From Pseudooceanicola batsensis HTCC2597 (lineage in GTDB: Bacteria > Pseudomonadota > Alphaproteobacteria > Rhodobacterales > Rhodobacteraceae): 64,000 nt of DNA. The stretch covers positions 2,015,739-2,079,738 of the forward strand of contig NZ_CH724131.1 of the NCBI RefSeq assembly GCF_000152725.1, read 5' to 3'. Position numbers and translations under genes: made by a program. The notes under the pieces are model-generated. The model saw only the letters and a list, made by a program, of their open reading frames with translations. It had not been told where the DNA came from and did not search any database. Below are positions 1 through 64,000 of the stretch, one piece after another; within the stretch, counting starts at the first letter, position 1, and each line of letters begins with the position of its first letter.

Positions 1-1587
1 GCGCAGTTCCTGCATCAACCGGGCGATTTCCTCGTCGCTGGCGCCGTTCTTCATGGCCTCGGACAGACGTTCCTGCGCCCGTTGCAGCCGCTCGCGCGCA
101 TCTTCGAGATCGCCGTCCTCGATCAGCAGCGCCAGATCCCAGAGCGCCTGCGCCAGGCTGTCCACCTGATCGTCCGTCAGGCGTGCATACTGCGTGATCG
201 CATCCATGCGGCGCATCAGCACCCGCATCCGCAGATAGGCGGTCTGTGACCGGAAAAGCCCCTCGGGCTGCCACGAGATCGCCTTCATCACGCGCACGAT
301 CCGGCGGGCGTTGTCGCGGTTCCACAGAAGGTCGCGCCGCTGTTCGACCAGCGCGGCCGCCAACGGATCGAAGAACCGCCGCGCCGCCAGCCGGGTCTCG
401 TAGGGCTCCGAGGCGCCGGTCTGCTCGGCCGCATCGGTGGCCCGCAGCGTCACGGTCACCGGAAGGTTGGCCCAGGGGTGTTCCGACAGGTTCTCGATCA
501 GCTCCTGATCGAAGGCCGTGCGGTCCCCGGCGATCGGCAGCGGCATCTGCAACCGGATCGGATCGCGCGGTTCCGGCGCGCTGGCAAGACCATGGCGGCG
601 GTCGACCGCGGGCAGATCGAGCGCGATTTCCGCCTCGCCCATCTCGACGCCATAGTCGTCGCCGGCGGCGAATGGCAGCTTGAACTCGCCCCGCACGCTC
701 GCCTCGGAGGGGCCGGTGACCTCGACGAACGGCACGGTGTCACTTGTCAGGCTGACCTGCCAGCTTTCACCGCCCGGTCCGGCGACCGCCAGTTCGCCCT
801 CGCGTTCCAGCGGGATCACCTGGGACGGCGCGCTGGGGTCCTCGACAGCCGGCCCGACGGTCTGTTCGACCGAAAGCGCGCCGACCTCGCCGTAGAGACG
901 GATGGTCGCCTTGCTGCCCTCGGGCACCGCGAACCCGTCGTCCAGATCGGCAAGGTAGAGAACGGGCAGGCCGGTGTAGACGGGCGGTTCGATCCATCCC
1001 TCCCAGGTGGGTCCGGCGGCCAGTGCCGCGCCGCCGCCGGGCGCCATGCCCGCCACCGTGCCGACGCGCCAGAACGAGCCGAAGATCATGGCGATCATCA
1101 GGACCGTGAGCGCGATGAAGCGCAGGCCGAAGACATCGCGGCTGCTGACACGGAGATCGGGATCGACCGCCTTCGCCACCGAGGCCCGGTCGGCCATGCG
1201 CGACTGGTGCATCCGCCAGAGGGATTCCGACCCGAAATCGCCGCTGCCGATGGCCTGCGCGTCGCGCAGCGCCTGCAAAGGCCGCCCCTTGAGCGAGGCG
1301 TCGAGCCGCGCCAGGGCCTCTTCCCGCCGCGGCCATCGGAACGACCACAGCCCGTAGCCGGCGAAGACCAGCGCCAGCACCGCGAAGATCGCGCCGACCG
1401 CCCAGACCACCTCGACCGCGACCATGTCGTGCAGGCCCAGCATCAGCATACCGGCGGCCAGGATCACCACCGACCAGAGCGGCCAGAAGGCGCGGGCCAG
1501 CCGTTCGGCCAACAGCCCCAGACGGGTCAGGGCCAGCGGCCGCGAGATACGGGACAGGGTGTCGGCAAAGATCGTGCGGTCGGTCAT
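1..1587 (-). CDS. TIGR02302/DUF4175 family membrane protein (3' end outside window)
   Basis: The gene starts at ATG 1587 and stays open to the window edge, giving 529 codons without a stop. The N-terminus has hydrophobic segments at about residues 20-75 and another near 155-175. A long soluble region rich in Asp, Glu, Pro and Gly follows, and the visible end is helical and Gln/Glu rich. This layout matches the large alphaproteobacterial TIGR02302 (DUF4175) proteins of unknown function, which usually exceed 800 residues, so roughly the last third is missing. It lies 30 nt downstream of lysA on the same strand and may be cotranscribed with it. Family assignment is from memory of the protein's appearance; no catalytic motif is visible. 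Confidence 0.8.
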   Translation of the reverse strand, partial: MTDRTIFADTLSRISRPLALTRLGLLAERLARAFWPLWSVVILAAGMLMLGLHDMVAVEVVWAVGAIFAVLALVFAGYGLWSFRWPRREEALARLDASLKGRPLQALRDAQAIGSGDFGSESLWRMHQSRMADRASVAKAVDPDLRVSSRDVFGLRFIALTVLMIAMIFGSFWRVGTVAGMAPGGGAALAAGPTWEGWIEPPVYTGLPVLYLADLDDGFAVPEGSKATIRLYGEVGALSVEQTVGPAVEDPSAPSQVIPLEREGELAVAGPGGESWQVSLTSDTVPFVEVTGPSEASVRGEFKLPFAAGDDYGVEMGEAEIALDLPAVDRRHGLASAPEPRDPIRLQMPLPIAGDRTAFDQELIENLSEHPWANLPVTVTLRATDAAEQTGASEPYETRLAARRFFDPLAAALVEQRRDLLWNRDNARRIVRVMKAISWQPEGLFRSQTAYLRMRVLMRRMDAITQYARLTDDQVDSLAQALWDLALLIEDGDLEDARERLQRAQERLSEAMKNGASDEEIARLMQELR

Positions 1588-1617
1588 GCGACTCCTCGAA
1601 GGCGGGCGTGCGTCACC

Positions 1618-2883
1618 CTACAGCCATGGAGGTAGCGTATCCCGGTTTATGATCTCGTCAAAGCTCGGGCGGGGCCGGATGACAGCGAATTGATGCCCAT
1701 TGACCAGAACTTCGGGGATCAGCGGGCGGGTGTTGTATTCGCTGCTCATGACCGCGCCATAGGCCCCGGCCGACCGGAAGGCGACGAGGTCGCCGGCCTC
1801 CAGGGGCGGCATCATCCGCTGTCTGGCGAAGGTGTCGCCGGATTCGCACACCGGTCCGACGATATCGTAGGGCCGGTACTCGATACCGGCCTCTGCCTCG
1901 ACCACCGGCACGATGTCGTGATGGGCCTCGTACATGGCCGGGCGGATCAGGTCGTTCATCGCCCCGTCGAGGATGAGGAAATCGCGCCCCTCGCCGGACT
2001 TCACGTAGATCACGCGGCTGACCATGATCCCCGCGTTGCCCGCGACCAGGCGCCCCGGCTCGATCTCGATCTCGCAGCCCTTGTCGCCCAGCGTTTCCGC
2101 GATCAGCTTGCCGTAATCCATCGGCAGCGGCGGCGGCTCGTTGCCGCGGGTATAAGGGATGCCCAGCCCGCCGCCGAGGTCCAGACGCCGGATGTCATGG
2201 CCGTCTGCCCGCAGCGCATCGGTCAGGTCGCCGACCTTTTCGAACGCCTGCCGATACGGTTCGAGATCGGTCAGCTGCGAGCCGATGTGCACGTCGATTC
2301 CGATCGCCTCGAGCCCCGGAAGAGCTGCGATCCGGGCGTAGACCTCGCGCGCGCGGGAAATGGGGATCCCGAACTTGTTCTCGGATTTGCCGGTCGCGAT
2401 CTTGGCGTGGGTCCTGGCGTCGACATCCGGGTTCACCCGCACCGTCACCGGCGCGACCACCCCCATGGACAGCGCGACCTCGTTCAGCGCCTCCAGCTCC
2501 GGCTCGCTCTCGATGTTGAACTGGCGGATGCCGCCGGCCAGCGCCTCGCGCATCTCGACCCGCGTCTTGCCGACGCCCGAGAAGACGATCCTCTCGCCCG
2601 GAACGCCCGCCGCCCGGGCCCGCGCATATTCACCGCCCGAGACGACATCCATGCCCGCCCCGAGATCCGCCAGCGTCCTGAGGATCGCCTGGTTCGACGC
2701 GGCCTTCATCGCATAGCAGACCAGGTGCGGCAGGCCGGAGAGCGCATCGTCGAACAGCTGGAAATGACGCGTCAGCGTGGCCGTCGAATAGAGGTAGAAC
2801 GGCGTGCCGACCTCGGCGGCGATCTCGGCCACCGGCACGTCCTCGGCATAGAGAGCGCCATCGCGGTAGAGGAAATGATCCAT
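1618..2883 (-). CDS. lysA: diaminopimelate decarboxylase
   Basis: PLP-dependent fold-III decarboxylase of 421 residues that converts meso-diaminopimelate to L-lysine, the last step of lysine synthesis. Visible hallmarks are the PLP-lysine region YAMKAASN near residue 60, HIGSQ, the glycine-rich DLGGGLGIPY, EPGRLVAG, and the C-terminal CESGDTFA and AGAYGAVMSSEYN segments that supply the active-site Cys and Tyr. Length is normal for the family. It follows the DUF2834 gene by 18 nt and belongs to the argH/lipoprotein/DUF2834/lysA array. No lysine riboswitch-like leader is possible in such a short gap. Confidence 0.97.
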   Translation of the reverse strand: MDHFLYRDGALYAEDVPVAEIAAEVGTPFYLYSTATLTRHFQLFDDALSGLPHLVCYAMKAASNQAILRTLADLGAGMDVVSGGEYARARAAGVPGERIVFSGVGKTRVEMREALAGGIRQFNIESEPELEALNEVALSMGVVAPVTVRVNPDVDARTHAKIATGKSENKFGIPISRAREVYARIAALPGLEAIGIDVHIGSQLTDLEPYRQAFEKVGDLTDALRADGHDIRRLDLGGGLGIPYTRGNEPPPLPMDYGKLIAETLGDKGCEIEIEPGRLVAGNAGIMVSRVIYVKSGEGRDFLILDGAMNDLIRPAMYEAHHDIVPVVEAEAGIEYRPYDIVGPVCESGDTFARQRMMPPLEAGDLVAFRSAGAYGAVMSSEYNTRPLIPEVLVNGHQFAVIRPRPSFDEIINRDTLPPWL

Positions 2884-2901
2884 TGCGGTCCCCGTGCGGC
2901 C

Positions 2902-3216
2902 TCAGACGGGCCGTGTTCTGAGAAAGAGATAGAGCGGCAGCCCGCAGCCGACCCCGATGAGACAGGTCGCCGGAACCGCCCAGAGCGAGGACCAGTTCCG
3001 GCGGACCGAGACCTCGGCCAGGATCCACAGGACAAGGGCGATGACCGCGATGACAAGATCCATCGACAGCCCCGTGACCGCGTCGTTCGCCGTCCACGCG
3101 GCGAAAAGGCCCTGCATGTCGAACCCGTTGGCGGTGAGCCAGGACAGGACATGCCACATCGGATGCACCGCGCCCCAGACCGCCAGCAGCAGGTACAGGA
3201 TGCGCAGCGTCGACAT
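2902..3216 (-). CDS. DUF2834 family small membrane protein
   Basis: 104 residues with three predicted membrane helices: residues about 4-22, 50-68 and 80-98. The N-terminal YLLLAVWGAVHPMWH and the central tryptophan/aspartate-rich loop fit the DUF2834 family, whose function is unknown. Its ATG overlaps the stop of the upstream lipoprotein gene by one base (TGATG), which indicates translational coupling. The gene is sandwiched between a small lipoprotein and lysA, and nothing ties it functionally to lysine or arginine synthesis. Confidence 0.85.
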   Translation of the reverse strand: MSTLRILYLLLAVWGAVHPMWHVLSWLTANGFDMQGLFAAWTANDAVTGLSMDLVIAVIALVLWILAEVSVRRNWSSLWAVPATCLIGVGCGLPLYLFLRTRPV

Positions 3217-3371
3217 CAGAACGACACCCCGAACGCGACACGGCCGTGCACGGTCACTCCGGTTTCGGTTGCGGTCTCGGGCTCGGGTTGTTCGGGCTCG
3301 CCGTCCACGCCGCAGGCCGAGACGAGCGCGGCCATGCCGAACAGCAGGACGAGAGCCAGCAGGCGGGTCAT
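3216..3371 (-). CDS. small lipoprotein (51 aa)
   Basis: A 51-residue protein beginning [13 protein letters not shown], with a lipobox ending in SAC at Cys20, so it should be exported and lipid-anchored. The mature part is about 30 residues, acidic and rich in Glu, Pro and Thr. Its ATG overlaps the argH stop codon in the four-base ATGA arrangement, and its own stop overlaps the DUF2834 start by one base. In alphaproteobacteria a tiny lipoprotein between argH and lysA resembles the lipoprotein often annotated LptM-like or hypothetical. That identity is only a suggestion. Confidence 0.8.
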
Positions 3372-4759
3372 TTCAGCACATCCTTCCAGCGCAGGATCTG
3401 TTCCCGCACCCGTTCAGGCGCCGTTCCGCCGTAGGATGTGCGCGAGGCGACCGAGTTGTGGACCCCCAAAACCCCGAAGACGTCATCCGTGATCGCCGCG
3501 TGAACGCCCTGCATGTCGGCCAGCGTCAGGTCCGGCAGGTCGCAGCCCTTCCGCTCGGCCAGGGCGACGAGCGACCCGGTGACGTGATGTGCTTCGCGGA
3601 ACGGCATGTCGAGCGTACGCACCAGCCAGTCGGCCAGGTCGGTCGCGGTGGAAAAGCCCGACCCCGCCGCCGCCTCGAGCGCCTCGCGGTTCGCGGCCAT
3701 GTCCGACACCATGCCGGTCATCGCCGCCAGCGCCAGCATCAGGTTGTCGGCAGCATCGAAGACCTGTTCCTTGTCCTCCTGCATGTCCTTGGAATAGGCC
3801 AGCGGCAGGCCCTTCATCACCATGGTCAGGGCGACGTTCGCGCCGAAGATGCGGCCGATCTTGGCCCGGATCAGTTCGGCCGCGTCGGGGTTCTTCTTCT
3901 GCGGCATGATCGACGACCCGGTCGAGAAGCGGTCCGACAGCACGACGAACCGGAACTGGGCCGAGGACCAGATCACCAGCTCTTCGGCCATGCGGCTCAG
4001 ATGAATCGCGCAGATGGTCGCGGCGCCGAGGAACTCCAACGCGAAATCCCGGTCCGAGACGGCATCCAGCGAATTGGCCATCGGCCGGTCGAATCCCAGG
4101 GCACGCGCCGTCATCTCGCGGTCGATGGGAAAGGAGGTCCCGGCCAGCGCGGCCGCCCCGAGCGGCGATTCGTTCATCCGCGCCCGCGCGTCGCGGAACC
4201 GCGACAGATCGCGCCCGAACATCTCGACATAGGCCATCATGTGGTGGCCCCAGGTCACCGGCTGCGCCGTCTGAAGATGCGTGAACCCCGGCATCACCCA
4301 GTCGGCGCCCTGCTCGGCCTGCGCGACCAGCGCCGTCATCAGCGCCTGCAGCCCGTCGATCGCCGCATCCGCCTGATCGCGGACCCAGAGCCGGAAATCC
4401 GTCGCCACCTGGTCGTTGCGCGACCGCCCGGTGTGCAGCCGCCCGGCGGGTTCGCCGATGATTTCCTTCAGCCGCGCCTCGACGTTCATGTGAATATCCT
4501 CGAGCGCCGTCGAGAAGGCGAAGGACCCGCCCTCGATCTCTGACAACACCGTGAGAAGCCCTTCCCTCATCGCCTCGGCATCGCTATCGCTGACGATGCC
4601 CGTCGCGGCCAGCATGGCGGCATGGGCGCGCGAGCCTGCGATATCCTGCGCGGCCATGCGCCGGTCGAACCCGATCGAGGCGTTGATCGCCTCCATGATC
4701 GCGTCGGGTCCGGCGGCGAAACGGCCCCCCCACATCTGGTTCGCGCTTGTGTCGGTCAT
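3368..4759 (-). CDS. argH: argininosuccinate lyase
   Basis: 463-residue fumarase/aspartase-superfamily enzyme that splits argininosuccinate into arginine and fumarate. Seen: WGGRFA at the N-terminus, [13 protein letters not shown], the [10 protein letters not shown] region with the catalytic His, and the superfamily signature [12 protein letters not shown]. The reading frame continues upstream without a stop, but ATG 4759 ([14 protein letters not shown]) gives the family's usual length and a normal N-terminus. The gene diverges from the TlpA-like gene with only 21 nt between the start codons, so their promoters must overlap. It heads the overlapping argH/lipoprotein/DUF2834/lysA array. Confidence 0.97.
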
Positions 4760-4780
4760 TGGCCACCCGTTGGAGGAAAG

Positions 4781-5338
4781 ATGAAGAACTGGCTCAAGGC
4801 GCTCCTTTATACGGGCTTGCTCGTCACTGCAAACCTCGGCGCGGCCGGGGACATCGCCGGCCTGCGCGAGGGCGACATGAAGAAGCTGGCCGTCCATGCC
4901 GAGCCGCACGACTTTCCCGATGTGGCCTTCGATGCGCCCGAGGGCGAGGCCAGCCTCGCGGAGTACCGGGGCCGGATCGTCGTCCTGAACTTCTGGGCTC
5001 TCTGGTGCGCGCCCTGCCGCGAGGAAATGCCGACGCTGGAGGCGCTCCAACACCGTTTCGGCGCCGAGGATTTTGCCGTCGTCACTCTGGCCACGGGGCC
5101 GAACGCACCGCCCGCCATCGACCGGTTCCTGGACGAGATCGGAGTCACCGCTTTGCCCCGGTACCGCGACCCGCGCAGCCGTCTTGCCCGGGCGGCAGGC
5201 GTGCTGGGGCTGCCGGTGACGGTGATTCTCGACCGCGAAGGACGCGAGATCGCGCGGCTCGTGGGGACGGCGGACTGGTCGAGCGACAGCGCAATCCGCA
5301 TCGTCGAGAGCCTGCTGGCCCGGGAGTCGCAAGGCTGA
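4781..5338 (+). CDS. TlpA-like thioredoxin-fold disulfide reductase
   Basis: 185 residues: an N-terminal hydrophobic signal or anchor (about residues 6-22), then a thioredoxin fold with the redox motif W75-C-A-P-C79 after FWALW and a cis-proline region GLPVTVILD. Members reduce periplasmic disulfides, for example during cytochrome c maturation or copper-centre assembly. ATG 4781 was chosen because an SD-like GGAGG lies 7 nt upstream and the signal peptide starts there. The upstream in-frame extension would run through the divergent argH start. The argH/tlpA divergent pair is, from memory, a common rhodobacterial arrangement. Confidence 0.93.
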
Positions 5339-5437
5339 ACACGGTCGTTAGAATTCGCATGAATTTCGCCGACGCCCGTTCGCACTACATTAACTTTGTC
5401 GCGTCACGATGACCCGGACCTTAGCGGAGGGGCGGGA

Positions 5438-6280
5438 ATGGCACTCTTGAACGACCAGGCGCTGGTGGATGTTCCGCCGGAACTCCGCGATCCGCTCACC
5501 CACGCCGTGGCGCGGCGGGATGCAGATATTCTCAACACCGTGTCCCTCGCCCTCGAAAACGGCAACGTGGCCCTTGCCTATCAGCCCGTCCTGCAGGCGC
5601 GCGCTCCCGACCGGATCGCCTATTACGAGGGCCTGATCCGCATCTTCGACGAAACCGGGCGCGTCATCCCCGCGGCGGATTTCATCCACGCGGCCGAGGT
5701 GACGGAACTCGGCCGCCGCATCGATTGCGCCGCCCTCAGTATGGGCCTACGCGTGCTGGAGGACACGCCGGAGATCCGCCTGGCGCTGAACCTCTCGGCC
5801 CGTTCCATCGGCTATCCCCGCTGGATGCGCATCCTGCGCAAGGCCCTGATGCGCGATCCTGCCCTGGGCGAGCGTCTGATCCTCGAGATCACCGAAGGTT
5901 CGGCCATGATGATCCCCGAACTGGTCACCAGCTTCATGACCCGAATGCGCCGCCACGGGATCAGCTTCGCCCTCGACGATTTCGGGGCGGGCCATACGTC
6001 GTTCCGCTACCTCCGCGATTTCCTCTTCGACATCCTCAAGATCGACGGCCAGTTCATCCGCGGCGTCGCGACCGATCCCGACAACCAGGTGCTGGCCCGC
6101 GCTCTGATCGCCATCGCCCGCCACATGGACATGCTGACCGTCGCGGAACAGGTCGAAACCCCCGAGGATGCACAGTGGATCACGCGGGCGGGGATCGATT
6201 GCGTTCAGGGCTACTGCTTTGCCGCCCCGACGATCCGCCCCCCGTGGGAGGAACCACCGGCCGCGGAAACCGGCAGCTGA
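5438..6280 (+). CDS. EAL-domain cyclic-di-GMP phosphodiesterase
   Basis: 280-residue stand-alone EAL domain with no GGDEF, PAS or membrane segment. The expected catalytic set is present: E64-G-L (EAL variant), N118 in LNLS, E150 in EITE, D180-D181 in LDDFGAG, K201 in LKIDGQFI, E237 in AEQVE and Q257. An active cytoplasmic enzyme that hydrolyses c-di-GMP to pGpG is therefore likely. The first about 45 residues have no recognised domain. The start at 5438 is preceded by an AGCGGAGGGG purine run. It sits alone between tlpA and the PHB genes. Confidence 0.93.
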   Translation: MALLNDQALVDVPPELRDPLTHAVARRDADILNTVSLALENGNVALAYQPVLQARAPDRIAYYEGLIRIFDETGRVIPAADFIHAAEVTELGRRIDCAALSMGLRVLEDTPEIRLALNLSARSIGYPRWMRILRKALMRDPALGERLILEITEGSAMMIPELVTSFMTRMRRHGISFALDDFGAGHTSFRYLRDFLFDILKIDGQFIRGVATDPDNQVLARALIAIARHMDMLTVAEQVETPEDAQWITRAGIDCVQGYCFAAPTIRPPWEEPPAAETGS

Positions 6281-6390
6281 GGGATCGCCGCGATGCAGCA
6301 CATTGAGCCCGGGGCCGTTTTGCGATAGGTCATCCGCATGGAGGCGTGGGGGGAGAATTTCCTGCGTCAAGCATAGTGGAGGACCACACC

Positions 6391-7566
6391 ATGACGAACG
6401 TCGTCATCGCATCCGCGGCCCGTACGCCCGTCGGATCCTTTCTCGGATCATTCGCAACCACCCCCGCCCATGACCTGGGCGCGACCGTTCTCGCCGAACT
6501 GGTCAAGCGCGCCGGAATCGAACCCGGCGAGGTCTCGGAAACCATTCTCGGCCAGGTGCTGACCGGCGGCCAGGGCCAGAACCCCGCCCGTCAGGCGCAT
6601 ATCAACGCCGGCCTGCCGCAGGAATCCGCCGCCTGGGGCATCAACCAGGTCTGTGGGTCCGGCCTGCGCGCCGTGGCGCTTGCCGCCCAGCACATCCAGC
6701 TTGGCGATGCCGACATCGTCGCCGCCGGCGGACAGGAAAGCATGTCGCTCTCGCCCCATGTCGCGCACCTGCGCGCGGGCCACAAGATGGGCGACGTCAA
6801 GTACATCGATTCGATGATCAAGGACGGCCTCTGGGATGCCTTCAACGGCTACCACATGGGCCAGACCGCCGAGAACGTCGCCGAAAAGTGGCAGATCAGC
6901 CGCGACCAGCAGGACGAATTCGCCCTCGCCTCGCAGAACAAGGCCGAGGCGGCACAGAAGGCCGGCAAGTTCAAGGACGAGATCGTTCCCTTCACCGTCA
7001 AGACCCGCAAGGGCGAAACGGTGGTCGAGGATGACGAATACATCCGCCACGGCGCGACGATCGAAGGCATGCAGAAACTGAAGCCCGCCTTCACCAGGGA
7101 CGGGTCGGTCACCGCCGCCAACGCCAGCGGGATCAACGACGGCGCCGCCGGGGCCCTGCTGATGTCGGCCGAGAATGCCGAAAAGCGCGGCATCACGCCC
7201 CTCGCCCGTATCGTCTCGTACGCGACGGCCGGCCTGGACCCCTCGATCATGGGCGTCGGCCCGATCCATGCCTCGCGCAAGGCGCTGGAAAAAGCCGGCT
7301 GGAAGCCCGAGGACCTCGACCTGGTCGAAGCGAACGAGGCTTTCGCCGCCCAGGCCTGCGCCGTCAACAAGGACATGGGCTGGGATCCGGAAATCGTGAA
7401 CGTGAACGGTGGCGCCATCGCCATCGGCCATCCCATCGGGGCCTCCGGCGCGCGGGTTCTCAACACCCTGCTGTTCGAAATGCAGCGTCGCAACGCCAGG
7501 AAGGGCCTTGCCACGCTCTGCATCGGCGGCGGCATGGGTGTCGCCATGTGCGTCGAGCGCGACTGA
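6391..7566 (+). CDS. phaA: acetyl-CoA C-acetyltransferase (beta-ketothiolase)
   Basis: 391-residue thiolase condensing two acetyl-CoA to acetoacetyl-CoA, the first step of polyhydroxybutyrate synthesis. Active-site residues are visible: nucleophile C88 in NQVCGSG, the [11 protein letters not shown] histidine, and the C-terminal [11 protein letters not shown] cysteine. ATG 6391 follows GGAGGACCACACC. A terminator hairpin lies directly downstream, and phaB follows after 195 nt, so the two genes are adjacent but probably separately regulated. The polymerase genes (phaC, phaZ, phaP, phaR) are not in the window. Confidence 0.96.
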
Positions 7567-7593
7567 TCAGCACGACCGCCGACATGCAAAATA

Positions 7594-7618
7594 AGGGGCG
7601 CCGCAGGGCGCCCTTTCT
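7594..7618 (+). terminator. rho-independent terminator after phaA
   Basis: Perfect 7-bp GC stem (7596-7602 with 7607-7613) around a 4-nt loop, preceded by ATAA and followed by TTTCTCGTTT. It starts about 28 nt after the phaA stop codon. Confidence 0.8.
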
Positions 7619-7689
7619 CGTTTCCGCGCCAAGGTGTGATAGGCGTGGGGTGGCGACAGAGAATCTGCTGCCAGAGTGAAAATTTCTTA

Positions 7690-7737
7690 GCGCAACAATA
7701 TTGCGCCCGGATAACGATATGGGTAACAGAGTTACTC
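7690..7737 (+). promoter_or_regulatory. two dyads upstream of phaB, possible operators
   Basis: Two inverted repeats lie in the AT-richer 70 nt before the phaB start: a perfect 6-bp dyad GCGCAA-caata-TTGCGC at 7690-7706, and a 7-bp dyad with one mismatch, GGGTAAC-aga-GTTACTC, at 7721-7737. Their position between the phaA terminator and the phaB SD (AGGAGG, 7753-7758) fits a regulated phaB promoter. Which protein binds is unknown. PhaR is known to bind GC/TGC-rich dyads in rhodobacteria, but these do not obviously match. Confidence 0.45.
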
Positions 7738-7761
7738 TGACACCGAACCGTAGGAGGAATC

Positions 7762-8484
7762 ATGGCACGGACGGCATTGGTCACCGGAGGATCGCGCGGG
7801 ATCGGCGCAGCAATCTCCAAGGCGTTGAAAGACAAGGGGTACACGGTGGCCGCCACCTATGCGGGCAATGACGAGGCCGCCGCCAGCTTCACCGAGGAGA
7901 CCGGGATCAAGACCTACAAGTGGAACGCCGCCGATTACGAGGCCTCCAAGACCGGGATCGCCAAGGTCGAGGAAGAGCTTGGCCCCATCGACATCGTCGT
8001 CGCCAATGCCGGCATCACCCGCGACGCCCCTTTCCACAAGATGACCCCCGAGCAGTGGAAAGAGGTGGTCGACACCAATCTCACCGGCGTGTTCAACACC
8101 GTCCATCCCGTCTGGCCCGGTATGCGCGAGCGCGGCTTCGGCCGGGTCATCGTGATCTCGTCGATCAACGGACAGAAGGGCCAGTTCGGTCAGGTCAACT
8201 ATGCCGCGACCAAGGCGGGCGACCTCGGCATCGTCAAGTCGCTGGCGCAGGAAGGCGCCTCCAAGGGCATCACGGCCAACGCCATCTGCCCCGGCTACAT
8301 CGCCACCGACATGGTCATGGCCGTGCCGGAAAAGGTACGCGAAGCGATCATCAGCCAGATCCCGACCGGCCGCCTGGGCGAGCCCGAGGAGATCGCGCGC
8401 TGCGTCGCCTTTCTGGCCGACGACGACGCGGGCTTCATCAACGGCTCGACCATCACCGCGAACGGCGGGCAGTTCTTCGTCTGA
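7762..8484 (+). CDS. phaB: acetoacetyl-CoA reductase
   Basis: 240-residue short-chain dehydrogenase that reduces acetoacetyl-CoA to (R)-3-hydroxybutyryl-CoA with NADPH, the second step of PHB formation. Seen: the Rossmann TGGSRGIG at 8-15, NAG at 82-84, Ser133/134 in VISSINGQ, and Y147-x3-K151. The INGQKGQFGQ segment is typical of PhaB rather than FabG. A good SD (TAGGAGGAATC) precedes ATG 7762, and a strong terminator follows the gene. Confidence 0.96.
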   Translation: MARTALVTGGSRGIGAAISKALKDKGYTVAATYAGNDEAAASFTEETGIKTYKWNAADYEASKTGIAKVEEELGPIDIVVANAGITRDAPFHKMTPEQWKEVVDTNLTGVFNTVHPVWPGMRERGFGRVIVISSINGQKGQFGQVNYAATKAGDLGIVKSLAQEGASKGITANAICPGYIATDMVMAVPEKVREAIISQIPTGRLGEPEEIARCVAFLADDDAGFINGSTITANGGQFFV

Positions 8485-8508
8485 CGCCCGCGCCACTGGC
8501 GGACAACC

Positions 8509-8538
8509 GGGCCGGTGCCTCTGCACCGGCCCTTTCTG
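8509..8538 (+). terminator. rho-independent terminator after phaB
   Basis: Perfect 10-bp stem (8509-8518 with 8523-8532) with a CTCT loop, followed by TTTCTGTT. It begins 25 nt after the phaB stop and ends before the EamA gene. Confidence 0.85.
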
Positions 8539-8572
8539 TTGACGCCACCGCACCCTTTGACGACAAGGGCGC

Positions 8573-9469
8573 ATGTCCCGCACCCGCGCCACAGCCATCG
8601 GTTTCACGGCAGTCCTGCTCTGGGCTCTGCTGGCCCTCTTCACCGTGGGCAGCAGACCGGTGCCGCCGCTGCAGCTCAATGCCATGTGTTTCGTGATCGG
8701 CGGACTCGTCGGCCTGATCTGGACGGTCGCTGCCGGACAGCTGAAATCGCTGGGGCAGATCCCGCCGGCGGCGCTTGCGCTCGGGACGGTGGGGCTCTTC
8801 GGTTATCACGCGCTCTATTTCGGCGCGCTCCGCAATGCCCCACCGGCGCAGGCGAGCCTGATCGCCTATCTCTGGCCGCTGCTCATCGTCCTCTTCTCGG
8901 GGCTGTTGCCGGGGGAACGTCTCCGTCTCGGGCACCTGCTGGGCGCGCTGGCCGGCTTCGCCGGGGCGGCGGTGGTCGTCGGGGGATACAGCGGCCTGTC
9001 GCCGGACTACATGCTGGGGTACCTGCTGGCGCTGGCATGCGCCCTGACATGGGCGGGCTACTCGGTCCTCTCCCGCCGCTTCGGCGCGGTGCCGACAAGT
9101 GCCGTGACCGTCTTCTGCCTGGCCGCCGCCGTGCTCTCTGCCGGACTGCATCTCACGCTCGAAGAGACGGTGGTGCCGGTCTCGGCCATCGGGTGGCTGT
9201 CGGTTGTGGCCCTTGGCCTCGGACCCGTCGGACTCGCCTTCTACACCTGGGACATCGGGGTGAAACAGGGCGACATACAGATGCTCGGCGTGGCCTCCTA
9301 TGCCGCGCCGCTTCTGTCGACCCTGGTCCTGGTCGCAACCGGCATCGCCGAACCGACCGCGCGGCTCGGGGTTGCGACCGTACTTATCACCGGTGGCGCG
9401 GGTATCGCCGCCCGCGCCAGTCTGAGACGCCCCCGGAAAACCGGTGCTAATGCACCGACAGGCGGCTGA
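8573..9469 (+). CDS. EamA/DMT-family exporter, YddG-like
   Basis: 298 residues with about ten hydrophobic helices arranged as two EamA repeats. The first contains LWALLALFTVGSR and the second starts near LACALTWAGYSVLSRRF. Conserved features such as the early W, the YLWPLLIVL segment and FYTWDIGVKQGDIQMLG resemble the aromatic amino-acid exporter YddG subgroup. The substrate is not evident from sequence. The last 23 nt overlap tail-to-tail with the DUF465 gene on the other strand. Confidence 0.9.
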   Translation: MSRTRATAIGFTAVLLWALLALFTVGSRPVPPLQLNAMCFVIGGLVGLIWTVAAGQLKSLGQIPPAALALGTVGLFGYHALYFGALRNAPPAQASLIAYLWPLLIVLFSGLLPGERLRLGHLLGALAGFAGAAVVVGGYSGLSPDYMLGYLLALACALTWAGYSVLSRRFGAVPTSAVTVFCLAAAVLSAGLHLTLEETVVPVSAIGWLSVVALGLGPVGLAFYTWDIGVKQGDIQMLGVASYAAPLLSTLVLVATGIAEPTARLGVATVLITGGAGIAARASLRRPRKTGANAPTGG

Positions 9470-9614
9470 TCTCTTCCTTGAGACGCAACTTCTGTTTCTT
9501 CAGCTCTTTGATTTCCATGGTCGAAGCCCCGGGCGATCGCTGTGCATGTTCCACCGCGACCGAGAGGGATTCGTGTTTTTTCTTCAGTTCTTCCAGATGC
9601 GAACTCAAGCTCAT
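9447..9614 (-). CDS. DUF465 (YdcH-like) small protein
   Basis: 55 residues starting MSLSSHLEELKKKHESLS, almost entirely charged amphipathic helix with a second helix EIKELKKQKLRLKEEISRL. This is the pattern of DUF465/YdcH proteins, small cytoplasmic helical-hairpin proteins of unknown role. The ATG at 9614 has GAGAGGAGAATGAG just upstream. It ends inside the 3' end of the convergent exporter gene. Confidence 0.88.
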   Translation of the reverse strand: MSLSSHLEELKKKHESLSVAVEHAQRSPGASTMEIKELKKQKLRLKEEISRLSVH

Positions 9615-9702
9615 CTCATTCTCCTCTCTGATTGCTGCCAGAAAATTGGATCACAGTTTCACACTTCTGTCACGCTGCGCCCGCGAGGATCCGCTGATGG
9701 AG

Positions 9703-10476
9703 TTAAGATTCGATTACCGGCCCACAGAAAGGCATGGCGGCCCCGTCGCTCAGAATCGCTGATGCGGCAGGGGTATAGTCGACGCGATCCCCCTCGTGCG
9801 TCGAACCTGCGTGAACGACAAGCCCGCGATGCAGACGAAAGGCCGCCCGCCCCTCCTTCCGGCCCCGGAGGAGGAAAAGTTGCGATTCGCGCCCCTCACG
9901 CGGAATCAGTGGAAAGAGTTCCAGCGACCCAAGGCAAGATTCGAAAGCCGCCAGCATTTCGGGCAGACGGTCCACGCGGTTGATGAAGGTGACGGTCCCG
10001 CGCGGCGCACAACGACGCGCCGCCGCCGCGACCCAGTCGCTCAGCGGCGTCTCTTCACCCATGGCCCCCTCGCGCGCGGCATCCCTGGCGCGCAGGCTCC
10101 GGTCCCGCCGGAAGTAGGGCGGATTGGCGATGACATGATCGAAGGACCGCTGACGAAGATGGGTGGGCATATCGGACAGGTCCCCTTCGACCACTTCGAA
10201 GGCCAGCCCGTTCTCGATCGCGTTGCGCCGCGCCAGTTCCGCATAGACCGGCTGCCGCTCCAGCCCCGTCAGCCGCAGTCCCGCCACCCGCCGCCCCAGG
10301 CAGAGCGACGCCGCTCCGGCCCCGCAGCCGAGATCGAGCACGGACTGCCCCGGCCGGGCCCCAACGCTCGCGGCGAGGAAGACGGGGTCGACCCCCGCCC
10401 GATAACCATCCTTCGGTTGCAACAGGACCACCCGGCCGCCCAGGATCGTGTCGCGGGTTTCCGGCGCGGCGCTCAT
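9703..10476 (-). CDS. class I SAM methyltransferase, TrmN6-like
   Basis: 257 residues with the SAM-binding motif VLDLGCGAGAASLCL near residue 50 and the NPPY catalytic motif of N6-adenine/glutamine methyltransferases (VIANPPYFRR). The opening DTILGGRVVLLQPKDGYR and overall size fit the group containing TrmN6, which methylates A37 of tRNA1(Val). The alphaproteobacterial substrate is not established here. Its start overlaps the stop of the upstream DUF2007 gene by 4 nt, so the two are coupled. Confidence 0.9.
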   Translation of the reverse strand: MSAAPETRDTILGGRVVLLQPKDGYRAGVDPVFLAASVGARPGQSVLDLGCGAGAASLCLGRRVAGLRLTGLERQPVYAELARRNAIENGLAFEVVEGDLSDMPTHLRQRSFDHVIANPPYFRRDRSLRARDAAREGAMGEETPLSDWVAAAARRCAPRGTVTFINRVDRLPEMLAAFESCLGSLELFPLIPREGRESQLFLLRGRKEGRAAFRLHRGLVVHAGSTHEGDRVDYTPAASAILSDGAAMPFCGPVIES

Positions 10477-10688
10477 GCCTCGAGGTCGAAACCGTTGTCT
10501 TTCATGACGGTCGCGGCCCGGTCATGATCCTCTGACTTGACCATGAGCCGACGTGGCAGGATGCCGATCGATCCCTCCAGCACGCTCATATTTACGTCCA
10601 TTTCGAACCAGTCTATACCCTCCCCCTGAAGCAGCGCCTGGGCGAAGGCCATGTCCGCCGGATTATTGGTTCGCATGAGCTGTTTCAT
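10473..10688 (-). CDS. DUF2007 small protein
   Basis: 71 residues, MKQLMRTNNPADMAFAQALLQ..., the compact GlnB-like DUF2007 fold (putative signal-transducing or prokaryotic SH2-like family). It is coupled to the methyltransferase by an ATGA overlap. The start faces the polyprenyl synthase gene 60 nt away on the other strand. Confidence 0.88.
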   Translation of the reverse strand: MKQLMRTNNPADMAFAQALLQGEGIDWFEMDVNMSVLEGSIGILPRRLMVKSEDHDRAATVMKDNGFDLEA

Positions 10689-10748
10689 ATTGGGGACTTA
10701 AGGCCAGAACCCCCGGATTGTCGAGGGTCTGGCGGGGGTGATGCGGGC

Positions 10749-11744
10749 TTGGACAAACCCGTCGAGAAACCACACGAGGCCATCGCCGCCCTGCTGGCGG
10801 ACGACCTCGGCGCGGTCAACGCGCTGATCCGCGAGCGCATGGCCTCGCGGCACGCACCGCGCATTCCCGAGGTCACGGCGCATCTTGTCGAGGCGGGGGG
10901 CAAGCGCATCCGCCCGATGCTGACGCTCGCCGCCGCGCGGCTCTGCGGGTACGACGGACCCTATCACATCCACCTCGCCGCCACGGTCGAGTTCATTCAT
11001 ACCGCGACCCTCCTGCATGACGACGTGGTCGACGAAAGCGCGCAGCGGCGCGGCCGGCCGACCGCCAACCTGCTCTGGGACAACAAGTCTTCGGTTCTCG
11101 TGGGCGATTATCTCTTCGCCCGTGCCTTCCAGCTCATGGTCGAACCCGGCAACCTGCGCGTCCTGTCGATCCTGTCCGACGCCGCCGCGACCATCGCCGA
11201 GGGCGAGGTGCTCCAGCTCAGCGCCGCGCAGGACCTGAAGACCACCGAGGAGACCTATCTCCAGGTCATCCGGGGCAAGACCGCCGCGCTCTTCTCGGCC
11301 GCGACCGAGGCGGGCGGAGAGATCGCCGGTGCCTCGCCCGCGCAGGTCCGGGCGCTTTTCGACTATGGCGACGCGCTCGGTATCGCCTTCCAGATGGCCG
11401 ACGACCTGCTCGACTGGACGGGCAAAACCGACAGCACCGGCAAGAACGTGGGCGACGATTTCCGCGAGCGCAAGCTGACCCTGCCGCTCATCCGCGCGGT
11501 CGCCGCCGCCGACGACGAGGAGCGCGCCTTCTGGACCCGCACGATCGAGAAGGGACGCCAGAACGACGAGGATCTCGCCACGGCGCGCGAGCTGCTCGAC
11601 CGGCACGGGGCGCTCGGGAGCACGCGGGAGACGGCACTGGACTGGGCCGACCGGGCGAAATCCGCGCTGACGCATCTGCCGGACCACGATCTCACCGCGC
11701 ATCTCTCGGACCTGGCCGATTACGTGGTCGAACGTCTCCGCTGA
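10749..11744 (+). CDS. long-chain trans-polyprenyl diphosphate synthase (ubiquinone side chain)
   Basis: 331-residue class I prenyltransferase with both Asp-rich motifs: D91-D-V-V-D95 (LLHDDVVDESAQRRG) and D218-D-L-L-D222. It builds the all-trans polyprenyl (octa- to decaprenyl) diphosphate used for ubiquinone, from IPP and an allylic primer. The gene begins with TTG at 10749; an ATG at 10741 is out of frame, and a G-rich run at 10734-10738 can serve as SD. Absence of the small residues that favour GGPP synthesis, together with the length, supports a long-chain synthase. The exact chain length (IspB or DdsA type) cannot be read by eye. Confidence 0.9.
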   Translation: MDKPVEKPHEAIAALLADDLGAVNALIRERMASRHAPRIPEVTAHLVEAGGKRIRPMLTLAAARLCGYDGPYHIHLAATVEFIHTATLLHDDVVDESAQRRGRPTANLLWDNKSSVLVGDYLFARAFQLMVEPGNLRVLSILSDAAATIAEGEVLQLSAAQDLKTTEETYLQVIRGKTAALFSAATEAGGEIAGASPAQVRALFDYGDALGIAFQMADDLLDWTGKTDSTGKNVGDDFRERKLTLPLIRAVAAADDEERAFWTRTIEKGRQNDEDLATARELLDRHGALGSTRETALDWADRAKSALTHLPDHDLTAHLSDLADYVVERLR

Positions 11745-11819
11745 ACCTTGCCATTGACCCGGCCGGCGCTTTTCGGCAAGTCGGGACAGCCCGGGGGGCG
11801 ACACGGCGAGGGGAATGGA

Positions 11820-12611
11820 ATGACACGCATCGATGCGACGTTTGAGCGGCTGCGCGCCGAGGGAAAGAAGGCCTTCGTCAGCTACATCATGGCCGGCGAC
11901 CCGGACGAGGCCACATCGCTCGAGATCTTGCGGTCCCTGCCCGGCGCGGGCGTCGACATCATCGAACTCGGCCTACCCTTCACGGATCCCATGGCCGACG
12001 GCCCGACGATTCAGCTGGCGGGCCAGCGGGCCCTGGGCGGAGGAATGACGCTGCAGAAGACGCTCGACATGATCGCGACCTTCCGCAAAGAGGACACCAC
12101 CACCCCGATCGTCCTGATGGGCTACTACAACCCGATCTACAACCGGGGCGTCGAGACCTTCCTGAACGATGCCAAGGCCGCCGGCGTGGACGGTCTGATC
12201 GTGGTGGACCTGCCGCCGGAAGAGGACGACGAGCTCTGCATTCCCGCGCAGAAGGCCGGACTCAACTTCATCCGCCTTGCGACCCCCACGACCGACGACA
12301 GGCGCCTGCCCAAGGTGCTCGAGAACACCTCGGGCTTTGTCTACTATGTCTCGATCACCGGCATCACCGGATCGGCCGAGGCACAGGCCGCCGATGTCGG
12401 CCCCGAAGTGGCCCGCATCAAGGCGCAGACCGATCTGCCGGTCATCGTCGGCTTCGGCATCCGGACGCCCGAAACCGCCCGGGCCATCGCATCGGTCGCC
12501 GACGGCAGTGTCGTGGGATCGGCCATCGTGCACGAGATCGCCTCGGGCCGGTCGGTGTCCGAGGTGGCCGCCTATGTCCGGGACCTGGCCGAGGGCGCGC
12601 ACCGGGCCTGA
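11820..12611 (+). CDS. trpA: tryptophan synthase alpha subunit
   Basis: 263 residues, TIM barrel that cleaves indole-3-glycerol phosphate to indole and glyceraldehyde-3-phosphate. The catalytic E49 ([11 protein letters not shown]) and D60 (MADGP) are at the canonical positions, and the phosphate-binding GFGIRTPE and GSAIV segments are present. ATG 11820 is preceded by GAGGGGAATGGA. The gene stands alone: trpB and trpF are elsewhere in the window, on the minus strand. Confidence 0.97.
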
Positions 12612-12619
12612 GGACCCGT

Positions 12620-13417
12620 CTAGCCGAGCGTCACGTCCAGCAGCATCATCAGGATCAGCCCGCCGATCAGCCCGGTCGTGGCCCGGTTCTGATGACCGTG
12701 GCGGTGCGTCTCGGGGATGATCTCGTGGCTGATGATGAACAGCATCGCGCCCGCGGCGAAGGTCAGCCCCCACGGTAGAACGTATTCCGAGGCGGTCACC
12801 GCCGCCACCCCGAGCAGCCCTCCGAGCGGTTCGACAAGCCCGGTCGCCAGCGCGACAAGGAAGGACCGCCAGCGGCCATAGCCCTGCCCCCGCAGCGCCA
12901 CCGCGACGGCCAGTCCTTCGGGGGCGTTCTGCAGCCCGATCCCCAGCGCCAGGGTCGTCCCGTTTCCCACGTCGCCGCCCCCGAACCCCACGCCCACGGC
13001 GAGACCTTCGGGAAAATTGTGGATCGAGATCGCGAGGATGAAGAGCCAGATGCGCGCCAGCGCGGCGCTGTCCGACCCTTCGCGGCCCGTCACGAAGTGC
13101 TCGTGCGGGACCCGGGCATTGATCGCCCAGACCGCCAGCGCGCCCAGGGCGATGCCGCCTCCCGCGCTCAGGGCCGCCCGGCCGACACCGCCATAGAGCG
13201 CGGTCGCGTATTCGATCCCCGGCAGGATCAGCGAGAAGAACGAGGCCGAGATCATGACGCCGGCGGCGAACCCCAGCAGCATGTCCCGCCATTTCTGCGT
13301 GATCTCGCGCCCGAGAAGCACGGGCAACGCCCCCACCCCGGTCATCACCCCGGCGGCGAGGCTGGCGAGAAATCCGATCAGGATGATCTGCATGTCGCCG
13401 GACCCGGTCATCCCCAT
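12620..13417 (-). CDS. ZIP-family divalent metal transporter
   Basis: About 265 residues with eight hydrophobic helices and the ZIP signatures: SIHNFPEGLAVG in helix 4, QNAPEGLAVAV in helix 5 and ISHEIIPETHRHGHQ near the end. These His/Glu residues form the metal path for Zn, Fe or other divalent ions. Three in-frame ATGs (13417, 13411, 13393) are possible and none has a clear SD, so the exact N-terminus is uncertain. The gene diverges from the lactate dehydrogenase gene and converges with trpA, with 8 nt between their ends. Confidence 0.9.
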   Translation of the reverse strand: MGMTGSGDMQIILIGFLASLAAGVMTGVGALPVLLGREITQKWRDMLLGFAAGVMISASFFSLILPGIEYATALYGGVGRAALSAGGGIALGALAVWAINARVPHEHFVTGREGSDSAALARIWLFILAISIHNFPEGLAVGVGFGGGDVGNGTTLALGIGLQNAPEGLAVAVALRGQGYGRWRSFLVALATGLVEPLGGLLGVAAVTASEYVLPWGLTFAAGAMLFIISHEIIPETHRHGHQNRATTGLIGGLILMMLLDVTLG

Positions 13418-13510
13418 GACATACGGCGACGGCGGCTTCTGACAACTGCGACTTGCCTGCATGCGCGGTGCCGGATAGTGAATCCGGACCACCGGGAAGG
13501 AAGGGGAGCC

Positions 13511-14674
13511 ATGCCCGTCATCACCTGCATCGACGACCTCAGGGAACTGCACAGGCGCCGCACGCCGAAGATGTTCTTCGACTATTGCGAAAGCGGTTCC
13601 TGGACCGAGCAGACCTTCCGCGAGAACACCGCCGACTTCCAGGACATCCGCCTGCGCCAGCGGGTCGCCGTGAACATGGAGGGGCGGACGCTGGCGACGC
13701 GGATGATCGGGCAGGAGGTCGCCATGCCGGTCGCCCTCGCCCCCGTCGGGCTGACCGGGATGCAGCGGGCGGATGGCGAGATCAAGGCAGCCAGGGCGGC
13801 GGAAAAGGCCGGCGTGCCCTTCACCCTCTCGACCATGTCGATCTGCTCGATCGAGGACGTCGCCGAACACACCACGAAACCGTTCTGGTTCCAGCTCTAC
13901 ACGATGAAGGACCAGGATTATCTCCGCCGCCTGATCCAGCGCGCGAAAGATGCGAAATGCTCGGCCCTGGTCATCACGCTCGACCTGCAGATCCTCGGCC
14001 AGCGGCACAAGGACCTCAAGAACGGCCTGTCGGCCCCGCCCAGGCTGACCCCGGCCACCATCGCCGACCTGATGACCAAATGGACCTGGGGCCTCGAAAT
14101 GCTCCGGACCGAGCGGCGTAAGTTCGGCAATATCGTGGGCCATGTCAAAGGCGTCGAGGATACCTCTCGTCTGGGCGAATGGACCGCGCAGCAGTTCGAC
14201 CAGAAGCTCGACTGGAAGAAGATCGAGGAGATCAAGAAACTCTGGGGCGGGCCGGTCATCCTCAAGGGCATCCTCGATCCCGAGGACGCCATCCTGGCGA
14301 GGAAGGTCGGCTGCGATGCGATCGTGGTGTCGAACCACGGCGGACGGCAGCAGGACGGCGCGATCAGCTCGATCCGCGCGCTCGACCCGATCCTCCAGGC
14401 CGTCGGCGACGATCTTGAGGTGCACATCGACAGCGGCATCCGTTCGGGGCAGGACGTGCTCAGGGCCATCGCCATGGGCGCCCGGGGCACCTATATCGGC
14501 CGCCCCTGGGTCTATGGCCTGGGCGCCATGGGCGAGGCCGGCGTGACGCGGGCGCTGGAAGTCATCCGCAACGAACTCGACATCGCGATGGCCTTTACCG
14601 GCAAGCGCGACATCGAGAACGTGGACCGCAGCTGCATCCTGGTGCCCGCGGGCTTTTCGGGCGTCTGGGACTGA
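13511..14674 (+). CDS. lldD: FMN-dependent alpha-hydroxy-acid (L-lactate) dehydrogenase
   Basis: 387 residues, TIM-barrel FMN enzyme of the LldD/glycolate oxidase family that oxidises L-lactate at the membrane and feeds electrons to quinone. Seen: DYCESGSWTEQTFREN, the PVALAPVGLTGM FMN segment, FQLY, the long membrane-binding loop region around residues 175-225, and the active-site SNHGGRQQDGA with the catalytic His. The larger open frame upstream is discarded because AGGGGAGCC precedes ATG 13511 and the protein begins there in the family. Confidence 0.94.
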   Translation: MPVITCIDDLRELHRRRTPKMFFDYCESGSWTEQTFRENTADFQDIRLRQRVAVNMEGRTLATRMIGQEVAMPVALAPVGLTGMQRADGEIKAARAAEKAGVPFTLSTMSICSIEDVAEHTTKPFWFQLYTMKDQDYLRRLIQRAKDAKCSALVITLDLQILGQRHKDLKNGLSAPPRLTPATIADLMTKWTWGLEMLRTERRKFGNIVGHVKGVEDTSRLGEWTAQQFDQKLDWKKIEEIKKLWGGPVILKGILDPEDAILARKVGCDAIVVSNHGGRQQDGAISSIRALDPILQAVGDDLEVHIDSGIRSGQDVLRAIAMGARGTYIGRPWVYGLGAMGEAGVTRALEVIRNELDIAMAFTGKRDIENVDRSCILVPAGFSGVWD

Positions 14675-14684
14675 CGCCCCGCCG

Positions 14685-15299
14685 TCAGGCGCCCCGCGAC
14701 AGATAAGCCAGGTAGAGGATCAGAACCGCGGCGATCCAGGACGCCGCGATCCGCCACAGGATGCGCATCCACTGGGCCGGCACATGGTCGGTCGAGACGC
14801 GCACCAGCCCGGCGCTTGCCGCCACGGCGAGATTGGCCGTCAGGAACAGCCCGAGGTGGATCATCACCGGCAGCTGGAACAACCCGTGCCCCTCGAGCGC
14901 GGTGGCCATGGCCATCGCGCCGGCGATACCCGCCAGCGCGAACGCCTCGTAGCGGGAATGCCGCGCCAGCAGCGCCGTCAGGGCCGCGACGAAGACGCCG
15001 AACGCCACGAAGCCGGTCGCGACGGCCACCGGCGCCACCGCCCCCAGCGGCACGCCCAGAACCAGGCCGACGATCAGCGCGGGCCAGGCCCGGACCATCC
15101 CCTCCCGGTCCCAGAGCCCCAGCAGCAGCCCGAGAGCGACGAGCGGCAGCAGGATCCCTGGGTAACCGACGATCACCCACGCCCCTTCGAGGAACTGCTG
15201 ATAGCCGTCGGCGCCGCTGCGGAAGGAATGCGCCCAAGCTGGGCCCGGGGCCGCCACGACGGGTGCCACGGCAGCCCATGCAACGGAACGGCGGCGCAT
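14685..15299 (-). CDS. HupE/UreJ-like membrane protein (second of tandem)
   Basis: 204 residues with a cleavable-looking signal (AAPGPAWAHSF) and about six hydrophobic helices. It resembles HupE/UreJ proteins, putative nickel or cobalt permeases, but lacks the strong HPxxGxDH motif seen in its neighbour; a histidine-bearing segment ALEGHGLFQLPVMIHL is present instead. It lies 10 nt downstream of the clear HupE gene and is surely cotranscribed. Assignment as a diverged partner is inference. An upstream in-frame TTG (15302) is adjacent to the chosen ATG. Confidence 0.65.
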   Translation of the reverse strand: MRRRSVAWAAVAPVVAAPGPAWAHSFRSGADGYQQFLEGAWVIVGYPGILLPLVALGLLLGLWDREGMVRAWPALIVGLVLGVPLGAVAPVAVATGFVAFGVFVAALTALLARHSRYEAFALAGIAGAMAMATALEGHGLFQLPVMIHLGLFLTANLAVAASAGLVRVSTDHVPAQWMRILWRIAASWIAAVLILYLAYLSRGA

Positions 15300-15309
15300 C
15301 AAGGCAGGA

Positions 15310-15906
15310 TCAGGCCACGCCGAACAGGAAGGCGGCGCCGACCAGCGCGATCAGACCGCCCGCGCCCCGGACGGCCATCTTGCCCGCTTCGGACCGGGTG
15401 AGGAAGCCTAGGCCGATGCCCACCAGGTGCAGCAGGCCGGTACCGACAACGAAGCCTATCGCATAGCCCCAGGCGCTGAAGGCCTCGGGAAGCTCGGTCC
15501 CGTGCGCATGTCCGTGGAAAATCGCGAAGACCCCGACGATGGTCGCGGCGACCCAGATCGGCGCCCGGACCGCGAAGGCGATCAGAAGACCCAGAACGAC
15601 ACCGGAGAGCGCGATCCCGGTCTCGACCGCCGGCAGCGGCATGCCCATGACGCCGGCGGCCCCGCCGAGGGCCATGACCAGCGGAAACACCACCGGCAAG
15701 AGCCAGAGCGCCGGCATGCCGAGGAATGCCCCCCAGAGCCCAACGGCCACCATGGCCACCACGTGGTCCCACCCGAGGATCGGGTGCCAGAAGCCGGAGG
15801 CAAAGCCCGTGTTGATCCCCTCGCCCGTATGGGCCGATGCCCCGGCACTCATCAGGCAAAGCGCCACCAGAGCCAGCAGGACCCGCTCGAACTGTTTGTT
15901 GATCAT
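15310..15906 (-). CDS. HupE/UreJ-family nickel/cobalt permease-like protein
   Basis: 198 residues with an N-terminal signal ending ASAHTGEG and six membrane helices. The family motif HPILGWDHVVAMVAVGLWG (about residues 41-59) and the second histidine cluster FHGHAHGTELP are present; these coordinate Ni or Co in HupE/UreJ proteins. No hydrogenase, urease or B12 genes occur in the window, so the metal client is unknown. It is followed at 10 nt by a second, diverged member. Confidence 0.9.
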   Translation of the reverse strand: MINKQFERVLLALVALCLMSAGASAHTGEGINTGFASGFWHPILGWDHVVAMVAVGLWGAFLGMPALWLLPVVFPLVMALGGAAGVMGMPLPAVETGIALSGVVLGLLIAFAVRAPIWVAATIVGVFAIFHGHAHGTELPEAFSAWGYAIGFVVGTGLLHLVGIGLGFLTRSEAGKMAVRGAGGLIALVGAAFLFGVA

Positions 15907-15989
15907 GATTTTCCATTCCCCAGGAGCTTCAGGCCCGGCGGAGGGTAAAGGAGTTTTCGTCGGCGTCTACCGGTTTTCGCCGCCGCCCG

Positions 15990-17216
15990 TCATTGCGCGG
16001 CAAGCGCCAGCCCGTCCACCACCGCCGTGAACGCCTCGGCCCGGCTGATGCGCGCCTGCGGACAGACCTCCACGGCGACCTCCGACACCAGGCGCATCAG
16101 GCTGGAGCCGCCGACCAGAACCACGTGATCCACGGCGCCCGGAGTCGCTCCGGCCTGCATGAGCGTCTGGTAGAGGGCCAGGCGCAGCGGCTCGCGGAAA
16201 TCGCCCAGCACGCCCGTCATGGCCGAGGCCGGCATCGGCACCCGCAGCCCCGGCTCGATCAGCGACATGTCGATGGCCGCATCGCGCTCCTGCCGGTTCG
16301 CGGCGATCTTGGCCCGCTCGACCGCGAACGCCAGGTCGTGGCCGAGGTGATCGCGGATGACCGTCTTCAGCCGCGACAGTCGCGTCCGGTCGACCGCGTG
16401 CCGCACCAGATCCTCGACCTCCCGCCCGGTCTCGCGCGTGTAGAGGAAAGGGATCATCGGCCAGGTCGCGAGGTCGGCGTATATCTGGCGCGGCACGGGG
16501 AGCCTGCCCTCGCCCAGCGTGCGGACAAGCTCTCCGTTCATGCCCAGCTCCGGCATCGCGAAAGCGAGCGACAGGGTCCGGTCGAAATCCGTGCCGCCGA
16601 GGCGGATCCCGTGGCTGCCCAGCACCTCGACGCCCCCGGCCCGGCGCCGGAAGAGGGTGAAGTCGGATGTACCGCCCCCGATATCCACGACGAGCCCCGT
16701 CTCGTCCGCATCCCCCCTGCTGGCGATGGCCGCGGCCTCGGGTTCGAACATGAAGGCGACATCGGCGAACCCCGCAGCCGCATAGCACGCGCGCAGGTCC
16801 GCCTCGGCCTGCGCATCGCGGCCGGGATCGGCGCTGTGGAAATGCACCGGCCGCCCGGAAAGCACCCGGTCGAACCGCACCTCCGCGGTGGCCTCGGCCC
16901 TGGACTTCGCGGATCGTAGAAAGGCCGTCACGACATCCGCCAGGGTGCGCCGCCGGCCCGCGATCAGCCGCTTTTCGTGAAAGAGCGGCGTCCCCAGGAC
17001 CGATTTCAGCGCCCGCATGTATCGCCCGTCCTCACCCTCGATCAGCGCATCCGCGGCCGACCGCCCGATCCGCATGTCGGAACCGTCCTCGGGAAAGAAG
17101 ACGGCCGTCGGAAGCGTCTCGGCCCCGCGCTCGATCGGGATGCGCCGCACCTCGCCTTGCGTCGCCACCGCGACGGCGGAATTCGACGTTCCGAAATCGA
17201 TACCGAGCCGGGTCAT
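15990..17216 (-). CDS. Hsp70-family protein, YegD-like (ATPase domain only)
   Basis: 408 residues that contain an actin/Hsp70 nucleotide-binding fold and little else: [13 protein letters not shown] at 4-16, [14 protein letters not shown] in the middle and [13 protein letters not shown] near the end. No substrate-binding domain or EEVD-like tail follows, unlike DnaK. Such short Hsp70s (E. coli YegD type) are putative chaperones of unknown client. The gene has no cotranscribed partner. Confidence 0.9.
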
Positions 17217-17471
17217 GGCGGGCGCTCCGTTGCAGGGGAGGTCCGCCTAGCCAATGACGCGCGGGATCGCAAGACCGCAAAGGTGGGGATCCCGGCCGGC
17301 CGGATACCGACCGCCGGCCAGCGCGGCAGAACCGGAGGCGCGTCCGAAGGGGTCAAAGCGGCCGGGCGACGGATTACCCCTTCCCATCCCCCCGGATTCC
17401 GTGTAATCGCGCGGCTTCATGCGGGCATACAGCCTTGGAGGATGCCCGCCTCACTTATGGAGAACAAACCG

Positions 17472-18122
17472 ATGGCTGGAGAAATTCCTGATCTCGTAGC
17501 CCAGGAACGTGCGGGGACGGGCAAGGGCGCCGCTCGCGCAGCGCGCCGCGCTGGCATGGTTCCGGGGATCGTATACGGTGGCGACAACGACCCGCTGCCG
17601 ATCCAAATTCCGTTCAACGACCTGCTCAAGAAGCTCAAGGCGGGCCGTTTCCTGGCGACCCTGTGGAACCTCAAGGTCGACGGTCATGACGATGTCCGCG
17701 TGATCTGCCGCAACGTGCAGCGTGACGTGGTCAAGGACCTGCCGACCCACCTCGACCTGATGCGCCTGCGCCGCACCAGCCGTGTGAACCTTCACATCCC
17801 CGTCGAGTTCATCAACGAAGACGCCGCACCGGGCATCAAGCGCGGCGGCGTTCTGACGGTGGTCCGTGCCGATGTCGAACTCAACGTGCTGGCCGGTGAC
17901 ATTCCCGAGAAGATCGTCGTCGACCTGACCGGTCTCGAGATCGGCGATACGGTCACCATCAGCATGGTCAACCTGCCGGACGGGGTGAAGCCGACCATCG
18001 ACCGCGACTTCGTGATCGCCAACGTCTCCGCCCCCTCGGGTCTGCGTGGCGGCGGAGACGACGAGGACGAGACCGAAACCGAGACCGTGGCCACCGAGGT
18101 CGAGCCCGACCCCGAGGCCTGA
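17472..18122 (+). CDS. rplY: 50S ribosomal protein L25/general stress protein Ctc
   Basis: 216 residues: the N-terminal 5S-rRNA-binding L25 domain (about 1-95) followed by the CTC-type beta domain and a disordered acidic tail ([10 protein letters not shown]). ATG 17472 ([19 protein letters not shown]) is the usual start. An in-frame ATG at 17457 with GGAGG upstream is a possible alternative. A terminator follows. The partner gene pth, often directly downstream, is displaced by 3.1 kb through foreign DNA. Confidence 0.95.
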
Positions 18123-18141
18123 TCGGCAAGCGATCTTGCTG

Positions 18142-18172
18142 AACGGCTCCGCCCCGGCGGGGCCGTTTTTCT
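18142..18172 (+). terminator. rho-independent terminator after rplY
   Basis: GC-rich stem (18142-18147 with 18162-18167, plus an inner 5-bp stem 18149-18153 with 18156-18160), followed by TTTTTCTTT. Located 20 nt after the rplY stop. Confidence 0.85.
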
Positions 18173-18620
18173 TTGCGCCGGACCTATGTCTGCGCCACCG
18201 CACCTTGCACCAGGCAAGAGGACGCCATCTCCGGCAAGGTTCGCGTCGTGAACGGACAACACGCTTCCGCGGACGACCTCTGCAGCCGTCACCAGGGATC
18301 TCGACGCTCTGGTCGAGATGGTCCGGATGAGGCGCGCGCCCGCGGGCGAGGTCCACACCGGGCGGAAGAATGACTGCACCGTCTCGCTCTTCGGTACCCT
18401 GCCAGAACTGCCCCACCGTATGGTCCTGCCGGAGGTGAACGGCCGGGGCGCCTGCTCCGCTCGCCCAAGCATGGCAGCGGCGTCAAGAACCGGAACCACC
18501 GTGCCCGGGACGAGGAGACGACCGTCGGGTCCGCCTGATCGACGAGATCGGTATCGACGCCGGCTGGCCCCCCCCTGACCGTCGCCCGAGCCAACCGGCT
18601 CTCTCGGGCGCGTCACAGGC
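18173..18620. other. unassigned region between rplY and the IS element
   Basis: About 450 nt with no reading frame I would call a gene. Several short frames exist on both strands, but none has a convincing SD plus coding character and I recognise no family. Because rplY and pth often adjoin in alphaproteobacteria, this may be the decayed remnant of an earlier insertion. That is inference only. Confidence 0.4.
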
Positions 18621-18628
18621 CCCGCCTG

Positions 18629-18651
18629 GGTAGTGGGTCAGTTTGAAATCT
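18629..18651 (+). repeat. left terminal inverted repeat of the IS1-like element
   Basis: 23 nt, GGTAGTGGGTCAG..., exactly complementary to 21204-21226. It is preceded by the left copy of the CCCGCCTG target duplication. Confidence 0.95.
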
Positions 18652-18715
18652 AGCCCCTCGCGCAAACGCGCAGCTTTGATTTGCACCGGATCGCGTCTGG
18701 CCCCATATTGGAGGC

Positions 18716-18940
18716 ATGACAGACAAGCCCAAGAGACCCAAGGACGCGAACCAGTTGGCGAAGTTCATAACGGACTTGGCGACTGGTGAAGCATCTGAGG
18801 ATGACGCCCCCGAAAAAGCCGAGGGTCAGCGCAAGGGCGGCTTGAAGGGTGGCAGGGCGCGGGCTGACAGGCTGACGCCGGAAGAACGCAGCAAAATCGC
18901 CAAGAAGGCTGCGGCCGCCCGATGGCGGAACGAAACCTGA
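18716..18940 (+). CDS. KGG-type small basic protein, IS passenger
   Basis: 74 residues: MTDKPKRPKDANQLAKFITD, an acidic linker, then GQRKGGLKGGRARADRL and a C-terminal Arg/Lys/Ala-rich helix KKAAAARW. The K-G-G repeats and basic tail resemble small nucleic-acid-binding (KGG-motif) proteins frequently seen beside transposases. The function is unknown. TTGGAGGC lies immediately before ATG 18716. It is the first gene inside the IS left end and is oriented like all other element genes. Confidence 0.75.
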   Translation: MTDKPKRPKDANQLAKFITDLATGEASEDDAPEKAEGQRKGGLKGGRARADRLTPEERSKIAKKAAAARWRNET

Positions 18941-19024
18941 ATACCTGACATACACCCACCATACACCTCTTGACGTGATAGATTGAACGGTCTAGGAGTC
19001 CGGCAGCAGATTGGAGTTGCCGAA

Positions 19025-19528
19025 ATGGCCGTACTACTCACAACGGATCAGGTCGAGGAATGGAAGGCCGAGCGCGATAAGCTGGTAAAGCGGATCGCCT
19101 ATCTTGATGAGCGCATCAAGGCCGCATCCTTTTTCATGGCTGACGATGAAACAGAGAGCGAGCCGTCAGGTGATGATGGCCACCAGAGTTCGCCTGGGCC
19201 GTCTCTGGTGGACGCCATCGTTGATGTTCTGCGGCGGTTTGGCCCCGAACCAATGACCAATCACGCCATCCGAAACCGGCTGACAGATGTTGGCTTTGAC
19301 ATTTCACAGATGAGCCAGAATTACTACTACACCGCCACGAAACGCTTGAGCGACAAGGGAACCATCGTGAAACACGATGACGGCACTTACTCGCTTCCTG
19401 AGAATGCGGCCCCGGAAGAATCTCTGTATAGCGACAGTTCTTCCGGGGCCAATATCGAGAGCCGGTTTAGCCAACCGACTGAACCCCCAGCGCAAGGCCG
19501 TGAAGCCGGCCCGGGAGGTGAGACATGA
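19025..19528 (+). CDS. coiled-coil and winged-helix-like protein, IS passenger
   Basis: 167 residues from ATG 19025 (MAVLLTTDQVEEWKAERDK). Residues 5-35 form a charged coiled coil, followed by a Ser/Glu linker and a segment (about 62-120) predicted as a winged-helix/HARE-HTH-like fold (SLVDAIVDVLRRFGPEPMTN...RLSDKGTIVKHDDGTYSL). The C-terminus is disordered. It could regulate transposition or bind DNA, which is inference only. An upstream in-frame TTG (18983) is less likely since GGAG occurs about 9 nt before ATG 19025. Confidence 0.7.
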   Translation: MAVLLTTDQVEEWKAERDKLVKRIAYLDERIKAASFFMADDETESEPSGDDGHQSSPGPSLVDAIVDVLRRFGPEPMTNHAIRNRLTDVGFDISQMSQNYYYTATKRLSDKGTIVKHDDGTYSLPENAAPEESLYSDSSSGANIESRFSQPTEPPAQGREAGPGGET

Positions 19529-19551
19529 GGAGGTAAGAACCTCATGTAAGT

Positions 19552-19597
19552 CGTCAGCCGCGCGGCGGGAGTTGGCCCTCCCAATGCGCGGCTGACG
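19552..19597 (+). terminator. long hairpin between IS passenger and transposase genes
   Basis: Perfect 12-bp outer stem (CGTCAGCCGCGC at 19552-19563 with 19586-19597) enclosing a second GGGAG/CTCCC stem, then GCATTTCTAG. It lies 24 nt after the passenger stop and may end that transcript or shield the transposase from read-through, as in many IS elements. Confidence 0.55.
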
Positions 19598-19692
19598 CAT
19601 TTCTAGCATCCAAAACAGCAACTTGCAAGGCGAGAATAGGTGATTCCCGTCAATGAGTTATGTCATCTGTGAATTTAAACTGACCGACATGC

Positions 19693-19721
19693 TTGACTAT
19701 AGTATGGATAGCACCTACATT
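19693..19721 (+). promoter_or_regulatory. sigma70-type promoter for the transposase
   Basis: TTGACT (19693-19698), 17-nt spacer, TACATT (19716-19721). The expected transcription start, 6-7 nt later, coincides with ATG 19728, so the transcript would be leaderless or nearly so. Confidence 0.55.
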
Positions 19722-19727
19722 GTGAGT

Positions 19728-20615
19728 ATGAACAAGTTGGATACCAAAACCCGCTCACTGATCATCCGCCTTTTGGTGGAAGGTAATTCAATTCGCGCCA
19801 CATCGCGGATTGCTGACGTGAGCAAAAACACTGTCAACAAGCTGTTGATAGATGTGGGGAAAGTATGTCACTCGTACCACGATGGAAACGTGCGGGATGT
19901 AAAGGCGTCAGTCATCCAGTGCGACGAAATCTGGTCATTCACCTATGCCAAGCAAAAGAACGTTGCTGCTGCCAAGGCTGCGCCAGACGGCGCAGGCGAC
20001 ACGTGGACCTGGACGGCTCTGGATAGTGATAGCAAGCTGATCGTGTCCTACATGGTAGGTGGGCGCGACAGCGAATATGCTATTGGCTTCATGGACGATC
20101 TTTGCTCTCGGCTCGCCAACCGGGTCCAACTGACCACGGACGGTCACAAGGCATATCTGGAAGCCGTAGAAGGCGCATTCGGTGGCGACGTTGACTATGC
20201 CCAGCTCATCAAGCTGTACGGCGAACCCACGGGCCAGAAGGGGCACGAGCGCAAGTATTTTCCGTCAGAATGCACGGGCACCAAGAAACGTGCGGTGGAG
20301 GGTCGCCCCGACATGGCGAAGGTAAGCACGTCGCACGTTGAGCGGCAGAATCTTACCATGCGGATGCACATGCGCCGCTTTACGCGGCTGACTAACGGGT
20401 TCAGCAAGAAGGTTGAGAACCACGCCTATGCGGTCGCGCTGCACTTCATGTACTACAATTTCTGCCGCCAGCATCAAACGCTGTGCGTTTCGCCCGCAAT
20501 GGCCGCCGGTCTGACGGATCGGCTTTGGGATATTGCTGATCTGGTCGCGCTGGTGGACGCCGCAGAACCCGCGCCGAAGAAGCGCGGACCCTACAAAAAA
20601 CGAGCGGTGAATTAA
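19728..20615 (+). CDS. IS1-family-like DDE transposase
   Basis: 295 residues. The N-terminal helix-turn-helix (about 6-42, SIRATSRIADVSKNTVNKLL) binds the ends, and the catalytic core shows D66 (CDEIW), D138 (TTDGHKAY) and E205 (HVERQNLTMRMHMRR), the IS1-like DDE pattern ending in NFCRQHQTL. The frame extends upstream to 19653, but the promoter at 19693-19721 overlaps that extension, so ATG 19728 is preferred. Its TAA overlaps the ATG of the PemK-like pseudogene by one base. The C-terminus ends in a basic KKRGPYKKR tail. It appears intact and potentially active. Confidence 0.88.
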   Translation: MNKLDTKTRSLIIRLLVEGNSIRATSRIADVSKNTVNKLLIDVGKVCHSYHDGNVRDVKASVIQCDEIWSFTYAKQKNVAAAKAAPDGAGDTWTWTALDSDSKLIVSYMVGGRDSEYAIGFMDDLCSRLANRVQLTTDGHKAYLEAVEGAFGGDVDYAQLIKLYGEPTGQKGHERKYFPSECTGTKKRAVEGRPDMAKVSTSHVERQNLTMRMHMRRFTRLTNGFSKKVENHAYAVALHFMYYNFCRQHQTLCVSPAMAAGLTDRLWDIADLVALVDAAEPAPKKRGPYKKRAVN

Positions 20616-21039
20616 TGCCAATCAAAGAGCATCCAGCAATCGGCACGGTTTTGTTGTGTGACTTCACCTCGGGATTCTCGAAGCCCGAAATGCAAAAGCG
20701 GCGGCCGTCGTGGTGATCAGCCCAAAGATCACTGCTAGACCTTACCTGTGCACTGTCGTTGCCCTAAGCACGGACCCGCCAGTTCCCGTTCTGCCATATC
20801 ACGCTCAAATCGACATTTTCCCAGAACTTCCAAAGCCTTGGTCGAGCAAAGGCGTTTGGGTGAAGGGAGACATGGTCAACGCAGTCGGTTTTCATAGACT
20901 TGACCTGATCCGAACCGGAAAAGACCGGGCGGGCAACCGAACTTACATCTATCAGCCCCTAAGTGAGGAAAATTTAAGAATAATTCGGGCGTGCGCTCTT
21001 TCAGCCTTGGGGTTGGCGCGCTTGACAAAATCGCTGTGA
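20615..21039 (+). pseudogene. PemK/MazF-like toxin gene (YifN type), frameshifted
   Basis: The gene starts at ATG 20615 inside the transposase stop (TAATG) and reads MPIKEHPAIGTVLLCDF...EMQKRRP, then reaches TGA at 20714. The rest continues in another frame from about 20708 (VVISPKITARPYLCTVVALS...) to 21039. Inserting one base near 20707 joins the two parts into a single protein of about 141 residues. The join would read KRRP-x-VVISPK, the pattern expected in PemK-superfamily endoribonucleases. No slippery heptamer is visible, so a true 1-nt deletion or a sequencing error is likelier than programmed frameshifting. No partner antitoxin is obvious. The 109-residue second part alone begins at a GTG lacking an SD. 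Confidence 0.75.
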
Positions 21040-21154
21040 GCGATTATTTGGGGTCCCGATAGCGGCTCTCACATGGTGATCCGCGACTAAGACCCCACCA
21101 GGGGCCGCCGTGCAACTTCGGTGATTGCAAACTGAGCCGCACGGCGCAGATAGA

Positions 21155-21180
21155 AGACCCCGCTTCGGCGGGGTCTTTGC
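21155..21180 (+). terminator. terminator at the right end of the IS passenger region
   Basis: Perfect 9-bp stem AGACCCCGC (21155-21163) with 21168-21176, a UUCG tetraloop, then TTTGCGTTG. It would end transcripts from the transposase/PemK-like unit before the right inverted repeat. Confidence 0.8.
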
Positions 21181-21203
21181 GTTGCAAGGGTTGTAACAGG
21201 CCA

Positions 21204-21226
21204 AGATTTCAAACTGACCCACTACC
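21204..21226 (-). repeat. right terminal inverted repeat of the IS1-like element
   Basis: Exact reverse complement of 18629-18651. It is followed by the right copy of the 8-bp target duplication (21227-21234). Confidence 0.95.
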
Positions 21227-21300
21227 CCCGCCTGAGAATGCTGGACCCGCGCGGGGCGCTTCGATAAACCGGGGCCGACGCAACGACCCCGGATCCCGCA

Positions 21301-21987
21301 GTGAAACTCTTTGTCGGACTTGGAAATCCCGGCGGCAAATACGCCGCGAACCGCCATAACATCGGGTTCATGGCGCTCGACCGGATCGCGTCGGATCACG
21401 GCTTCGCCCCCTGGCGGACCAAGTTCCAGGGCGAACTGGCCGAAGGAACCCTCGGCGGCGAAAAACTCTTGCTGCTCAAGCCGATGACCTTCATGAACCT
21501 GTCCGGCCAGTCAGTCGGCGAGGCGATGCGGTTCTACAAGCTGACCCCCGCCGACGTGACCGTCTTTCACGACGAACTCGACCTCGCGCCGGGCAAGGTG
21601 CGGGTCAAGCAGGGCGGAGGCCATGCGGGGCACAACGGACTGCGCTCGATCCACCAGCACATCGGGGCGGACTACCAGCGCGTGCGGCTGGGCATCGGAC
21701 ACCCGGGCCACAAGGACAAGGTCGCGCCTTACGTGCTCGCCGATTTCGCCAAGGCGGAACAGGATGGGCTGGACGATCTGCTGCGCGGCCTGTCGGATGG
21801 CGCTCCGGAACTGGCCGGGGACGACGCCGGGCGGTTCATGAACGCCGTCGCATTGCCCACCGCGCCGCCGCGCAGTTCGGCGACCACCGCGCCGGCGCGG
21901 CCCGCCCCCAAAGCAGCCGAGCAGCCCGCCGAACCGGAGCCCGACAACCGGTCCGCCCTCCAGCGTCTCGCCGACAAGTTCCGATGA
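21301..21987 (+). CDS. pth: peptidyl-tRNA hydrolase
   Basis: 228 residues, GTG start. The enzyme releases peptides from peptidyl-tRNA. Conserved residues are visible: GLGNPG at 6-11, catalytic H19 in NRHNIGF, the [13 protein letters not shown] segment, and FHDELDL plus [13 protein letters not shown]. Residues after about 188 form an Ala/Pro-rich extension, common in rhodobacterial Pth. No strong SD precedes the GTG. The IS right end lies 67 nt upstream, so the promoter may now be supplied locally or from the element. The stop overlaps the next start (ATGA). Confidence 0.96.
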
Positions 21988-23045
21988 GCCTGACGGCGCT
22001 CTTCGAAAGCCAGGCCCGGGCCTGCGAGCGCCTCGGTTCCCCCTTCATGTCGCGCCTTCTCCGGCTGTCGGGTCCACGCCTCGTCCCCGGACACCCGGTC
22101 ACCGACCGCCTTCTCGCGTGGGAGGGCGACGCCACGGCGCTCGGCGCGGCCATCGCTCTACGCTTTGCCGGCGCGCTCCATGCCCTCGTGCTCCTGCGCC
22201 GGGATGCCGACCTCGTGGCCGCCTACCCTCCGAACCAGGTCGGGGACACGATGCTCTGGCGCGCGGTCGAGGCCGCCATGACCCGGCATCAGGACCACAT
22301 GCTGCACTGGATCGACAGCGCGCCGCAGACCAACGAGGTCCGGCGCAGCGTCGCGATGATCGCCGTCTCGCACCTTCTGGCCGAGCGGTTCCCCGGCCTG
22401 CCCTTCCGGCTCTCGGAACTCGGCGCCTCGGCGGGACTGAACCTCCATTTCGACCGCTTTGCGCTGGCCCTGCCCGACGGGACCACGCGGGGCGCCAAGG
22501 CGCCGGTCCTGACACTGGCGCCCGACTGGCAAGGCCCGCTGCCTCCCCTGTCCGAGGTGGTGGTTTCCGAGCGGCGCGGCGTCGACCTCAATCCGCTGGA
22601 TCCCTCCGACCCGGCCGCCGTGCTGCGGCTGCGCAGCTATGTATGGCCGGATCAGCCGGACAGGATGCTGCGCCTCGACGCGGCCCTCGCCGTGGCCGGG
22701 CCCGTGGTCGACCGCGGCGACGCAGGCGACTGGCTCGCGCGGCGGCTCGCGACAGCTGCGGACGGGATGATCGACCTCGTCTATCACACGATCGCCTGGC
22801 AGTACTTTCCCGCCGCCACCAGGACCGCCTGCCGCGCCGCGCTGCGCGCCTCGGGGGCGCGGGCCACGCCCCGATCCCCCCTCGCCCATCTTCAGGTCGA
22901 GGCGGAAGCGGCCGGGGAGGGCGCGACCGTCAGCCTGACCCTCTGGACCGGCCAGGACGAGCCGGAAGTATTTGACCTCGGCCGTCTCGACCCGCACGGT
23001 CGGAGCATCATAACCTCCGACCCGTTCGACCTGAGACCGCGATGA
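21984..23045 (+). CDS. DUF2332 family protein
   Basis: 353 residues without signal or membrane helices. The segment [17 protein letters not shown] (about residue 137) and the [24 protein letters not shown] block are diagnostic for DUF2332, a family of unknown function with a methyltransferase-like GASAG loop. It overlaps pth upstream and DUF2237 downstream by 4 nt each, forming a pth/DUF2332/DUF2237 unit. Confidence 0.88.
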
Positions 23046-23422
23046 CTGCCAAGGACCCCTCCGTAAACGTGCTGGGCGGACGTCTCGAATCCTGTTCGTC
23101 CGACCCGGTGACCGGGTTCTTCCGCGACGGTCATTGCAACACCTGCGTCGAAGATGCGGGCTCTCACACGGTATGTGCGGTCATGACGGCCGAGTTCCTC
23201 GCCTTTTCGAAATATGTCGGAAACGACCTCAGCACGCCGATCCCCGCTTTCGGATTTCCGGGCCTTCGACCCGGCGACCGCTGGTGCCTCTGCGCCGCGC
23301 GCTTTCTCCAGGCGCATGACGAAGGCTGCGCCCCCTCGGTGCGGCTCGAGGCGACGCATCGGGCCGCTCTCGACATCGTTCCGCTCGAGGTGCTGCGCCA
23401 ATATCGGGTCGGTCCCGACTGA
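23042..23422 (+). CDS. DUF2237 family protein
   Basis: 126 residues, a compact cytoplasmic protein. NVLGGRLESCSSDPVTGFFRDG, CNTCVEDAGSHTVCAVMT and PGDRWCLCAARFLQA match DUF2237. Six conserved-looking cysteines (in ESC, CNTC, VC, WCLC and EGC contexts) could bind a metal, but the role is unknown. Translationally coupled to DUF2332 by ATGA. Confidence 0.88.
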   Translation: MTAKDPSVNVLGGRLESCSSDPVTGFFRDGHCNTCVEDAGSHTVCAVMTAEFLAFSKYVGNDLSTPIPAFGFPGLRPGDRWCLCAARFLQAHDEGCAPSVRLEATHRAALDIVPLEVLRQYRVGPD

Positions 23423-23523
23423 CCGCCGCCGGCACGGACGCCGCTGTTCACGCGAAAGTGTGACTGCCGGACGCCCCGGCTGCTACCCTCGGGGCAGACC
23501 CGATCCCGCACAGGAGCCCCCCG

Positions 23524-24063
23524 ATGTCCCGCAAGCTGTCCGCCGCACTTGTCGCCCTACCCTTTCTCGCCGCAGGCGCCTTCGCCGCCGGCAGCGACAG
23601 TGCCACCCCGCCCGAACCGACGGAAACCTCTACGAAATGCCCCGACGGCGAGATCTACGATGCCGACAAGAAGGCCTGCGAGAAATCCGCCTCGCTGAAC
23701 TTCGACGACGACGACCGCTACGAGGCTGTCCGCGAACTGGCCTACACGGGGCGCAGCGAATCGGCGCTGGCGGTGATCGCCTCGGCGGACGCGCCTGAAA
23801 GCCCGCGCTTCCTGACCTACCGGGGCTTCACCCTCAGACAGATGGGAGACACAGCAGGCGCGATGACCGCCTATCGCAAGGCTCTGGCCCTGGACCCAGG
23901 CAACAACCTTGCCCGCAGCTACATGGCGCAGGGACTGCTGAAAGAGGGCCGGCGCACAGAAGCCGTGGCGCAGCTTCACGAGATCGAGGCGCGGGCCGGG
24001 CACGGAAGCTGGGCGCACCGGTCCCTCATGCTGGCGCTCAGAGGCGAACATACGACCTATTGA
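23524..24063 (+). CDS. exported TPR-repeat protein
   Basis: 179 residues with a signal peptide (cleavage near AFA-AGS at 22), a short Pro/Thr-rich segment, a CPDGEIYDADKKAC loop likely closed by a disulfide, and two to three TPR motifs (about 75-160, for example AMTAYRKALALDPGNNLARSYMAQGL). A periplasmic scaffold role is likely; partners are unknown. ATG 23524 follows CAGGAGCCCCCG. Confidence 0.88.
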   Translation: MSRKLSAALVALPFLAAGAFAAGSDSATPPEPTETSTKCPDGEIYDADKKACEKSASLNFDDDDRYEAVRELAYTGRSESALAVIASADAPESPRFLTYRGFTLRQMGDTAGAMTAYRKALALDPGNNLARSYMAQGLLKEGRRTEAVAQLHEIEARAGHGSWAHRSLMLALRGEHTTY

Positions 24064-24147
24064 GGCAACCTGCCCGGGCAGGCGGCACGGGGGCTGCGCG
24101 GTGCGCCTCCGCCTGTCCCCCCTGCGTCCGGCGAAACGGCCGGCCGG

Positions 24148-25395
24148 TCAGGCCGACCGCCCCTCCGTGTCCGACATGTCGAAACCGAGATAGCGCGCCA
24201 CGGTCTGGACGTCCTTGTCGCCGCGCCCGCACATGTTCATCACGATGATGTGGTCGGCAGGCAGGGTCGGCGCGATCTTCATCACATGGGCCAGAGCGTG
24301 GCAGGGTTCGAGCGCGGGAATGATCCCCTCGGTCGCGCACGACAGCTGGAACGCCTCGAGCGCCTCCATGTCGGTGATCGAGACGTATTGCGCCCGCCCG
24401 ATGTCGTGCAGCCAGGAATGCTCGGGGCCGATCCCGGGATAATCCAGACCCGCCGAGATCGAATACCCTTCGAGGATCTGGCCGTCCTCGTCCTGAAGCA
24501 GGTAGGTACGGTTGCCGTGCAGCACCCCGGGCCGCCCCCCGGTAAGCGAGGCGCAGTGCTCCATCTTGTCGTCCACGCCCTTGCCGCCGGCTTCGACGCC
24601 GACGATCTGCACCGAGGGATCGTCGAGGAATTCGTAGAACAGACCCATGGCGTTCGATCCGCCGCCGATGGCCGCGATGACCGTATCGGGCAGACGCCCC
24701 TCGCCTTCCTGCTCGCCCAGCTGGCGGCGCACCTCCTTGCCGATGATCGACTGAAAGTCGCGCACCATCGCCGGATAGGGATGTGGTCCCGCCACGGTGC
24801 CGATGCAGTAGAACGTGTCGCGCACGTTCGTCACCCAGTCCCGCAGCGCGTCGTTCATCGCGTCCTTCAGCGTCCCGCGGCCCGAGGTGACCGGCACCAC
24901 CTCGGCCCCCAGCAGGCGCATCCGGAAGACGTTCGGCGCCTGGCGCTGCACGTCATGCGCGCCCATGTAGATCACGCATTTCAGCCCGAACTTGGCGCAG
25001 ACCGTCGCCGTCGCCACGCCGTGCTGTCCGGCGCCGGTTTCCGCGATGATGCGGGTCTTGCCCATGCGCCGCGCCAGGATGATCTGGCCCAGCACGTTGT
25101 TGATCTTGTGCGCGCCGGTGTGGTTCAGCTCGTCCCGCTTCATGTAGATCTTGGCACCGCCCAGATGCTCGGTCAGCCGCGCCGCGTGATAGAGCGGCGA
25201 GGGGCGACCGACGTAATGCGTCCACAGGTCGTCCATCTCGGCCCAGAAGCTCGGGTCGTCCTTGGCGTGATCGTATTCCTTTTCCAGGTCCAGGATCAGC
25301 GGCATCAGCGTTTCGGAGACGAAGCGCCCGCCGAACTGTCCGAAACGGCCTTTTTCGTCCGGCCCGTTCATGAAGGAGTTGAAGAGATCGTCCAT
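24148..25395 (-). CDS. trpB: tryptophan synthase beta subunit
   Basis: 415 residues; condenses indole and serine to tryptophan using PLP. The PLP lysine motif [15 protein letters not shown] and the glycine-rich phosphate loop [11 protein letters not shown] are present, as is the [14 protein letters not shown] segment. It stands alone, convergent with a TPR gene and divergent from the uracil-DNA glycosylase. In many rhodobacteria trpB follows trpF directly; here trpF lies 21 kb away. Confidence 0.97.
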
Positions 25396-25497
25396 GACCT
25401 GTCCCCTGTGCGAACTGTATTGGCTGTGACTATTTGGGAACGTCCGCGATTTCCAGCCCTAGTTTCCCCGCCCCCCGCAAGGATATAGGCTCCGCGC

Positions 25498-26271
25498 ATG
25501 GAATCGGCTCTCGACTGGCACAGCGCCTATGCCCTGCTCGACTGGCAGGTCGAACTCGGCGCGGACGAGGCGATCGGCGACACGCCGGTCGACCGCTTTG
25601 CCCATGTCGAGCCACCCTCTGCCGCGAAACGCAAGGCCGCGCCCGAACAGCCTGTCCGCCGCAAGGAGATCGATGCCGTCGAGGTCGCCCGACAGGCCGC
25701 CCAGGCTGCCGGCTCGCTCGACGCCCTGCGCGAGGCGCTCGGCGCATACGAGCACTGTGCGCTCAAGCGCGGGGCCCGCAATCTCGTCTTCTCGGATGGC
25801 CACCCAGCCGCGCGGGTCCTGATCCTCGGCGAGGCGCCGGATCGGGACGAGGACCGCGAGGGGCGGCCCTTCGTCGGGCGCGCGGGCCGGCTGCTCGACC
25901 GGATGCTGGCGGCCATCGACCTCGACCGCACGGGGGAGACGCCCGACCGCGCGGTCTACATCACCAATGTCCTGCCCTGGCGCCCGCTGCAGAACCGCGA
26001 CCCCGAACCCGAGGAGATCGCGATGATGCTGCCCTTCGTCCAGAAACATATCGAGCTGGTGGACCCCGCGTTCGTCATCCTGATGGGCAACATCGCCTGC
26101 CGGGCCGCCCTGGGCAAACAGGGCATCCTGAGGCTGCGCGGCACCTGGACCGAGGCTTTCGGCCGCCCGACGCTGCCGATGACCCACCCCACCTATCTGC
26201 TGCAGCAACCCCGGGCCAAGCGCGAGGCCTGGGCCGATCTGCTGTCCCTGAAGGTGAGGCTGAGTTCGTGA
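25498..26271 (+). CDS. family 4-like uracil-DNA glycosylase lacking cluster cysteines
   Basis: 257 residues. Residues 1-80 are a variable N-terminal extension. The UDG core follows with motif GEAPDRDED at 111-119, FVGRAG at 125-130 and HPTYLL at 230-235. Family 4 enzymes remove uracil from DNA and normally hold a 4Fe-4S cluster by four cysteines. Here only two Cys exist: C87 (the first of the usual CxxC, followed by K90) and C201. The positions aligned with the other ligands are W161 and M177. The stop overlaps a 27-codon frame that leads to moaB. Confidence 0.9.
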   Translation: MESALDWHSAYALLDWQVELGADEAIGDTPVDRFAHVEPPSAAKRKAAPEQPVRRKEIDAVEVARQAAQAAGSLDALREALGAYEHCALKRGARNLVFSDGHPAARVLILGEAPDRDEDREGRPFVGRAGRLLDRMLAAIDLDRTGETPDRAVYITNVLPWRPLQNRDPEPEEIAMMLPFVQKHIELVDPAFVILMGNIACRAALGKQGILRLRGTWTEAFGRPTLPMTHPTYLLQQPRAKREAWADLLSLKVRLSS

Positions 26272-26350
26272 CCCCGCCGTTCGATCCGACCCTTCTGCGC
26301 GCGGTTCTCCCCGCGGGTCCGGCCCTGCGACACGCGAGGAACAGGACGTG

Positions 26351-26878
26351 ATGACCCGCGACTTCATGCCCGTCAACATCGCGGTCCTCACCGTGTCCGA
26401 CACCCGGACGCCGGAGGACGATCGGTCGGGCGACACGCTGGCGGCCCGCATCGAAGAGGCCGGCCACCTCCTGGCCGCCCGCGACATCGTCACCGACGAC
26501 CGCGACAAGATCGCGACGCGGCTGCGCGACTGGATCGCCGACCCGGAGGTGGACGCGATCATCAGCACCGGCGGCACCGGCCTCACCGGCCGGGACGTCA
26601 CGGTCGAGGCGCATCGCGACGTCTACGAGAAGGAGATCGACGCCTTCGCCACCGTCTTCACCATCGTCTCGATGAAGAAGATCGGCACCTCGGCGGTGCA
26701 GAGCCGCGCCACCGCCGGGGTCGCCGGCGGCACCTACCTCTTCGCCCTGCCCGGCAGCACCGGCGCCTGCAAGGACGCGTGGGACGAGATCCTCGTGCAT
26801 CAGTTCGACTATCGGCACATGCCCTGCAACTTCGTCGAGATCATGCCGCGGCTCGATGAACACATGCGCCGGAAATAG
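26351..26878 (+). CDS. moaB: molybdenum cofactor biosynthesis protein B
   Basis: 175 residues of the MoaB/MogA fold that adenylylates molybdopterin. Seen: VLTVSDTRTPEDDRSGD at the N-terminus, the STGGTGLTGRDVT nucleotide loop (about residues 75-87), and FALPGSTGACKDAW. The ATG at 26351 directly follows an in-frame GTG. An intervening 27-codon frame bridges the gap from the glycosylase gene with overlapping start and stop codons. Confidence 0.95.
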   Translation: MTRDFMPVNIAVLTVSDTRTPEDDRSGDTLAARIEEAGHLLAARDIVTDDRDKIATRLRDWIADPEVDAIISTGGTGLTGRDVTVEAHRDVYEKEIDAFATVFTIVSMKKIGTSAVQSRATAGVAGGTYLFALPGSTGACKDAWDEILVHQFDYRHMPCNFVEIMPRLDEHMRRK

Positions 26879-27010
26879 CCGGAAGAAATTTCGACGGAGT
26901 CGGGCGCGCCACGCGTAACATCCCTGTCACGGCCTCGTGGCTTGGCTCTGCCCGGTCCGATGCTACGATGCAACGCGCCCCTCGACTGGCCTCCAACGGA
27001 ACAAATCTTT

Positions 27011-28477
27011 ATGCGGTTTCTCAGACACAGCCTGACCGGGCTTTTCCTGATGGCGGTCACGCTCGGGCTGATCGTCTACGCGGGCTCGGTCCTGCGTGAC
27101 GCCGTCGTCGCCCGCATGACCGAAGAGCCCCGGATGCCGCAGGCCCGCGAACGGGTCTTCGCGGTCAATCTGGTGACTGCCACGCCCGAGACGATCACCC
27201 CGGTCCTCACCGCCTTCGGCGAGATCCGCAGCCGCCGGACCCTCGAGATCCGCGCCGCCACGACCGGAACGGTCGTGGACCTGGCCGAGGATTTCGAGGA
27301 CGGGGCCGTGGTGACGCGCGGCCAGGTTCTCGCGCGGATCGACCCGGCCAATGCCCAGTCGGCCTTCGACCGTGCCGGCAACGACCTGCGGGACGCCGAG
27401 GTCGCTGCCCGCGATGCCGAACGTGCCGTCGCCATCGCCCGCGACACCCTGGCCGCCGCCGAGGAACAGGCCGCGCTGCAGCAACGCGCCTACGAGCGTC
27501 AGGTGGACCTGCGCGACCGCGGCGTCGGCAGCGCCTCGGCGGTGGAGAGCGCGGAACTGTCCGTCGCCGCGTCACGCCAGTCGGTCCTTTCGGCGCGCAA
27601 CGCGCTGGCCCAGGCCGAGACCCGGGTCGAAACCGCCGCCAATGCGCTGACACGCAGCCGGATCGCGCAGGACGAGGCGCAGCGCGACCTCGATGACACC
27701 ACCATCCGCGCCGAATTCGACGGCACCCTGACCGGGACGACGGCTGTCCAGGGCGGGCTCGTCTCGGCGAACGAGCAGCTGGCGCAGCTGGTCGATGCCG
27801 GCGCGCTCGAGGTGGCCTTCCGCGTCTCGACGACCCAGTACGCCCGGCTGCTGAACGACCAGGGCCGCCTGTTGCAGGCGCCCGTCCGGGTCACGCTCGA
27901 CGTGCAGGGCATCGCCCTCACGGCCGACGGCACGATCACCCGCGACAGCGCCGCCGTCGAGCAAGGCCAGACGGGCCGCAGGATCTTTGCCCGCCTCGAT
28001 ACCTCGCGCGGGCTGAAACCCGGCGATTTCGTCACCGTCTCGATCACCGAGCCGCCGCTGCAAGACGTTGTCCGCCTGCCCGCCACGGCGCTCGATGCCG
28101 CCGGAACGGTGCTGGCCATCACCGGTGAAGAACGGCTCGAGCCGCTTCAGGTGTCGCTGCTCAGGCGCCAGGGCGACGACGTTCTCGTCCGGGGCAAGAC
28201 CCTTGCGGGGCGCGAGATCGTCGCGCAGCGCTCGCCCCTTCTCGGAGCGGGGATCAAGGTCCGGCCCCTTCGGTCCGAGCCGCCGCCGAGGACGGAGGAA
28301 CCGGCCGAGACCGCGCTGGTCGAACTGACGCCGGAACGCCGCGAGAAACTGAAGGAGTTCATCACCTCCAACGACCGGCTGCCCGACGACATCAAGACCC
28401 GCATCCTCGCCCAGCTTGACGCTGACCGCGTGCCGGCGGCCATGATCCGGCGCATCGAATCCCGGATGGGGGGCTGA
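27011..28477 (+). CDS. RND efflux periplasmic adaptor (membrane fusion protein)
   Basis: 488 residues: N-terminal membrane anchor (about 10-30), beta-barrel and lipoyl halves (RSRRTLEIRAATTGTVVDL; DDTTIRAEFDGTLTG), and a long Ala/Arg/Gln-rich alpha-hairpin (about 120-220). The C-terminal extension, about 70 residues after the membrane-proximal domain, contains a charged helix ELTPERREKLKEFITSND. It links the inner-membrane pump to an outer-membrane channel, and none is encoded adjacent. ATG 27011 was preferred to an upstream in-frame GTG because the anchor starts there. Confidence 0.92.
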   Translation: MRFLRHSLTGLFLMAVTLGLIVYAGSVLRDAVVARMTEEPRMPQARERVFAVNLVTATPETITPVLTAFGEIRSRRTLEIRAATTGTVVDLAEDFEDGAVVTRGQVLARIDPANAQSAFDRAGNDLRDAEVAARDAERAVAIARDTLAAAEEQAALQQRAYERQVDLRDRGVGSASAVESAELSVAASRQSVLSARNALAQAETRVETAANALTRSRIAQDEAQRDLDDTTIRAEFDGTLTGTTAVQGGLVSANEQLAQLVDAGALEVAFRVSTTQYARLLNDQGRLLQAPVRVTLDVQGIALTADGTITRDSAAVEQGQTGRRIFARLDTSRGLKPGDFVTVSITEPPLQDVVRLPATALDAAGTVLAITGEERLEPLQVSLLRRQGDDVLVRGKTLAGREIVAQRSPLLGAGIKVRPLRSEPPPRTEEPAETALVELTPERREKLKEFITSNDRLPDDIKTRILAQLDADRVPAAMIRRIESRMGG

Positions 28478-28479
28478 AC

Positions 28480-31400
28480 ATGATCGCCGCACCCGGAGCC
28501 GCCGGAGGCCTCCTGTCGTATTTCGCCCGCCACAGGACCGCCGCGAACCTGCTTCTGGTCGTGCTCCTGTCGCTTGGCATATCCGCCGTCCCGCAGATGC
28601 GGGCCCAGTTCCTGCCCGACACCGTGGTCGACAACATCGGCGTCTCGGTCGCCTGGGACAGCGCGGGCGCCGAGGATATCGACGCGGCCATCGTCCAGCT
28701 GATGGAGCCCGCATTGCAGGCGGTCGAGGGGGTCGAAAGCTCCTGGGCCAGCTCGCGCGAGGGGCGCGCCACCATCAGCCTGGAATTCGAACCCGGCTGG
28801 GACATGTCCCGCGCCGGCGACGACGTACAGGCCGCGGTGGACGCGGTGACCAACCTGCCCGCCGAGGCCGAGGATCCCGAGATCCGGCGCGGCGGCTGGC
28901 GCGGCCGGGTGACGGATGTGGTGATCACCGGTCCCGTCGGGGTGGACCAGCTCGGGCGGTTCGCGGACGAATTCGTCACGCGCCTCTTCGCCGAGGGGGT
29001 CACCCGCACCACGATCAGGGGCGTCGCCGCCCCCCAGACCATCGTCGAGGTCCCTTCGGTCAACCTCATCGCCCATGACGTCACCATGGCCGAAATCGCC
29101 GCCGCCATCGCGGCCGAGGTCGATGCCGACCCCGCGGGCGATGTCGCGGGCGCCAATGCCCGCGTCCGTACCGGGGTCGAGAAACGCAGCGCCGACCAGA
29201 TCGCGGGCATCGCCCTGCGGTCCAACCCCGACGGCTCCTCGCTGACCGTGGGCGACGTCGCCAGCATCCGGGTCGAGGGCACGGCCCGCCTGCGCAGCTA
29301 CTTCGTCGGCGAGCATCCCGCCATCTCGGTCCGCATCGACCGGTCCGCCCAGGGCGATGCCATCCGGATCCAGAGGCAGGTCGAAGAGGTTGCCGCCGAA
29401 ATGGTCCCGACCCTGCCCGAAGGGACATCGATCGACCTGATCCGCACCCGGGCCGAGACCATCACGAGCCGCCTGGACATCCTGCTCGACAACGGGCTTG
29501 TGGGGCTCGGGCTCGTCCTCGTGCTGCTGTTCCTCTTTCTCAATGCCCGCACCGCCTTCTGGGTCGCCGCCGGCATCCCGGTCGCGATGCTCACAGCCAT
29601 CGCGCTGATGTACGCCGCGGGTCTGACGATCAACATGATCTCGCTCTTTGCGCTGATCATCACCACCGGCATCGTCGTGGACGACGCCATCGTGGTGGGC
29701 GAACATGCCGATGCCCGCGCCCGCAAGCTGGGCGAAAGCCCCTACGTCGCCGCCGAGAACGCCGCCCGCCGCATGGCCATGCCGGTCTTCTCCGCGACGC
29801 TGACCACCGTCATCGCGTTTTTTGGCCTGACTGCGATCGACGGCCGCTTCGGCGACATGATCGCCGACATTCCCTTCACGGTGATCGCCGTGCTGATCGC
29901 CTCGCTCGTCGAGTGCTTTCTCATCCTGCCCCGGCACATGGCCCATGCGCTCGGCCATACCGGCCGCAGTCACTGGTACGACTGGCCCTCGCGCCAGGTG
30001 AACCGCGGTTTCGGCTGGGTGCGGGACAGGCTGTTCCGGCCGTTTATCGCCATCACCGTCCGCGCCCGCTATCCCGTTCTGGCGCTGCTGGTCGTCGCAC
30101 TGTCGAGCCAGGTGGCGCTGCTGATCGGCGGCGAGGTGCCATGGCGCTTTTTCAACGCTCCGGAACGCGCCTCGATCAGCGGCAATTTCATGATGGCCGA
30201 AGGCGCCACGCGCGAAGACACCCGCCAGCAGTTGCGGTTGTTGCAGCAATCCGTGGAATCCGTCGCCGCCGAGTACGAGGACGAGCACGGCCGCAGCCCC
30301 GTCGCCTATGCCCTGGCCGAGATCGGCGGCAACACCGGCCGCGGTCTCGCGGGCGCCGATACCAAGAGCGGGGATCTTCTGGGCGGCATCGCCATCGAAC
30401 TGATCGAACCGGACGACCGCCCCTATTCCAGCTTCGCCTTTCTGGGGGACCTGCAGGACCGGGTCGAGCGCCACCCCCTCCTGGAGGAACTCAGCTTTCG
30501 CGGCTGGCGGCACGGGCCGGGCGGTGACGCGCTCGACGTGCAGTTCTACGGCGCCCTGTCCGACGATCTGAAAGCGGCGAGCGAGGCGCTCAAGGAAGAG
30601 CTGCTCGCCTTCCCCGAGGTCTCGGCGGTCGAGGACAACCTGGCCTACGACAAGGAGGAACTGATCCTCGAACTGACACCGCAGGGGCAGGCGCTCGGCT
30701 TTACCATAGACGAACTGGGCCGCGTCCTGCGCAACCGTCTGAACGGGATCGAGGCTGCGACCTTCCCCGACGGCCCCCGCAGCGCCAGCATCCGCGTCGA
30801 GCTGCCCGAGAACGAACTGACCGCAGATTTCCTCGAACGGACGCAGTTGCGTTCCGGCACCGGCAGCTACGTGCCCCTTGCCGATATCGTCCGCGTCGAC
30901 CGGCGCACCGGCTTTTCGACCGTCCGGCGCGAGAACGGGCTGCGGCTGATCTCGGTCAACGGCGACATCTCGGAGGACGACCCCGCCCGGGCCGCCGAAA
31001 TCCAGGAGGCCCTGCAGACCGAGATCCTGCCCCGCATCGCCAGCGAACACCAGGTCGACTGGCGGATCTCGGGTCTCAGCGAACAGGAGAGCGATTTTCT
31101 GGACGACGCCCGCAACGGCCTGATCTTCGTGCTCGTCGGGATCTACCTCGTGCTCGCCTGGGTCTTCTCCAGCTGGACCCGACCCCTCGTGGTCATGGCG
31201 ATCATCCCCTTCGGACTGGTCGGAACGGTCTACGGTCATCACGTCTGGGACGTGCCGCTGTCGATGTTCACCGTCGTAGGCCTGCTCGGGATGACGGGGA
31301 TCATCATCAACGACTCGATCGTTCTGGTGACCACGATCGACGAATATGCCGAGACGCGCGGCCTGATGCCCTCGATCATCGAGGGGACGGCGGACAGGTT

Positions 31401-31872
31401 GCGGCCGGTGATGCTCACCACCCTGACGACGGTTCTCGGCCTCGCCCCCCTGCTCTACGAACAATCGAGCCAGGCGCAGTTCCTCCGGCCGACCGTCATC
31501 ACGCTGGTCTACGGGCTGGGCTTCGGGATGGTGCTCGTTCTCATGATCGTTCCGGCCCTGCTTGGCGTGCAGGATGACGTCGCCCGGCTGATCGCCGCCT
31601 GGAAGCGCGGCCTGCGCGCGCGGCGCGCCGAGGGGCTGCGCCTCGCCACCCGCGCGGCAACCGTCGTGATCCTGGCCTGGCTGGGCGCTACACTGGGCTG
31701 GACCGCCGTGACAGGGACACTGCCGGGCGTTCTGGCCGGCTTGATGCCGGGTGCTTCCCCCATGGCGGCGGCACTGGTCCTGTTTGTCGCCGGCGTTGCG
31801 GTGGTGACGCTCGGGACCTATCTGGTGGCCGCTCTCGCGTGGGCCGCCAGCCGGAGACAGGTGCGAAGCTAA
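28480..31872 (+). CDS. RND efflux transporter, inner-membrane permease
   Basis: 1130 residues, AcrB/MdtB-type proton antiporter. It has 12 hydrophobic helices in two repeats, with large periplasmic loops after helix 1 and helix 7. The helix-4-like segment LFALIITTGIVVDDAIVVGEHAD carries the paired Asp used for proton relay. The C-terminus has an additional hydrophobic stretch (residues about 1060-1125) beyond the usual end, giving two extra helices. It starts 2 nt after the adaptor stop, so they form an operon. The substrate is unknown. Confidence 0.94.
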   Translation: MIAAPGAAGGLLSYFARHRTAANLLLVVLLSLGISAVPQMRAQFLPDTVVDNIGVSVAWDSAGAEDIDAAIVQLMEPALQAVEGVESSWASSREGRATISLEFEPGWDMSRAGDDVQAAVDAVTNLPAEAEDPEIRRGGWRGRVTDVVITGPVGVDQLGRFADEFVTRLFAEGVTRTTIRGVAAPQTIVEVPSVNLIAHDVTMAEIAAAIAAEVDADPAGDVAGANARVRTGVEKRSADQIAGIALRSNPDGSSLTVGDVASIRVEGTARLRSYFVGEHPAISVRIDRSAQGDAIRIQRQVEEVAAEMVPTLPEGTSIDLIRTRAETITSRLDILLDNGLVGLGLVLVLLFLFLNARTAFWVAAGIPVAMLTAIALMYAAGLTINMISLFALIITTGIVVDDAIVVGEHADARARKLGESPYVAAENAARRMAMPVFSATLTTVIAFFGLTAIDGRFGDMIADIPFTVIAVLIASLVECFLILPRHMAHALGHTGRSHWYDWPSRQVNRGFGWVRDRLFRPFIAITVRARYPVLALLVVALSSQVALLIGGEVPWRFFNAPERASISGNFMMAEGATREDTRQQLRLLQQSVESVAAEYEDEHGRSPVAYALAEIGGNTGRGLAGADTKSGDLLGGIAIELIEPDDRPYSSFAFLGDLQDRVERHPLLEELSFRGWRHGPGGDALDVQFYGALSDDLKAASEALKEELLAFPEVSAVEDNLAYDKEELILELTPQGQALGFTIDELGRVLRNRLNGIEAATFPDGPRSASIRVELPENELTADFLERTQLRSGTGSYVPLADIVRVDRRTGFSTVRRENGLRLISVNGDISEDDPARAAEIQEALQTEILPRIASEHQVDWRISGLSEQESDFLDDARNGLIFVLVGIYLVLAWVFSSWTRPLVVMAIIPFGLVGTVYGHHVWDVPLSMFTVVGLLGMTGIIINDSIVLVTTIDEYAETRGLMPSIIEGTADRLRPVMLTTLTTVLGLAPLLYEQSSQAQFLRPTVITLVYGLGFGMVLVLMIVPALLGVQDDVARLIAAWKRGLRARRAEGLRLATRAATVVILAWLGATLGWTAVTGTLPGVLAGLMPGASPMAAALVLFVAGVAVVTLGTYLVAALAWAASRRQVRS

Positions 31873-31890
31873 ACGGGTCAGGCCGGAGGT

Positions 31891-32691
31891 TCAGCCTGCC
31901 GGACAGCCCCTGATATCGACGGCCTTGCGGTCGCCCAGAACGGTGAGCCGCAGTCCCGAGCGGTCCAGCATGACCGCGCCGGCGCCCGCCACCAGTTCGG
32001 CGGTCGCGACAAGGGTGCCGCCCTCGCGCCGGGTCTCGGATTCCGACACCCAGATCGAGGGATCGTCGGTCTCGATCACCACGACCTCGTCGCCGCCGGC
32101 CGATGGCATCTCGATCTCGGCGCGCAAGCTGATCGACCCAGAGGCGGGCCGGATGTCGCAGGACACCGCCCGCACCCCCGCCTCGCGTGCCGAATAGGGC
32201 TGATCGGCAAGCGCCGCCGCGATGGCCGGCTCGGGGCGCCGCGTGTCGGGCAGAGAAAGCTCCGACAGATCGACGACCATGGGCACGCAGATATCCTCGC
32301 AGATCCCCAGCTGGATCTGCCCGTCCAGGCTGACCGGGCCCGGTGCGCCCAGCAGGATCCTCAGCGGCAACACGACCCGGTCGTGATAGCCGATGGACCT
32401 GTAGCCGTTGCTCCAGAACACGTCCGGCCGGGGCCAGATCACTTCGACATGCCGCACGTTGTCCGACCCGCTCCAGTTGAAGACCGGCGGAACGCCCGCG
32501 TCGCCCGGTGCGCGCCAGTAGGTTTTCCACCCGGCGCTCAGATCGAGCTCGATCGCCGCCATGTGCGATCCGTCCGCCTGCCGCCATCCCGGCAGGACCC
32601 GCACCGACAGGTTGTCGGCATAGGGGTTGGCCATCGGCAGGGCGGGCAGCAGAAGGCCGGCCATGAGTGTCAGGGTGCGAAACGTCGTCAT
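31891..32691 (-). CDS. exported DsbD N-terminal-domain-like protein
   Basis: 266 residues with a signal peptide ending LPMANPYA and an immunoglobulin-like domain containing GWKTYWRAPGDAG, the FWSNGYRSIGYHDRVVLPL block and a redox-looking GICEDICVP (CxxxC). This matches the DsbD-alpha-like proteins annotated as protein-disulfide reductase DsbD domain-containing. It probably receives electrons in the periplasm. No DsbD beta or gamma domain is encoded. Confidence 0.88.
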   Translation of the reverse strand: MTTFRTLTLMAGLLLPALPMANPYADNLSVRVLPGWRQADGSHMAAIELDLSAGWKTYWRAPGDAGVPPVFNWSGSDNVRHVEVIWPRPDVFWSNGYRSIGYHDRVVLPLRILLGAPGPVSLDGQIQLGICEDICVPMVVDLSELSLPDTRRPEPAIAAALADQPYSAREAGVRAVSCDIRPASGSISLRAEIEMPSAGGDEVVVIETDDPSIWVSESETRREGGTLVATAELVAGAGAVMLDRSGLRLTVLGDRKAVDIRGCPAG

Positions 32692-32826
32692 GCAAGACAG
32701 ATGCCGCGCCCCTGGCTCAATGCCAACTCACTTTCCGGCGAGAGATGTTTCCGGCCTCCGACCGTTGAAACCCGGCCACAAAGACACCACACTCGTGAAC
32801 AGGCCCGCCGCTCGGCCTCTTTCCAG

Positions 32827-33408
32827 ATGACGGACAGGATTTTGCAGAACGCTCTCGATCTTTCCGGCCACGTTCTGATGGCCATGCCGGACATGGGTGA
32901 CGACCGGTTCACCCGCAGCGTCATCCTGATCTGCGCCCATTCCGAGGATGGCGCGATGGGACTCATGGTGAACCTGCGGACCGACGACGTCGCCCTCTCG
33001 GACCTGGCCGAGCAGCTGGACATGGAAACCGCGCCGCAATTCCACGACCGCCCGCTGCATTCCGGCGGCCCGGTGGAACAGGAGCGTGGCTTCGTCCTGC
33101 ATTCGCCGGATTATCACAGCGCCATCTCGACCATGGCGGTGACCTCCGAAATCTCCCTTACCGGCACGCTCGACGTGATCGAGGAACTGGCGAACGGCAA
33201 GGGACCGGAGCACGCGCTGGTGATGCTCGGCTATTGCGGATGGGGGCCCGGGCAGCTGGAAAGCGAACTGGCCCGGAACGCCTGGCTGGTCGGCGACGCC
33301 CCCTTCGACCTGATCTTCGGCACGCCCGACGCCCGCAAATGGGAGGCCGCGCTGGCCAACCAGAACATCAGCGCCCTCAACCTGTCATCGACCCAGGGTC
33401 ACGCCTGA
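32827..33408 (+). CDS. YqgE/AlgH family protein
   Basis: 193 residues, cytoplasmic, with the family blocks GHVLMAMPDMGDDRFTRSVILICAH, HSGGPVEQERGFVLHS, and LGYCGWGPGQLESELARNAWL. Molecular function is unknown. ATG 32827 (MTDRILQNALDL) was chosen over the long upstream frame. It overlaps the convergent Sua5 gene by 10 nt at the 3' ends. Confidence 0.93.
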   Translation: MTDRILQNALDLSGHVLMAMPDMGDDRFTRSVILICAHSEDGAMGLMVNLRTDDVALSDLAEQLDMETAPQFHDRPLHSGGPVEQERGFVLHSPDYHSAISTMAVTSEISLTGTLDVIEELANGKGPEHALVMLGYCGWGPGQLESELARNAWLVGDAPFDLIFGTPDARKWEAALANQNISALNLSSTQGHA

Positions 33409-34343
33409 CGCGGCGCGGCCGCACGCCTCAGCCGGTCGTTGATCGCGCGGCCCAGCCCGTGATCGGGAACCGGCGCAACGGCGATCCGCTCGGAACCCTG
33501 CGCGTCGAGCGTATGGAAATGCCGGAAAAGGTTCGCCGCCGCTTCCGCCAGATCTCCGGTCTCGGAAAGGTTCAGGTCGCATGTCACCGGGCCGAACCCC
33601 AGATAGGTCTCGCCGGGCTCGGGCGCGGTCACGCCGATCCGGACCTGGCCGGAGGGCGCGTAATGCGACGCCAGCTGCCCCGGGGCGTCGATCCGCCCGG
33701 TCGCGCCGCGCCGGCGCGGCGTCTCTCCCATGACGGAGGCCAGATCCTCGGCCGTGACGCCCCCGTCGCGCAGGATCACCGGGGCGTCGCCGTCGAACCC
33801 GACGATCGTGCTCTCCAGCCCGACGCCGCACTCTCCGCCGTCCAGCACCGCATCGATCCGGCCCGCCAGCCCCGCCATCACATGCGCGGCAGTCACCGGG
33901 CTCACGCGTCCGGAGGGGTTCGCCGAGGGGGCCGCCAGTCCGCCGCCGAAGGCCGTCAGCAGTGATCGCGCCACCGGGTGCGCCGGCATCCGCACCGCCA
34001 GCGTCGGCAGGCCCGCCGTGACCAGGGGCGACACCGGCGCCGCCTCGCGCAGCGGCAGCACCAGGGTCAGGGGGCCGGGCCAGAAGGCCTCGATCAGGGC
34101 CGCGGCTTCGGCGGAGACCCGCACCAGCCGGCCGACGAGATCCGGATCGGCGACATGCACGATCAGCGGGTTGAAGCTGGGCCGGCCCTTGGCGGCATAG
34201 ATCGCGGCCACGGCCCTGTCGTCCGCGGCATCCCCCGCCAGGCCGTAGACCGTCTCGGTCGGCATCGCGACCAGCCCGCCCGAGCGCAGGAGGGCGGCGG
34301 CGCGGTCGAGACCGTCATCGGTGGGTTTCAGCAGCTCGGTCAT
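33399..34343 (-). CDS. L-threonylcarbamoyladenylate synthase (Sua5/YwlC type)
   Basis: 314 residues. The N-terminal YrdC domain (about 1-200) has PTETVYGLAGDA, KGRPSFNPLIVHV and SANPSGRVSP; it makes threonylcarbamoyl-AMP for the t6A37 modification of ANN-decoding tRNAs. A C-terminal Sua5 domain (about 215-314) with SHYAPSGQVRI follows, so this is the longer Sua5 form rather than short TsaC. ATG 34343 gives the usual start MTELLKPTDDGLDRAA. Confidence 0.95.
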   Translation of the reverse strand: MTELLKPTDDGLDRAAALLRSGGLVAMPTETVYGLAGDAADDRAVAAIYAAKGRPSFNPLIVHVADPDLVGRLVRVSAEAAALIEAFWPGPLTLVLPLREAAPVSPLVTAGLPTLAVRMPAHPVARSLLTAFGGGLAAPSANPSGRVSPVTAAHVMAGLAGRIDAVLDGGECGVGLESTIVGFDGDAPVILRDGGVTAEDLASVMGETPRRRGATGRIDAPGQLASHYAPSGQVRIGVTAPEPGETYLGFGPVTCDLNLSETGDLAEAAANLFRHFHTLDAQGSERIAVAPVPDHGLGRAINDRLRRAAAPRQA

Positions 34344-34473
34344 GCGGGACCCTGTCGTGACGCGGCGTCCGGAAAACGCGCGGGCGGCGGTGTCTGGCCA
34401 TCGCGGCCAAAGCCGTGCATAGAAGACGCCGCGCCACTTGCCAAGCACGGCACCGCAAACCGAGGAGGATCCC

Positions 34474-36201
34474 ATGCCGTATCGCTCTCCCGTTTCCGAG
34501 TACAAATTCGTTCTCGACCACGTGGTCGGTTTCGGCGATGTCGCCGCGACCGAAACCTATGCCGAGGCGACGCCCGACACCGTCGACGCGATCCTCTCCG
34601 AGGTCGGAAAGCTTGCCGACGAGGTCTTCGCCCCCCTCAACCGGAGCGGCGACATAGACCCGGCGCGCCTGGAAAACGGCGTTGTACGGACTTCGAAAGG
34701 TTTCGCCGACGGCTATGCCGCGCTGGTGGAGGGTGGCTGGCTGGGGCTTGCCGCCCCTGCGGAACACGGCGGCATGGGGCTTCCTCAGACGCTCAACTGC
34801 GCGGTGAACGATTTCCTCTCGGCCTCGTGCCTGTCGCTCGGCCTGAACCCGTTGCTGACGCAGGGTCAGATCGAGGCGCTGCAACATCACGCCCCGGACT
34901 GGATGAAGGAGCTCTACCTGCCCAGGCTGATCTCGGGCGAATGGACCGGCACCATGAACCTGACCGAGCCCCAGGCCGGATCGGATGTGGGTGCGCTGAC
35001 CACCCGCGCCGTGGCGCAGGATGACGGCACCTATGCCGTGACCGGGCAGAAGATCTACATCTCTTGGGGCGATCACGACTTTGGCGGCAATGTCTGCCAC
35101 CTCGTTCTCGCCCGCCTGCCCGAGGCGCCCGCCGGCACAAGGGGCATCAGCCTCTTCATGGTGCCCAAGTACATTCCCGACGCGGATGGCAACCTCGGCG
35201 ATCCCAACAGCCTGCGGGTCGTGTCGCTGGAGCACAAGATGGGCCTGCACGGCTCTCCGACCTGCGTGATGCAGTTCGATGGCGCGACCGGCTGGCTCGT
35301 CGGCGAAGAGAACAAGGGCATGGCCGCGATGTTCACCATGATGAACAACGCCCGGCTCGGCGTCGGCATGCAGGGCATCGGCATCGCCGAGGGCGCGCTG
35401 CAACATGCCATCGTCTACGCCCTGGAGCGCAAGCAGGGCCGCACCCCGCTCGAGGGCGCGGAGGGCGGCACCGGAACCATCCTCGACCATGCCGACGTGC
35501 GGCGCATGATCGCCACCATGCGGGCCGACACGTTCGCCGCGCGGTCCATCGCTCTGGCCTGCGGCGTGGCCATCGACATGGCCGCCGCGACGGGCGACGC
35601 GGCCTGGAAGGCGCGGGCGGCCTTTCTCACCCCGATCGCCAAGGGCTTCGGGACGGACACCGGCATGCGGGTCTCGGAGATGGGGGTGCAGGTCCACGGC
35701 GGCATGGGTTACGTCGAAGAGACGGGCGCCGCCCAGTATTCCCGCGACGTCCGGGTGACGGCCATCTACGAAGGCACCAACGGCATCCAGGCGATGGACA
35801 TGGTGGCCCGCAAGATGATGGACGGTGGCGATGCGGCCAACGCGCTGATCGACGAGATCTCGGCCACGGCCGAAAAGGCCCGCGCCGACCTTCCGGAACT
35901 GGGCGAATCGCTCTGGGAAGCGGCCGAGACGCTGCGCGAAGCGACCGAATGGATGGTCTCGCGGGGCGAGCTGAACGAACGGTTCGCCGGGGCGGTTCCC
36001 TATCTCACGGGGTTCGCCCGCGTGCTCGGCGCGCATTTCCACCTGCGCGCCGCCCTGGCCGAGGGCGGCGATGGCCCGCGCACGAGGCTGGCCCGGTTCT
36101 ACGTCAACCGGCTGCTGCCTGAACACGTGGGGCACCTGGCGCATGCGACCTGCGGCGCCGGGGACCTCTATGCACTGACGACCGAGGAACTGACGGCTTG
36201 A
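34474..36201 (+). CDS. acyl-CoA dehydrogenase, long form (DmdC-like subgroup)
   Basis: 575 residues. FAD-dependent acyl-CoA dehydrogenase core with MNLTEPQAGSDVGAL, EHKMGLHGSPTC and VHGGMGYVEETGAAQYSRD. The catalytic Glu lies in IYEGTNGIQAMD, and a C-terminal about 110-residue helical extension is present. This architecture includes DmdC (methylmercaptopropionyl-CoA dehydrogenase of DMSP demethylation) as well as fatty-acid enzymes; the substrate cannot be decided here. GAGGAGGATCCC precedes ATG 34474. Its TGA overlaps the TTG start of the MBL gene, forming a three-gene operon. Confidence 0.9.
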   Translation: MPYRSPVSEYKFVLDHVVGFGDVAATETYAEATPDTVDAILSEVGKLADEVFAPLNRSGDIDPARLENGVVRTSKGFADGYAALVEGGWLGLAAPAEHGGMGLPQTLNCAVNDFLSASCLSLGLNPLLTQGQIEALQHHAPDWMKELYLPRLISGEWTGTMNLTEPQAGSDVGALTTRAVAQDDGTYAVTGQKIYISWGDHDFGGNVCHLVLARLPEAPAGTRGISLFMVPKYIPDADGNLGDPNSLRVVSLEHKMGLHGSPTCVMQFDGATGWLVGEENKGMAAMFTMMNNARLGVGMQGIGIAEGALQHAIVYALERKQGRTPLEGAEGGTGTILDHADVRRMIATMRADTFAARSIALACGVAIDMAAATGDAAWKARAAFLTPIAKGFGTDTGMRVSEMGVQVHGGMGYVEETGAAQYSRDVRVTAIYEGTNGIQAMDMVARKMMDGGDAANALIDEISATAEKARADLPELGESLWEAAETLREATEWMVSRGELNERFAGAVPYLTGFARVLGAHFHLRAALAEGGDGPRTRLARFYVNRLLPEHVGHLAHATCGAGDLYALTTEELTA

Positions 36202-37241
36202 GTCCCTCCGATCACGCGCCGCTGGCCTTCCCGTGGTCCGAGATTCCGGACCCGGGCAAGGCCGTCGAGGTCGCCGAGGGCGTGCTTTGGATCTCGTTCT
36301 CTCTGCCGATGGCGTTGAAATGGGTCAATGTCGTCGCCCTCGATGACGGGGACAGCTGGACTGTCGTCGACACCGGCACGCATCGGCCCGACACGGTCGA
36401 GGAATGGCAGGCGGTGCTCTCCGGCCCCCTCGGCGGCAAGCCGCTGCGCCGCGTCATCTGCACGCACCATCACCCCGATCACGTGGGTATGCTGGGCTGG
36501 TTGATGACAAATCACGGGGCCGAGCACTGGGCCTCGCGCACCTCCTACCTGCTGACCCGGATGCTGGTTCTGGACGAGGAAAAGTATCCCTCGGCCGCCG
36601 CCATCAAGTACTGGACGCGGGCCGGCATGCCGCGCGACAAGCTGAACCGGCGCAGGACCGAGCGGCCCTTCAACTTCTCCGACATCGTGCACCCCGTGCC
36701 CGTCGGTCACACGCGGATCCAGCAGGGCGACGTGATCCGCGCCGGCGGACGCGACTGGGATGTGCACATGGGCAACGGCCACGCGCCCGAGCACGTGACC
36801 ATGTGGTCGCGCGACGACAACCTCGTCATCGCCGGGGACCAGGTGCTGCCGACGATCAGTCCGAACGTGGGTGTCCAGCCCGCCGAGCCCGAGGCCGATC
36901 CGCTGGCGGAATGGCTGGAAGCCTGCGAACGCCTCAGCGGTCTCGCGCGCGAGGATCAGCTCGTCATCGGGGGTCACAAGCTTCCCTTCACGGGTCTGCC
37001 CCGCCGCATGAACGACCTGATCGCGAACCATCACACCGCGCTCGACCGGCTGGTCGAACATATCCGCGAACCGAAGGTCGCGGTCGAGTGTTTCTCGCCG
37101 CTTTTCAAGCGCGAGATCGTCGACGAGATCTATGGCCTTGCGATGGTGGAGGCCTATGCTCATCTCCAGCACCTTCACAAGTCCGGGCGCGCCACCCGCA
37201 CCCTGCGCGACGATGGTGCCTACCTCTGGGAGGCGACATGA
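36198..37241 (+). CDS. MBL-fold metallo-hydrolase
   Basis: 347 residues, beta-lactamase-like fold with the metal motif THHHPDHVG (about residue 90), a later GNGHAPEHV and VIAGDQVLPTISPN. It likely hydrolyses a thioester or ester related to the acyl-CoA dehydrogenase product, which is inference from gene order. The start codon is TTG, overlapping the upstream TGA (TTGA) with GAGGAA 10 nt before, so translation is coupled. Its own stop overlaps the next gene's ATG. Confidence 0.9.
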   Translation: MSPSDHAPLAFPWSEIPDPGKAVEVAEGVLWISFSLPMALKWVNVVALDDGDSWTVVDTGTHRPDTVEEWQAVLSGPLGGKPLRRVICTHHHPDHVGMLGWLMTNHGAEHWASRTSYLLTRMLVLDEEKYPSAAAIKYWTRAGMPRDKLNRRRTERPFNFSDIVHPVPVGHTRIQQGDVIRAGGRDWDVHMGNGHAPEHVTMWSRDDNLVIAGDQVLPTISPNVGVQPAEPEADPLAEWLEACERLSGLAREDQLVIGGHKLPFTGLPRRMNDLIANHHTALDRLVEHIREPKVAVECFSPLFKREIVDEIYGLAMVEAYAHLQHLHKSGRATRTLRDDGAYLWEAT

Positions 37242-37702
37242 CAGAAGACGATATCTCCACCTCGGCCGAAGCTCACGAGAACAGCGCGATGCCGCGCCGC
37301 CACGACGCCCTGCCCGAGGGCGAGCGCAAGCTGCCCGACCATGTCACGACCAAGCCGGCCAAGTCCAAGAGCCCGGCGGAATGGGCCTATGAGCGGTTGA
37401 TCCTCTATATTCAGAATTTCGAGGAAACGCTGGATGCGGATCACGAAGTCGCGATGGGGTTCGTCGGCGGAGAGACCGGCGTCCTGCGGATCGAGGGGAT
37501 GGGCTATTTCGATCCGGATATCGTGACCTTCTACGGAAAGGACGCCTCCGGTTCCCGGACCCAGCTGATCCAGCATGTCTCGCAGCTTTCGGTAACGCTT
37601 CGCGCCATGCGAAAGGTCTCAAAGCAGGAGGCGCCGCGCCGGATCGGGTTCCGCCTGCGCCGCGATCTGGAAAAGTCCACCGGGGCCGATACCGGGGCGT
37701 GA
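37238..37702 (+). CDS. conserved hypothetical protein (DUF6173-like)
   Basis: 154 residues, soluble. After a disordered N-terminus of about 40 residues comes SPAEWAYERLILYIQNFEETLDADHEVAMGF, a beta-rich middle (GVLRIEGMGYFDPDIVTFYG) and a helical LSVTLRAMRKV segment. It resembles the rhodobacterial family I recall as DUF6173; this is uncertain. It is coupled to the MBL gene by ATGA. No enzyme motif is visible. Confidence 0.75.
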   Translation: MTEDDISTSAEAHENSAMPRRHDALPEGERKLPDHVTTKPAKSKSPAEWAYERLILYIQNFEETLDADHEVAMGFVGGETGVLRIEGMGYFDPDIVTFYGKDASGSRTQLIQHVSQLSVTLRAMRKVSKQEAPRRIGFRLRRDLEKSTGADTGA

Positions 37703-37759
37703 CAGGCCCCGCGGGATCGGCTAATCAACCCACGAAAATCGACTGGAGGATGCCACGTC

Positions 37760-37894
37760 ATGGCTGAGCACAAGCACGGCGAAATGGATATCGAAGATCA
37801 GGAAAAAACCTTCGATGGCTTCGTCAAGATGTCCACCTGGGTCGCCGTAATTTCCATCGGGATCCTGATTTTCCTCGCTCTGTTCAACAGCTGA
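37760..37894 (+). CDS. aa3-type cytochrome c oxidase subunit IV
   Basis: 44 residues, MAEHKHGEMDIEDQEKTFDG then a single membrane helix WVAVISIGILIFLALF. This is the tiny subunit IV of rhodobacterial/Paracoccus aa3 cytochrome c oxidase. The main subunits are encoded elsewhere. It was found in the gap after the acyl-CoA dehydrogenase operon; its SD (GGAGG at 37745-37749) lies about 11 nt upstream. Confidence 0.92.
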   Translation: MAEHKHGEMDIEDQEKTFDGFVKMSTWVAVISIGILIFLALFNS

Positions 37895-37935
37895 CAGACT
37901 TTCGGGCGCCATCGCCGCCCTGACAGGAGACGACG

Positions 37936-38493
37936 ATGAAACGCCTGTTTCTTGCTCTGGCGGCAATAGCCGTTCTGGCCGGCTGCACCCGGAACCCCGA
38001 AGTCCAGCCGCCGCAGGAACTGGCGAACGTCGCCTACAGGAACACCGGTCCTACCTCGCTGACGCTCTACACGGTGATCAACAAGCGCAGCGGCGCGGGC
38101 GGGCACACCGCTCTCGAGGTGGATGGGTCGGAAAGCGTGCTCTTCGACCCTGCCGGCAGCTTCAAGGCGCAGGGGGTCGTGCGCTCGGGCGATGTTCTCT
38201 ACGGGTTCTCCCCTTCCGTGGAAGAGGCCTATCAGAGCCAACATGCCCGCAGCGCCTTTTATGTCACCAAACTGACCGTGCCGGTCACCCCCGAGGTGGC
38301 CGAACTGGCCCTGCAGCGGGTCAAGGCGAACGGCCCGGTTGGTGCGGCGCATTGCGCGCAGAGCACCTCGACCATCCTCAAGGGGCTGCCCGGGTTCGAA
38401 TCGATCCGTCAGACCTTCTATCCGCGCAAGCTCGAGTCCCAGTTCTCGGCGATTCCCGGCGCCCGGTCCGAGACGATCGAGGAAAACGACTGA
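37936..38493 (+). CDS. lipoprotein with permuted NlpC/papain-like residues
   Basis: 185 residues with a lipoprotein signal (lipobox LAGC at Cys17). The middle has GGHTALEVDGSESVLFDPAG, and later VGAAHCAQSTSTIL. A His near the first strand followed by a Cys at the start of a helix is the order seen in circularly permuted NlpC/P60 or LRAT/YiiX-like thiol hydrolases, so a cell-envelope amidase or acyl-transfer role is possible. That is inference. SD GGAGA lies about 8 nt before ATG 37936. Confidence 0.8.
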   Translation: MKRLFLALAAIAVLAGCTRNPEVQPPQELANVAYRNTGPTSLTLYTVINKRSGAGGHTALEVDGSESVLFDPAGSFKAQGVVRSGDVLYGFSPSVEEAYQSQHARSAFYVTKLTVPVTPEVAELALQRVKANGPVGAAHCAQSTSTILKGLPGFESIRQTFYPRKLESQFSAIPGARSETIEEND

Positions 38494-38500
38494 AGGCGTC

Positions 38501-38827
38501 TCAGCCCACCAGCCACAGCATCGCGTAGAGCGTGGCGAACCCCGACAGGATCGCGGCGAAGACCCGCCCCGTGAAGAGGCCGACACAGAGCGCGACCGAC
38601 GCCGCCGCCAGGCGTGCCGGGTCCGTCTGCCCGCCCGTCGCTGAAGGCCAGACGACCAGCGGCGCGACGAGGGCCGGCAGAACCGAGACGGCCGTGTACC
38701 GCAGATGCCGCAGCGCCCACTCCGGCAATTCCCGCCGACCGACCAGCCCCAGGAACATGAACCGCAGGGCAAAGCTGCCGACGCCGAGCGCGATGATGAC
38801 CAGCCAGAGTTCATGAGGGTCGATCAT
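38501..38827 (-). CDS. azlD: AzlD-family branched-chain amino acid exporter small subunit
   Basis: 108 residues with three to four hydrophobic helices and the AzlD pattern (ALRFMFLGLVGRRELPEWALRHLRYTAV). It works with AzlC as a two-component exporter of branched-chain or related amino acids. The start overlaps the azlC stop by 4 nt. It converges with the lipoprotein gene, 7 nt apart. Confidence 0.9.
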   Translation of the reverse strand: MIDPHELWLVIIALGVGSFALRFMFLGLVGRRELPEWALRHLRYTAVSVLPALVAPLVVWPSATGGQTDPARLAAASVALCVGLFTGRVFAAILSGFATLYAMLWLVG

Positions 38828-39546
38828 CCCTGTGCCTCCTTCGCGAGTTTCCGATTGACCCAGAGCTCGGCCTGGGCCCCCGCAATCATGCCGAGCAGCG
38901 CCGATGCAAGCAGGCCGAGGTTGAGGGGCAGACCCGCCAGCACGAGCGACATGGTCACCGCCACACCGGCCGCCGCTAGATGCGGCACCGTCCGCAGCAT
39001 CGGCGCGATCATCGCGATGAACGTGATCGGCAGCGCAAAGTCCAACGCGAATTCGGGCGGGATGGTGTTGCCGATCAGCGCGCCAACGACCGTCAGGACG
39101 TACCACATCGGGCAGATCGGCGTGACGCAACCGAAGAAATAGGCGACCTTCTGCGCCAGGCTCCAGTCCCGTTCCTTCTCGAACGTGGCCGTGGCAAGCG
39201 CGAAACTCTGGTCCACGGTGAAATAGGCCACCAACGCCCGCTGCCAGAGCGGGGCCGCGCCCAGATGCGTCGTCAGCGACGCCGAATACATCGCCATGCG
39301 CAGGTTGATGGCCAGGGCTGACAGGATCACGATGAGGGTCGGCGCATTATCCTGCAGCAGTTGCAGCGCGGCGAACTGCGCGGCCCCGGCGATGACGACG
39401 ACGGAAAACGCCAACGCCTCGAGCACGTTGAGGCCGGCTTCGGTCGCGACGACCCCGAACAGGAGCGAAAACGGCCCGATGACCAGCAGGAACGGCAGGC
39501 CGTCGCGGACCCCGCGCCAGTAGGCCGAGGAAGGTGTGGAGGACAT
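38824..39546 (-). CDS. azlC: AzlC-family branched-chain amino acid exporter large subunit
   Basis: 240 residues with about six hydrophobic helices. The blocks WRGVRDGLPFLLVIGPFSLLFGVVA, GAAQFAALQLL, INLRMAMYSASL and YFTVDQSFALA are characteristic of AzlC/YgaZ. It is coupled to azlD in an ATGA overlap. The substrate was not determined from sequence. Confidence 0.93.
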   Translation of the reverse strand: MSSTPSSAYWRGVRDGLPFLLVIGPFSLLFGVVATEAGLNVLEALAFSVVVIAGAAQFAALQLLQDNAPTLIVILSALAINLRMAMYSASLTTHLGAAPLWQRALVAYFTVDQSFALATATFEKERDWSLAQKVAYFFGCVTPICPMWYVLTVVGALIGNTIPPEFALDFALPITFIAMIAPMLRTVPHLAAAGVAVTMSLVLAGLPLNLGLLASALLGMIAGAQAELWVNRKLAKEAQG

Positions 39547-39661
39547 CGGAAAATTCTCGTATGCAAGGACGCGACAGCACTAGGACGAGCGGCAACGCGA
39601 TGCAACCATGCCACCCCGGCAAACACGCCTTTGCCCGCCGCGCGCGGCGGGGCCGGGCTTC

Positions 39662-40276
39662 GTGATCGCGCCGCCCGGGGTCATCCTGGCCGGAGGGCTG
39701 TCGCGTCGCATGGAACGCGGAGAGAAATCCTTGGCCCTCCTCGGCGGGCGCCCGCTGGTGGCGCATGTCATCCACAGGCTGGCGCCGCAATGCGAAGACC
39801 TTGCGATCAATGCCAACGGACCGCCGGCCCGGTTCGCGCGCTTCGGCCTTCCCGTGCTGCCGGACCCCGTGCCGGACCGGCCGGGACCCCTGGCCGGGAT
39901 CCTGGCGGCGATGCACTGGGCGGCGGAGCGCGGCGACGACAGGGTGCTCACCGTATCGGCGGACGCGCCCTTTCTGCCGGGCGACCTGGTCCCGAAATTG
40001 CTGCTGGCCCTAGAAGAAACCGGCCCCCGCCCCGCCCTTGCGCAAAGCGGCGGTCGCGTGCATCCGGTCTGTGCGCTGTGGCCTGTGGCACTGCGCGACA
40101 GGCTGGCCGATACCCTGGCCGCAGGAACCCGGAAGGTCCGCGACTGGACCGACACCGTCGCGGCCACCGCGGCGGATTTTCCCGCGACCGATCCCGACCC
40201 GTTCTTCAACGTCAATACGCCGGACGATCTTGCCCGGGCCGAACGGTATCTGACCGCCGGACAGCCGCCTGTCTAA
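39662..40276 (+). CDS. mobA: molybdenum cofactor guanylyltransferase
   Basis: About 204 residues: the nucleotidyltransferase signature VILAGGLSRRMERGEKSLALL at the N-terminus, PDPVPDRPGPLAGIL, and VSADAPFLP. The enzyme links GMP to molybdopterin to form MGD. GTG 39662 is chosen because the preceding in-frame residues after ATG 39608 look non-coding; the start is therefore uncertain by 18 codons. The 3' end overlaps the convergent gene by 4 nt. moaB lies 13 kb away. Confidence 0.9.
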   Translation: MIAPPGVILAGGLSRRMERGEKSLALLGGRPLVAHVIHRLAPQCEDLAINANGPPARFARFGLPVLPDPVPDRPGPLAGILAAMHWAAERGDDRVLTVSADAPFLPGDLVPKLLLALEETGPRPALAQSGGRVHPVCALWPVALRDRLADTLAAGTRKVRDWTDTVAATAADFPATDPDPFFNVNTPDDLARAERYLTAGQPPV

Positions 40277-41286
40277 TTGAAAATCCCGGCGACACGACCC
40301 AGCAGCATGAAGGCGCGCGAGGTGCGCGTTTCTGACAGGGCGGTGATCTCCTGATCGGTGGCCGTTTCTTCGAAGGCGACGAACATCTGGTCGAACCGGC
40401 GGAGGAAGTGATGCGCCGCGTCGCGGAACACCGGATCCTGACGCATGCGGCCGGCGGTCAGCGCCAGCGACGATCTGTCCCGGATACCGCCGAGCGCCGC
40501 AACCACACGCCCGCGTTCCCCCTGCGCGAAACGCCGCCAGATTTCCGGCCGCGCCATGTCGGGTCGCAGGTCGTCCATGAATATGCCGTCCTGGCTGAGC
40601 AGTGTCAGCACGTCCTGCGCCGCCTGGATGAGGTTCGCGGTCGGCCGGTCCTTGAGCACCTGGCGCAGGGCTGCGAACCCGACCTCGTCCTCGGCCGTTT
40701 CGGGAAAGTTCAGCGCGCGGATGAAGGTCGTGCGGGGCAACGGCGCCGTCGCCACCTCCTCGACCGTGTCGAGTGGCAGGTCGGCCTGCTCCTCTTCCTC
40801 GACCGCCGGGGGATCGTCCGGCCCGGTCTGCGCCGCCGCGATGGTGCGGGTGGTATGGAAGGTGGCCAGCGCGGTCTCGGTCTTGCGCTGCGCCGCCGCG
40901 ATCTCGTCCAGCTTGCGGGTGATGCTGTCGCCGCCGCCCTCTCCGCCCTGTGCATCGGCAAGGTGACTGTCGCGGATCGCCTCTATCGCGGCCTGGATGC
41001 GCCGGCTCTCCTGCCGGATCACGCGGGTCGACCGGGTGGCGGAGGCCGCGACCCAGAACATGCCCACGGGCAGGAAGACGCCCAGCAGGACCATGACGAA
41101 GGTCAGCGGATCATAGCCGGTCGCCTCCGCCGGAGCGTTTCTCATGACGAAGAAGAAGGCGCCGGCGCCCGCCAGCCAGAGGACCGACAGCACCAGCGCG
41201 ATGACCTCGGCCGGACTCAGCCGGTCCTCGGCCTGCCTGTCGTAGACGCCGACCGGTGTCGGCTGCGTGTCGGTCTTGTCGATCAT
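40273..41286 (-). CDS. conserved membrane protein of unknown function
   Basis: 337 residues: a Thr/Pro-rich cytoplasmic tail, two membrane helices (about 29-49 and 61-82), a coiled coil with Arg/Gln/Glu repeats (about 90-150), an acidic linker, then an alpha-helical C-terminal domain of about 150 residues (RALNFPETAEDEVGFAALRQVL...). No enzymatic motif is recognised. ATG 41286 is preferred over a TTG 39 nt upstream. It lies just downstream of greA on the same strand. Confidence 0.75.
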   Translation of the reverse strand: MIDKTDTQPTPVGVYDRQAEDRLSPAEVIALVLSVLWLAGAGAFFFVMRNAPAEATGYDPLTFVMVLLGVFLPVGMFWVAASATRSTRVIRQESRRIQAAIEAIRDSHLADAQGGEGGGDSITRKLDEIAAAQRKTETALATFHTTRTIAAAQTGPDDPPAVEEEEQADLPLDTVEEVATAPLPRTTFIRALNFPETAEDEVGFAALRQVLKDRPTANLIQAAQDVLTLLSQDGIFMDDLRPDMARPEIWRRFAQGERGRVVAALGGIRDRSSLALTAGRMRQDPVFRDAAHHFLRRFDQMFVAFEETATDQEITALSETRTSRAFMLLGRVAGIFN

Positions 41287-41321
41287 CGACGGGTCCGCTG
41301 AGAGATTCGGCTTGGCCCCAT

Positions 41322-41792
41322 TCAACTATATTCGATCTTAAGAATCTCATAGGACCGGTCGCCGCCCGGCGTGCGCACCTCGACCGAATCGCCCTCTTCC
41401 TTGCCGATGAGAGCCCGCGCGATCGGGGATTTGACGTTCAAGAGGCCCTTTTCGATGTCGGCCTCGTATTCGCCGACGATCTGCCACGTCTTTTCCTCGT
41501 CCGTATCCTCGTCGACGACCGTGACCTTGGCGCCGAATTTCACCGCCCCCGAGAGGGTCTTGGGATCGATCACATCGGCGAGCGAGATCACGCCCTCGAG
41601 TTCCTTGATACGGCCCTCGATGAAAGACTGCTTTTCCCGGGCCGAGTGATACTCGGCGTTCTCCGACAGATCGCCCAGCTCACGCGCCTCGGCGATGGCC
41701 TTGATGATGGCCGGCCGCTCGACGCTCTTGAGGTGCTTCAGCTCGGCCTCGAGTGCGGTGAAACCGGCGCGGGTCATCGGGATCTTTTCCAT
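41322..41792 (-). CDS. greA: transcript cleavage factor GreA
   Basis: 156 residues: the N-terminal coiled coil (about 1-75) with the tip acidic residues DLSENAEYH that stimulate RNA polymerase to cleave backtracked transcripts, and a C-terminal FKBP-like domain ending in [15 protein letters not shown] 41792 follows GTGGAGG. The leader holds a perfect 13-bp hairpin (41812-41842). Confidence 0.97.
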
Positions 41793-41811
41793 CGGGTCCT
41801 CCACGGCAATA

Positions 41812-41842
41812 GCGAAGGGGCCTTGCACCAAGGCCCCTTCGC
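41812..41842 (-). promoter_or_regulatory. 13-bp perfect hairpin in the greA leader
   Basis: Arms 41812-41824 (GCGAAGGGGCCTT) and 41830-41842 with a 5-nt loop. It lies 20 nt before the greA start codon, just upstream of its SD. It has no T-tract on the greA strand, so it is not an ordinary terminator for that direction. Confidence 0.5.
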
Positions 41843-42241
41843 AAAACGTTCAGTTCACGGTACCTCACCCAATCGGGCGGGCAAATGCAAGAGAAATGCC
41901 GGTCACCGCTGGCAAGAGGCCACTTCCCACTCGATACTGTCGTGATCGTCGAAATCGAAACGGCGGCCCGGCCCGTGGTCGTGTTGCGGCCCGGCCCGGA
42001 TCCGGCCCGGCGCCCTCTGTGTTCTTGACGGCCCGATACCCTCGTCCCGCAAGACGGCCGGCTGGTTCATCATGCCCGCGGTCCGGTGGAAAGCCGGGGA
42101 CAGGGCGGCTCGACGCGGACCGGGGCCGCGTTACCTTATGGGAGATGCGCCGGAGCCGGCGGAAAAGCCATGACTTATGGCCCCGTGCGGGTTTTGACGC
42201 CCTGTCGCGATTGACCCGCCGCACCGCCGCACGATAATCAC
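41843..42241. other. non-coding region between greA and ETF-QO genes
   Basis: About 400 nt separating the divergent greA and ETF-QO genes. I see no small gene with SD and coding character, and no tRNA cloverleaf. It must hold both promoters; CGTTTTGCG and TTCTTGACGG patches are the most promoter-like parts but are not convincing. Confidence 0.35.
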
Positions 42242-42260
42242 TGCGAAACTTTATTTCGCA
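42242..42260 (+). promoter_or_regulatory. 7-bp dyad upstream of ETF-QO gene
   Basis: Perfect inverted repeat TGCGAAA-cttta-TTTCGCA ending 28 nt before the start codon. It may be an operator, since its size and AT-rich centre are unusual for the local GC-rich DNA. Confidence 0.45.
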
Positions 42261-42288
42261 AACGACCCCCGGGGGGAGAGGAAACACC

Positions 42289-43938
42289 ATGTCCGAAGTT
42301 CAGCGCGAGACGATGGAATACGACGTTGTCATCGTGGGCGCCGGTCCCGCTGGCCTGAGCGCCGCCATCCGTCTGAAACAGCTCGACGCCGATCTCGAGG
42401 TCGTCGTGCTGGAAAAGGGGTCCGAGGTCGGGGCGCATATCCTGTCGGGTGCCGTACTGGACCCCTGCGGGCTGTCGGCCCTGATACCCGACTGGAAGGA
42501 AAAGGGCGCGCCTCTGAACGTGCCGGTCAAGGACGACAATTTCCTTATCCTGGGCGAAGCGGGAAGTCTGCGGGTGCCCAATTTCCCCATGCCGCCGCTG
42601 ATGACCAACCACGGCAACTACATCGTCTCGATGGGGAACGTCTGCCGCTGGATGGCGGAACAGGCCGAGGAACTGGGCGTCGAGATTTTCCCCGGCATGG
42701 CCTGTTCGGAAATCGTCTACGGCGAGAACGGCACCGTCAAGGGCGTGGTCGCAGGCGAATTCGGCAGGAACCCCGACGGCACCGAAGGCCCGGGCTATGA
42801 GCCCGGCATGGAACTGCATGGCAAATACGTCTTCCTGGGCGAAGGCGTGCGCGGGTCCCTCTCGAAGCAGGTGATCGAGAAATACGGCCTCTCCGATGGC
42901 AAGGAGCCGCAGAAATACGGCCTCGGCATGAAGGAGATCTGGGAGATCGACCCCGCCAAGCACAAGGAGGGGACGGTGACCCACACCATGGGCTGGCCGC
43001 TCGGCTCCAACGCCGGCGGCGGGTCGTTCATCTATCACTTCGAAAACAATCAGGTGCTGATCGGCTTCGTCGTCCACCTGAACTACAAGAATCCCTACGT
43101 CTTCCCCTACATGGAATTCCAACGCTTCAAGCACCACCCGATCGTGGCCGAGCTGCTCGAGGGCGGCAAGCGGGTCGCCTATGGCGCGCGCGCGATCTCG
43201 GAGGGCGGGTACCAGTCGATGCCGCAGATGGTCGCCCCGGGCGTCGCCCTGCTTGGATGTTCGGTCGGGATGGTCAACGTGCCGCGGATCAAGGGCAACC
43301 ACAACGCCATGCTGTCGGGCAAGGCCGCCGCCGAAGCGGCGCACAAGGCGATCAAGGCCGGGCGGTCGCGGGACGAGCTGCACGACTACGAGGAGGAGGT
43401 CCGGACGGGCGCCATCGGCAAGGACCTCAAGAAGGTGCGCAACGTCAAGCCGCTCTGGTCCAAGTACGGCCTCGCCGCATCCCTGACGGTCGGCGGCTTC
43501 GACATGTGGACCAACACCCTGGGCTTTTCCCTGCTGGGCACGCTCAAGCATGGCAAGTCGGATGCGAAAGCGACCGAGATCGCCGAGAATCACACCCCGA
43601 TCGAGTACCCCAAGCCCGACGGCAAGCTCAGCTTCGACCGGCTGACCAACGTCTCCTTCTCGATGACGAACCACGAAGAGAACCAGCCGGCGCATCTCAA
43701 ACTCAAGGACCCGAACGTCCCCGTTCTGGACAACCTGCCCAAATACGCCGGCCCCTCGGCCCGCTACTGCCCGGCCGGTGTTTACGAGTTCGTGCAGGAA
43801 GAGGGCGAGAAGCCGCGCTTCGTGATCAACTTCCAGAACTGCGTCCACTGCAAGACCTGCGACATCAAGGATCCGCCGCAGAACATCGTGTGGACCACGC
43901 CCCAGGGCGGCGACGGGCCGAATTATCCCAATATGTGA
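42289..43938 (+). CDS. electron transfer flavoprotein-ubiquinone oxidoreductase
   Basis: 549 residues, membrane-associated flavoprotein that passes electrons from ETF (acyl-CoA and choline/sarcosine-type dehydrogenases) to ubiquinone. FAD motif VVIVGAGPAGLSAAIRL at 14-30, the SEVGAHILSGAV block, and the C-terminal 4Fe-4S site YCPAGVYEF ... NFQNCVHCKTCDIKDP are all present. Full family length. GGGGGGAGAGG precedes ATG 42289. Confidence 0.96.
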   Translation: MSEVQRETMEYDVVIVGAGPAGLSAAIRLKQLDADLEVVVLEKGSEVGAHILSGAVLDPCGLSALIPDWKEKGAPLNVPVKDDNFLILGEAGSLRVPNFPMPPLMTNHGNYIVSMGNVCRWMAEQAEELGVEIFPGMACSEIVYGENGTVKGVVAGEFGRNPDGTEGPGYEPGMELHGKYVFLGEGVRGSLSKQVIEKYGLSDGKEPQKYGLGMKEIWEIDPAKHKEGTVTHTMGWPLGSNAGGGSFIYHFENNQVLIGFVVHLNYKNPYVFPYMEFQRFKHHPIVAELLEGGKRVAYGARAISEGGYQSMPQMVAPGVALLGCSVGMVNVPRIKGNHNAMLSGKAAAEAAHKAIKAGRSRDELHDYEEEVRTGAIGKDLKKVRNVKPLWSKYGLAASLTVGGFDMWTNTLGFSLLGTLKHGKSDAKATEIAENHTPIEYPKPDGKLSFDRLTNVSFSMTNHEENQPAHLKLKDPNVPVLDNLPKYAGPSARYCPAGVYEFVQEEGEKPRFVINFQNCVHCKTCDIKDPPQNIVWTTPQGGDGPNYPNM

Positions 43939-43982
43939 GCGATCCTCTGACAACACTGTCATGTGAAGATCACAATTCGCGA

Positions 43983-44012
43983 AATGCGGGGGGGCCCAAG
44001 CTCCCCCGCATT
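43983..44012. terminator. terminator-like hairpin after ETF-QO gene
   Basis: Perfect 10-bp stem AATGCGGGGG (43983-43992) with 44003-44012 and a 10-nt loop, 45 nt after the stop. It has no U-tract on the plus strand, so efficiency is doubtful. Confidence 0.5.
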
Positions 44013-44070
44013 GCGTTGTGGCAGGCGCATCCCGTAGTCTGTGAGAACCCTAAGACAGGCGAGGGATGGT

Positions 44071-45783
44071 ATGACAAAGGCACGATTCTGGCCCGCCATG
44101 GCAGTGGCGGCAGCGGTTATGACCGCGATGACCGGACCGGCGCAGGCGGGCAACTCCGGCGATTATCTCGCGGCGCGTCAGGCCCGGATGGCCGGAGATT
44201 TCGATGCGGCGGTGTACTACTACATCCGCGCGCTCGGCGAGGATCCCCGCAATCCCCAGCTTCTCGAGGGCGCCGCCCTGTCGCAGCTTTCGGCCGGGGA
44301 CCTGCCCCGCGCCGTCTCCGTGGCCGAGCGGATGGAAGACGCCGGCATCCAGAGCCAGATCGCGCGCGCCATCCTTGCCGCGCATGAATTCAAGACCGGC
44401 GCGCATCAGGCCGTTCTGGATCGTGTCGCCGAGGATCGCGGCGTCGGACCGCTCGTCGATGGCCTGATGGCCGCCTGGGCGCGCCTCGGGGCGGGCGACA
44501 TGTCCGCCGCGCTCGACGCCTTCGACACGGTGGCCGAGACCAAGGGGCTGCGCGGCTTCGCGCTCTATCACAAGGCGCTGGCGCTCGCGATGGTGGGCGA
44601 TTTCGAAGCCTCGGAGGCAATCTACGCCAATGAGGAAGGCGGGCCGCTCCAGATGACCCGGCGGGGGGCCATCGCGCGGATCGAGGTGCTCAGCCAGCTC
44701 GACCGCAATGCCGATGCCCTCGCGTTGCTCGACCGCCTGTTCGGTCGCGACCTCGACCCCGGCCTGGCCGAGATGCGCGACGGTCTGACCCGGGGCGAAA
44801 CCCTGCCTTTCACCCATGTCACCGAGATCACCGACGGCGTGGCCGAGATTTTCTATTCCGTCGCCGCGGCCCTGCGCGGCGAGGCCACCGACGACTACAC
44901 CCTGATCTATTCGCGCGTGGCCGAAGCGCTGCGCAAGGATCACATCGACGCGATCCTGCTTTCGGCGGAGCTGCTCGAGGATATGGGTCGTCCGGCCCTG
45001 GCGACGCGCGCCTACCGCCAGGTCCCCCGAGAGAATCCGGCCTTCCACGCCGCCGAACTGGGCCGCGCCGCAGCCCTGCGCAAATCGGGCCGCACCGACG
45101 CCGCCCTCGAGGTCCTGGAACAGCTTTCGGAATCCCATGGCGACATGCCGATCGTGCATACCACGCGCGGAGACCTCCTGCGCGGAATGAGCCGGTATCT
45201 CGATGCGGTTCAGGCCTATGACACCGCCCTGTCGCTCTACGAGGCCGACGACCGCAGCCAGTGGTTCGTCCTCTATGCCCGCGGGATCAGCCACGAACGG
45301 CTGAACCACTGGCCCGAGGCCGAGTCCGATTTCCGCGCCGCGCTGAAGCTCAATCCCGAACATCCCCGTGTTCTCAACTACCTGGGGTATTCGCTGGTGG
45401 AAAAGCAGCAGAAGCTGGCAGAGGCCCTGTCGATGATCGAGCGCGCCGCCAAAGCGCGGCCGGACAGCGGGTACATCCTCGACAGCCTGGGCTGGGCGCT
45501 TTACCGCCTCGGGCGCTACGACGATGCCGTCGGGCACATGGAACGTGCCGCCGAGCTGATGCCGGTGGATCCGGTCGTCACAGATCATCTGGGCGACGTC
45601 TACTGGGCCGTCGGGCGCTATCTCGAGGCCGAGTTCCAGTGGAGCCGGGCCCTCTCCTTCGCGCCGGACACCGACGACGCGGAGCGCATTCGCCGCAAGC
45701 TCAAGGTCGGTCTCGACGCCGTGCTGGCCGAAGAGGGCGCGGAGCCGCTGAAGGTGGCCCACGAAAGTACCAACGGCGGCTGA
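44071..45783 (+). CDS. exported TPR-repeat protein, large
   Basis: 570 residues: a signal peptide (cleavage near AQA-GNS, about residue 25), then a solenoid of at least eight TPR-like repeats. The clearest are at the C-terminus: HWPEAESDFRAALKLNPEHPRVLNYLGYSLVE and its neighbours (about residues 410-530). It resembles the rhodobacterial TPR proteins preceding ispE. A periplasmic or envelope scaffold is likely; partners are unknown. ATG 44071 is preceded by CGAGGGATGGT. The ispE ATG follows the stop by 3 nt. Confidence 0.9.
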   Translation: MTKARFWPAMAVAAAVMTAMTGPAQAGNSGDYLAARQARMAGDFDAAVYYYIRALGEDPRNPQLLEGAALSQLSAGDLPRAVSVAERMEDAGIQSQIARAILAAHEFKTGAHQAVLDRVAEDRGVGPLVDGLMAAWARLGAGDMSAALDAFDTVAETKGLRGFALYHKALALAMVGDFEASEAIYANEEGGPLQMTRRGAIARIEVLSQLDRNADALALLDRLFGRDLDPGLAEMRDGLTRGETLPFTHVTEITDGVAEIFYSVAAALRGEATDDYTLIYSRVAEALRKDHIDAILLSAELLEDMGRPALATRAYRQVPRENPAFHAAELGRAAALRKSGRTDAALEVLEQLSESHGDMPIVHTTRGDLLRGMSRYLDAVQAYDTALSLYEADDRSQWFVLYARGISHERLNHWPEAESDFRAALKLNPEHPRVLNYLGYSLVEKQQKLAEALSMIERAAKARPDSGYILDSLGWALYRLGRYDDAVGHMERAAELMPVDPVVTDHLGDVYWAVGRYLEAEFQWSRALSFAPDTDDAERIRRKLKVGLDAVLAEEGAEPLKVAHESTNGG

Positions 45784-45786
45784 TCC

Positions 45787-46617
45787 ATGACGGAGAATGA
45801 GCCGGTGCGAGAAATCGCGCCGGCCAAGATCAACCTGACGCTGCATGTGACGGGGCAGAGGCCCGACGGCTACCACCTGCTGGATTCGCTCGTCGTCTTT
45901 GCCGATTTCGGGGACCGTCTGGAAATCCGACGTGCCGAGCAGAGCAGCCTGAGGGTCTCGGGCCCGCGTGCGCAGGGCGTCCCCGCGGATGCCGGAAACC
46001 TGGCGGTGCGGGCGGCCGCTCTGATGGATTGGCCCGTCCATATCGATCTTCAAAAGCACCTGCCCTCCGCCGCGGGGATCGGGGGGGGATCGGCCGATGC
46101 CGCGGCCGTGCTGCGGGGGATTCACCGCCTTTCCGGTCGCCCGCTTCCCAATGACAGCCATAGACTGGGGGCGGATGTGCCCGTCTGCCTGACCTCGCGC
46201 GCGGCCCGGATGCAGGGGCTGGGCGAAGACGTCATCCCCCTGCCCGCACTGCCGGCCCTGCACGCCGTCCTGGTGAACCCGGGCGTCGAGGTGCCGACGC
46301 CCCGTGTCTTCGCGCATCTGACCCGCAAGGAGAACCCGGCGATGCCCCGGACGTTGCCCGTCTGGACCACGGCGGACAACCTGGCCGCCTGGCTGGCCGC
46401 GATGCGCAACGACCTCGAACAGCCGGCGATCCGACTGGCCCCGGTCATCGCCGAGGTGCTGACCACCCTCAAAGCCGATCCGGAGTGCGTGCTGGCCCGG
46501 ATGTCGGGATCGGGCGCGACCTGTTTCGCCCTGACGGACACACGCGCCGCAGCCGAAGCCATGACCCGCCGCCTCGCCCGCCCGGGATGGTGGGTTCAGC
46601 CCGTTACCCTGTCCTGA
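45787..46617 (+). CDS. ispE: 4-diphosphocytidyl-2-C-methyl-D-erythritol kinase
   Basis: 276 residues, GHMP kinase of the non-mevalonate isoprenoid pathway. [25 protein letters not shown] at the N-terminus holds the catalytic Lys, and the ATP loop [16 protein letters not shown] and [13 protein letters not shown] are present. It is cotranscribed with the TPR gene (3-nt gap) and overlaps the convergent trpF by 22 nt. Confidence 0.95.
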
Positions 46618-47255
46618 CCCCGCGCGGCGGCGACAAAACCCGCGATCCTCTCCGGATCCTTGATCCCCCGACCCGCCTCGACCCCCGAAGATACATCCAC
46701 CTGCCGGGCCCCGGTCAGCCGAATCGCCTCGGCGACATTGTCGGGGGTCAGACCGCCCGCCAGCATCCAGGGCCGGCTCCAGTATTTCCGCTGCTGCAAC
46801 AATCTCCAGTCGAAGGCCAGACCGTTGCCGCCGGGGATACTCGCCTCCTTCGGGGGCTTGGCGTCGATCAGGAGCTGGTCCGCCACCTCGGAATAAAGGT
46901 CGATCGCCGCCAGATCCGCCGCTTCGGACAGCCCGACCGCCTTCATGACCGGCAATCCCGTCCGCGCCCGCACCTCGGCGACGCGATCCGGACTCTCCGT
47001 TCCGTGTAGCTGCAGCATGTCCAGGGGGACCGTGGCGGTGATCCGGTCGATCAGATCGTCATCCGCATCGACGATCAGCGCCACCTTGGCCAGACCGGGG
47101 GGCGCGGCGATTGCCAGCTCTCTCGCGGATTCGACGCTCACATGCCGCGGAGACTTCGGAAAGAACACGAAGCCGCCATAGACCGCACCCGCCCGGGCGG
47201 CCGCGGCGACGTCTTCGGGACGGCTCAGGCCGCAGATTTTCACACGGGTATCCAT
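46596..47255 (-). CDS. trpF: phosphoribosylanthranilate isomerase
   Basis: 219-residue TIM barrel catalysing the Amadori rearrangement in tryptophan synthesis. [11 protein letters not shown] (catalytic Cys) at 7-17, LQLHGTE, and [13 protein letters not shown] plus [11 protein letters not shown] are visible. It is the last gene of the rpsA/ihfB/lapA/trpF run, 27 nt after lapA. trpB, its common next gene in rhodobacteria, is not here; the convergent ispE occupies that place. Confidence 0.96.
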
Positions 47256-47282
47256 GCAGCTGACCTACGCCTTGTCGGCCGG

Positions 47283-47624
47283 TCAGTCCAGAAGGGCCAG
47301 GACCTCGTCCTTGCCCTGGTGCTTTTCGCCCTTGAGCTTCCTGACCTCGCGCTCGAGTTTGCCGACCTCTTTCGCCTTCCGGTTCACTTCCGCCCGATGC
47401 TTGTGCTCGCGCAGCCATTCCCAGACGAAACCGATCAGCAGACCGGCAACGACGCCGAAGAAGATGATCACGAAGAGGGGAAGCGACGTCGAGGGGTTGA
47501 GGCCGACGATGCGCGCCAGCCCCTCGGGCAGCAGCTGCAGCTCGACGATGTTGCGGTTCGCCAGAGCCACGGCGATCAGGGTAAGGCCGAGGCAGGCGAG
47601 AAACAGGTAGCGGATGTATTTCAT
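47283..47624 (-). CDS. LapA-domain (DUF1049) membrane protein
   Basis: 113 residues with two membrane helices (about 4-22 and 49-70) followed by a Lys/Glu-rich coiled coil, the LapA/DUF1049 pattern. In E. coli LapA (YciS) acts with LapB in regulating LPS synthesis. The start is 1 nt after the ihfB stop, so the two are coupled. Confidence 0.9.
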   Translation of the reverse strand: MKYIRYLFLACLGLTLIAVALANRNIVELQLLPEGLARIVGLNPSTSLPLFVIIFFGVVAGLLIGFVWEWLREHKHRAEVNRKAKEVGKLEREVRKLKGEKHQGKDEVLALLD

Positions 47625-47625
47625 G

Positions 47626-47910
47626 TCAGGCCTGTCCGTTTAGACGATCGCGCAGCAGCTTTCCGGTCTTGAAAAAGGGCACGTGCTTTTCTTCTACTTC
47701 AACCGCTTCGCCGGTCCGTGGGTTCCGTCCCGTTCTCGCATCCCTTTTCTTTACCGAAAAGGCGCCGAAACCGCGCAGTTCGACCCGGTCGCCCCGCGCC
47801 ATCGCCTCGATGATCTCGTCGAAGATGACGTTCACGATCTTTTCGACGTCCCGCTGATAGAGATGCGGGTTTTCGTCGGCGATTTTCTGAATGAGTTCAG
47901 AACGGATCAT
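47626..47910 (-). CDS. ihfB: integration host factor subunit beta
   Basis: 94 residues of the HU/IHF fold: [56 protein letters not shown] (DNA-binding arm with Arg-Asn-Pro tip), and [15 protein letters not shown]. With IHF-alpha it bends DNA at promoters and recombination sites. ATG 47910 gives the standard 94-residue length; a TATAGT box lies at 47960-47965 on the same strand. Confidence 0.96.
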
Positions 47911-47959
47911 TGGCGGCTTCTCCCCAGAGTCGGAATGTTCGGCAATCAGACTGATCACG

Positions 47960-47965
47960 ACTATA
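47960..47965 (-). promoter_or_regulatory. possible -10 box for ihfB
   Basis: TATAGT on the minus strand, about 50 nt before the ihfB ATG. The -35 region is poor (TTCGAC-like at about 16 nt). The remaining stretch 47971-48197 shows no gene I would support. Confidence 0.3.
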
Positions 47966-48197
47966 GGAGGTTTCGTGATGGGTCGAAACAGAGTCCTCGG
48001 CGGCATCGGCAGGAATTTTCATGGAAAATCGGGGTTTTGCGGCGAGATGAGGCGTATCTGGGCGCCTGCCGGCAGCCCGTCCGGGTCATTCGACAAGACG
48101 CTGCGCTGCGGCGTATCCCCACGATTCGGAGGGTGAACTCCGCCTCGGCGCAGGGATGTTTCCCCCTTGGTTCGGGCGCGAAGGGCGAGAGGACCCC

Positions 48198-48233
48198 CGG
48201 AAAAGAGAAAGGCGGCCCCAAGCGGACCGCCTT
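48198..48233 (-). terminator. rho-independent terminator after rpsA
   Basis: On the minus strand: a 9-10-bp GC stem (48209-48217 with 48224-48233, one mismatch) followed by TTTCTCTTTTCC. It lies about 32 nt after the rpsA stop and separates rpsA from ihfB. Confidence 0.75.
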
Positions 48234-48264
48234 CCCAAAGATCAGTGCGACAGCGTCGCCGGGA

Positions 48265-49944
48265 TCACTCGTTGCTCTTGAGAGCCGCGCCGAGGATGTC
48301 GCCAAGCGATGCGCCGGAGTCGGAGGAACCGTACTGTTCCACGGCTTCCTTTTCTTCCGCGATCTCGCGCGCCTTGATCGAAAGACCGAGGCGGCGGGAC
48401 TTGCTGTCCACATTGGTGACGCGGACATCGACCTTGTCGCCGACCGAGAACCGCTCGGGGCGCTGTTCGGAACGGTCGCGCGACAGATCCGAGCGGCGGA
48501 TGAAGGATTTCATGCCTTCGTATTCCACCTCGATGCCGCCGTCCTCGATCGCGGTCACTTCGACCGTGATGATCGAGCCGCGCTTCACGCCGCCGACGGC
48601 TTCGGCGAACTTGTCCCCGCCAACGTTCTTGATCGAGAGCGAGATGCGCTCTTTCTCGGTGTCGACTTCGGACACAACCGCCTGGACCATGTCGCCCTTG
48701 CGGTAGCTCTGGATGGCATCCTCGCCCCGCTCGTCCCAGCTGAGGTCGGAGAGGTGGACCATGCCGTCGATGTCGCCGTCGAGCCCAACGAACAGACCGA
48801 ACTCGGTGATGTTCTTGACCTCGCCCTCGACAACGGTGCCCTCGGGATGCGTTTCGGCAAACACTTCCCACGGGTTCCGCTGGGTCTGCTTGAGACCGAG
48901 GGACACGCGGCGCTTGGCACCGTCGATCTCCAGCACCATGACCTCGACCTCCTGAGAGGTGGAGACGATCTTGCCGGGATGCACGTTCTTCTTGGTCCAG
49001 GACATCTCGGAGACGTGGACCAGCCCTTCGACGCCCGGCTCGAGTTCGACGAATGCGCCGTAGTCGGTGATGTTGGTCACGCGGCCCTGATGCACCGAGC
49101 TGAGCGGGTACTTGGCGGCCACCAGATCCCACGGATCTTCCTGCAGCTGCTTCATGCCGAGGCTGATGCGGTGCGTTTCCTTGTTGATCTTGATGACCTG
49201 GACCTTGACGGTCTCGCCGATCGACAGGATCTCGGAGGGGTGGTTGACCCGGCGCCAGGCCATGTCGGTGACGTGCAGCAGGCCGTCGACACCGCCGAGA
49301 TCGACGAAGGCGCCGTATTCGGTGATGTTCTTGACCACGCCGTCAACCGCCTGCCCCTCTTCGAGGTTGGCGATGACTTCGGCACGCTGTTCGGCACGGC
49401 TCTCTTCCAGGATGGCGCGGCGCGAGACCACGATATTGCCGCGGCGGCGGTCCATCTTGAGGATCTGGAAGGGCTGCTTCAGTCCCATCAGCGGGCCGGC
49501 GTCGCGCACCGGGCGCACATCGACCTGCGAGCCGGGCAGGAAGGCCACGGCACCGCCGAGATCGACGGTGAAGCCGCCCTTGACCCGGCCGAAGATCGCG
49601 CCCTCGACGCGGGCGTCGTCGGCATAGGCTTTTTCCAGACGGTCCCAGGCTTCCTCGCGGCGGGCCATCTCGCGCGAGACGACGGCTTCGCCCCGGGCGT
49701 TCTCGGCGGCGCGCAGATAGACCTCGACCTCGTCACCGACGGTGATCTCGGGGGTCTCTCCGGGATTTGCGAATTCCTTGAGATCGACGCGGCCTTCCAT
49801 CTTGTAGCCGACGTCGACGATGGCTTGTCCCGCTTCGATCGCGATGACCTTGCCTTTGACGACCGACCCCTCTTGGGGCGTGTCCATTTCGAAGCTTTCG
49901 TTCAGGAGGGCTTCGAATTCCTCCATGGATGTGTTCTGAGCCAT
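48265..49944 (-). CDS. rpsA: 30S ribosomal protein S1
   Basis: 559 residues with six S1 OB-fold repeats. The last four are plain from the recurring VKNITEYGAFVDLGG / VTNITDYGAFVEL / VKNITEFGLFVGLDG segments, with MGLKQ-type linkers. The protein binds mRNA on the 30S subunit and is needed for initiation on leaders lacking strong SDs. ATG 49944 (MAQNTSMEEFEALLNESF) is the family start, though the frame stays open upstream. Its own SD is weak (AAAGG), as often in S1 leaders that are autoregulated. Confidence 0.97.
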   Translation of the reverse strand: MAQNTSMEEFEALLNESFEMDTPQEGSVVKGKVIAIEAGQAIVDVGYKMEGRVDLKEFANPGETPEITVGDEVEVYLRAAENARGEAVVSREMARREEAWDRLEKAYADDARVEGAIFGRVKGGFTVDLGGAVAFLPGSQVDVRPVRDAGPLMGLKQPFQILKMDRRRGNIVVSRRAILEESRAEQRAEVIANLEEGQAVDGVVKNITEYGAFVDLGGVDGLLHVTDMAWRRVNHPSEILSIGETVKVQVIKINKETHRISLGMKQLQEDPWDLVAAKYPLSSVHQGRVTNITDYGAFVELEPGVEGLVHVSEMSWTKKNVHPGKIVSTSQEVEVMVLEIDGAKRRVSLGLKQTQRNPWEVFAETHPEGTVVEGEVKNITEFGLFVGLDGDIDGMVHLSDLSWDERGEDAIQSYRKGDMVQAVVSEVDTEKERISLSIKNVGGDKFAEAVGGVKRGSIITVEVTAIEDGGIEVEYEGMKSFIRRSDLSRDRSEQRPERFSVGDKVDVRVTNVDSKSRRLGLSIKAREIAEEKEAVEQYGSSDSGASLGDILGAALKSNE

Positions 49945-50102
49945 GTGGCTTTCGGTTTCCTTTACTGGGTTTATGCTGGCCGTGCGGTTGTCTCCGCCGG
50001 TCTTGGGGTTGGTCATTCGAGCCGCCGCAAATGAGAAAGGGCCGGTGCTTTTCCGACCCTGCTCGCTCCCTCTTTGCGGCTTTGCGCCTTGTCGACGGAG
50101 GG

Positions 50103-50131
50103 CAAATACCCCCGTCAGGCCAACAAATCAA
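50103..50131 (-). promoter_or_regulatory. possible rpsA promoter
   Basis: TTGATT (50126-50131) and TATTTG (50103-50108), 17 nt apart on the minus strand, about 160 nt before the rpsA start. Only a moderate consensus match. The stretch 49945-50257 contains no gene I can support and appears to be the rpsA leader. Confidence 0.3.
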
Positions 50132-50257
50132 GCTTGAAAAGGCATTATCGATGTCATCGGCGGCACGGAACGCGTGCGCTCTGCCGCCCCGATTTGCGCC
50201 GATCTGAACGCCTGTTTCGCGAGGCCGGCTGGCCCCGCGTCACCGCCGGCCGGTCCC

Positions 50258-50431
50258 TCAGTCCCGCGTCGTTCGGTCGAAATCCTTCGGCAGGGCATAG
50301 TCTTCGGCCGGAATCAGGCAATCCATGCCGAAATCGAAGCTGCGCCACTTCTCCTCTGCCGCCGCCTTGCGGTCGTCGGCGTCCGTGGCACTCTCGTTCC
50401 TGGTGCGGGAAGCATCAAACATGAAGGTCAT
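50258..50431 (-). CDS. small protein (57 aa) with WRxxDFxxDCL core
   Basis: Read directly from the sequence: ATG 50431 to TGA 50258, MTFMFDASRTRNESATDAD..., then a charged helix and the core W-R-S-F-D-F-G-M-D-C-L-I-P-A-E-D-Y, ending FDRTTRD. The SD is excellent (GAGGAGGATATTTT before ATG). A 13-bp dyad at 50442-50478 abuts and partly includes this SD. No signal or membrane helix. It shares its core with the 50-residue protein encoded just upstream (50636-50788). I do not recognise the family. The single Cys in an acidic, aromatic context could be a metal or redox site, but this is not shown. Confidence 0.7.
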   Translation of the reverse strand: MTFMFDASRTRNESATDADDRKAAAEEKWRSFDFGMDCLIPAEDYALPKDFDRTTRD

Positions 50432-50441
50432 AAAATATCCT

Positions 50442-50478
50442 CCTCAATGGCGTTGTATTGAATATCAACGCCTTGAGG
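50442..50478 (-). promoter_or_regulatory. dyad overlapping the SD of the 57-aa gene
   Basis: CCTCAA-t-GGCGTTG (50442-50455), 10-nt AT-rich loop, CAACGCC-TTGAGG (50466-50478): 13 paired bases with one bulged T. On the mRNA the 3' arm runs into GAGGAGG, so folding would mask the ribosome site. It could alternatively be a DNA operator, or a terminator with the following ATATTTT. Confidence 0.6.
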
Positions 50479-50635
50479 GTACACCAGTTCCGGCTTGCCG
50501 CTGAGTAAGGAATTCCGCACACACCGTTTCCAGACAGAGAACCGGGTTTTCTATCAACGTGTTACACGAAATGTGATCGCTAACCGCCAGCGCGGATCGG
50601 GGCCATCCCGGCCCCCCGTTGGACCCCCGTCGGCC
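50479..50635. other. spacer between the two small genes
   Basis: 157 nt between the two small genes. AT-richer than the surroundings near 50530-50580 (GTTTTCTATCAACGTG). A promoter for the 57-aa gene probably lies here. No further gene seen. Confidence 0.35.
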
Positions 50636-50788
50636 TCAGTCCGACTTGGGAACCGGCACCGATCCGGACCTCAGGCACAGACAGTCGACAGCGAAATCAA
50701 GCTGTCGCCAGTCCGGGGCCGGAGGGGTCGGGCCGGGTGATACGGGGCGGTCATTGACGGTGTGGGTGGCTGTGTTCTGATCTGCCAT
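50636..50788 (-). CDS. small protein (50 aa) related to the 57-aa neighbour
   Basis: ATG 50788 to TGA 50636, MADQNTATHTVNDRP, a Pro-rich linker, then the core W27-R-Q-L-D-F-A-V-D-C36-L-C-L and a tail VPVPKSD. The core matches the 57-residue protein at W, R, D, F, D, C and L with identical spacing. The upstream AGGTAAGAA is a moderate SD. It lies 81 nt downstream of the DprE2-like gene on the same strand. Family unrecognised. The existence of the gene is supported mainly by the shared core, so it is less certain than its neighbour. Confidence 0.55.
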   Translation of the reverse strand: MADQNTATHTVNDRPVSPGPTPPAPDWRQLDFAVDCLCLRSGSVPVPKSD

Positions 50789-50869
50789 TTCTTACCTGCT
50801 CGGTCGACGTTCTTGTTTGTCCCGTCCGGGCGTCGTCTCCTCGCTTCGATGATGCGCCCGGAAGCGGCA

Positions 50870-51601
50870 TCAGATCGAGAGTTTCTTGAAGACGCGTTCC
50901 GGAATGTTGCGAATGAGTCCCATGATGATCCGCCAGACGGCTCGCACGTAGATCACATCCCGCCCCTTTACAACGGCCTTCAGAACGGCATGGCCGACTT
51001 CCGCCGGTTCCGCCGTGAGCGCCCCGGGAAGGTCGAGATGTTGCGTCATCCGGGTCGCCACGAAACCGGGTTTCACCGTGACCACGTGGACCCCTTTGCG
51101 CGCCAGCCGGTTGCGCAAACCCGACAGGAAGGCGGTGAACCCCGCCTTGGCGGACCCGTAGATGTAATTCGTCGCCCGCCCCCGGTCTCCGGCGACCGAG
51201 GATATGCCAACAATGGTGCCGGACCCGCGCGCCTCCATCAGGGCGGCGTAGGCATTGAGCAGGATCGCCGGCCCTTCGAAATTCGCACGCAGCACGTCGC
51301 GCGTGGCGGCCGAATCGGCTTCGTCGGCTTTCTGATCGCCCAGCAGACCCACGGCACAGATCACCACGTCGGGCAGGACGTCATCGGCAGCGAAGGCCGC
51401 GTGGTCGTCGATGGCGAGCGCATCGAACTCCCGCAGCGCGACCGTGCCGCCGTACCGTATCTCCAGGTCCCGCGCCGCGTCCCCCAGCGTCCCGACGTCC
51501 CGCGCCGCCAGCGTCAGCGCATGACCCGCCTGCCCGAACGCGTGGGCGCAGGCCATCGCGATGTCCGAGCGCGCCCCAAGGATGGTCACCTTCTGCGTCA
51601 C
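50870..51601 (-). CDS. DprE2-like short-chain dehydrogenase
   Basis: 243 residues, SDR with a shortened cofactor loop G9-A-R-S-D-I-A15 (typical of DprE2), the GISSVAGDRGRATNYIYGSAKAG block with Ser135, Y148 and K152, and a hydrophobic C-terminal segment. DprE2 reduces the 2-keto decaprenylphosphoryl intermediate to the arabinose form. The stop of the DprE1-like gene is upstream and overlaps this start by 4 nt. Function is inferred from family and gene order. Confidence 0.88.
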   Translation of the reverse strand: MTQKVTILGARSDIAMACAHAFGQAGHALTLAARDVGTLGDAARDLEIRYGGTVALREFDALAIDDHAAFAADDVLPDVVICAVGLLGDQKADEADSAATRDVLRANFEGPAILLNAYAALMEARGSGTIVGISSVAGDRGRATNYIYGSAKAGFTAFLSGLRNRLARKGVHVVTVKPGFVATRMTQHLDLPGALTAEPAEVGHAVLKAVVKGRDVIYVRAVWRIIMGLIRNIPERVFKKLSI

Positions 51602-52920
51602 AGTCCGAGCCTTTCCGATTGTGCGGAAGCGAACCTGCCTGCCAGCCCCGCCTCTCTCCGGTGCGCCGCAAAGGCCGCCGCGCGCGGATCGGCCTTCCGC
51701 AGCGCCTCACGCGAGAGACGGCTGTCCTTGGCAAGATAGTGCCGCCCGCCATGGGCGAGCGTGATGTCGTCCAGCCTGTCGAGCAGGGAGAGAACCGCCG
51801 GATCGACCGGGAAGTCCAGCGCCAGGGTGTAGCCCTCCATCGGGAAGGAAAACGCGCTTTCCTGCGGACCCAGTCGCTTCAGAACCGCCAGAAACGAGCC
51901 GCGGCCCGAGGTTGCGATGGTCCGGAGCAATGCCGCCAGCCCCCCGCGGGAAGCCTCCAGAGGCAGGACCACCTGATATTGCGCAAATCCCCGCCGTCCG
52001 TAGATCCGGTTCCAGTCGAGAATAGCATCGAGCGGGTAGAAATAGCTGTCCCAGTCCACCAGCGAAGGGCCCGCCTTGCGGGCGTTCACGCGGAAATAGA
52101 GGCTGTTGAACGCCCGCAGCGTATGACGGTTCAGGGCGATCGCCGGGGCATCGACGGGAACGCGCTTGCGACGGCGGCGGGGCGTGACGAAAGGTGCGGC
52201 CCGCCGCGCCGCCGGCAGGTCCGCCACATCCGCATGGTCGCCAAGCATCACCAGCGAGCGACCCAGATCGGCCCCCTGCCCCAGGCAGTCGAACCACGCC
52301 ACGGCATACCGGCTCTCGGCCGTTTCGAAAATCTCCATTGCGGCGTCGAGATCCGGCGCCACCCGCATGTCCTGGCGGATCCAGCCGCTTTCGACGCGCA
52401 TCAGCCGGATCGCGCAGCGCAGGATGACGCCCGTCAGACCCATCCCGCCCAGCGTCCGGCCGAAAAGCTCGGAGTTTTCCGAGCAAGAAGCCCGCCGGAC
52501 AACGCCATCCGGCCCCAGCACCTCGACCCAATCGACATGCCGCCCGAAGGACCCGTCGCGGCGATGGTTCTTGCCATGCACATCCGCGGCGATCATCCCG
52601 CCAAGCGTGACAAGCTTCGTCCCCGGCGTGACGGCGGGAAACCAGCCCCGGGGCAGGAAGGTCGCGATCACGTCCTCGAGCATGACACCGGCCTCGGCCG
52701 TCAGCACACCGGTCCGACCGTCGAAATCCAGCATGTGCGCCATGCCACGCATGTCCAGCGTGCCGGCGGGCTGCGCCGCGCTGTCGCCATAGCTGCGGCC
52801 GTTGCCCCGCGCGATGACGGGACCTTCGGCAAGAGCCGCCCGCACCTCTGCCGCGCCGCGTGGCCGAAGCAGCCTGCCCTCGACCCGCGGATACCGGCCC
52901 CACCCGGACAGATCGGCCAT
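51598..52920 (-). CDS. DprE1-like FAD-linked oxidase
   Basis: 440 residues. The FAD-binding PCMH-type N-terminal domain has ARGNGRSYGDSA (37-48), TPGTKLVTLGGMIAADVHGKNHRRDG with H115-G-K-N-H119, GSFGRHV and LGGMGLTGVIL, closely following decaprenylphosphoryl-ribose 2'-epimerase subunit 1. The C-terminal domain includes FAQYQVVLP. DprE1 oxidises the ribose 2'-OH. ATG 52920 starts the family-like protein; it overlaps the GtrA stop by one base (TGATG). Confidence 0.9.
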   Translation of the reverse strand: MADLSGWGRYPRVEGRLLRPRGAAEVRAALAEGPVIARGNGRSYGDSAAQPAGTLDMRGMAHMLDFDGRTGVLTAEAGVMLEDVIATFLPRGWFPAVTPGTKLVTLGGMIAADVHGKNHRRDGSFGRHVDWVEVLGPDGVVRRASCSENSELFGRTLGGMGLTGVILRCAIRLMRVESGWIRQDMRVAPDLDAAMEIFETAESRYAVAWFDCLGQGADLGRSLVMLGDHADVADLPAARRAAPFVTPRRRRKRVPVDAPAIALNRHTLRAFNSLYFRVNARKAGPSLVDWDSYFYPLDAILDWNRIYGRRGFAQYQVVLPLEASRGGLAALLRTIATSGRGSFLAVLKRLGPQESAFSFPMEGYTLALDFPVDPAVLSLLDRLDDITLAHGGRHYLAKDSRLSREALRKADPRAAAFAAHRREAGLAGRFASAQSERLGL

Positions 52921-53324
52921 CACGCCGCCACCGGGTCGGCGAAGACGAAGCGCCGGTCCAGCCGGTACTTGACGAGATAGCCGATGCTCAGCCCCAGCAC
53001 GGCCCCGGCCTCGCGCGCGGCTTCGGTCTGCCAGGCGAGCCAGGCGATCGTTTCGGTCCCCCAGAAGATCATCGTCGTCGCACCACCCATCAGCGTGTAG
53101 AGCGTGAACCGCTTGCCATGTGCCGCAAGGCCCCGGCTGCGGTCCCCGAAGATCCACGCCTTGTCGAGAAGATACTTGACCACCAGCCCCGCCCCCGTCC
53201 CCGCGACCAGCGCCTCCGGCAGGCCGAAGGCCATGCCCAGGACGCCGCGCTGCACGGCAAGGTTGACGATCGTGGCGATCACCGCGAAAGCCGCGTACCG
53301 CAGGACGAGGCCGGAGAGGCTCAC
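52920..53324 (-). CDS. GtrA-family membrane protein
   Basis: 134 residues with four hydrophobic helices, GtrA pattern (RYAAFAVIATIVNLAVQR; YLLDKAWIFGD; YLVKYRLDRRFVF). GtrA proteins are proposed flippases for polyprenyl-phosphate-linked sugars. It overlaps the HAD-UbiA gene by 4 nt and the DprE1-like gene by 1 nt. Confidence 0.9.
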   Translation of the reverse strand: MSLSGLVLRYAAFAVIATIVNLAVQRGVLGMAFGLPEALVAGTGAGLVVKYLLDKAWIFGDRSRGLAAHGKRFTLYTLMGGATTMIFWGTETIAWLAWQTEAAREAGAVLGLSIGYLVKYRLDRRFVFADPVAA

Positions 53325-54769
53325 ACCCGCGCCCCCAGCACGACCAGCAGGCAGACCGCGCCGAAGGCCCCCAGGCTGACCGGATCGCGCGCCGCGAAAA
53401 CCACCGGATCATCGTGCATGCGGCCGCGATGCGTGATCAGGACGATGCGGCTGATCCAGAAAAGCAGCACGGCACAGATGCCGAACAGGATCTCGGGGGC
53501 GGTATAGAGCGCCGTGACATCGGGCGAACTGACGTAGAGCGCCATCACGAGGACCGAGACATAGCCGGAGCCGACCGCCATCATGGCAACCAGCGGAAGA
53601 TCCTCGGCCTGATAGCCCCGCCGTGTGTTCAGCGCCCGCCCCGCCGACACGGAATCGACAAGCTCCGCCTGCCGTTTGACCGCGGCGAGCGAGAAGAAGA
53701 AGAACATCGAGAAGGCCATCAGCCAGACCGATAGCGGGATTCCGGTCGCCGCCGCCCCGGCCGCGATGCGCAGCGTATAAAGCCCGGCCAGCGTGCAGAT
53801 ATCCACCACCGGCACCCGCTTCAGGCGCATCGAATAGGCCGAGGTCAGCCCGAGATACACCGCGAGAATGGCCAGAAACGTGGGCCCCAACGACAGGCCG
53901 AGCAGAAGCCCGGCCGCCATCAGCCCCGGCGCCATCCACAGCCCGTTCCGCAGCGCCAGCCGGCCCGAGGCGAAGGGCCGCACGCGCTTGCGCGGATGCG
54001 CCCGGTCCGAGGGAAGATCGAGAAGATCGTTCAGGACATAGACGCTCGACGCGACGAGGCTGAAGGCCAGGAATGCCACCACGGCCTGGCCCAGTGCGCC
54101 CGCATCAGTCCGGTGCGCCGCCAGCAGCGGCAGAAAAATCAGAAGGTTCTTGAGCCACTGATGCGGACGTAGCGCCGCCACCATGGCCCCCGGGGTATCC
54201 TGCGGCTCGGCCTGCAGATGTTCGGCCCCCTGCGGCGCCTGATCCCGGCCGGATCGGTCCAGACCGATCGTCACCGCCCTGTCGGCGGCGGCCCAGATCG
54301 GCGCATCGCTCGCAACGCTGCCGATATAGTCGAACCCGCCCCGTCCGAAACGGTCGATCAGGAAATCCGCCTTGGTCTGCGACCGCAGGTTCCGCCGCCC
54401 GTCCGAACCATGCGCCTCGTCGAACACGCCGAGGTGATCGGCCACCTGATCGGCCACGGCCTGATCCGCCGAGGTCACGAGCGCGGTGCGCCCGCCTCGG
54501 GTGCGCCATTCGCGCAGACGCGCCACGATCTCGGGCCGATAGGGCAGCGTGACCACATCCACCGCGCCGCGCCGGGCCAGTTCGCGCTTGAGCGCCGCCC
54601 GCCCCCGCAGCAGCGCGCGCGCCGCCGCCAGCGGCGCCGACCAGCCCGCTGCGAGCGCGGCCCAGAAGGTTTCGTCAAGGATCTCGGTCCGGATCAGCGT
54701 GCGGTCGAGGTCGCACACCAGAACGACGCGGTGTTCGCCCGCTGGCTGGAGTTGCTCGGCCTGTTCCAT
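53321..54769 (-). CDS. HAD phosphatase-UbiA prenyltransferase fusion
   Basis: 482 residues. The N-terminal HAD hydrolase (about 12-175) has D20-L-D-R-T24, VTS at 98-100 and the metal aspartate in SVASDAPIW (D155). The C-terminal UbiA domain (about 195-482) has N247-D-L-L-D251-L-P-S-D255 and eight to nine helices. Comparison with mycobacteria suggests transfer of 5-phosphoribosyl to decaprenyl phosphate (UbiA) and removal of the 5-phosphate (HAD), two consecutive steps in one protein. The start is ATG 54769 or an in-frame GTG at 54793. Confidence 0.9.
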   Translation of the reverse strand: MEQAEQLQPAGEHRVVLVCDLDRTLIRTEILDETFWAALAAGWSAPLAAARALLRGRAALKRELARRGAVDVVTLPYRPEIVARLREWRTRGGRTALVTSADQAVADQVADHLGVFDEAHGSDGRRNLRSQTKADFLIDRFGRGGFDYIGSVASDAPIWAAADRAVTIGLDRSGRDQAPQGAEHLQAEPQDTPGAMVAALRPHQWLKNLLIFLPLLAAHRTDAGALGQAVVAFLAFSLVASSVYVLNDLLDLPSDRAHPRKRVRPFASGRLALRNGLWMAPGLMAAGLLLGLSLGPTFLAILAVYLGLTSAYSMRLKRVPVVDICTLAGLYTLRIAAGAAATGIPLSVWLMAFSMFFFFSLAAVKRQAELVDSVSAGRALNTRRGYQAEDLPLVAMMAVGSGYVSVLVMALYVSSPDVTALYTAPEILFGICAVLLFWISRIVLITHRGRMHDDPVVFAARDPVSLGAFGAVCLLVVLGARV

Positions 54770-54897
54770 GGCATCTGCCCTTGCTGCCCGCACCGGGTTC
54801 CGGCTCTTTCGGCCACCTTCTCCGGGAACAATGGCAGGATAATGGAACCTGCCTGACGCAACAATGACTTCGCTCGGATTGTCGGAATTTCAGCGGA

Positions 54898-55521
54898 TCA
54901 TGTGACCGGATGGCGACCGGTCTTCTCGGTTACCATCTGGACCGCCGCCGCCACCGCTGCGCCGATATCCATGCCCGACGTATCGAGCGTCACCGCATCC
55001 TCGGCCGGCTTCATCGGCGCCGAGGCGCGGGCGCTGTCCCGGGCGTCCCGCTCGCGCAGATCGGCCAGCACGGCCTCGCGCGTCACATCGTGGCCGGTCG
55101 CGACCAACTCGCGGTAGCGCCGCTCGGCGCGGACGGCATCCGACGCGGTCACGAAGAACTTCACCTCCGCATCGGGGCAGATGATCGTGCCGATGTCGCG
55201 CCCGTCCAGCACCGCGCCGCCCTGGCGGCGGGCGAAGGCCCGCTGAAAGTCCACCAGCGCCGCCCGCACCTCGGGGATGGCGGCGACCACGCTGGCCGCG
55301 CGCGCCACCTCGGGCGTGCGAAGGTCGGCGGCCTCGAGATCCGTCGCGGTCAGTGTCCGCGCCGCCTCGATCGCCGCGGTGCCGTCGAGCGTCCGCCGTC
55401 CCGTCGCCCGGTAGATCAGCCCGGTGTCGAGATGCGCCAGGCCAAAGGCCGCCGCCAGCGCACGCGAGAGGGTGCCCTTGCCGGCCGCCGCGGGTCCGTC
55501 TATCGCAATGGTGAGTCTCAT
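54898..55521 (-). CDS. cmk: (d)CMP kinase
   Basis: 207 residues with the P-loop [19 protein letters not shown] at 5-23 and the [22 protein letters not shown] block, typical of bacterial cytidylate kinase. It phosphorylates CMP and dCMP. Downstream of aroA by 77 nt, the usual alphaproteobacterial order. rpsA, commonly next, is separated from it by the lipid-sugar module. Confidence 0.95.
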
Positions 55522-55598
55522 CCCGGCCTCGGAATTGATGGGACGCCCTTGATGCCATTCTTCCCGGTCGATGACCAGCCTTGGGCGAGGTGCGGCGG

Positions 55599-56954
55599 CT
55601 ACGGCCGCTCGGTCCGGACGATCCGCGCCCCGAGCGCCGTCATAAGCGGCTCGAAGACCGGGAACGAGGTCGCGATCGGCTGGCCATCGTCCAGATGCAC
55701 GGGCGATTGCGCCGCCATGCCGAGACACAGGAACGACATGGCGATCCGGTGGTCGAGATGCGTGGCCACGGTCGCGCCGCCCGCCACGCCGCCGGCGCCG
55801 CAGCCGGTGACGATCCACCAGTCCTCGCCCTCTTCCACCTCGATCCCGTTCGCCCGCAGCCCCACGGCCATCGCGTCGATCCGGTCGGATTCCTTGACCC
55901 GGAGCTCGCGGACGCCGCGCATCTCCGTCCGGCCCTCCGCGAAGGCGGCGACCACCGACAGGACCGGATATTCGTCGATCATCGATGCCGCGCGTTCAGG
56001 CGGCACGGCGATGCCCTTCATCCCGGGCGAATAGCGGGCCCGCAGGTCCGCCACCGGCTCTCCCCCCTCCTCGCGCGGGTTCTCGTAGCTCAGGTCGGCC
56101 CCCATCTCGCGTAGGGTCTCGAACAGTCCGGCGCGGGTAGGGTTGAGCCCGATGTTGGGCACCAGCACGTCCGACCCCGGCACGATCAGCGCCGCGCAGA
56201 CCGGAAAGGCCGCCGAGGACGGGTCGCGGGGCACGGTGATCGTCTGCCCTTCCAGCTCGGGCTGACCGGTCAGGGTGATGATCCGCCCCTCGTCCGTGAC
56301 TTCGGTCGTGATCTCGGCGCCGAACCCCGCCAGCATCCGCTCGGTATGGTCGCGGGTCGGCTCGCGCTCGATCACCACGGTCCGGCCCGGCGCGTTCAGG
56401 CCGGCCAGAAGGACGGCCGACTTCACCTGCGCCGAGGGCACCGGCACCTCGTAGCGGACCGGCACCGGGTCGCGCGCGCCGATGATGGTCATCGGCAACC
56501 GCCCGCCCTCGCGCCCGACCGCCTGCGCCCCGAAGAGCGCCAGCGGATCGGTCACCCGCGCCATGGGCCGCCTGTTCAGGCTGGCGTCCCCGCTGAAGGT
56601 CGCGGTGACCGGCGAAGTCGCCATGGCGCCCATGATCAGCCGCACGCCGGTGCCCGAGTTGCCGCAATCGATGACGGTCTCGGGCTCGGCGAAACCGCCG
56701 ACCCCGACGCCGTGGACGCGCCATTCGCCGCCGCCCAGATCCGTGATCTCGGCCCCGAAGGCGCGCATCGCCTTCGCCGTGTCCAGAACGTCCTGACCTT
56801 CCAGCAGGCCGGAAATCCGGGTTTCTCCGACCGAGAGGGCGCCAAGGATCAGGGACCGGTGCGAGATCGACTTGTCGCCCGGCACATCGGCGGTGCCGGT
56901 CAGCGGTCCGGCAGGTTCCGCCATCATCGGGATCGGGGTGCCATGGGCGGACAT
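55599..56954 (-). CDS. aroA: 5-enolpyruvylshikimate-3-phosphate synthase
   Basis: 451 residues. The shikimate-pathway enzyme has [15 protein letters not shown] (27-41 region), the [14 protein letters not shown] loop, and KESDRIDAM near the C-terminus. Class II-like size with the alphaproteobacterial N-terminal extension. Sits between the cyclo-ligase and cmk, all minus strand. Confidence 0.96.
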
Positions 56955-57018
56955 GTCGGATCTCCTCGCCTGGGTCGCCGCGCCTCTTACCCCAGCTTGC
57001 CGGGTCCGTCCATGGCCG

Positions 57019-57579
57019 CTACCCGCCGAACTCGATCACGCCCTTTTCCGTCACGATCATGTCCAGCGGCTGATCCGTCGGCTCGATGGGCAGCGCGTCG
57101 GTCTCCTGCGCCGCATAGGCGAAGCCGAGCGCCATCACCGGCCCTTCGGCCCGCAACCGTTCGAGCGTGCGGTCGTAGAAGCCGCCGCCATACCCCAGGC
57201 GCCCGCCGGCCCGGTCGAACGCCACCAGCGGGACGATCACGATCTGCGGCACCATGGGGCGCTGCACGGAGGGAATCCGCGCGCCGAACGGCCCCTCGAC
57301 CAGCTCCGCCTCCGGCTCCCACTCGGCGAAGAGAAGCGGCGCGTCCTTTTGCACGATGATGGGCACTCCGACAGGCCCGTGCGCCGCCGCCTCGGACATC
57401 GCCGGCAGCGGATCGATTTCGGTCCGGATCGGCAGATAACCGGAAACCGGAGCGCCGCGATACCCGGCGAGCACTTCGGACAGCACGCCGCTGGCGCGGC
57501 CGCCGCCAAGCGCGTGCGCCGCCTTGCGACGGGCGAAGGCGGCGAGACGGGCCGCCGCCTTTTCGGCCTCGATGCTCAT
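57019..57579 (-). CDS. 5-formyltetrahydrofolate cyclo-ligase
   Basis: 186 residues; converts 5-formyl-THF to methenyl-THF with ATP. Seen: [38 protein letters not shown] and FAYAAQE. ATG 57579 overlaps the mgtE stop by 4 nt, so it is coupled to mgtE. Confidence 0.93.
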
Positions 57580-58970
57580 AGCAGCATCACCCCGGCGAGG
57601 CCGAGGAAGGCGAAGAAACCGACGATGTCGGTCACGGTGGTCACGAAGGCGCCCGAGGCCAGCGCCGGATCGACCCCGATCCGGTCGAGCGCCACGGGGA
57701 TCACGGTGCCCGCGAACCCAGCGATCACCAGGTTGATGACCATCGCCGCGGCGATCACCACGCCCAGCATGGGCGTGCCGAACCAGATCAGCCCGACGAT
57801 CCCCATGACCACCGCAAAGATGACGCCGTTCACGAGGCCCACGGCGCATTCCCGGCCGATCACGCGCCAGACGTTCGCGCCGGTCAGGTCCTTCGTCGCG
57901 ATCGAGCGCACGGCAACGGTCAGCGACTGTGTCCCCGCGTTGCCCCCCATCGAGGCGACGATCGGCATCAGAACTGCCAGCGCCACGAACTGGGCGATCG
58001 TCTCTTCGAACTGGGCGATCACCAGCGAGGCCAGGATCGCCGTCACCAGGTTCACGGCGAGCCAGGGAAACCGGCGCCGCGTCGTGTCGATCACCCGGTC
58101 GCTCAGCGTGCTTTCCTCGCTCACCCCGGCGAGGCGCAGCATGTCCTCGTCATGCTCCTGGTCGAGGACGATCATCGCGTCGTCGATCGTGATGACGCCC
58201 ACCAGACGCTCGTCGTCATCGACCACCGGCGCCGAGATCAGGTGGTACTGGTTAAAGGCGTAGGCCACGTCGCCCTCGTCCACCGCGCCGTTGAAGGTCC
58301 GGAAACTGGGTTCCGTGATCTCGTTCAGCCGCGTCCTGCGCGGGCTGGCCATGAGGCTGCCCAGCGTCACGTGCCCGACCGGTTTGAACCGCGGGTCCGT
58401 CAGGATGACGTGGTAGAACTGGTCGGGCAGATCCTCCCTCTCGCGCATGTAGTCGATGGCCTGACCGACGTTCCAGAACTCGGGCACCGCCACGACCTCG
58501 CGCTGCATCAGACGGCCGGCCGATTCCTCGGGATAGGAAAGCGCCTGCTGCACCGCGACACGGTCGCTGTCCTCGAGCGCGCCGAGAATCGCCTCCTGCT
58601 GCGGCCCTTCCAGATATTCCACAAGGTCGACGACATCGTCCGAATCGAGGTCGCGCACCGCGTCGGCCAGCACGTCCGGGTTGAGGATCGCGATGATTTC
58701 CTGCCGCAGCGACTCGTCGAGTTCGGACAGGATGTCGCCGTCGAACTCCTTGTCGTAGAGCCGGACGAGCCGTCCGCGATCGTAGGCGTTGATCTGCTCC
58801 AGAAGGTCGGCGATATCGGCCGCGTGCAGCGGCTCCATCAGCTCGACCAACTGCTCCCGGTTCTCGGTATCGACCGCGTAGAGGATCGCAGTGATCGTCC
58901 GACGGTCGAGCGTATAGCTGTCTTCTTCGGGACGTTCCGCTTCGAGGACCTCTTCGGGCTCTTCGTTCAT
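57576..58970 (-). CDS. mgtE: magnesium transporter MgtE
   Basis: 464 residues: a cytoplasmic N domain (about 25-135), tandem CBS domains (about 140-265) and five membrane helices from about 290 on, with the pore signature MPIVASMGGNAGTQSLTVAVR. The acidic residues at the N/CBS interface (EFDGDILSELDE) fit Mg2+ gating. It heads the minus-strand run. The 130-nt gap to guaD shows no riboswitch-like fold. Confidence 0.95.
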   Translation of the reverse strand: MNEEPEEVLEAERPEEDSYTLDRRTITAILYAVDTENREQLVELMEPLHAADIADLLEQINAYDRGRLVRLYDKEFDGDILSELDESLRQEIIAILNPDVLADAVRDLDSDDVVDLVEYLEGPQQEAILGALEDSDRVAVQQALSYPEESAGRLMQREVVAVPEFWNVGQAIDYMREREDLPDQFYHVILTDPRFKPVGHVTLGSLMASPRRTRLNEITEPSFRTFNGAVDEGDVAYAFNQYHLISAPVVDDDERLVGVITIDDAMIVLDQEHDEDMLRLAGVSEESTLSDRVIDTTRRRFPWLAVNLVTAILASLVIAQFEETIAQFVALAVLMPIVASMGGNAGTQSLTVAVRSIATKDLTGANVWRVIGRECAVGLVNGVIFAVVMGIVGLIWFGTPMLGVVIAAAMVINLVIAGFAGTVIPVALDRIGVDPALASGAFVTTVTDIVGFFAFLGLAGVMLL

Positions 58971-59100
58971 GCCGTGCTCCTACCGCCGTGTTTTTCATAG
59001 AGGACAATCCGCGGCGAAAACAATGCCGGAGCGGCATTTGGAGGACCGTTTACGGAGGCCTGCTGCCGCTGTACGCTGCACCGCGGAACCGGAGATTGCG

Positions 59101-60393
59101 ATGCCCGACCCCACCCTTCTTACGGGACGAGTCCTGAACACACTGTCCGATCCTTTCCGGGAGCCGGCAGAGGAGGCGCTGCGGATCGAGGATGACTGGG
59201 GCGTCGTGCTGGAGCGGGGCCGGATCGCGGCCGCCGGGCCGGCCGGAGACTTGCGGCGCGACTGGCCGACGGCCACGGAAATCGCCTACGGGCGCGATCT
59301 CATCTGCCCCGGTTTCGTCGATGCCCACGCCCACTATCCCCAGACCGCGATCATCGCCTCCTGGGGCAAGCGCCTGATCGACTGGCTGAACAGCTACACC
59401 TTCCCCGAGGAGATGCGCTTTGGCGATGCCGACTATGCCGCTGAAATCGCCGCGCGCTACCTCGACCTGACGGCCGCGAACGGCACGACGACCATCTGCA
59501 CCTTCTGCACGATCCATCCCGCCTCGGTCGATGCGATCATGTCCGAGGCGCAGTCGCGGGGGCAGCGCCTCGTGGCGGGCAAGACCTGCATGGACCGCAA
59601 CGCCCCGGAAGGACTGAAGGACACCGCTCAATCCGCCTATGACGACAGCAAGGCCCTGCTGGAGAAATGGCACGGGCGCGATCGGTTGTCCTATGCCCTC
59701 ACGCCCCGCTTTTCCCCGACCTCCACGCCCGATCAGCTGTCGGCCCTGGGCGCCCTCTGGGCCGAACATCCCGACTGCCTGATGCAGACGCATCTGTCCG
59801 AGCAGACGGACGAAATTGACTGGGTCAAGTCGCTCTATCCTTCGGCACGCGACTATCTCGACACCTACGAAAGCCATGGCCTGCTCGGGCCGAACGGCCT
59901 TTACGGTCATGCGATCCATCTGGAAGCCAGAGAGCGCGACAGGCTGAAGGAAACCGGCGCCGCGCTGGTGCATTGCCCGACCTCGAACACCTTCATCGGC
60001 TCGGGCCTGTTCGACATGGCCGGGCTTGCGGACGAGGGGCAGCGCATCGGCCTTGCCACGGATACCGGCGGCGGCTCGTCCTTCTCGATGCTGCGCACCA
60101 TGGCCGCGGCCTATGAGATCGGGCAGCTGCGGGGCACGCCGCTCCATGCGGCCCAGCTGCTCTGGCTGGCCACCCGGGGCTCGGCTCAGGCCCTTCGGAT
60201 GGACGACCGGATCGGGTCGATCCGCACGGGGATGGAGGCCGATCTCGTTGTTCTCGACCTCGGGTCGACCCCGGCCATCCAGCAGAGGGCGGAGCGGGCG
60301 GATGACGCCTGGGAAGAAGTCTTCGCGACCATCATGATGGGCGACGACCGTGCGGTTCGCGCGACCTGGATCGGCGGCAAGGTGGCCGGGTGA
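59101..60393 (+). CDS. guaD: guanine deaminase
   Basis: 430 residues of the amidohydrolase superfamily; converts guanine to xanthine. The metal ligands appear in VDAHAHYPQ, QTHLSEQTDEIDWV, GHAIHL and LATDTGGGSSFSML. ATG 59101 is preceded by CCGGAGATTGCG. It converges on the 8-oxoguanine deaminase gene, 12 nt apart. Confidence 0.94.
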   Translation: MPDPTLLTGRVLNTLSDPFREPAEEALRIEDDWGVVLERGRIAAAGPAGDLRRDWPTATEIAYGRDLICPGFVDAHAHYPQTAIIASWGKRLIDWLNSYTFPEEMRFGDADYAAEIAARYLDLTAANGTTTICTFCTIHPASVDAIMSEAQSRGQRLVAGKTCMDRNAPEGLKDTAQSAYDDSKALLEKWHGRDRLSYALTPRFSPTSTPDQLSALGALWAEHPDCLMQTHLSEQTDEIDWVKSLYPSARDYLDTYESHGLLGPNGLYGHAIHLEARERDRLKETGAALVHCPTSNTFIGSGLFDMAGLADEGQRIGLATDTGGGSSFSMLRTMAAAYEIGQLRGTPLHAAQLLWLATRGSAQALRMDDRIGSIRTGMEADLVVLDLGSTPAIQQRAERADDAWEEVFATIMMGDDRAVRATWIGGKVAG

Positions 60394-60405
60394 TGCCCGC
60401 CCGGG

Positions 60406-61740
60406 TCAGACCGCCAGCCGCCGCGCCAGCCGGTTCGCCTGTTCCACGACCAGCGGCAGGTCGACCGTGACCAGCTGACCGTCGCGCACCACCTGGCGCC
60501 CCTCGACCAGCAGGTCGCGCGCCTTCACCGGTCCGGCCAGCAAAAGGGCCGCCGGATCCCAGGATCCCGCGCTTTCGATGCCCGAGACGTCCCAGATGGC
60601 GATGTCGCCGCGGGCCCCCACCTCGATCCGGCCGCAATCCGGCCGCCCGAGGACCTCTGCGCCGCCCCGCGTCGCAAGCTCCAGCGCCTCGCGCGCGCTC
60701 ATCGCATCCGCGCCGTTCCCGACGCGCTGAAGCAGCATCGCCTGTCGCGCCTCCAGCACCAGGTTCGCCGCGTCGTTCGAGGCCGAGCCATCGACCCCCA
60801 GCCCCACGGGCACCCCGGCGTCCCGCATCGACCGGACCGGGGCGATCCCCGAGCCGAGCCGGCAGTTGGAACAGGGGCAATGCGCCACCCCGGTCCGGCT
60901 TTGGGCGAACAGCGCGATCTCCGCGCCGTCGAGCTTGACGCAATGCGCGTGCCATACGTCCGGACCCGTCCAGCCGAGGTCCTCGGCATACCGGCCCGGC
61001 CGGCACCCGAACTGCGACAGGGAATAGGCGACGTCCTCGTCGTTTTCGGCCAGGTGTGTGTGCATCATAACGCCCTTGTCCCGCGCCAGCAGCGCCGCGT
61101 CGCGCATCAGGCCACGGCTGACGGAAAAGGGCGAACAGGGGGCGACGCCGACCCGGATCATCGACCCGGCCGAGGGGTCGTGGAAGGCGTCGATCACCCG
61201 GATGCAGTCGTCGAGAATCGCCTCTTCCCGTTCGACCAGCGCATCGGGTGGCAGGCCGCCCGCGCTTTCGCCGATGCTCATGGCGCCGCGGGTCGGATGA
61301 AACCGCAAACCGATTTCCTGTGCCGCCTCGATCGTGTCGTCCAGACGCGCGCCGTTGGGGTAGAGATAGAGGTGATCCGAGGACAGGCTGCAGCCCGACA
61401 GTGCCAGCTCGGCCAGACCCGCGAGGGCCGAGATGCGCATCTCTTCGGGGCCGAAGCGCGACCAGATCGGATAGAGCGTCCGGAGCCAGCCGAAGAGCAG
61501 CGCATCCTGCCCCCCCGGCACCGCCCGCGTCAGGGTCTGGTAAAGGTGGTGATGCGTGTTCACCAGCCCCGGCGTGACCACGCAGCCCTGGGCGGCGATG
61601 ACCTCGCCGGTCGTCGACAGACCCTCGCCGATCTCCGCGATCACGCCGTCGCGGATCAGGACGTCGGCGCGGCGCAACTCTCTCCGGTCGTCGTCCATCG
61701 TCAGCATGTGACCGGCGCGGCGGATGAGAAGTTCGGGCAT
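60406..61740 (-). CDS. 8-oxoguanine deaminase-like amidohydrolase
   Basis: 444 residues. NTHHHLYQTLTRAVPGGQDALLF, MHTHLAENDEDVAYS, WHAHCVKLDGAEI and GLGVDGSASNDAANL match the COG0402 subgroup containing 8-oxoguanine deaminase. This is a purine-repair/salvage enzyme acting on 8-oxoguanine or a related base. It lies 9 nt downstream of hisN. Confidence 0.87.
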   Translation of the reverse strand: MPELLIRRAGHMLTMDDDRRELRRADVLIRDGVIAEIGEGLSTTGEVIAAQGCVVTPGLVNTHHHLYQTLTRAVPGGQDALLFGWLRTLYPIWSRFGPEEMRISALAGLAELALSGCSLSSDHLYLYPNGARLDDTIEAAQEIGLRFHPTRGAMSIGESAGGLPPDALVEREEAILDDCIRVIDAFHDPSAGSMIRVGVAPCSPFSVSRGLMRDAALLARDKGVMMHTHLAENDEDVAYSLSQFGCRPGRYAEDLGWTGPDVWHAHCVKLDGAEIALFAQSRTGVAHCPCSNCRLGSGIAPVRSMRDAGVPVGLGVDGSASNDAANLVLEARQAMLLQRVGNGADAMSAREALELATRGGAEVLGRPDCGRIEVGARGDIAIWDVSGIESAGSWDPAALLLAGPVKARDLLVEGRQVVRDGQLVTVDLPLVVEQANRLARRLAV

Positions 61741-61749
61741 TGGCGGACC

Positions 61750-62538
61750 TCAGGCGTAGGGGTTCAGCAGCTCCAGGGCCTCGGCGTGAAGCTCTTCGTT
61801 GGCCGCCGCGACGGCCCGGCCGCCATGATGCGCGGCGCCGCCGCTCCAGTCGGTGACGATGCCTCCGGCGGCGGCGATCACCGCCATCGGCCCCTGGATG
61901 TCGTAGGCGTTCAGGCCGGCCTCGATCACCAGGTCGGCCTGTCCGAGCGCGACGAGGGCATAGCCGTAGCAGTCCATCCCGTACCGGACGAGGCGCGCCC
62001 GTTCGGCCACGGCACGAAAGCCCAGGCGGTCCTGTTCCGTCCCGACCTCGGGGAAGGTGGTGAAGAGCTTGGCCTCCGCCAGCCGGGCCGCCGGGTTGGT
62101 CCGCAACGGCATCGTGCCGTGCGGGCCGGTCAGGCTGGCGCGGCCGAACCCGCCCTCGAACCTCTCGCCGATATAGGGCTGATCGATCATGCCGTAGACC
62201 GGGCCGCTGTCGTCGGACACGGCGATCAGCACGCCCCACGTCGGCGTGCCCGAGATGAAGGCGCGGGTGCCGTCGATCGGGTCGAGCACCCAGGTCAGCC
62301 CGCTGGTGCCCTCCTGCGCGCCGAATTCCTCGCCGAGGATGGCATCGGTCGGCCGTCGCCGCGCGAGAACGGATCGCATGGCGCGTTCGGCCGCGTGATC
62401 CGCCGCGGTCACCGGGTCGAAGCCGGCGGTCAGCTTGTTCTCGGCCTCCAGCCCCGGCACGCGGAAAAACGGCAGGATCGCCGCCCGGGCGGCGTCGGCC
62501 ATTTCATGTGCGGTGGCGATGATCTGCTGGCGGTCCAT
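61750..62538 (-). CDS. hisN: histidinol-phosphatase, inositol-monophosphatase type
   Basis: 262 residues with the IMPase metal motifs: DPVTAADHAAE, LGEEFG, and WVLDPIDGTRAFISGTPTWG, plus the late AYDIQGPMAVIAAAGG. HisN dephosphorylates L-histidinol phosphate. It precedes 8-oxoguanine deaminase by 9 nt and follows a terminator for the XRE gene. Confidence 0.9.
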   Translation of the reverse strand: MDRQQIIATAHEMADAARAAILPFFRVPGLEAENKLTAGFDPVTAADHAAERAMRSVLARRRPTDAILGEEFGAQEGTSGLTWVLDPIDGTRAFISGTPTWGVLIAVSDDSGPVYGMIDQPYIGERFEGGFGRASLTGPHGTMPLRTNPAARLAEAKLFTTFPEVGTEQDRLGFRAVAERARLVRYGMDCYGYALVALGQADLVIEAGLNAYDIQGPMAVIAAAGGIVTDWSGGAAHHGGRAVAAANEELHAEALELLNPYA

Positions 62539-62577
62539 GGCACATCCTTTCGGATCGCCTGATAGGCCAGCCTGCCG

Positions 62578-62602
62578 AAATAGAAAAGGGCGCCGCGCGC
62601 CC
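62578..62602 (-). terminator. terminator after the XRE gene
   Basis: On the minus strand: perfect 6-bp GC stem (62588-62593 with 62597-62602), 3-nt loop, then TTTTCTATTT. Located 40 nt past the XRE stop. Confidence 0.75.
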
Positions 62603-62641
62603 CCTGCTCCGTCTCGGTGCTCTGCGTCAGCCCGGCGGCTT

Positions 62642-63007
62642 TCAGGCGACGTCGCTCAGAACCCGGGCCAGTTCGAAGAGCCGGCGGCGCTGCGCTTCGG
62701 GAATGGCATAGTAGGATCGGACGAGGTCCAGCGCTTCCTTGTCGCCAAGGATATCGGCCGGAATCTTGTTGCTTGCCTTGGTGTCTTCCTCGTTCAACCC
62801 CTCGAAGAAGAAACTGACCGATACCTCAAGGGCGTCCGCGATATCCCAGAGCCGCGAGGCGCTGACGCGGTTGGCCCCTGTCTCGTATTTCTGAATTTGC
62901 TGGAACTTGATGCCGACGCGCTCTGCCAACTGCTGCTGGGTCATGCCGACAAGCCATCGACGATGGCGAATACGTTTTCCGACATGAACATCAACAGGGT
63001 GCGTCAT
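62642..63007 (-). CDS. XRE-family transcriptional regulator, PraR-like
   Basis: 121 residues. N-terminal HTH (about 8-64) with VGKRIRHRRWLVGMTQQQLA and FQQIQKYETGANRVSASRLWDIA, then VSVSFFFEGL and a helical C-terminus. This pattern is that of the PraR/alphaproteobacterial XRE regulators known to govern surface and symbiotic traits. The target in this genome is unknown. ATG 63007 has GAGGAGG upstream. Confidence 0.9.
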   Translation of the reverse strand: MTHPVDVHVGKRIRHRRWLVGMTQQQLAERVGIKFQQIQKYETGANRVSASRLWDIADALEVSVSFFFEGLNEEDTKASNKIPADILGDKEALDLVRSYYAIPEAQRRRLFELARVLSDVA

Positions 63008-63075
63008 CGCGAACCTCCTCGTGCTTACAAATGTGGGGAGAGAAATTTCTGCCCAGACGGCTTAAATGAAATCCA

Positions 63076-63152
63076 CCAAAGGTTGCATATGTCGCCCCCA
63101 CAACCCTTGAAGGGTTGCGGAAGGTTACCATTTTCAGTCTTTTGCGCAAGTA
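63076..63152 (-). promoter_or_regulatory. dyads upstream of the XRE gene
   Basis: A 17-nt palindrome CAACCCTT-g-AAGGGTTG at 63101-63117, a near copy of its half-site at 63078-63085 (AAAGGTTG) and another at 63119-63126, plus TTGCGCAA at 63142-63149. The position upstream of an XRE gene suggests an autoregulatory operator. The 300 nt between the XRE gene and the next plus-strand gene contain no other gene. Confidence 0.55.
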
Positions 63153-63313
63153 AATTGCCTAACCGAAGTGAATATTGACGCAAGGGCCATCTACGTCAAG
63201 CGCCACGCAGCGTGAACAATGCCCCCTCGGACAAACGATTGGCCACGAAAGGCTCGATTGCCCGGTTTCGGGGCAGGTCGGTAAGATCGCGCCGAATCAT
63301 TCGAGAGGAATAC

Positions 63314-64000
63314 ATGCGCGCCTTTACCGTCCCGGCCCCCGATACCGACCCCGCCATGACCGAGCTGGAAGTCCCCCGGCCCGGGCCCGGCGAGATCCTG
63401 GTGCGCAACGCCTGCTGCGGGCTCAACTTCGCCGATCTTCTGATGATGCGCGGCAAATACCAGGAGATGCCCGAGCATCCCTTCGTCCTGGGCATGGAGA
63501 TCGCCGGCACCGTCGAGGCACTCGGCCCCGGAACCGAAGGCCCGCCCCCCGGCAGCCGCGTCGCGTTGTTCGGCGGGCGGGGCGGCCTGGCAGATTACGG
63601 CCTCTTTCCGGCCGACAGGGCCGTGGTTCTGCCCGATCAGATCGACTTTGCCACCGCCGCGGCCCTGCCCGTCGCCTATGGCACGAGCCATGTCGCGCTC
63701 GATCACAAGGCGCGGCTTCGGCGGGGCGAGACCCTCGTCGTGCTGGGCGCGGCCGGCGGAGTCGGGCTGACGGCGGTCGAACTGGGGCACCTGATGGGCG
63801 CCAGGGTGGTGGCGATCGCCCGTGGCGAGGCCAAACTGGAGATCGCCCGCCAAGCCGGGGCCGATCATCTGATCGACGCCCGATCGTCGGACATCCGAGA
63901 CCAAATCAAGGCCCTCGGCGGCGCGGACGTGGTCTACGACGCCGTCGGAGGCGATCTTTTCCGCGCCGCTTTCCGCGCCATGAAACCCGAGGGGCGGATC
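63314..64000 (+). CDS. zinc-type alcohol dehydrogenase-like NADPH:quinone oxidoreductase (3' end outside window)
   Basis: The 5' 229 codons are open to the window edge. MRAFTVPAPDTDPAMTELEVPRPGPGEILVRN, GLNFADLLMMRGKY, HPFVLGMEIAGTV, and the NADPH-binding LGAAGGVGLTAVELGHLMGARVVAIA are visible. This is the MDR family lacking structural zinc ligands, as in quinone oxidoreductases. ATG 63314 follows GAGAGGAATAC. Roughly the last third is missing. Confidence 0.9.
   Translation, partial: MRAFTVPAPDTDPAMTELEVPRPGPGEILVRNACCGLNFADLLMMRGKYQEMPEHPFVLGMEIAGTVEALGPGTEGPPPGSRVALFGGRGGLADYGLFPADRAVVLPDQIDFATAAALPVAYGTSHVALDHKARLRRGETLVVLGAAGGVGLTAVELGHLMGARVVAIARGEAKLEIARQAGADHLIDARSSDIRDQIKALGGADVVYDAVGGDLFRAAFRAMKPEGRI

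Follow-up and report, generated by a model that had tools for sequence, protein, structure and literature searches.

A probable new family of small paired proteins upstream of rpsA in Pseudooceanicola, with a putative member of the EcfG regulon

Do two very short open reading frames in the gap upstream of rpsA in Pseudooceanicola batsensis HTCC2597 encode proteins, and what might such proteins do? The frames, here called gene A and gene B, lie on the minus strand of a stretch of 64,000 nucleotides from contig NZ_CH724131.1 (positions 2,015,739 to 2,079,738; assembly GCF_000152725.1), which we call the window. A sequence-only reading of the window had noticed that both frames contain an eleven-residue core, WRxxDFxxDCL, and had argued from this likeness that both are translated, with a metal/thiol motif or a binding peptide as possible explanations of the core. 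Here we combine homologue searches, substitution rates, upstream motifs and gene neighbourhoods to ask whether the frames are genes, how they may be expressed, and which role fits them best.

Two small frames and their surroundings

Both frames, of 57 and 50 codons, were found where they had been described (Table 1), and the core is present in each with identical spacing and seven of eleven positions identical. The description of A as rich in D, E and K and of B as rich in Pro also held; the helix that had been read into A did not, as AlphaFold2 predicted no confident helix for A or B. The mean pLDDT values of the two proteins (58.6 and 67.3) are low, and the low-confidence models are compatible with unstructured chains, although they are uninformative on true disorder because the underlying alignments are shallow (7 and 6 rows). 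No N-terminal signal sequence was apparent by eye in either protein.

Table 1. Features of the A/B locus; positions are those of the window unless another locus is named
Feature	Position	Strand	Remarks
rpsA, downstream of A	48265..50016	minus	S1 domains; true start likely near 49944
Gene A	50258..50431	minus	57 aa
Core of gene A	50315..50347	minus	WRSFDFGMDCL
Ribosome-binding site of gene A	50439..50445	minus	GAGGAGG, 7 nt 5' of ATG, read directly
Inverted repeat over CGTT box and A ribosome-binding site	50442..50478	minus	partly kept in some relatives
EcfG-type promoter of A (putative)	50467..50491	minus	GGAAC 50491-50487, 16 nt, CGTT 50470-50467
Second block, GG-ATTC-N4-CT	50504..50516	minus	in 6 of 7 A-type copies
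Gene B	50636..50788	minus	50 aa
Core of gene B	50678..50710	minus	WRQLDFAVDCL
Short-chain dehydrogenase gene, upstream of B	50870..51601	minus	PF00106; 81 nt before B
DoxX_2 gene in a relative	L107:8578-8964	minus	
DoxX_2 gene in a relative	L108:7375-7785	plus	

Sequence searches of Pfam, NCBIfam, PHROGs and the PDB gave no usable match to the A/B proteins. No profile matched above a curated cut-off or at a low E value: of the 13 members, a single one drew a Pfam hit (E 0.19 at best) and none an NCBIfam hit; the best E value was 0.055 in PHROGs, where only A and B of the window served as queries, and 1.5 in the PDB. A search of the open literature, made by organism and topic rather than by sequence, returned no paper about these proteins. 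DUF1127 proteins resemble A and B in being short, often paralogous and alphaproteobacterial, and are regulatory; neither A nor B has a DUF1127 match.

The window also holds, at 50870-54793, genes for a UbiA/HAD fusion, a GtrA protein, an FAD-oxidase and the short-chain dehydrogenase, which we take to resemble the mycobacterial decaprenyl-phosphate arabinose pathway; by context the dehydrogenase is presumably DprE2-like.

Homologues and selection on the shared core

Within one genome, the likeness of A and B is suggestive, not compelling. Among 4000 shuffles of B, 6 gave a core match of seven in eleven, and at least seven in eleven was found in 46 of 2991 random pairs (about 1.5%) of non-overlapping frames drawn from the 142 open reading frames of 45-65 aa in the window. 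As a coincidence within a single genome is weak evidence, the case for A and B rests on homologues.

Initial homologue searches used A and B each as query against 60 genomes, and a 13-row profile was searched against 22 genomes of Pseudooceanicola and close kin. Clear copies of A and/or B were found upstream of rpsA in 8 of these 22 genomes, with strong matches at E values of 1.5e-20 to 1.8e-15 (the same copies also built the profile), and 13 of the 22 had no copy at E <= 0.1. Both genes are present in five genomes (G000, G005, G008, G012 and G019), so the tandem occurrence beside rpsA that had been proposed as a check was recovered. Two genomes, G018 and G020, carry one A-like copy each, with CLIP after the core, and G014 carries one B-like copy, its type assigned by sequence and position. 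In G006 the corresponding position (locus L120, from 485 to 221 nt before rpsA) holds a single, divergent frame, DCRGVDCAMDCLVP, whose match is doubtful (E 0.088). This frame has neither the core W nor the core F and no EcfG-type promoter motif; it may be a decaying or rewired relative, or a product of chance.

A tree built from rpsA, with 21 genomes of the genus and 3 outgroups, split the carriers into two groups, one of G014, G000, G008, G012 and G019 (support 0.65) and one of G005, G018, G020 and the doubtful G006 (support 0.37). The second group has closer kin in the non-carriers G004, G007 and eight more than in the first group (support of the larger cluster 0.95). As the tandem occurs in both groups, the simplest reading would place the origin of A and B before the groups split, with later losses; transfer is the alternative, and the inner supports are low.

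Beyond the genus the pair looks lineage-restricted. A DNA pattern for the core, which can miss copies because it demands a CGN arginine codon and a limited second variable codon, found 16 loci in the contig collection, seven of them in the genus (five in Pseudooceanicola, one in Primorskyibacter flagellatus and one in Oceanicola sp. 22II-s10i); the other nine were rejected by eye as unrelated frames. A family search covered 394 genomes, 392 of them outside the genus, and scored no more than 16 candidates in each, a depth at which distant copies could be missed. Among the matches listed, no clear A/B copy appeared in the 392 genomes, and 14 matches outside the genus had E values of 0.009-0.097; six of these (L075-L078, L081 and L082) were inspected and judged to be chance, including WRRNDFASDCF at L076. 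Of 58 other genera in which rpsA was matched, 29 were inspected around the start of that gene, and no A/B copy was seen in their DNA. Ten IMG/VR stretches match the core pattern, none of them related when tested with A, and plasmids searched with A gave no match.

The alignments locate conservation around the core. W29, R30, D33, F34, D37, C38, L39, I40 and P41 are invariant in the seven A-type copies, and D26, W27, R28, D31, F32, A33, D35, C36, L37 and R40 in the six B-type copies; an A-type run, (F/Y)DFGMDCLIPAEDYALPK, is kept in four species. Orthologues of both genes keep the start and the core. Over the 11 core codons dN was lower than dS in all 36 within-type pairs. The 21 pairs of A-type copies had dN of 0-0.28; dS could be estimated for 12 of them (0.21-2.62) and was saturated for the other 9, and the highest ratio was 0.8 (G000-G018). 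The 15 pairs of B-type copies had dN of 0.06-0.22, and dS estimates for 6 of them (0.41-1.65), the other 9 being saturated. All of these rates are rough, given few codons and saturated dS. Finding homologues by protein likeness favours a conserved core, but it does not favour synonymous change.

Longer stretches, of 22 codons for A and 14 for B, gave dN of 0.05-0.14 for A in the six pairs among G000, G005, G008 and G019, 0.29-0.41 for A in pairs with G012, and 0.10-0.31 for B (ten pairs). Among G000, G014, G018 and G020, dN over 22 codons was 0.33-0.64 and about equal to dS in two of six pairs, so among these four the core alone is well conserved. Over whole proteins, dN was 0.31-0.49 for A in the four species and 0.45-0.62 for B.

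From the copies across species and the excess of dS over dN in the core, we conclude that A and B are real protein genes, translated, under selection and members of one family. Neither a lack of homologues nor a core dN/dS near 1, the two outcomes that the sequence-only reading had named against itself, was found. Its conclusion that both frames are translated survives on a different footing: homologues and core substitution rates support translation, and the coincidence in one genome is an event of about 1.5%. That the frames are untranslated and alike by chance, as the 46 random pairs that match as well would allow, is refuted in practice by homologues in eight genomes and by the 36 core comparisons, and we give it practically no weight.

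A putative EcfG promoter before gene A

The longest invariant run 5' of the A-type genes is GGAAC. All seven A-type copies are preceded by GGAAC-N16-(C/T/G)GTT, ending 35-37 nt 5' of the ATG, with a -10 box of CGTT in five copies, TGTT in G019 and GGTT in G012. Elsewhere in the eight regions (256,016 positions) this pattern has one more match, and it occurs in none of the 250-nt stretches upstream of the six B-type genes, for which no promoter motif was found by eye in the upstream alignment. GGAAC-N16-CGTT is the consensus of EcfG promoters (see also PMC8103513). In Sphingopyxis granuli, where this consensus has been described, TGTT and GGTT are among the frequent -10 variants, and departure from CGTT lowers transcription (PMC7083833).

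The related pattern GGAAC-N16/17-CGTT has 75 matches genome-wide, against 57 for a reversed control, and three in the window, against 0.85 expected, so one site alone means little; the weight of the motif before A lies in its conservation and fixed spacing. Within the genus the pattern is calibrated by nepR, before which it stands at 20 of 20 loci, 100-113 nt 5' of the NepR match. A second conserved block (Table 1), which in the window starts 25 nt 5' of GGAAC, was absent before nepR in six stretches examined. An RNA thermometer, considered because of the inverted repeat at A, was rejected: the 5' arm of the repeat lies inside the promoter and hence outside a transcript from the EcfG promoter, and the repeat is not present in all relatives.

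The regulators that such a promoter calls for are encoded in the same genome, where ecfG and nepR are divergent from phyR. The ecfG frame has sigma regions 2 and 4, NepR scored 55.6 bits (cut-off 25.7), and PhyR_sigma2 scored 90.6 bits in the phyR frame (cut-off 27). NepR was found in 20 of the 22 genus genomes; of the exceptions, G003 is also without A and B, and G020, whose genome is 66% complete, has an A copy with a perfect motif. In Rhodobacter sphaeroides, too, ecfG and a NepR-like gene lie on the strand opposite phyR; the text available to us reports a role of that system in membrane stress and does not mention small proteins like A and B, and its authors noted in 2018 that until then no analysis of PhyR function existed for a member of the Rhodobacterales (PMC5830050).

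This genome thus shares both the promoter consensus and the PhyR-NepR-EcfG locus with the EcfG (sigma-EcfG, ECF15) regulon of alphaproteobacteria, whereas the A/B proteins match no family in the libraries searched. Gene A combines the motif in all seven copies with the presence of the three regulatory genes, and the motif suggests that EcfG uses the site before A; B has no such promoter. On sequence evidence, A is probably a stress protein rather than a chance frame, and A and B probably form a new small lineage-restricted family in which A is a putative EcfG regulon member.

Possible roles of the pair

We favour, tentatively and at somewhat less than even odds, a pair of flexible proteins that present a docking motif to a shared partner, with A made from an EcfG promoter under stress. 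A and B would be paralogous small proteins of a genus-level family, probably cytosolic. Both are short chains, probably flexible, and the conserved linear motif of each, WRxxDFxxDCL(I/V/C), probably serves for docking on a single protein that both bind. Gene A would be expressed from its own EcfG promoter once PhyR has released EcfG from NepR. B would probably be made by read-through or from a housekeeping promoter, as it has no EcfG promoter and lies closely behind the short-chain dehydrogenase gene. Under stress, A may bind the shared partner alongside B or in its place. In a stricter form of this scheme, B would occupy the partner during growth and EcfG-driven A, with its different tail, would replace or supplement B and so redirect the partner. 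We hold this competitor switch to be improbable; two genomes have only an A-type and one only a B-type gene, so competition of the two proteins cannot be a requirement.

The main rival to docking is a redox or metal role, in which the invariant Cys would be oxidised, thiolated or metal-binding, perhaps across a dimer, in peptides of which A is raised under stress. All 13 aligned copies have the core Cys, directly preceded by an invariant Asp, and the stress-type promoter of A would suit a redox function. Against this, the invariant Cys stands alone: a second Cys in B occurs in two of six B-type copies, no other Cys and no His is conserved in A-type or B-type copies, and the conserved pairs of Cys or His ligands, two or more, that mark a zinc-ribbon or CxxC site were not found in A and B. 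The metal/thiol site proposed earlier is weakened by this solitary Cys. As the invariance extends equally to W, R, F and L, a docking surface fits the core better, and we consider a redox or metal role unlikely, if a little less so than the competitor switch. A binding peptide, the other earlier suggestion, is our best guess for the core.

Two further explanations start from the neighbours. A and B might be accessories that bind an enzyme encoded in the UbiA/HAD-GtrA-DprE1-DprE2-like cell-envelope cluster: the cluster domains are encoded in the window, and A/B lie behind genes for a DprE1-like oxidase and a short-chain dehydrogenase in seven of eight carriers. The DprE1-like gene is, however, patchy in the genus (15 of 22 genomes), and only 7 of those 15 clearly carry A or B. 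Moreover, G012 (locus L109) keeps both A and B though the cluster is lost there: ahead of B stands a remnant of the dehydrogenase end with an in-frame stop, behind another frame that is presumably cmk-like, and no DprE1 homologue was found in this genome, which is 77% complete. Alternatively, A might serve rpsA as a leader peptide or regulatory frame, with no protein function of its own, as A/B lie upstream of rpsA and on its strand in all eight carriers. A leader would be a short frame directly in the rpsA leader, but A stands 245-768 nt from rpsA in five genomes, an opposite-strand DoxX_2 gene that is absent from the window's gap intervenes in G005 and G008, and the amino-acid sequence of A is under purifying selection. 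The loss of the cluster in G012 and the DoxX_2 gene between A and rpsA make both explanations unlikely; we judge a tie to the cluster quite improbable, and a leader much more so.

In our judgement, small proteins in the general stress response of alphaproteobacteria seem to have received little study. With docking on a shared partner as the preferred reading, two unrecognised frames become a defined small-protein family, whose genes outlived the neighbouring gene cluster in one relative and which carries a measurable prediction: A, and not B, would be induced through PhyR-NepR-EcfG.
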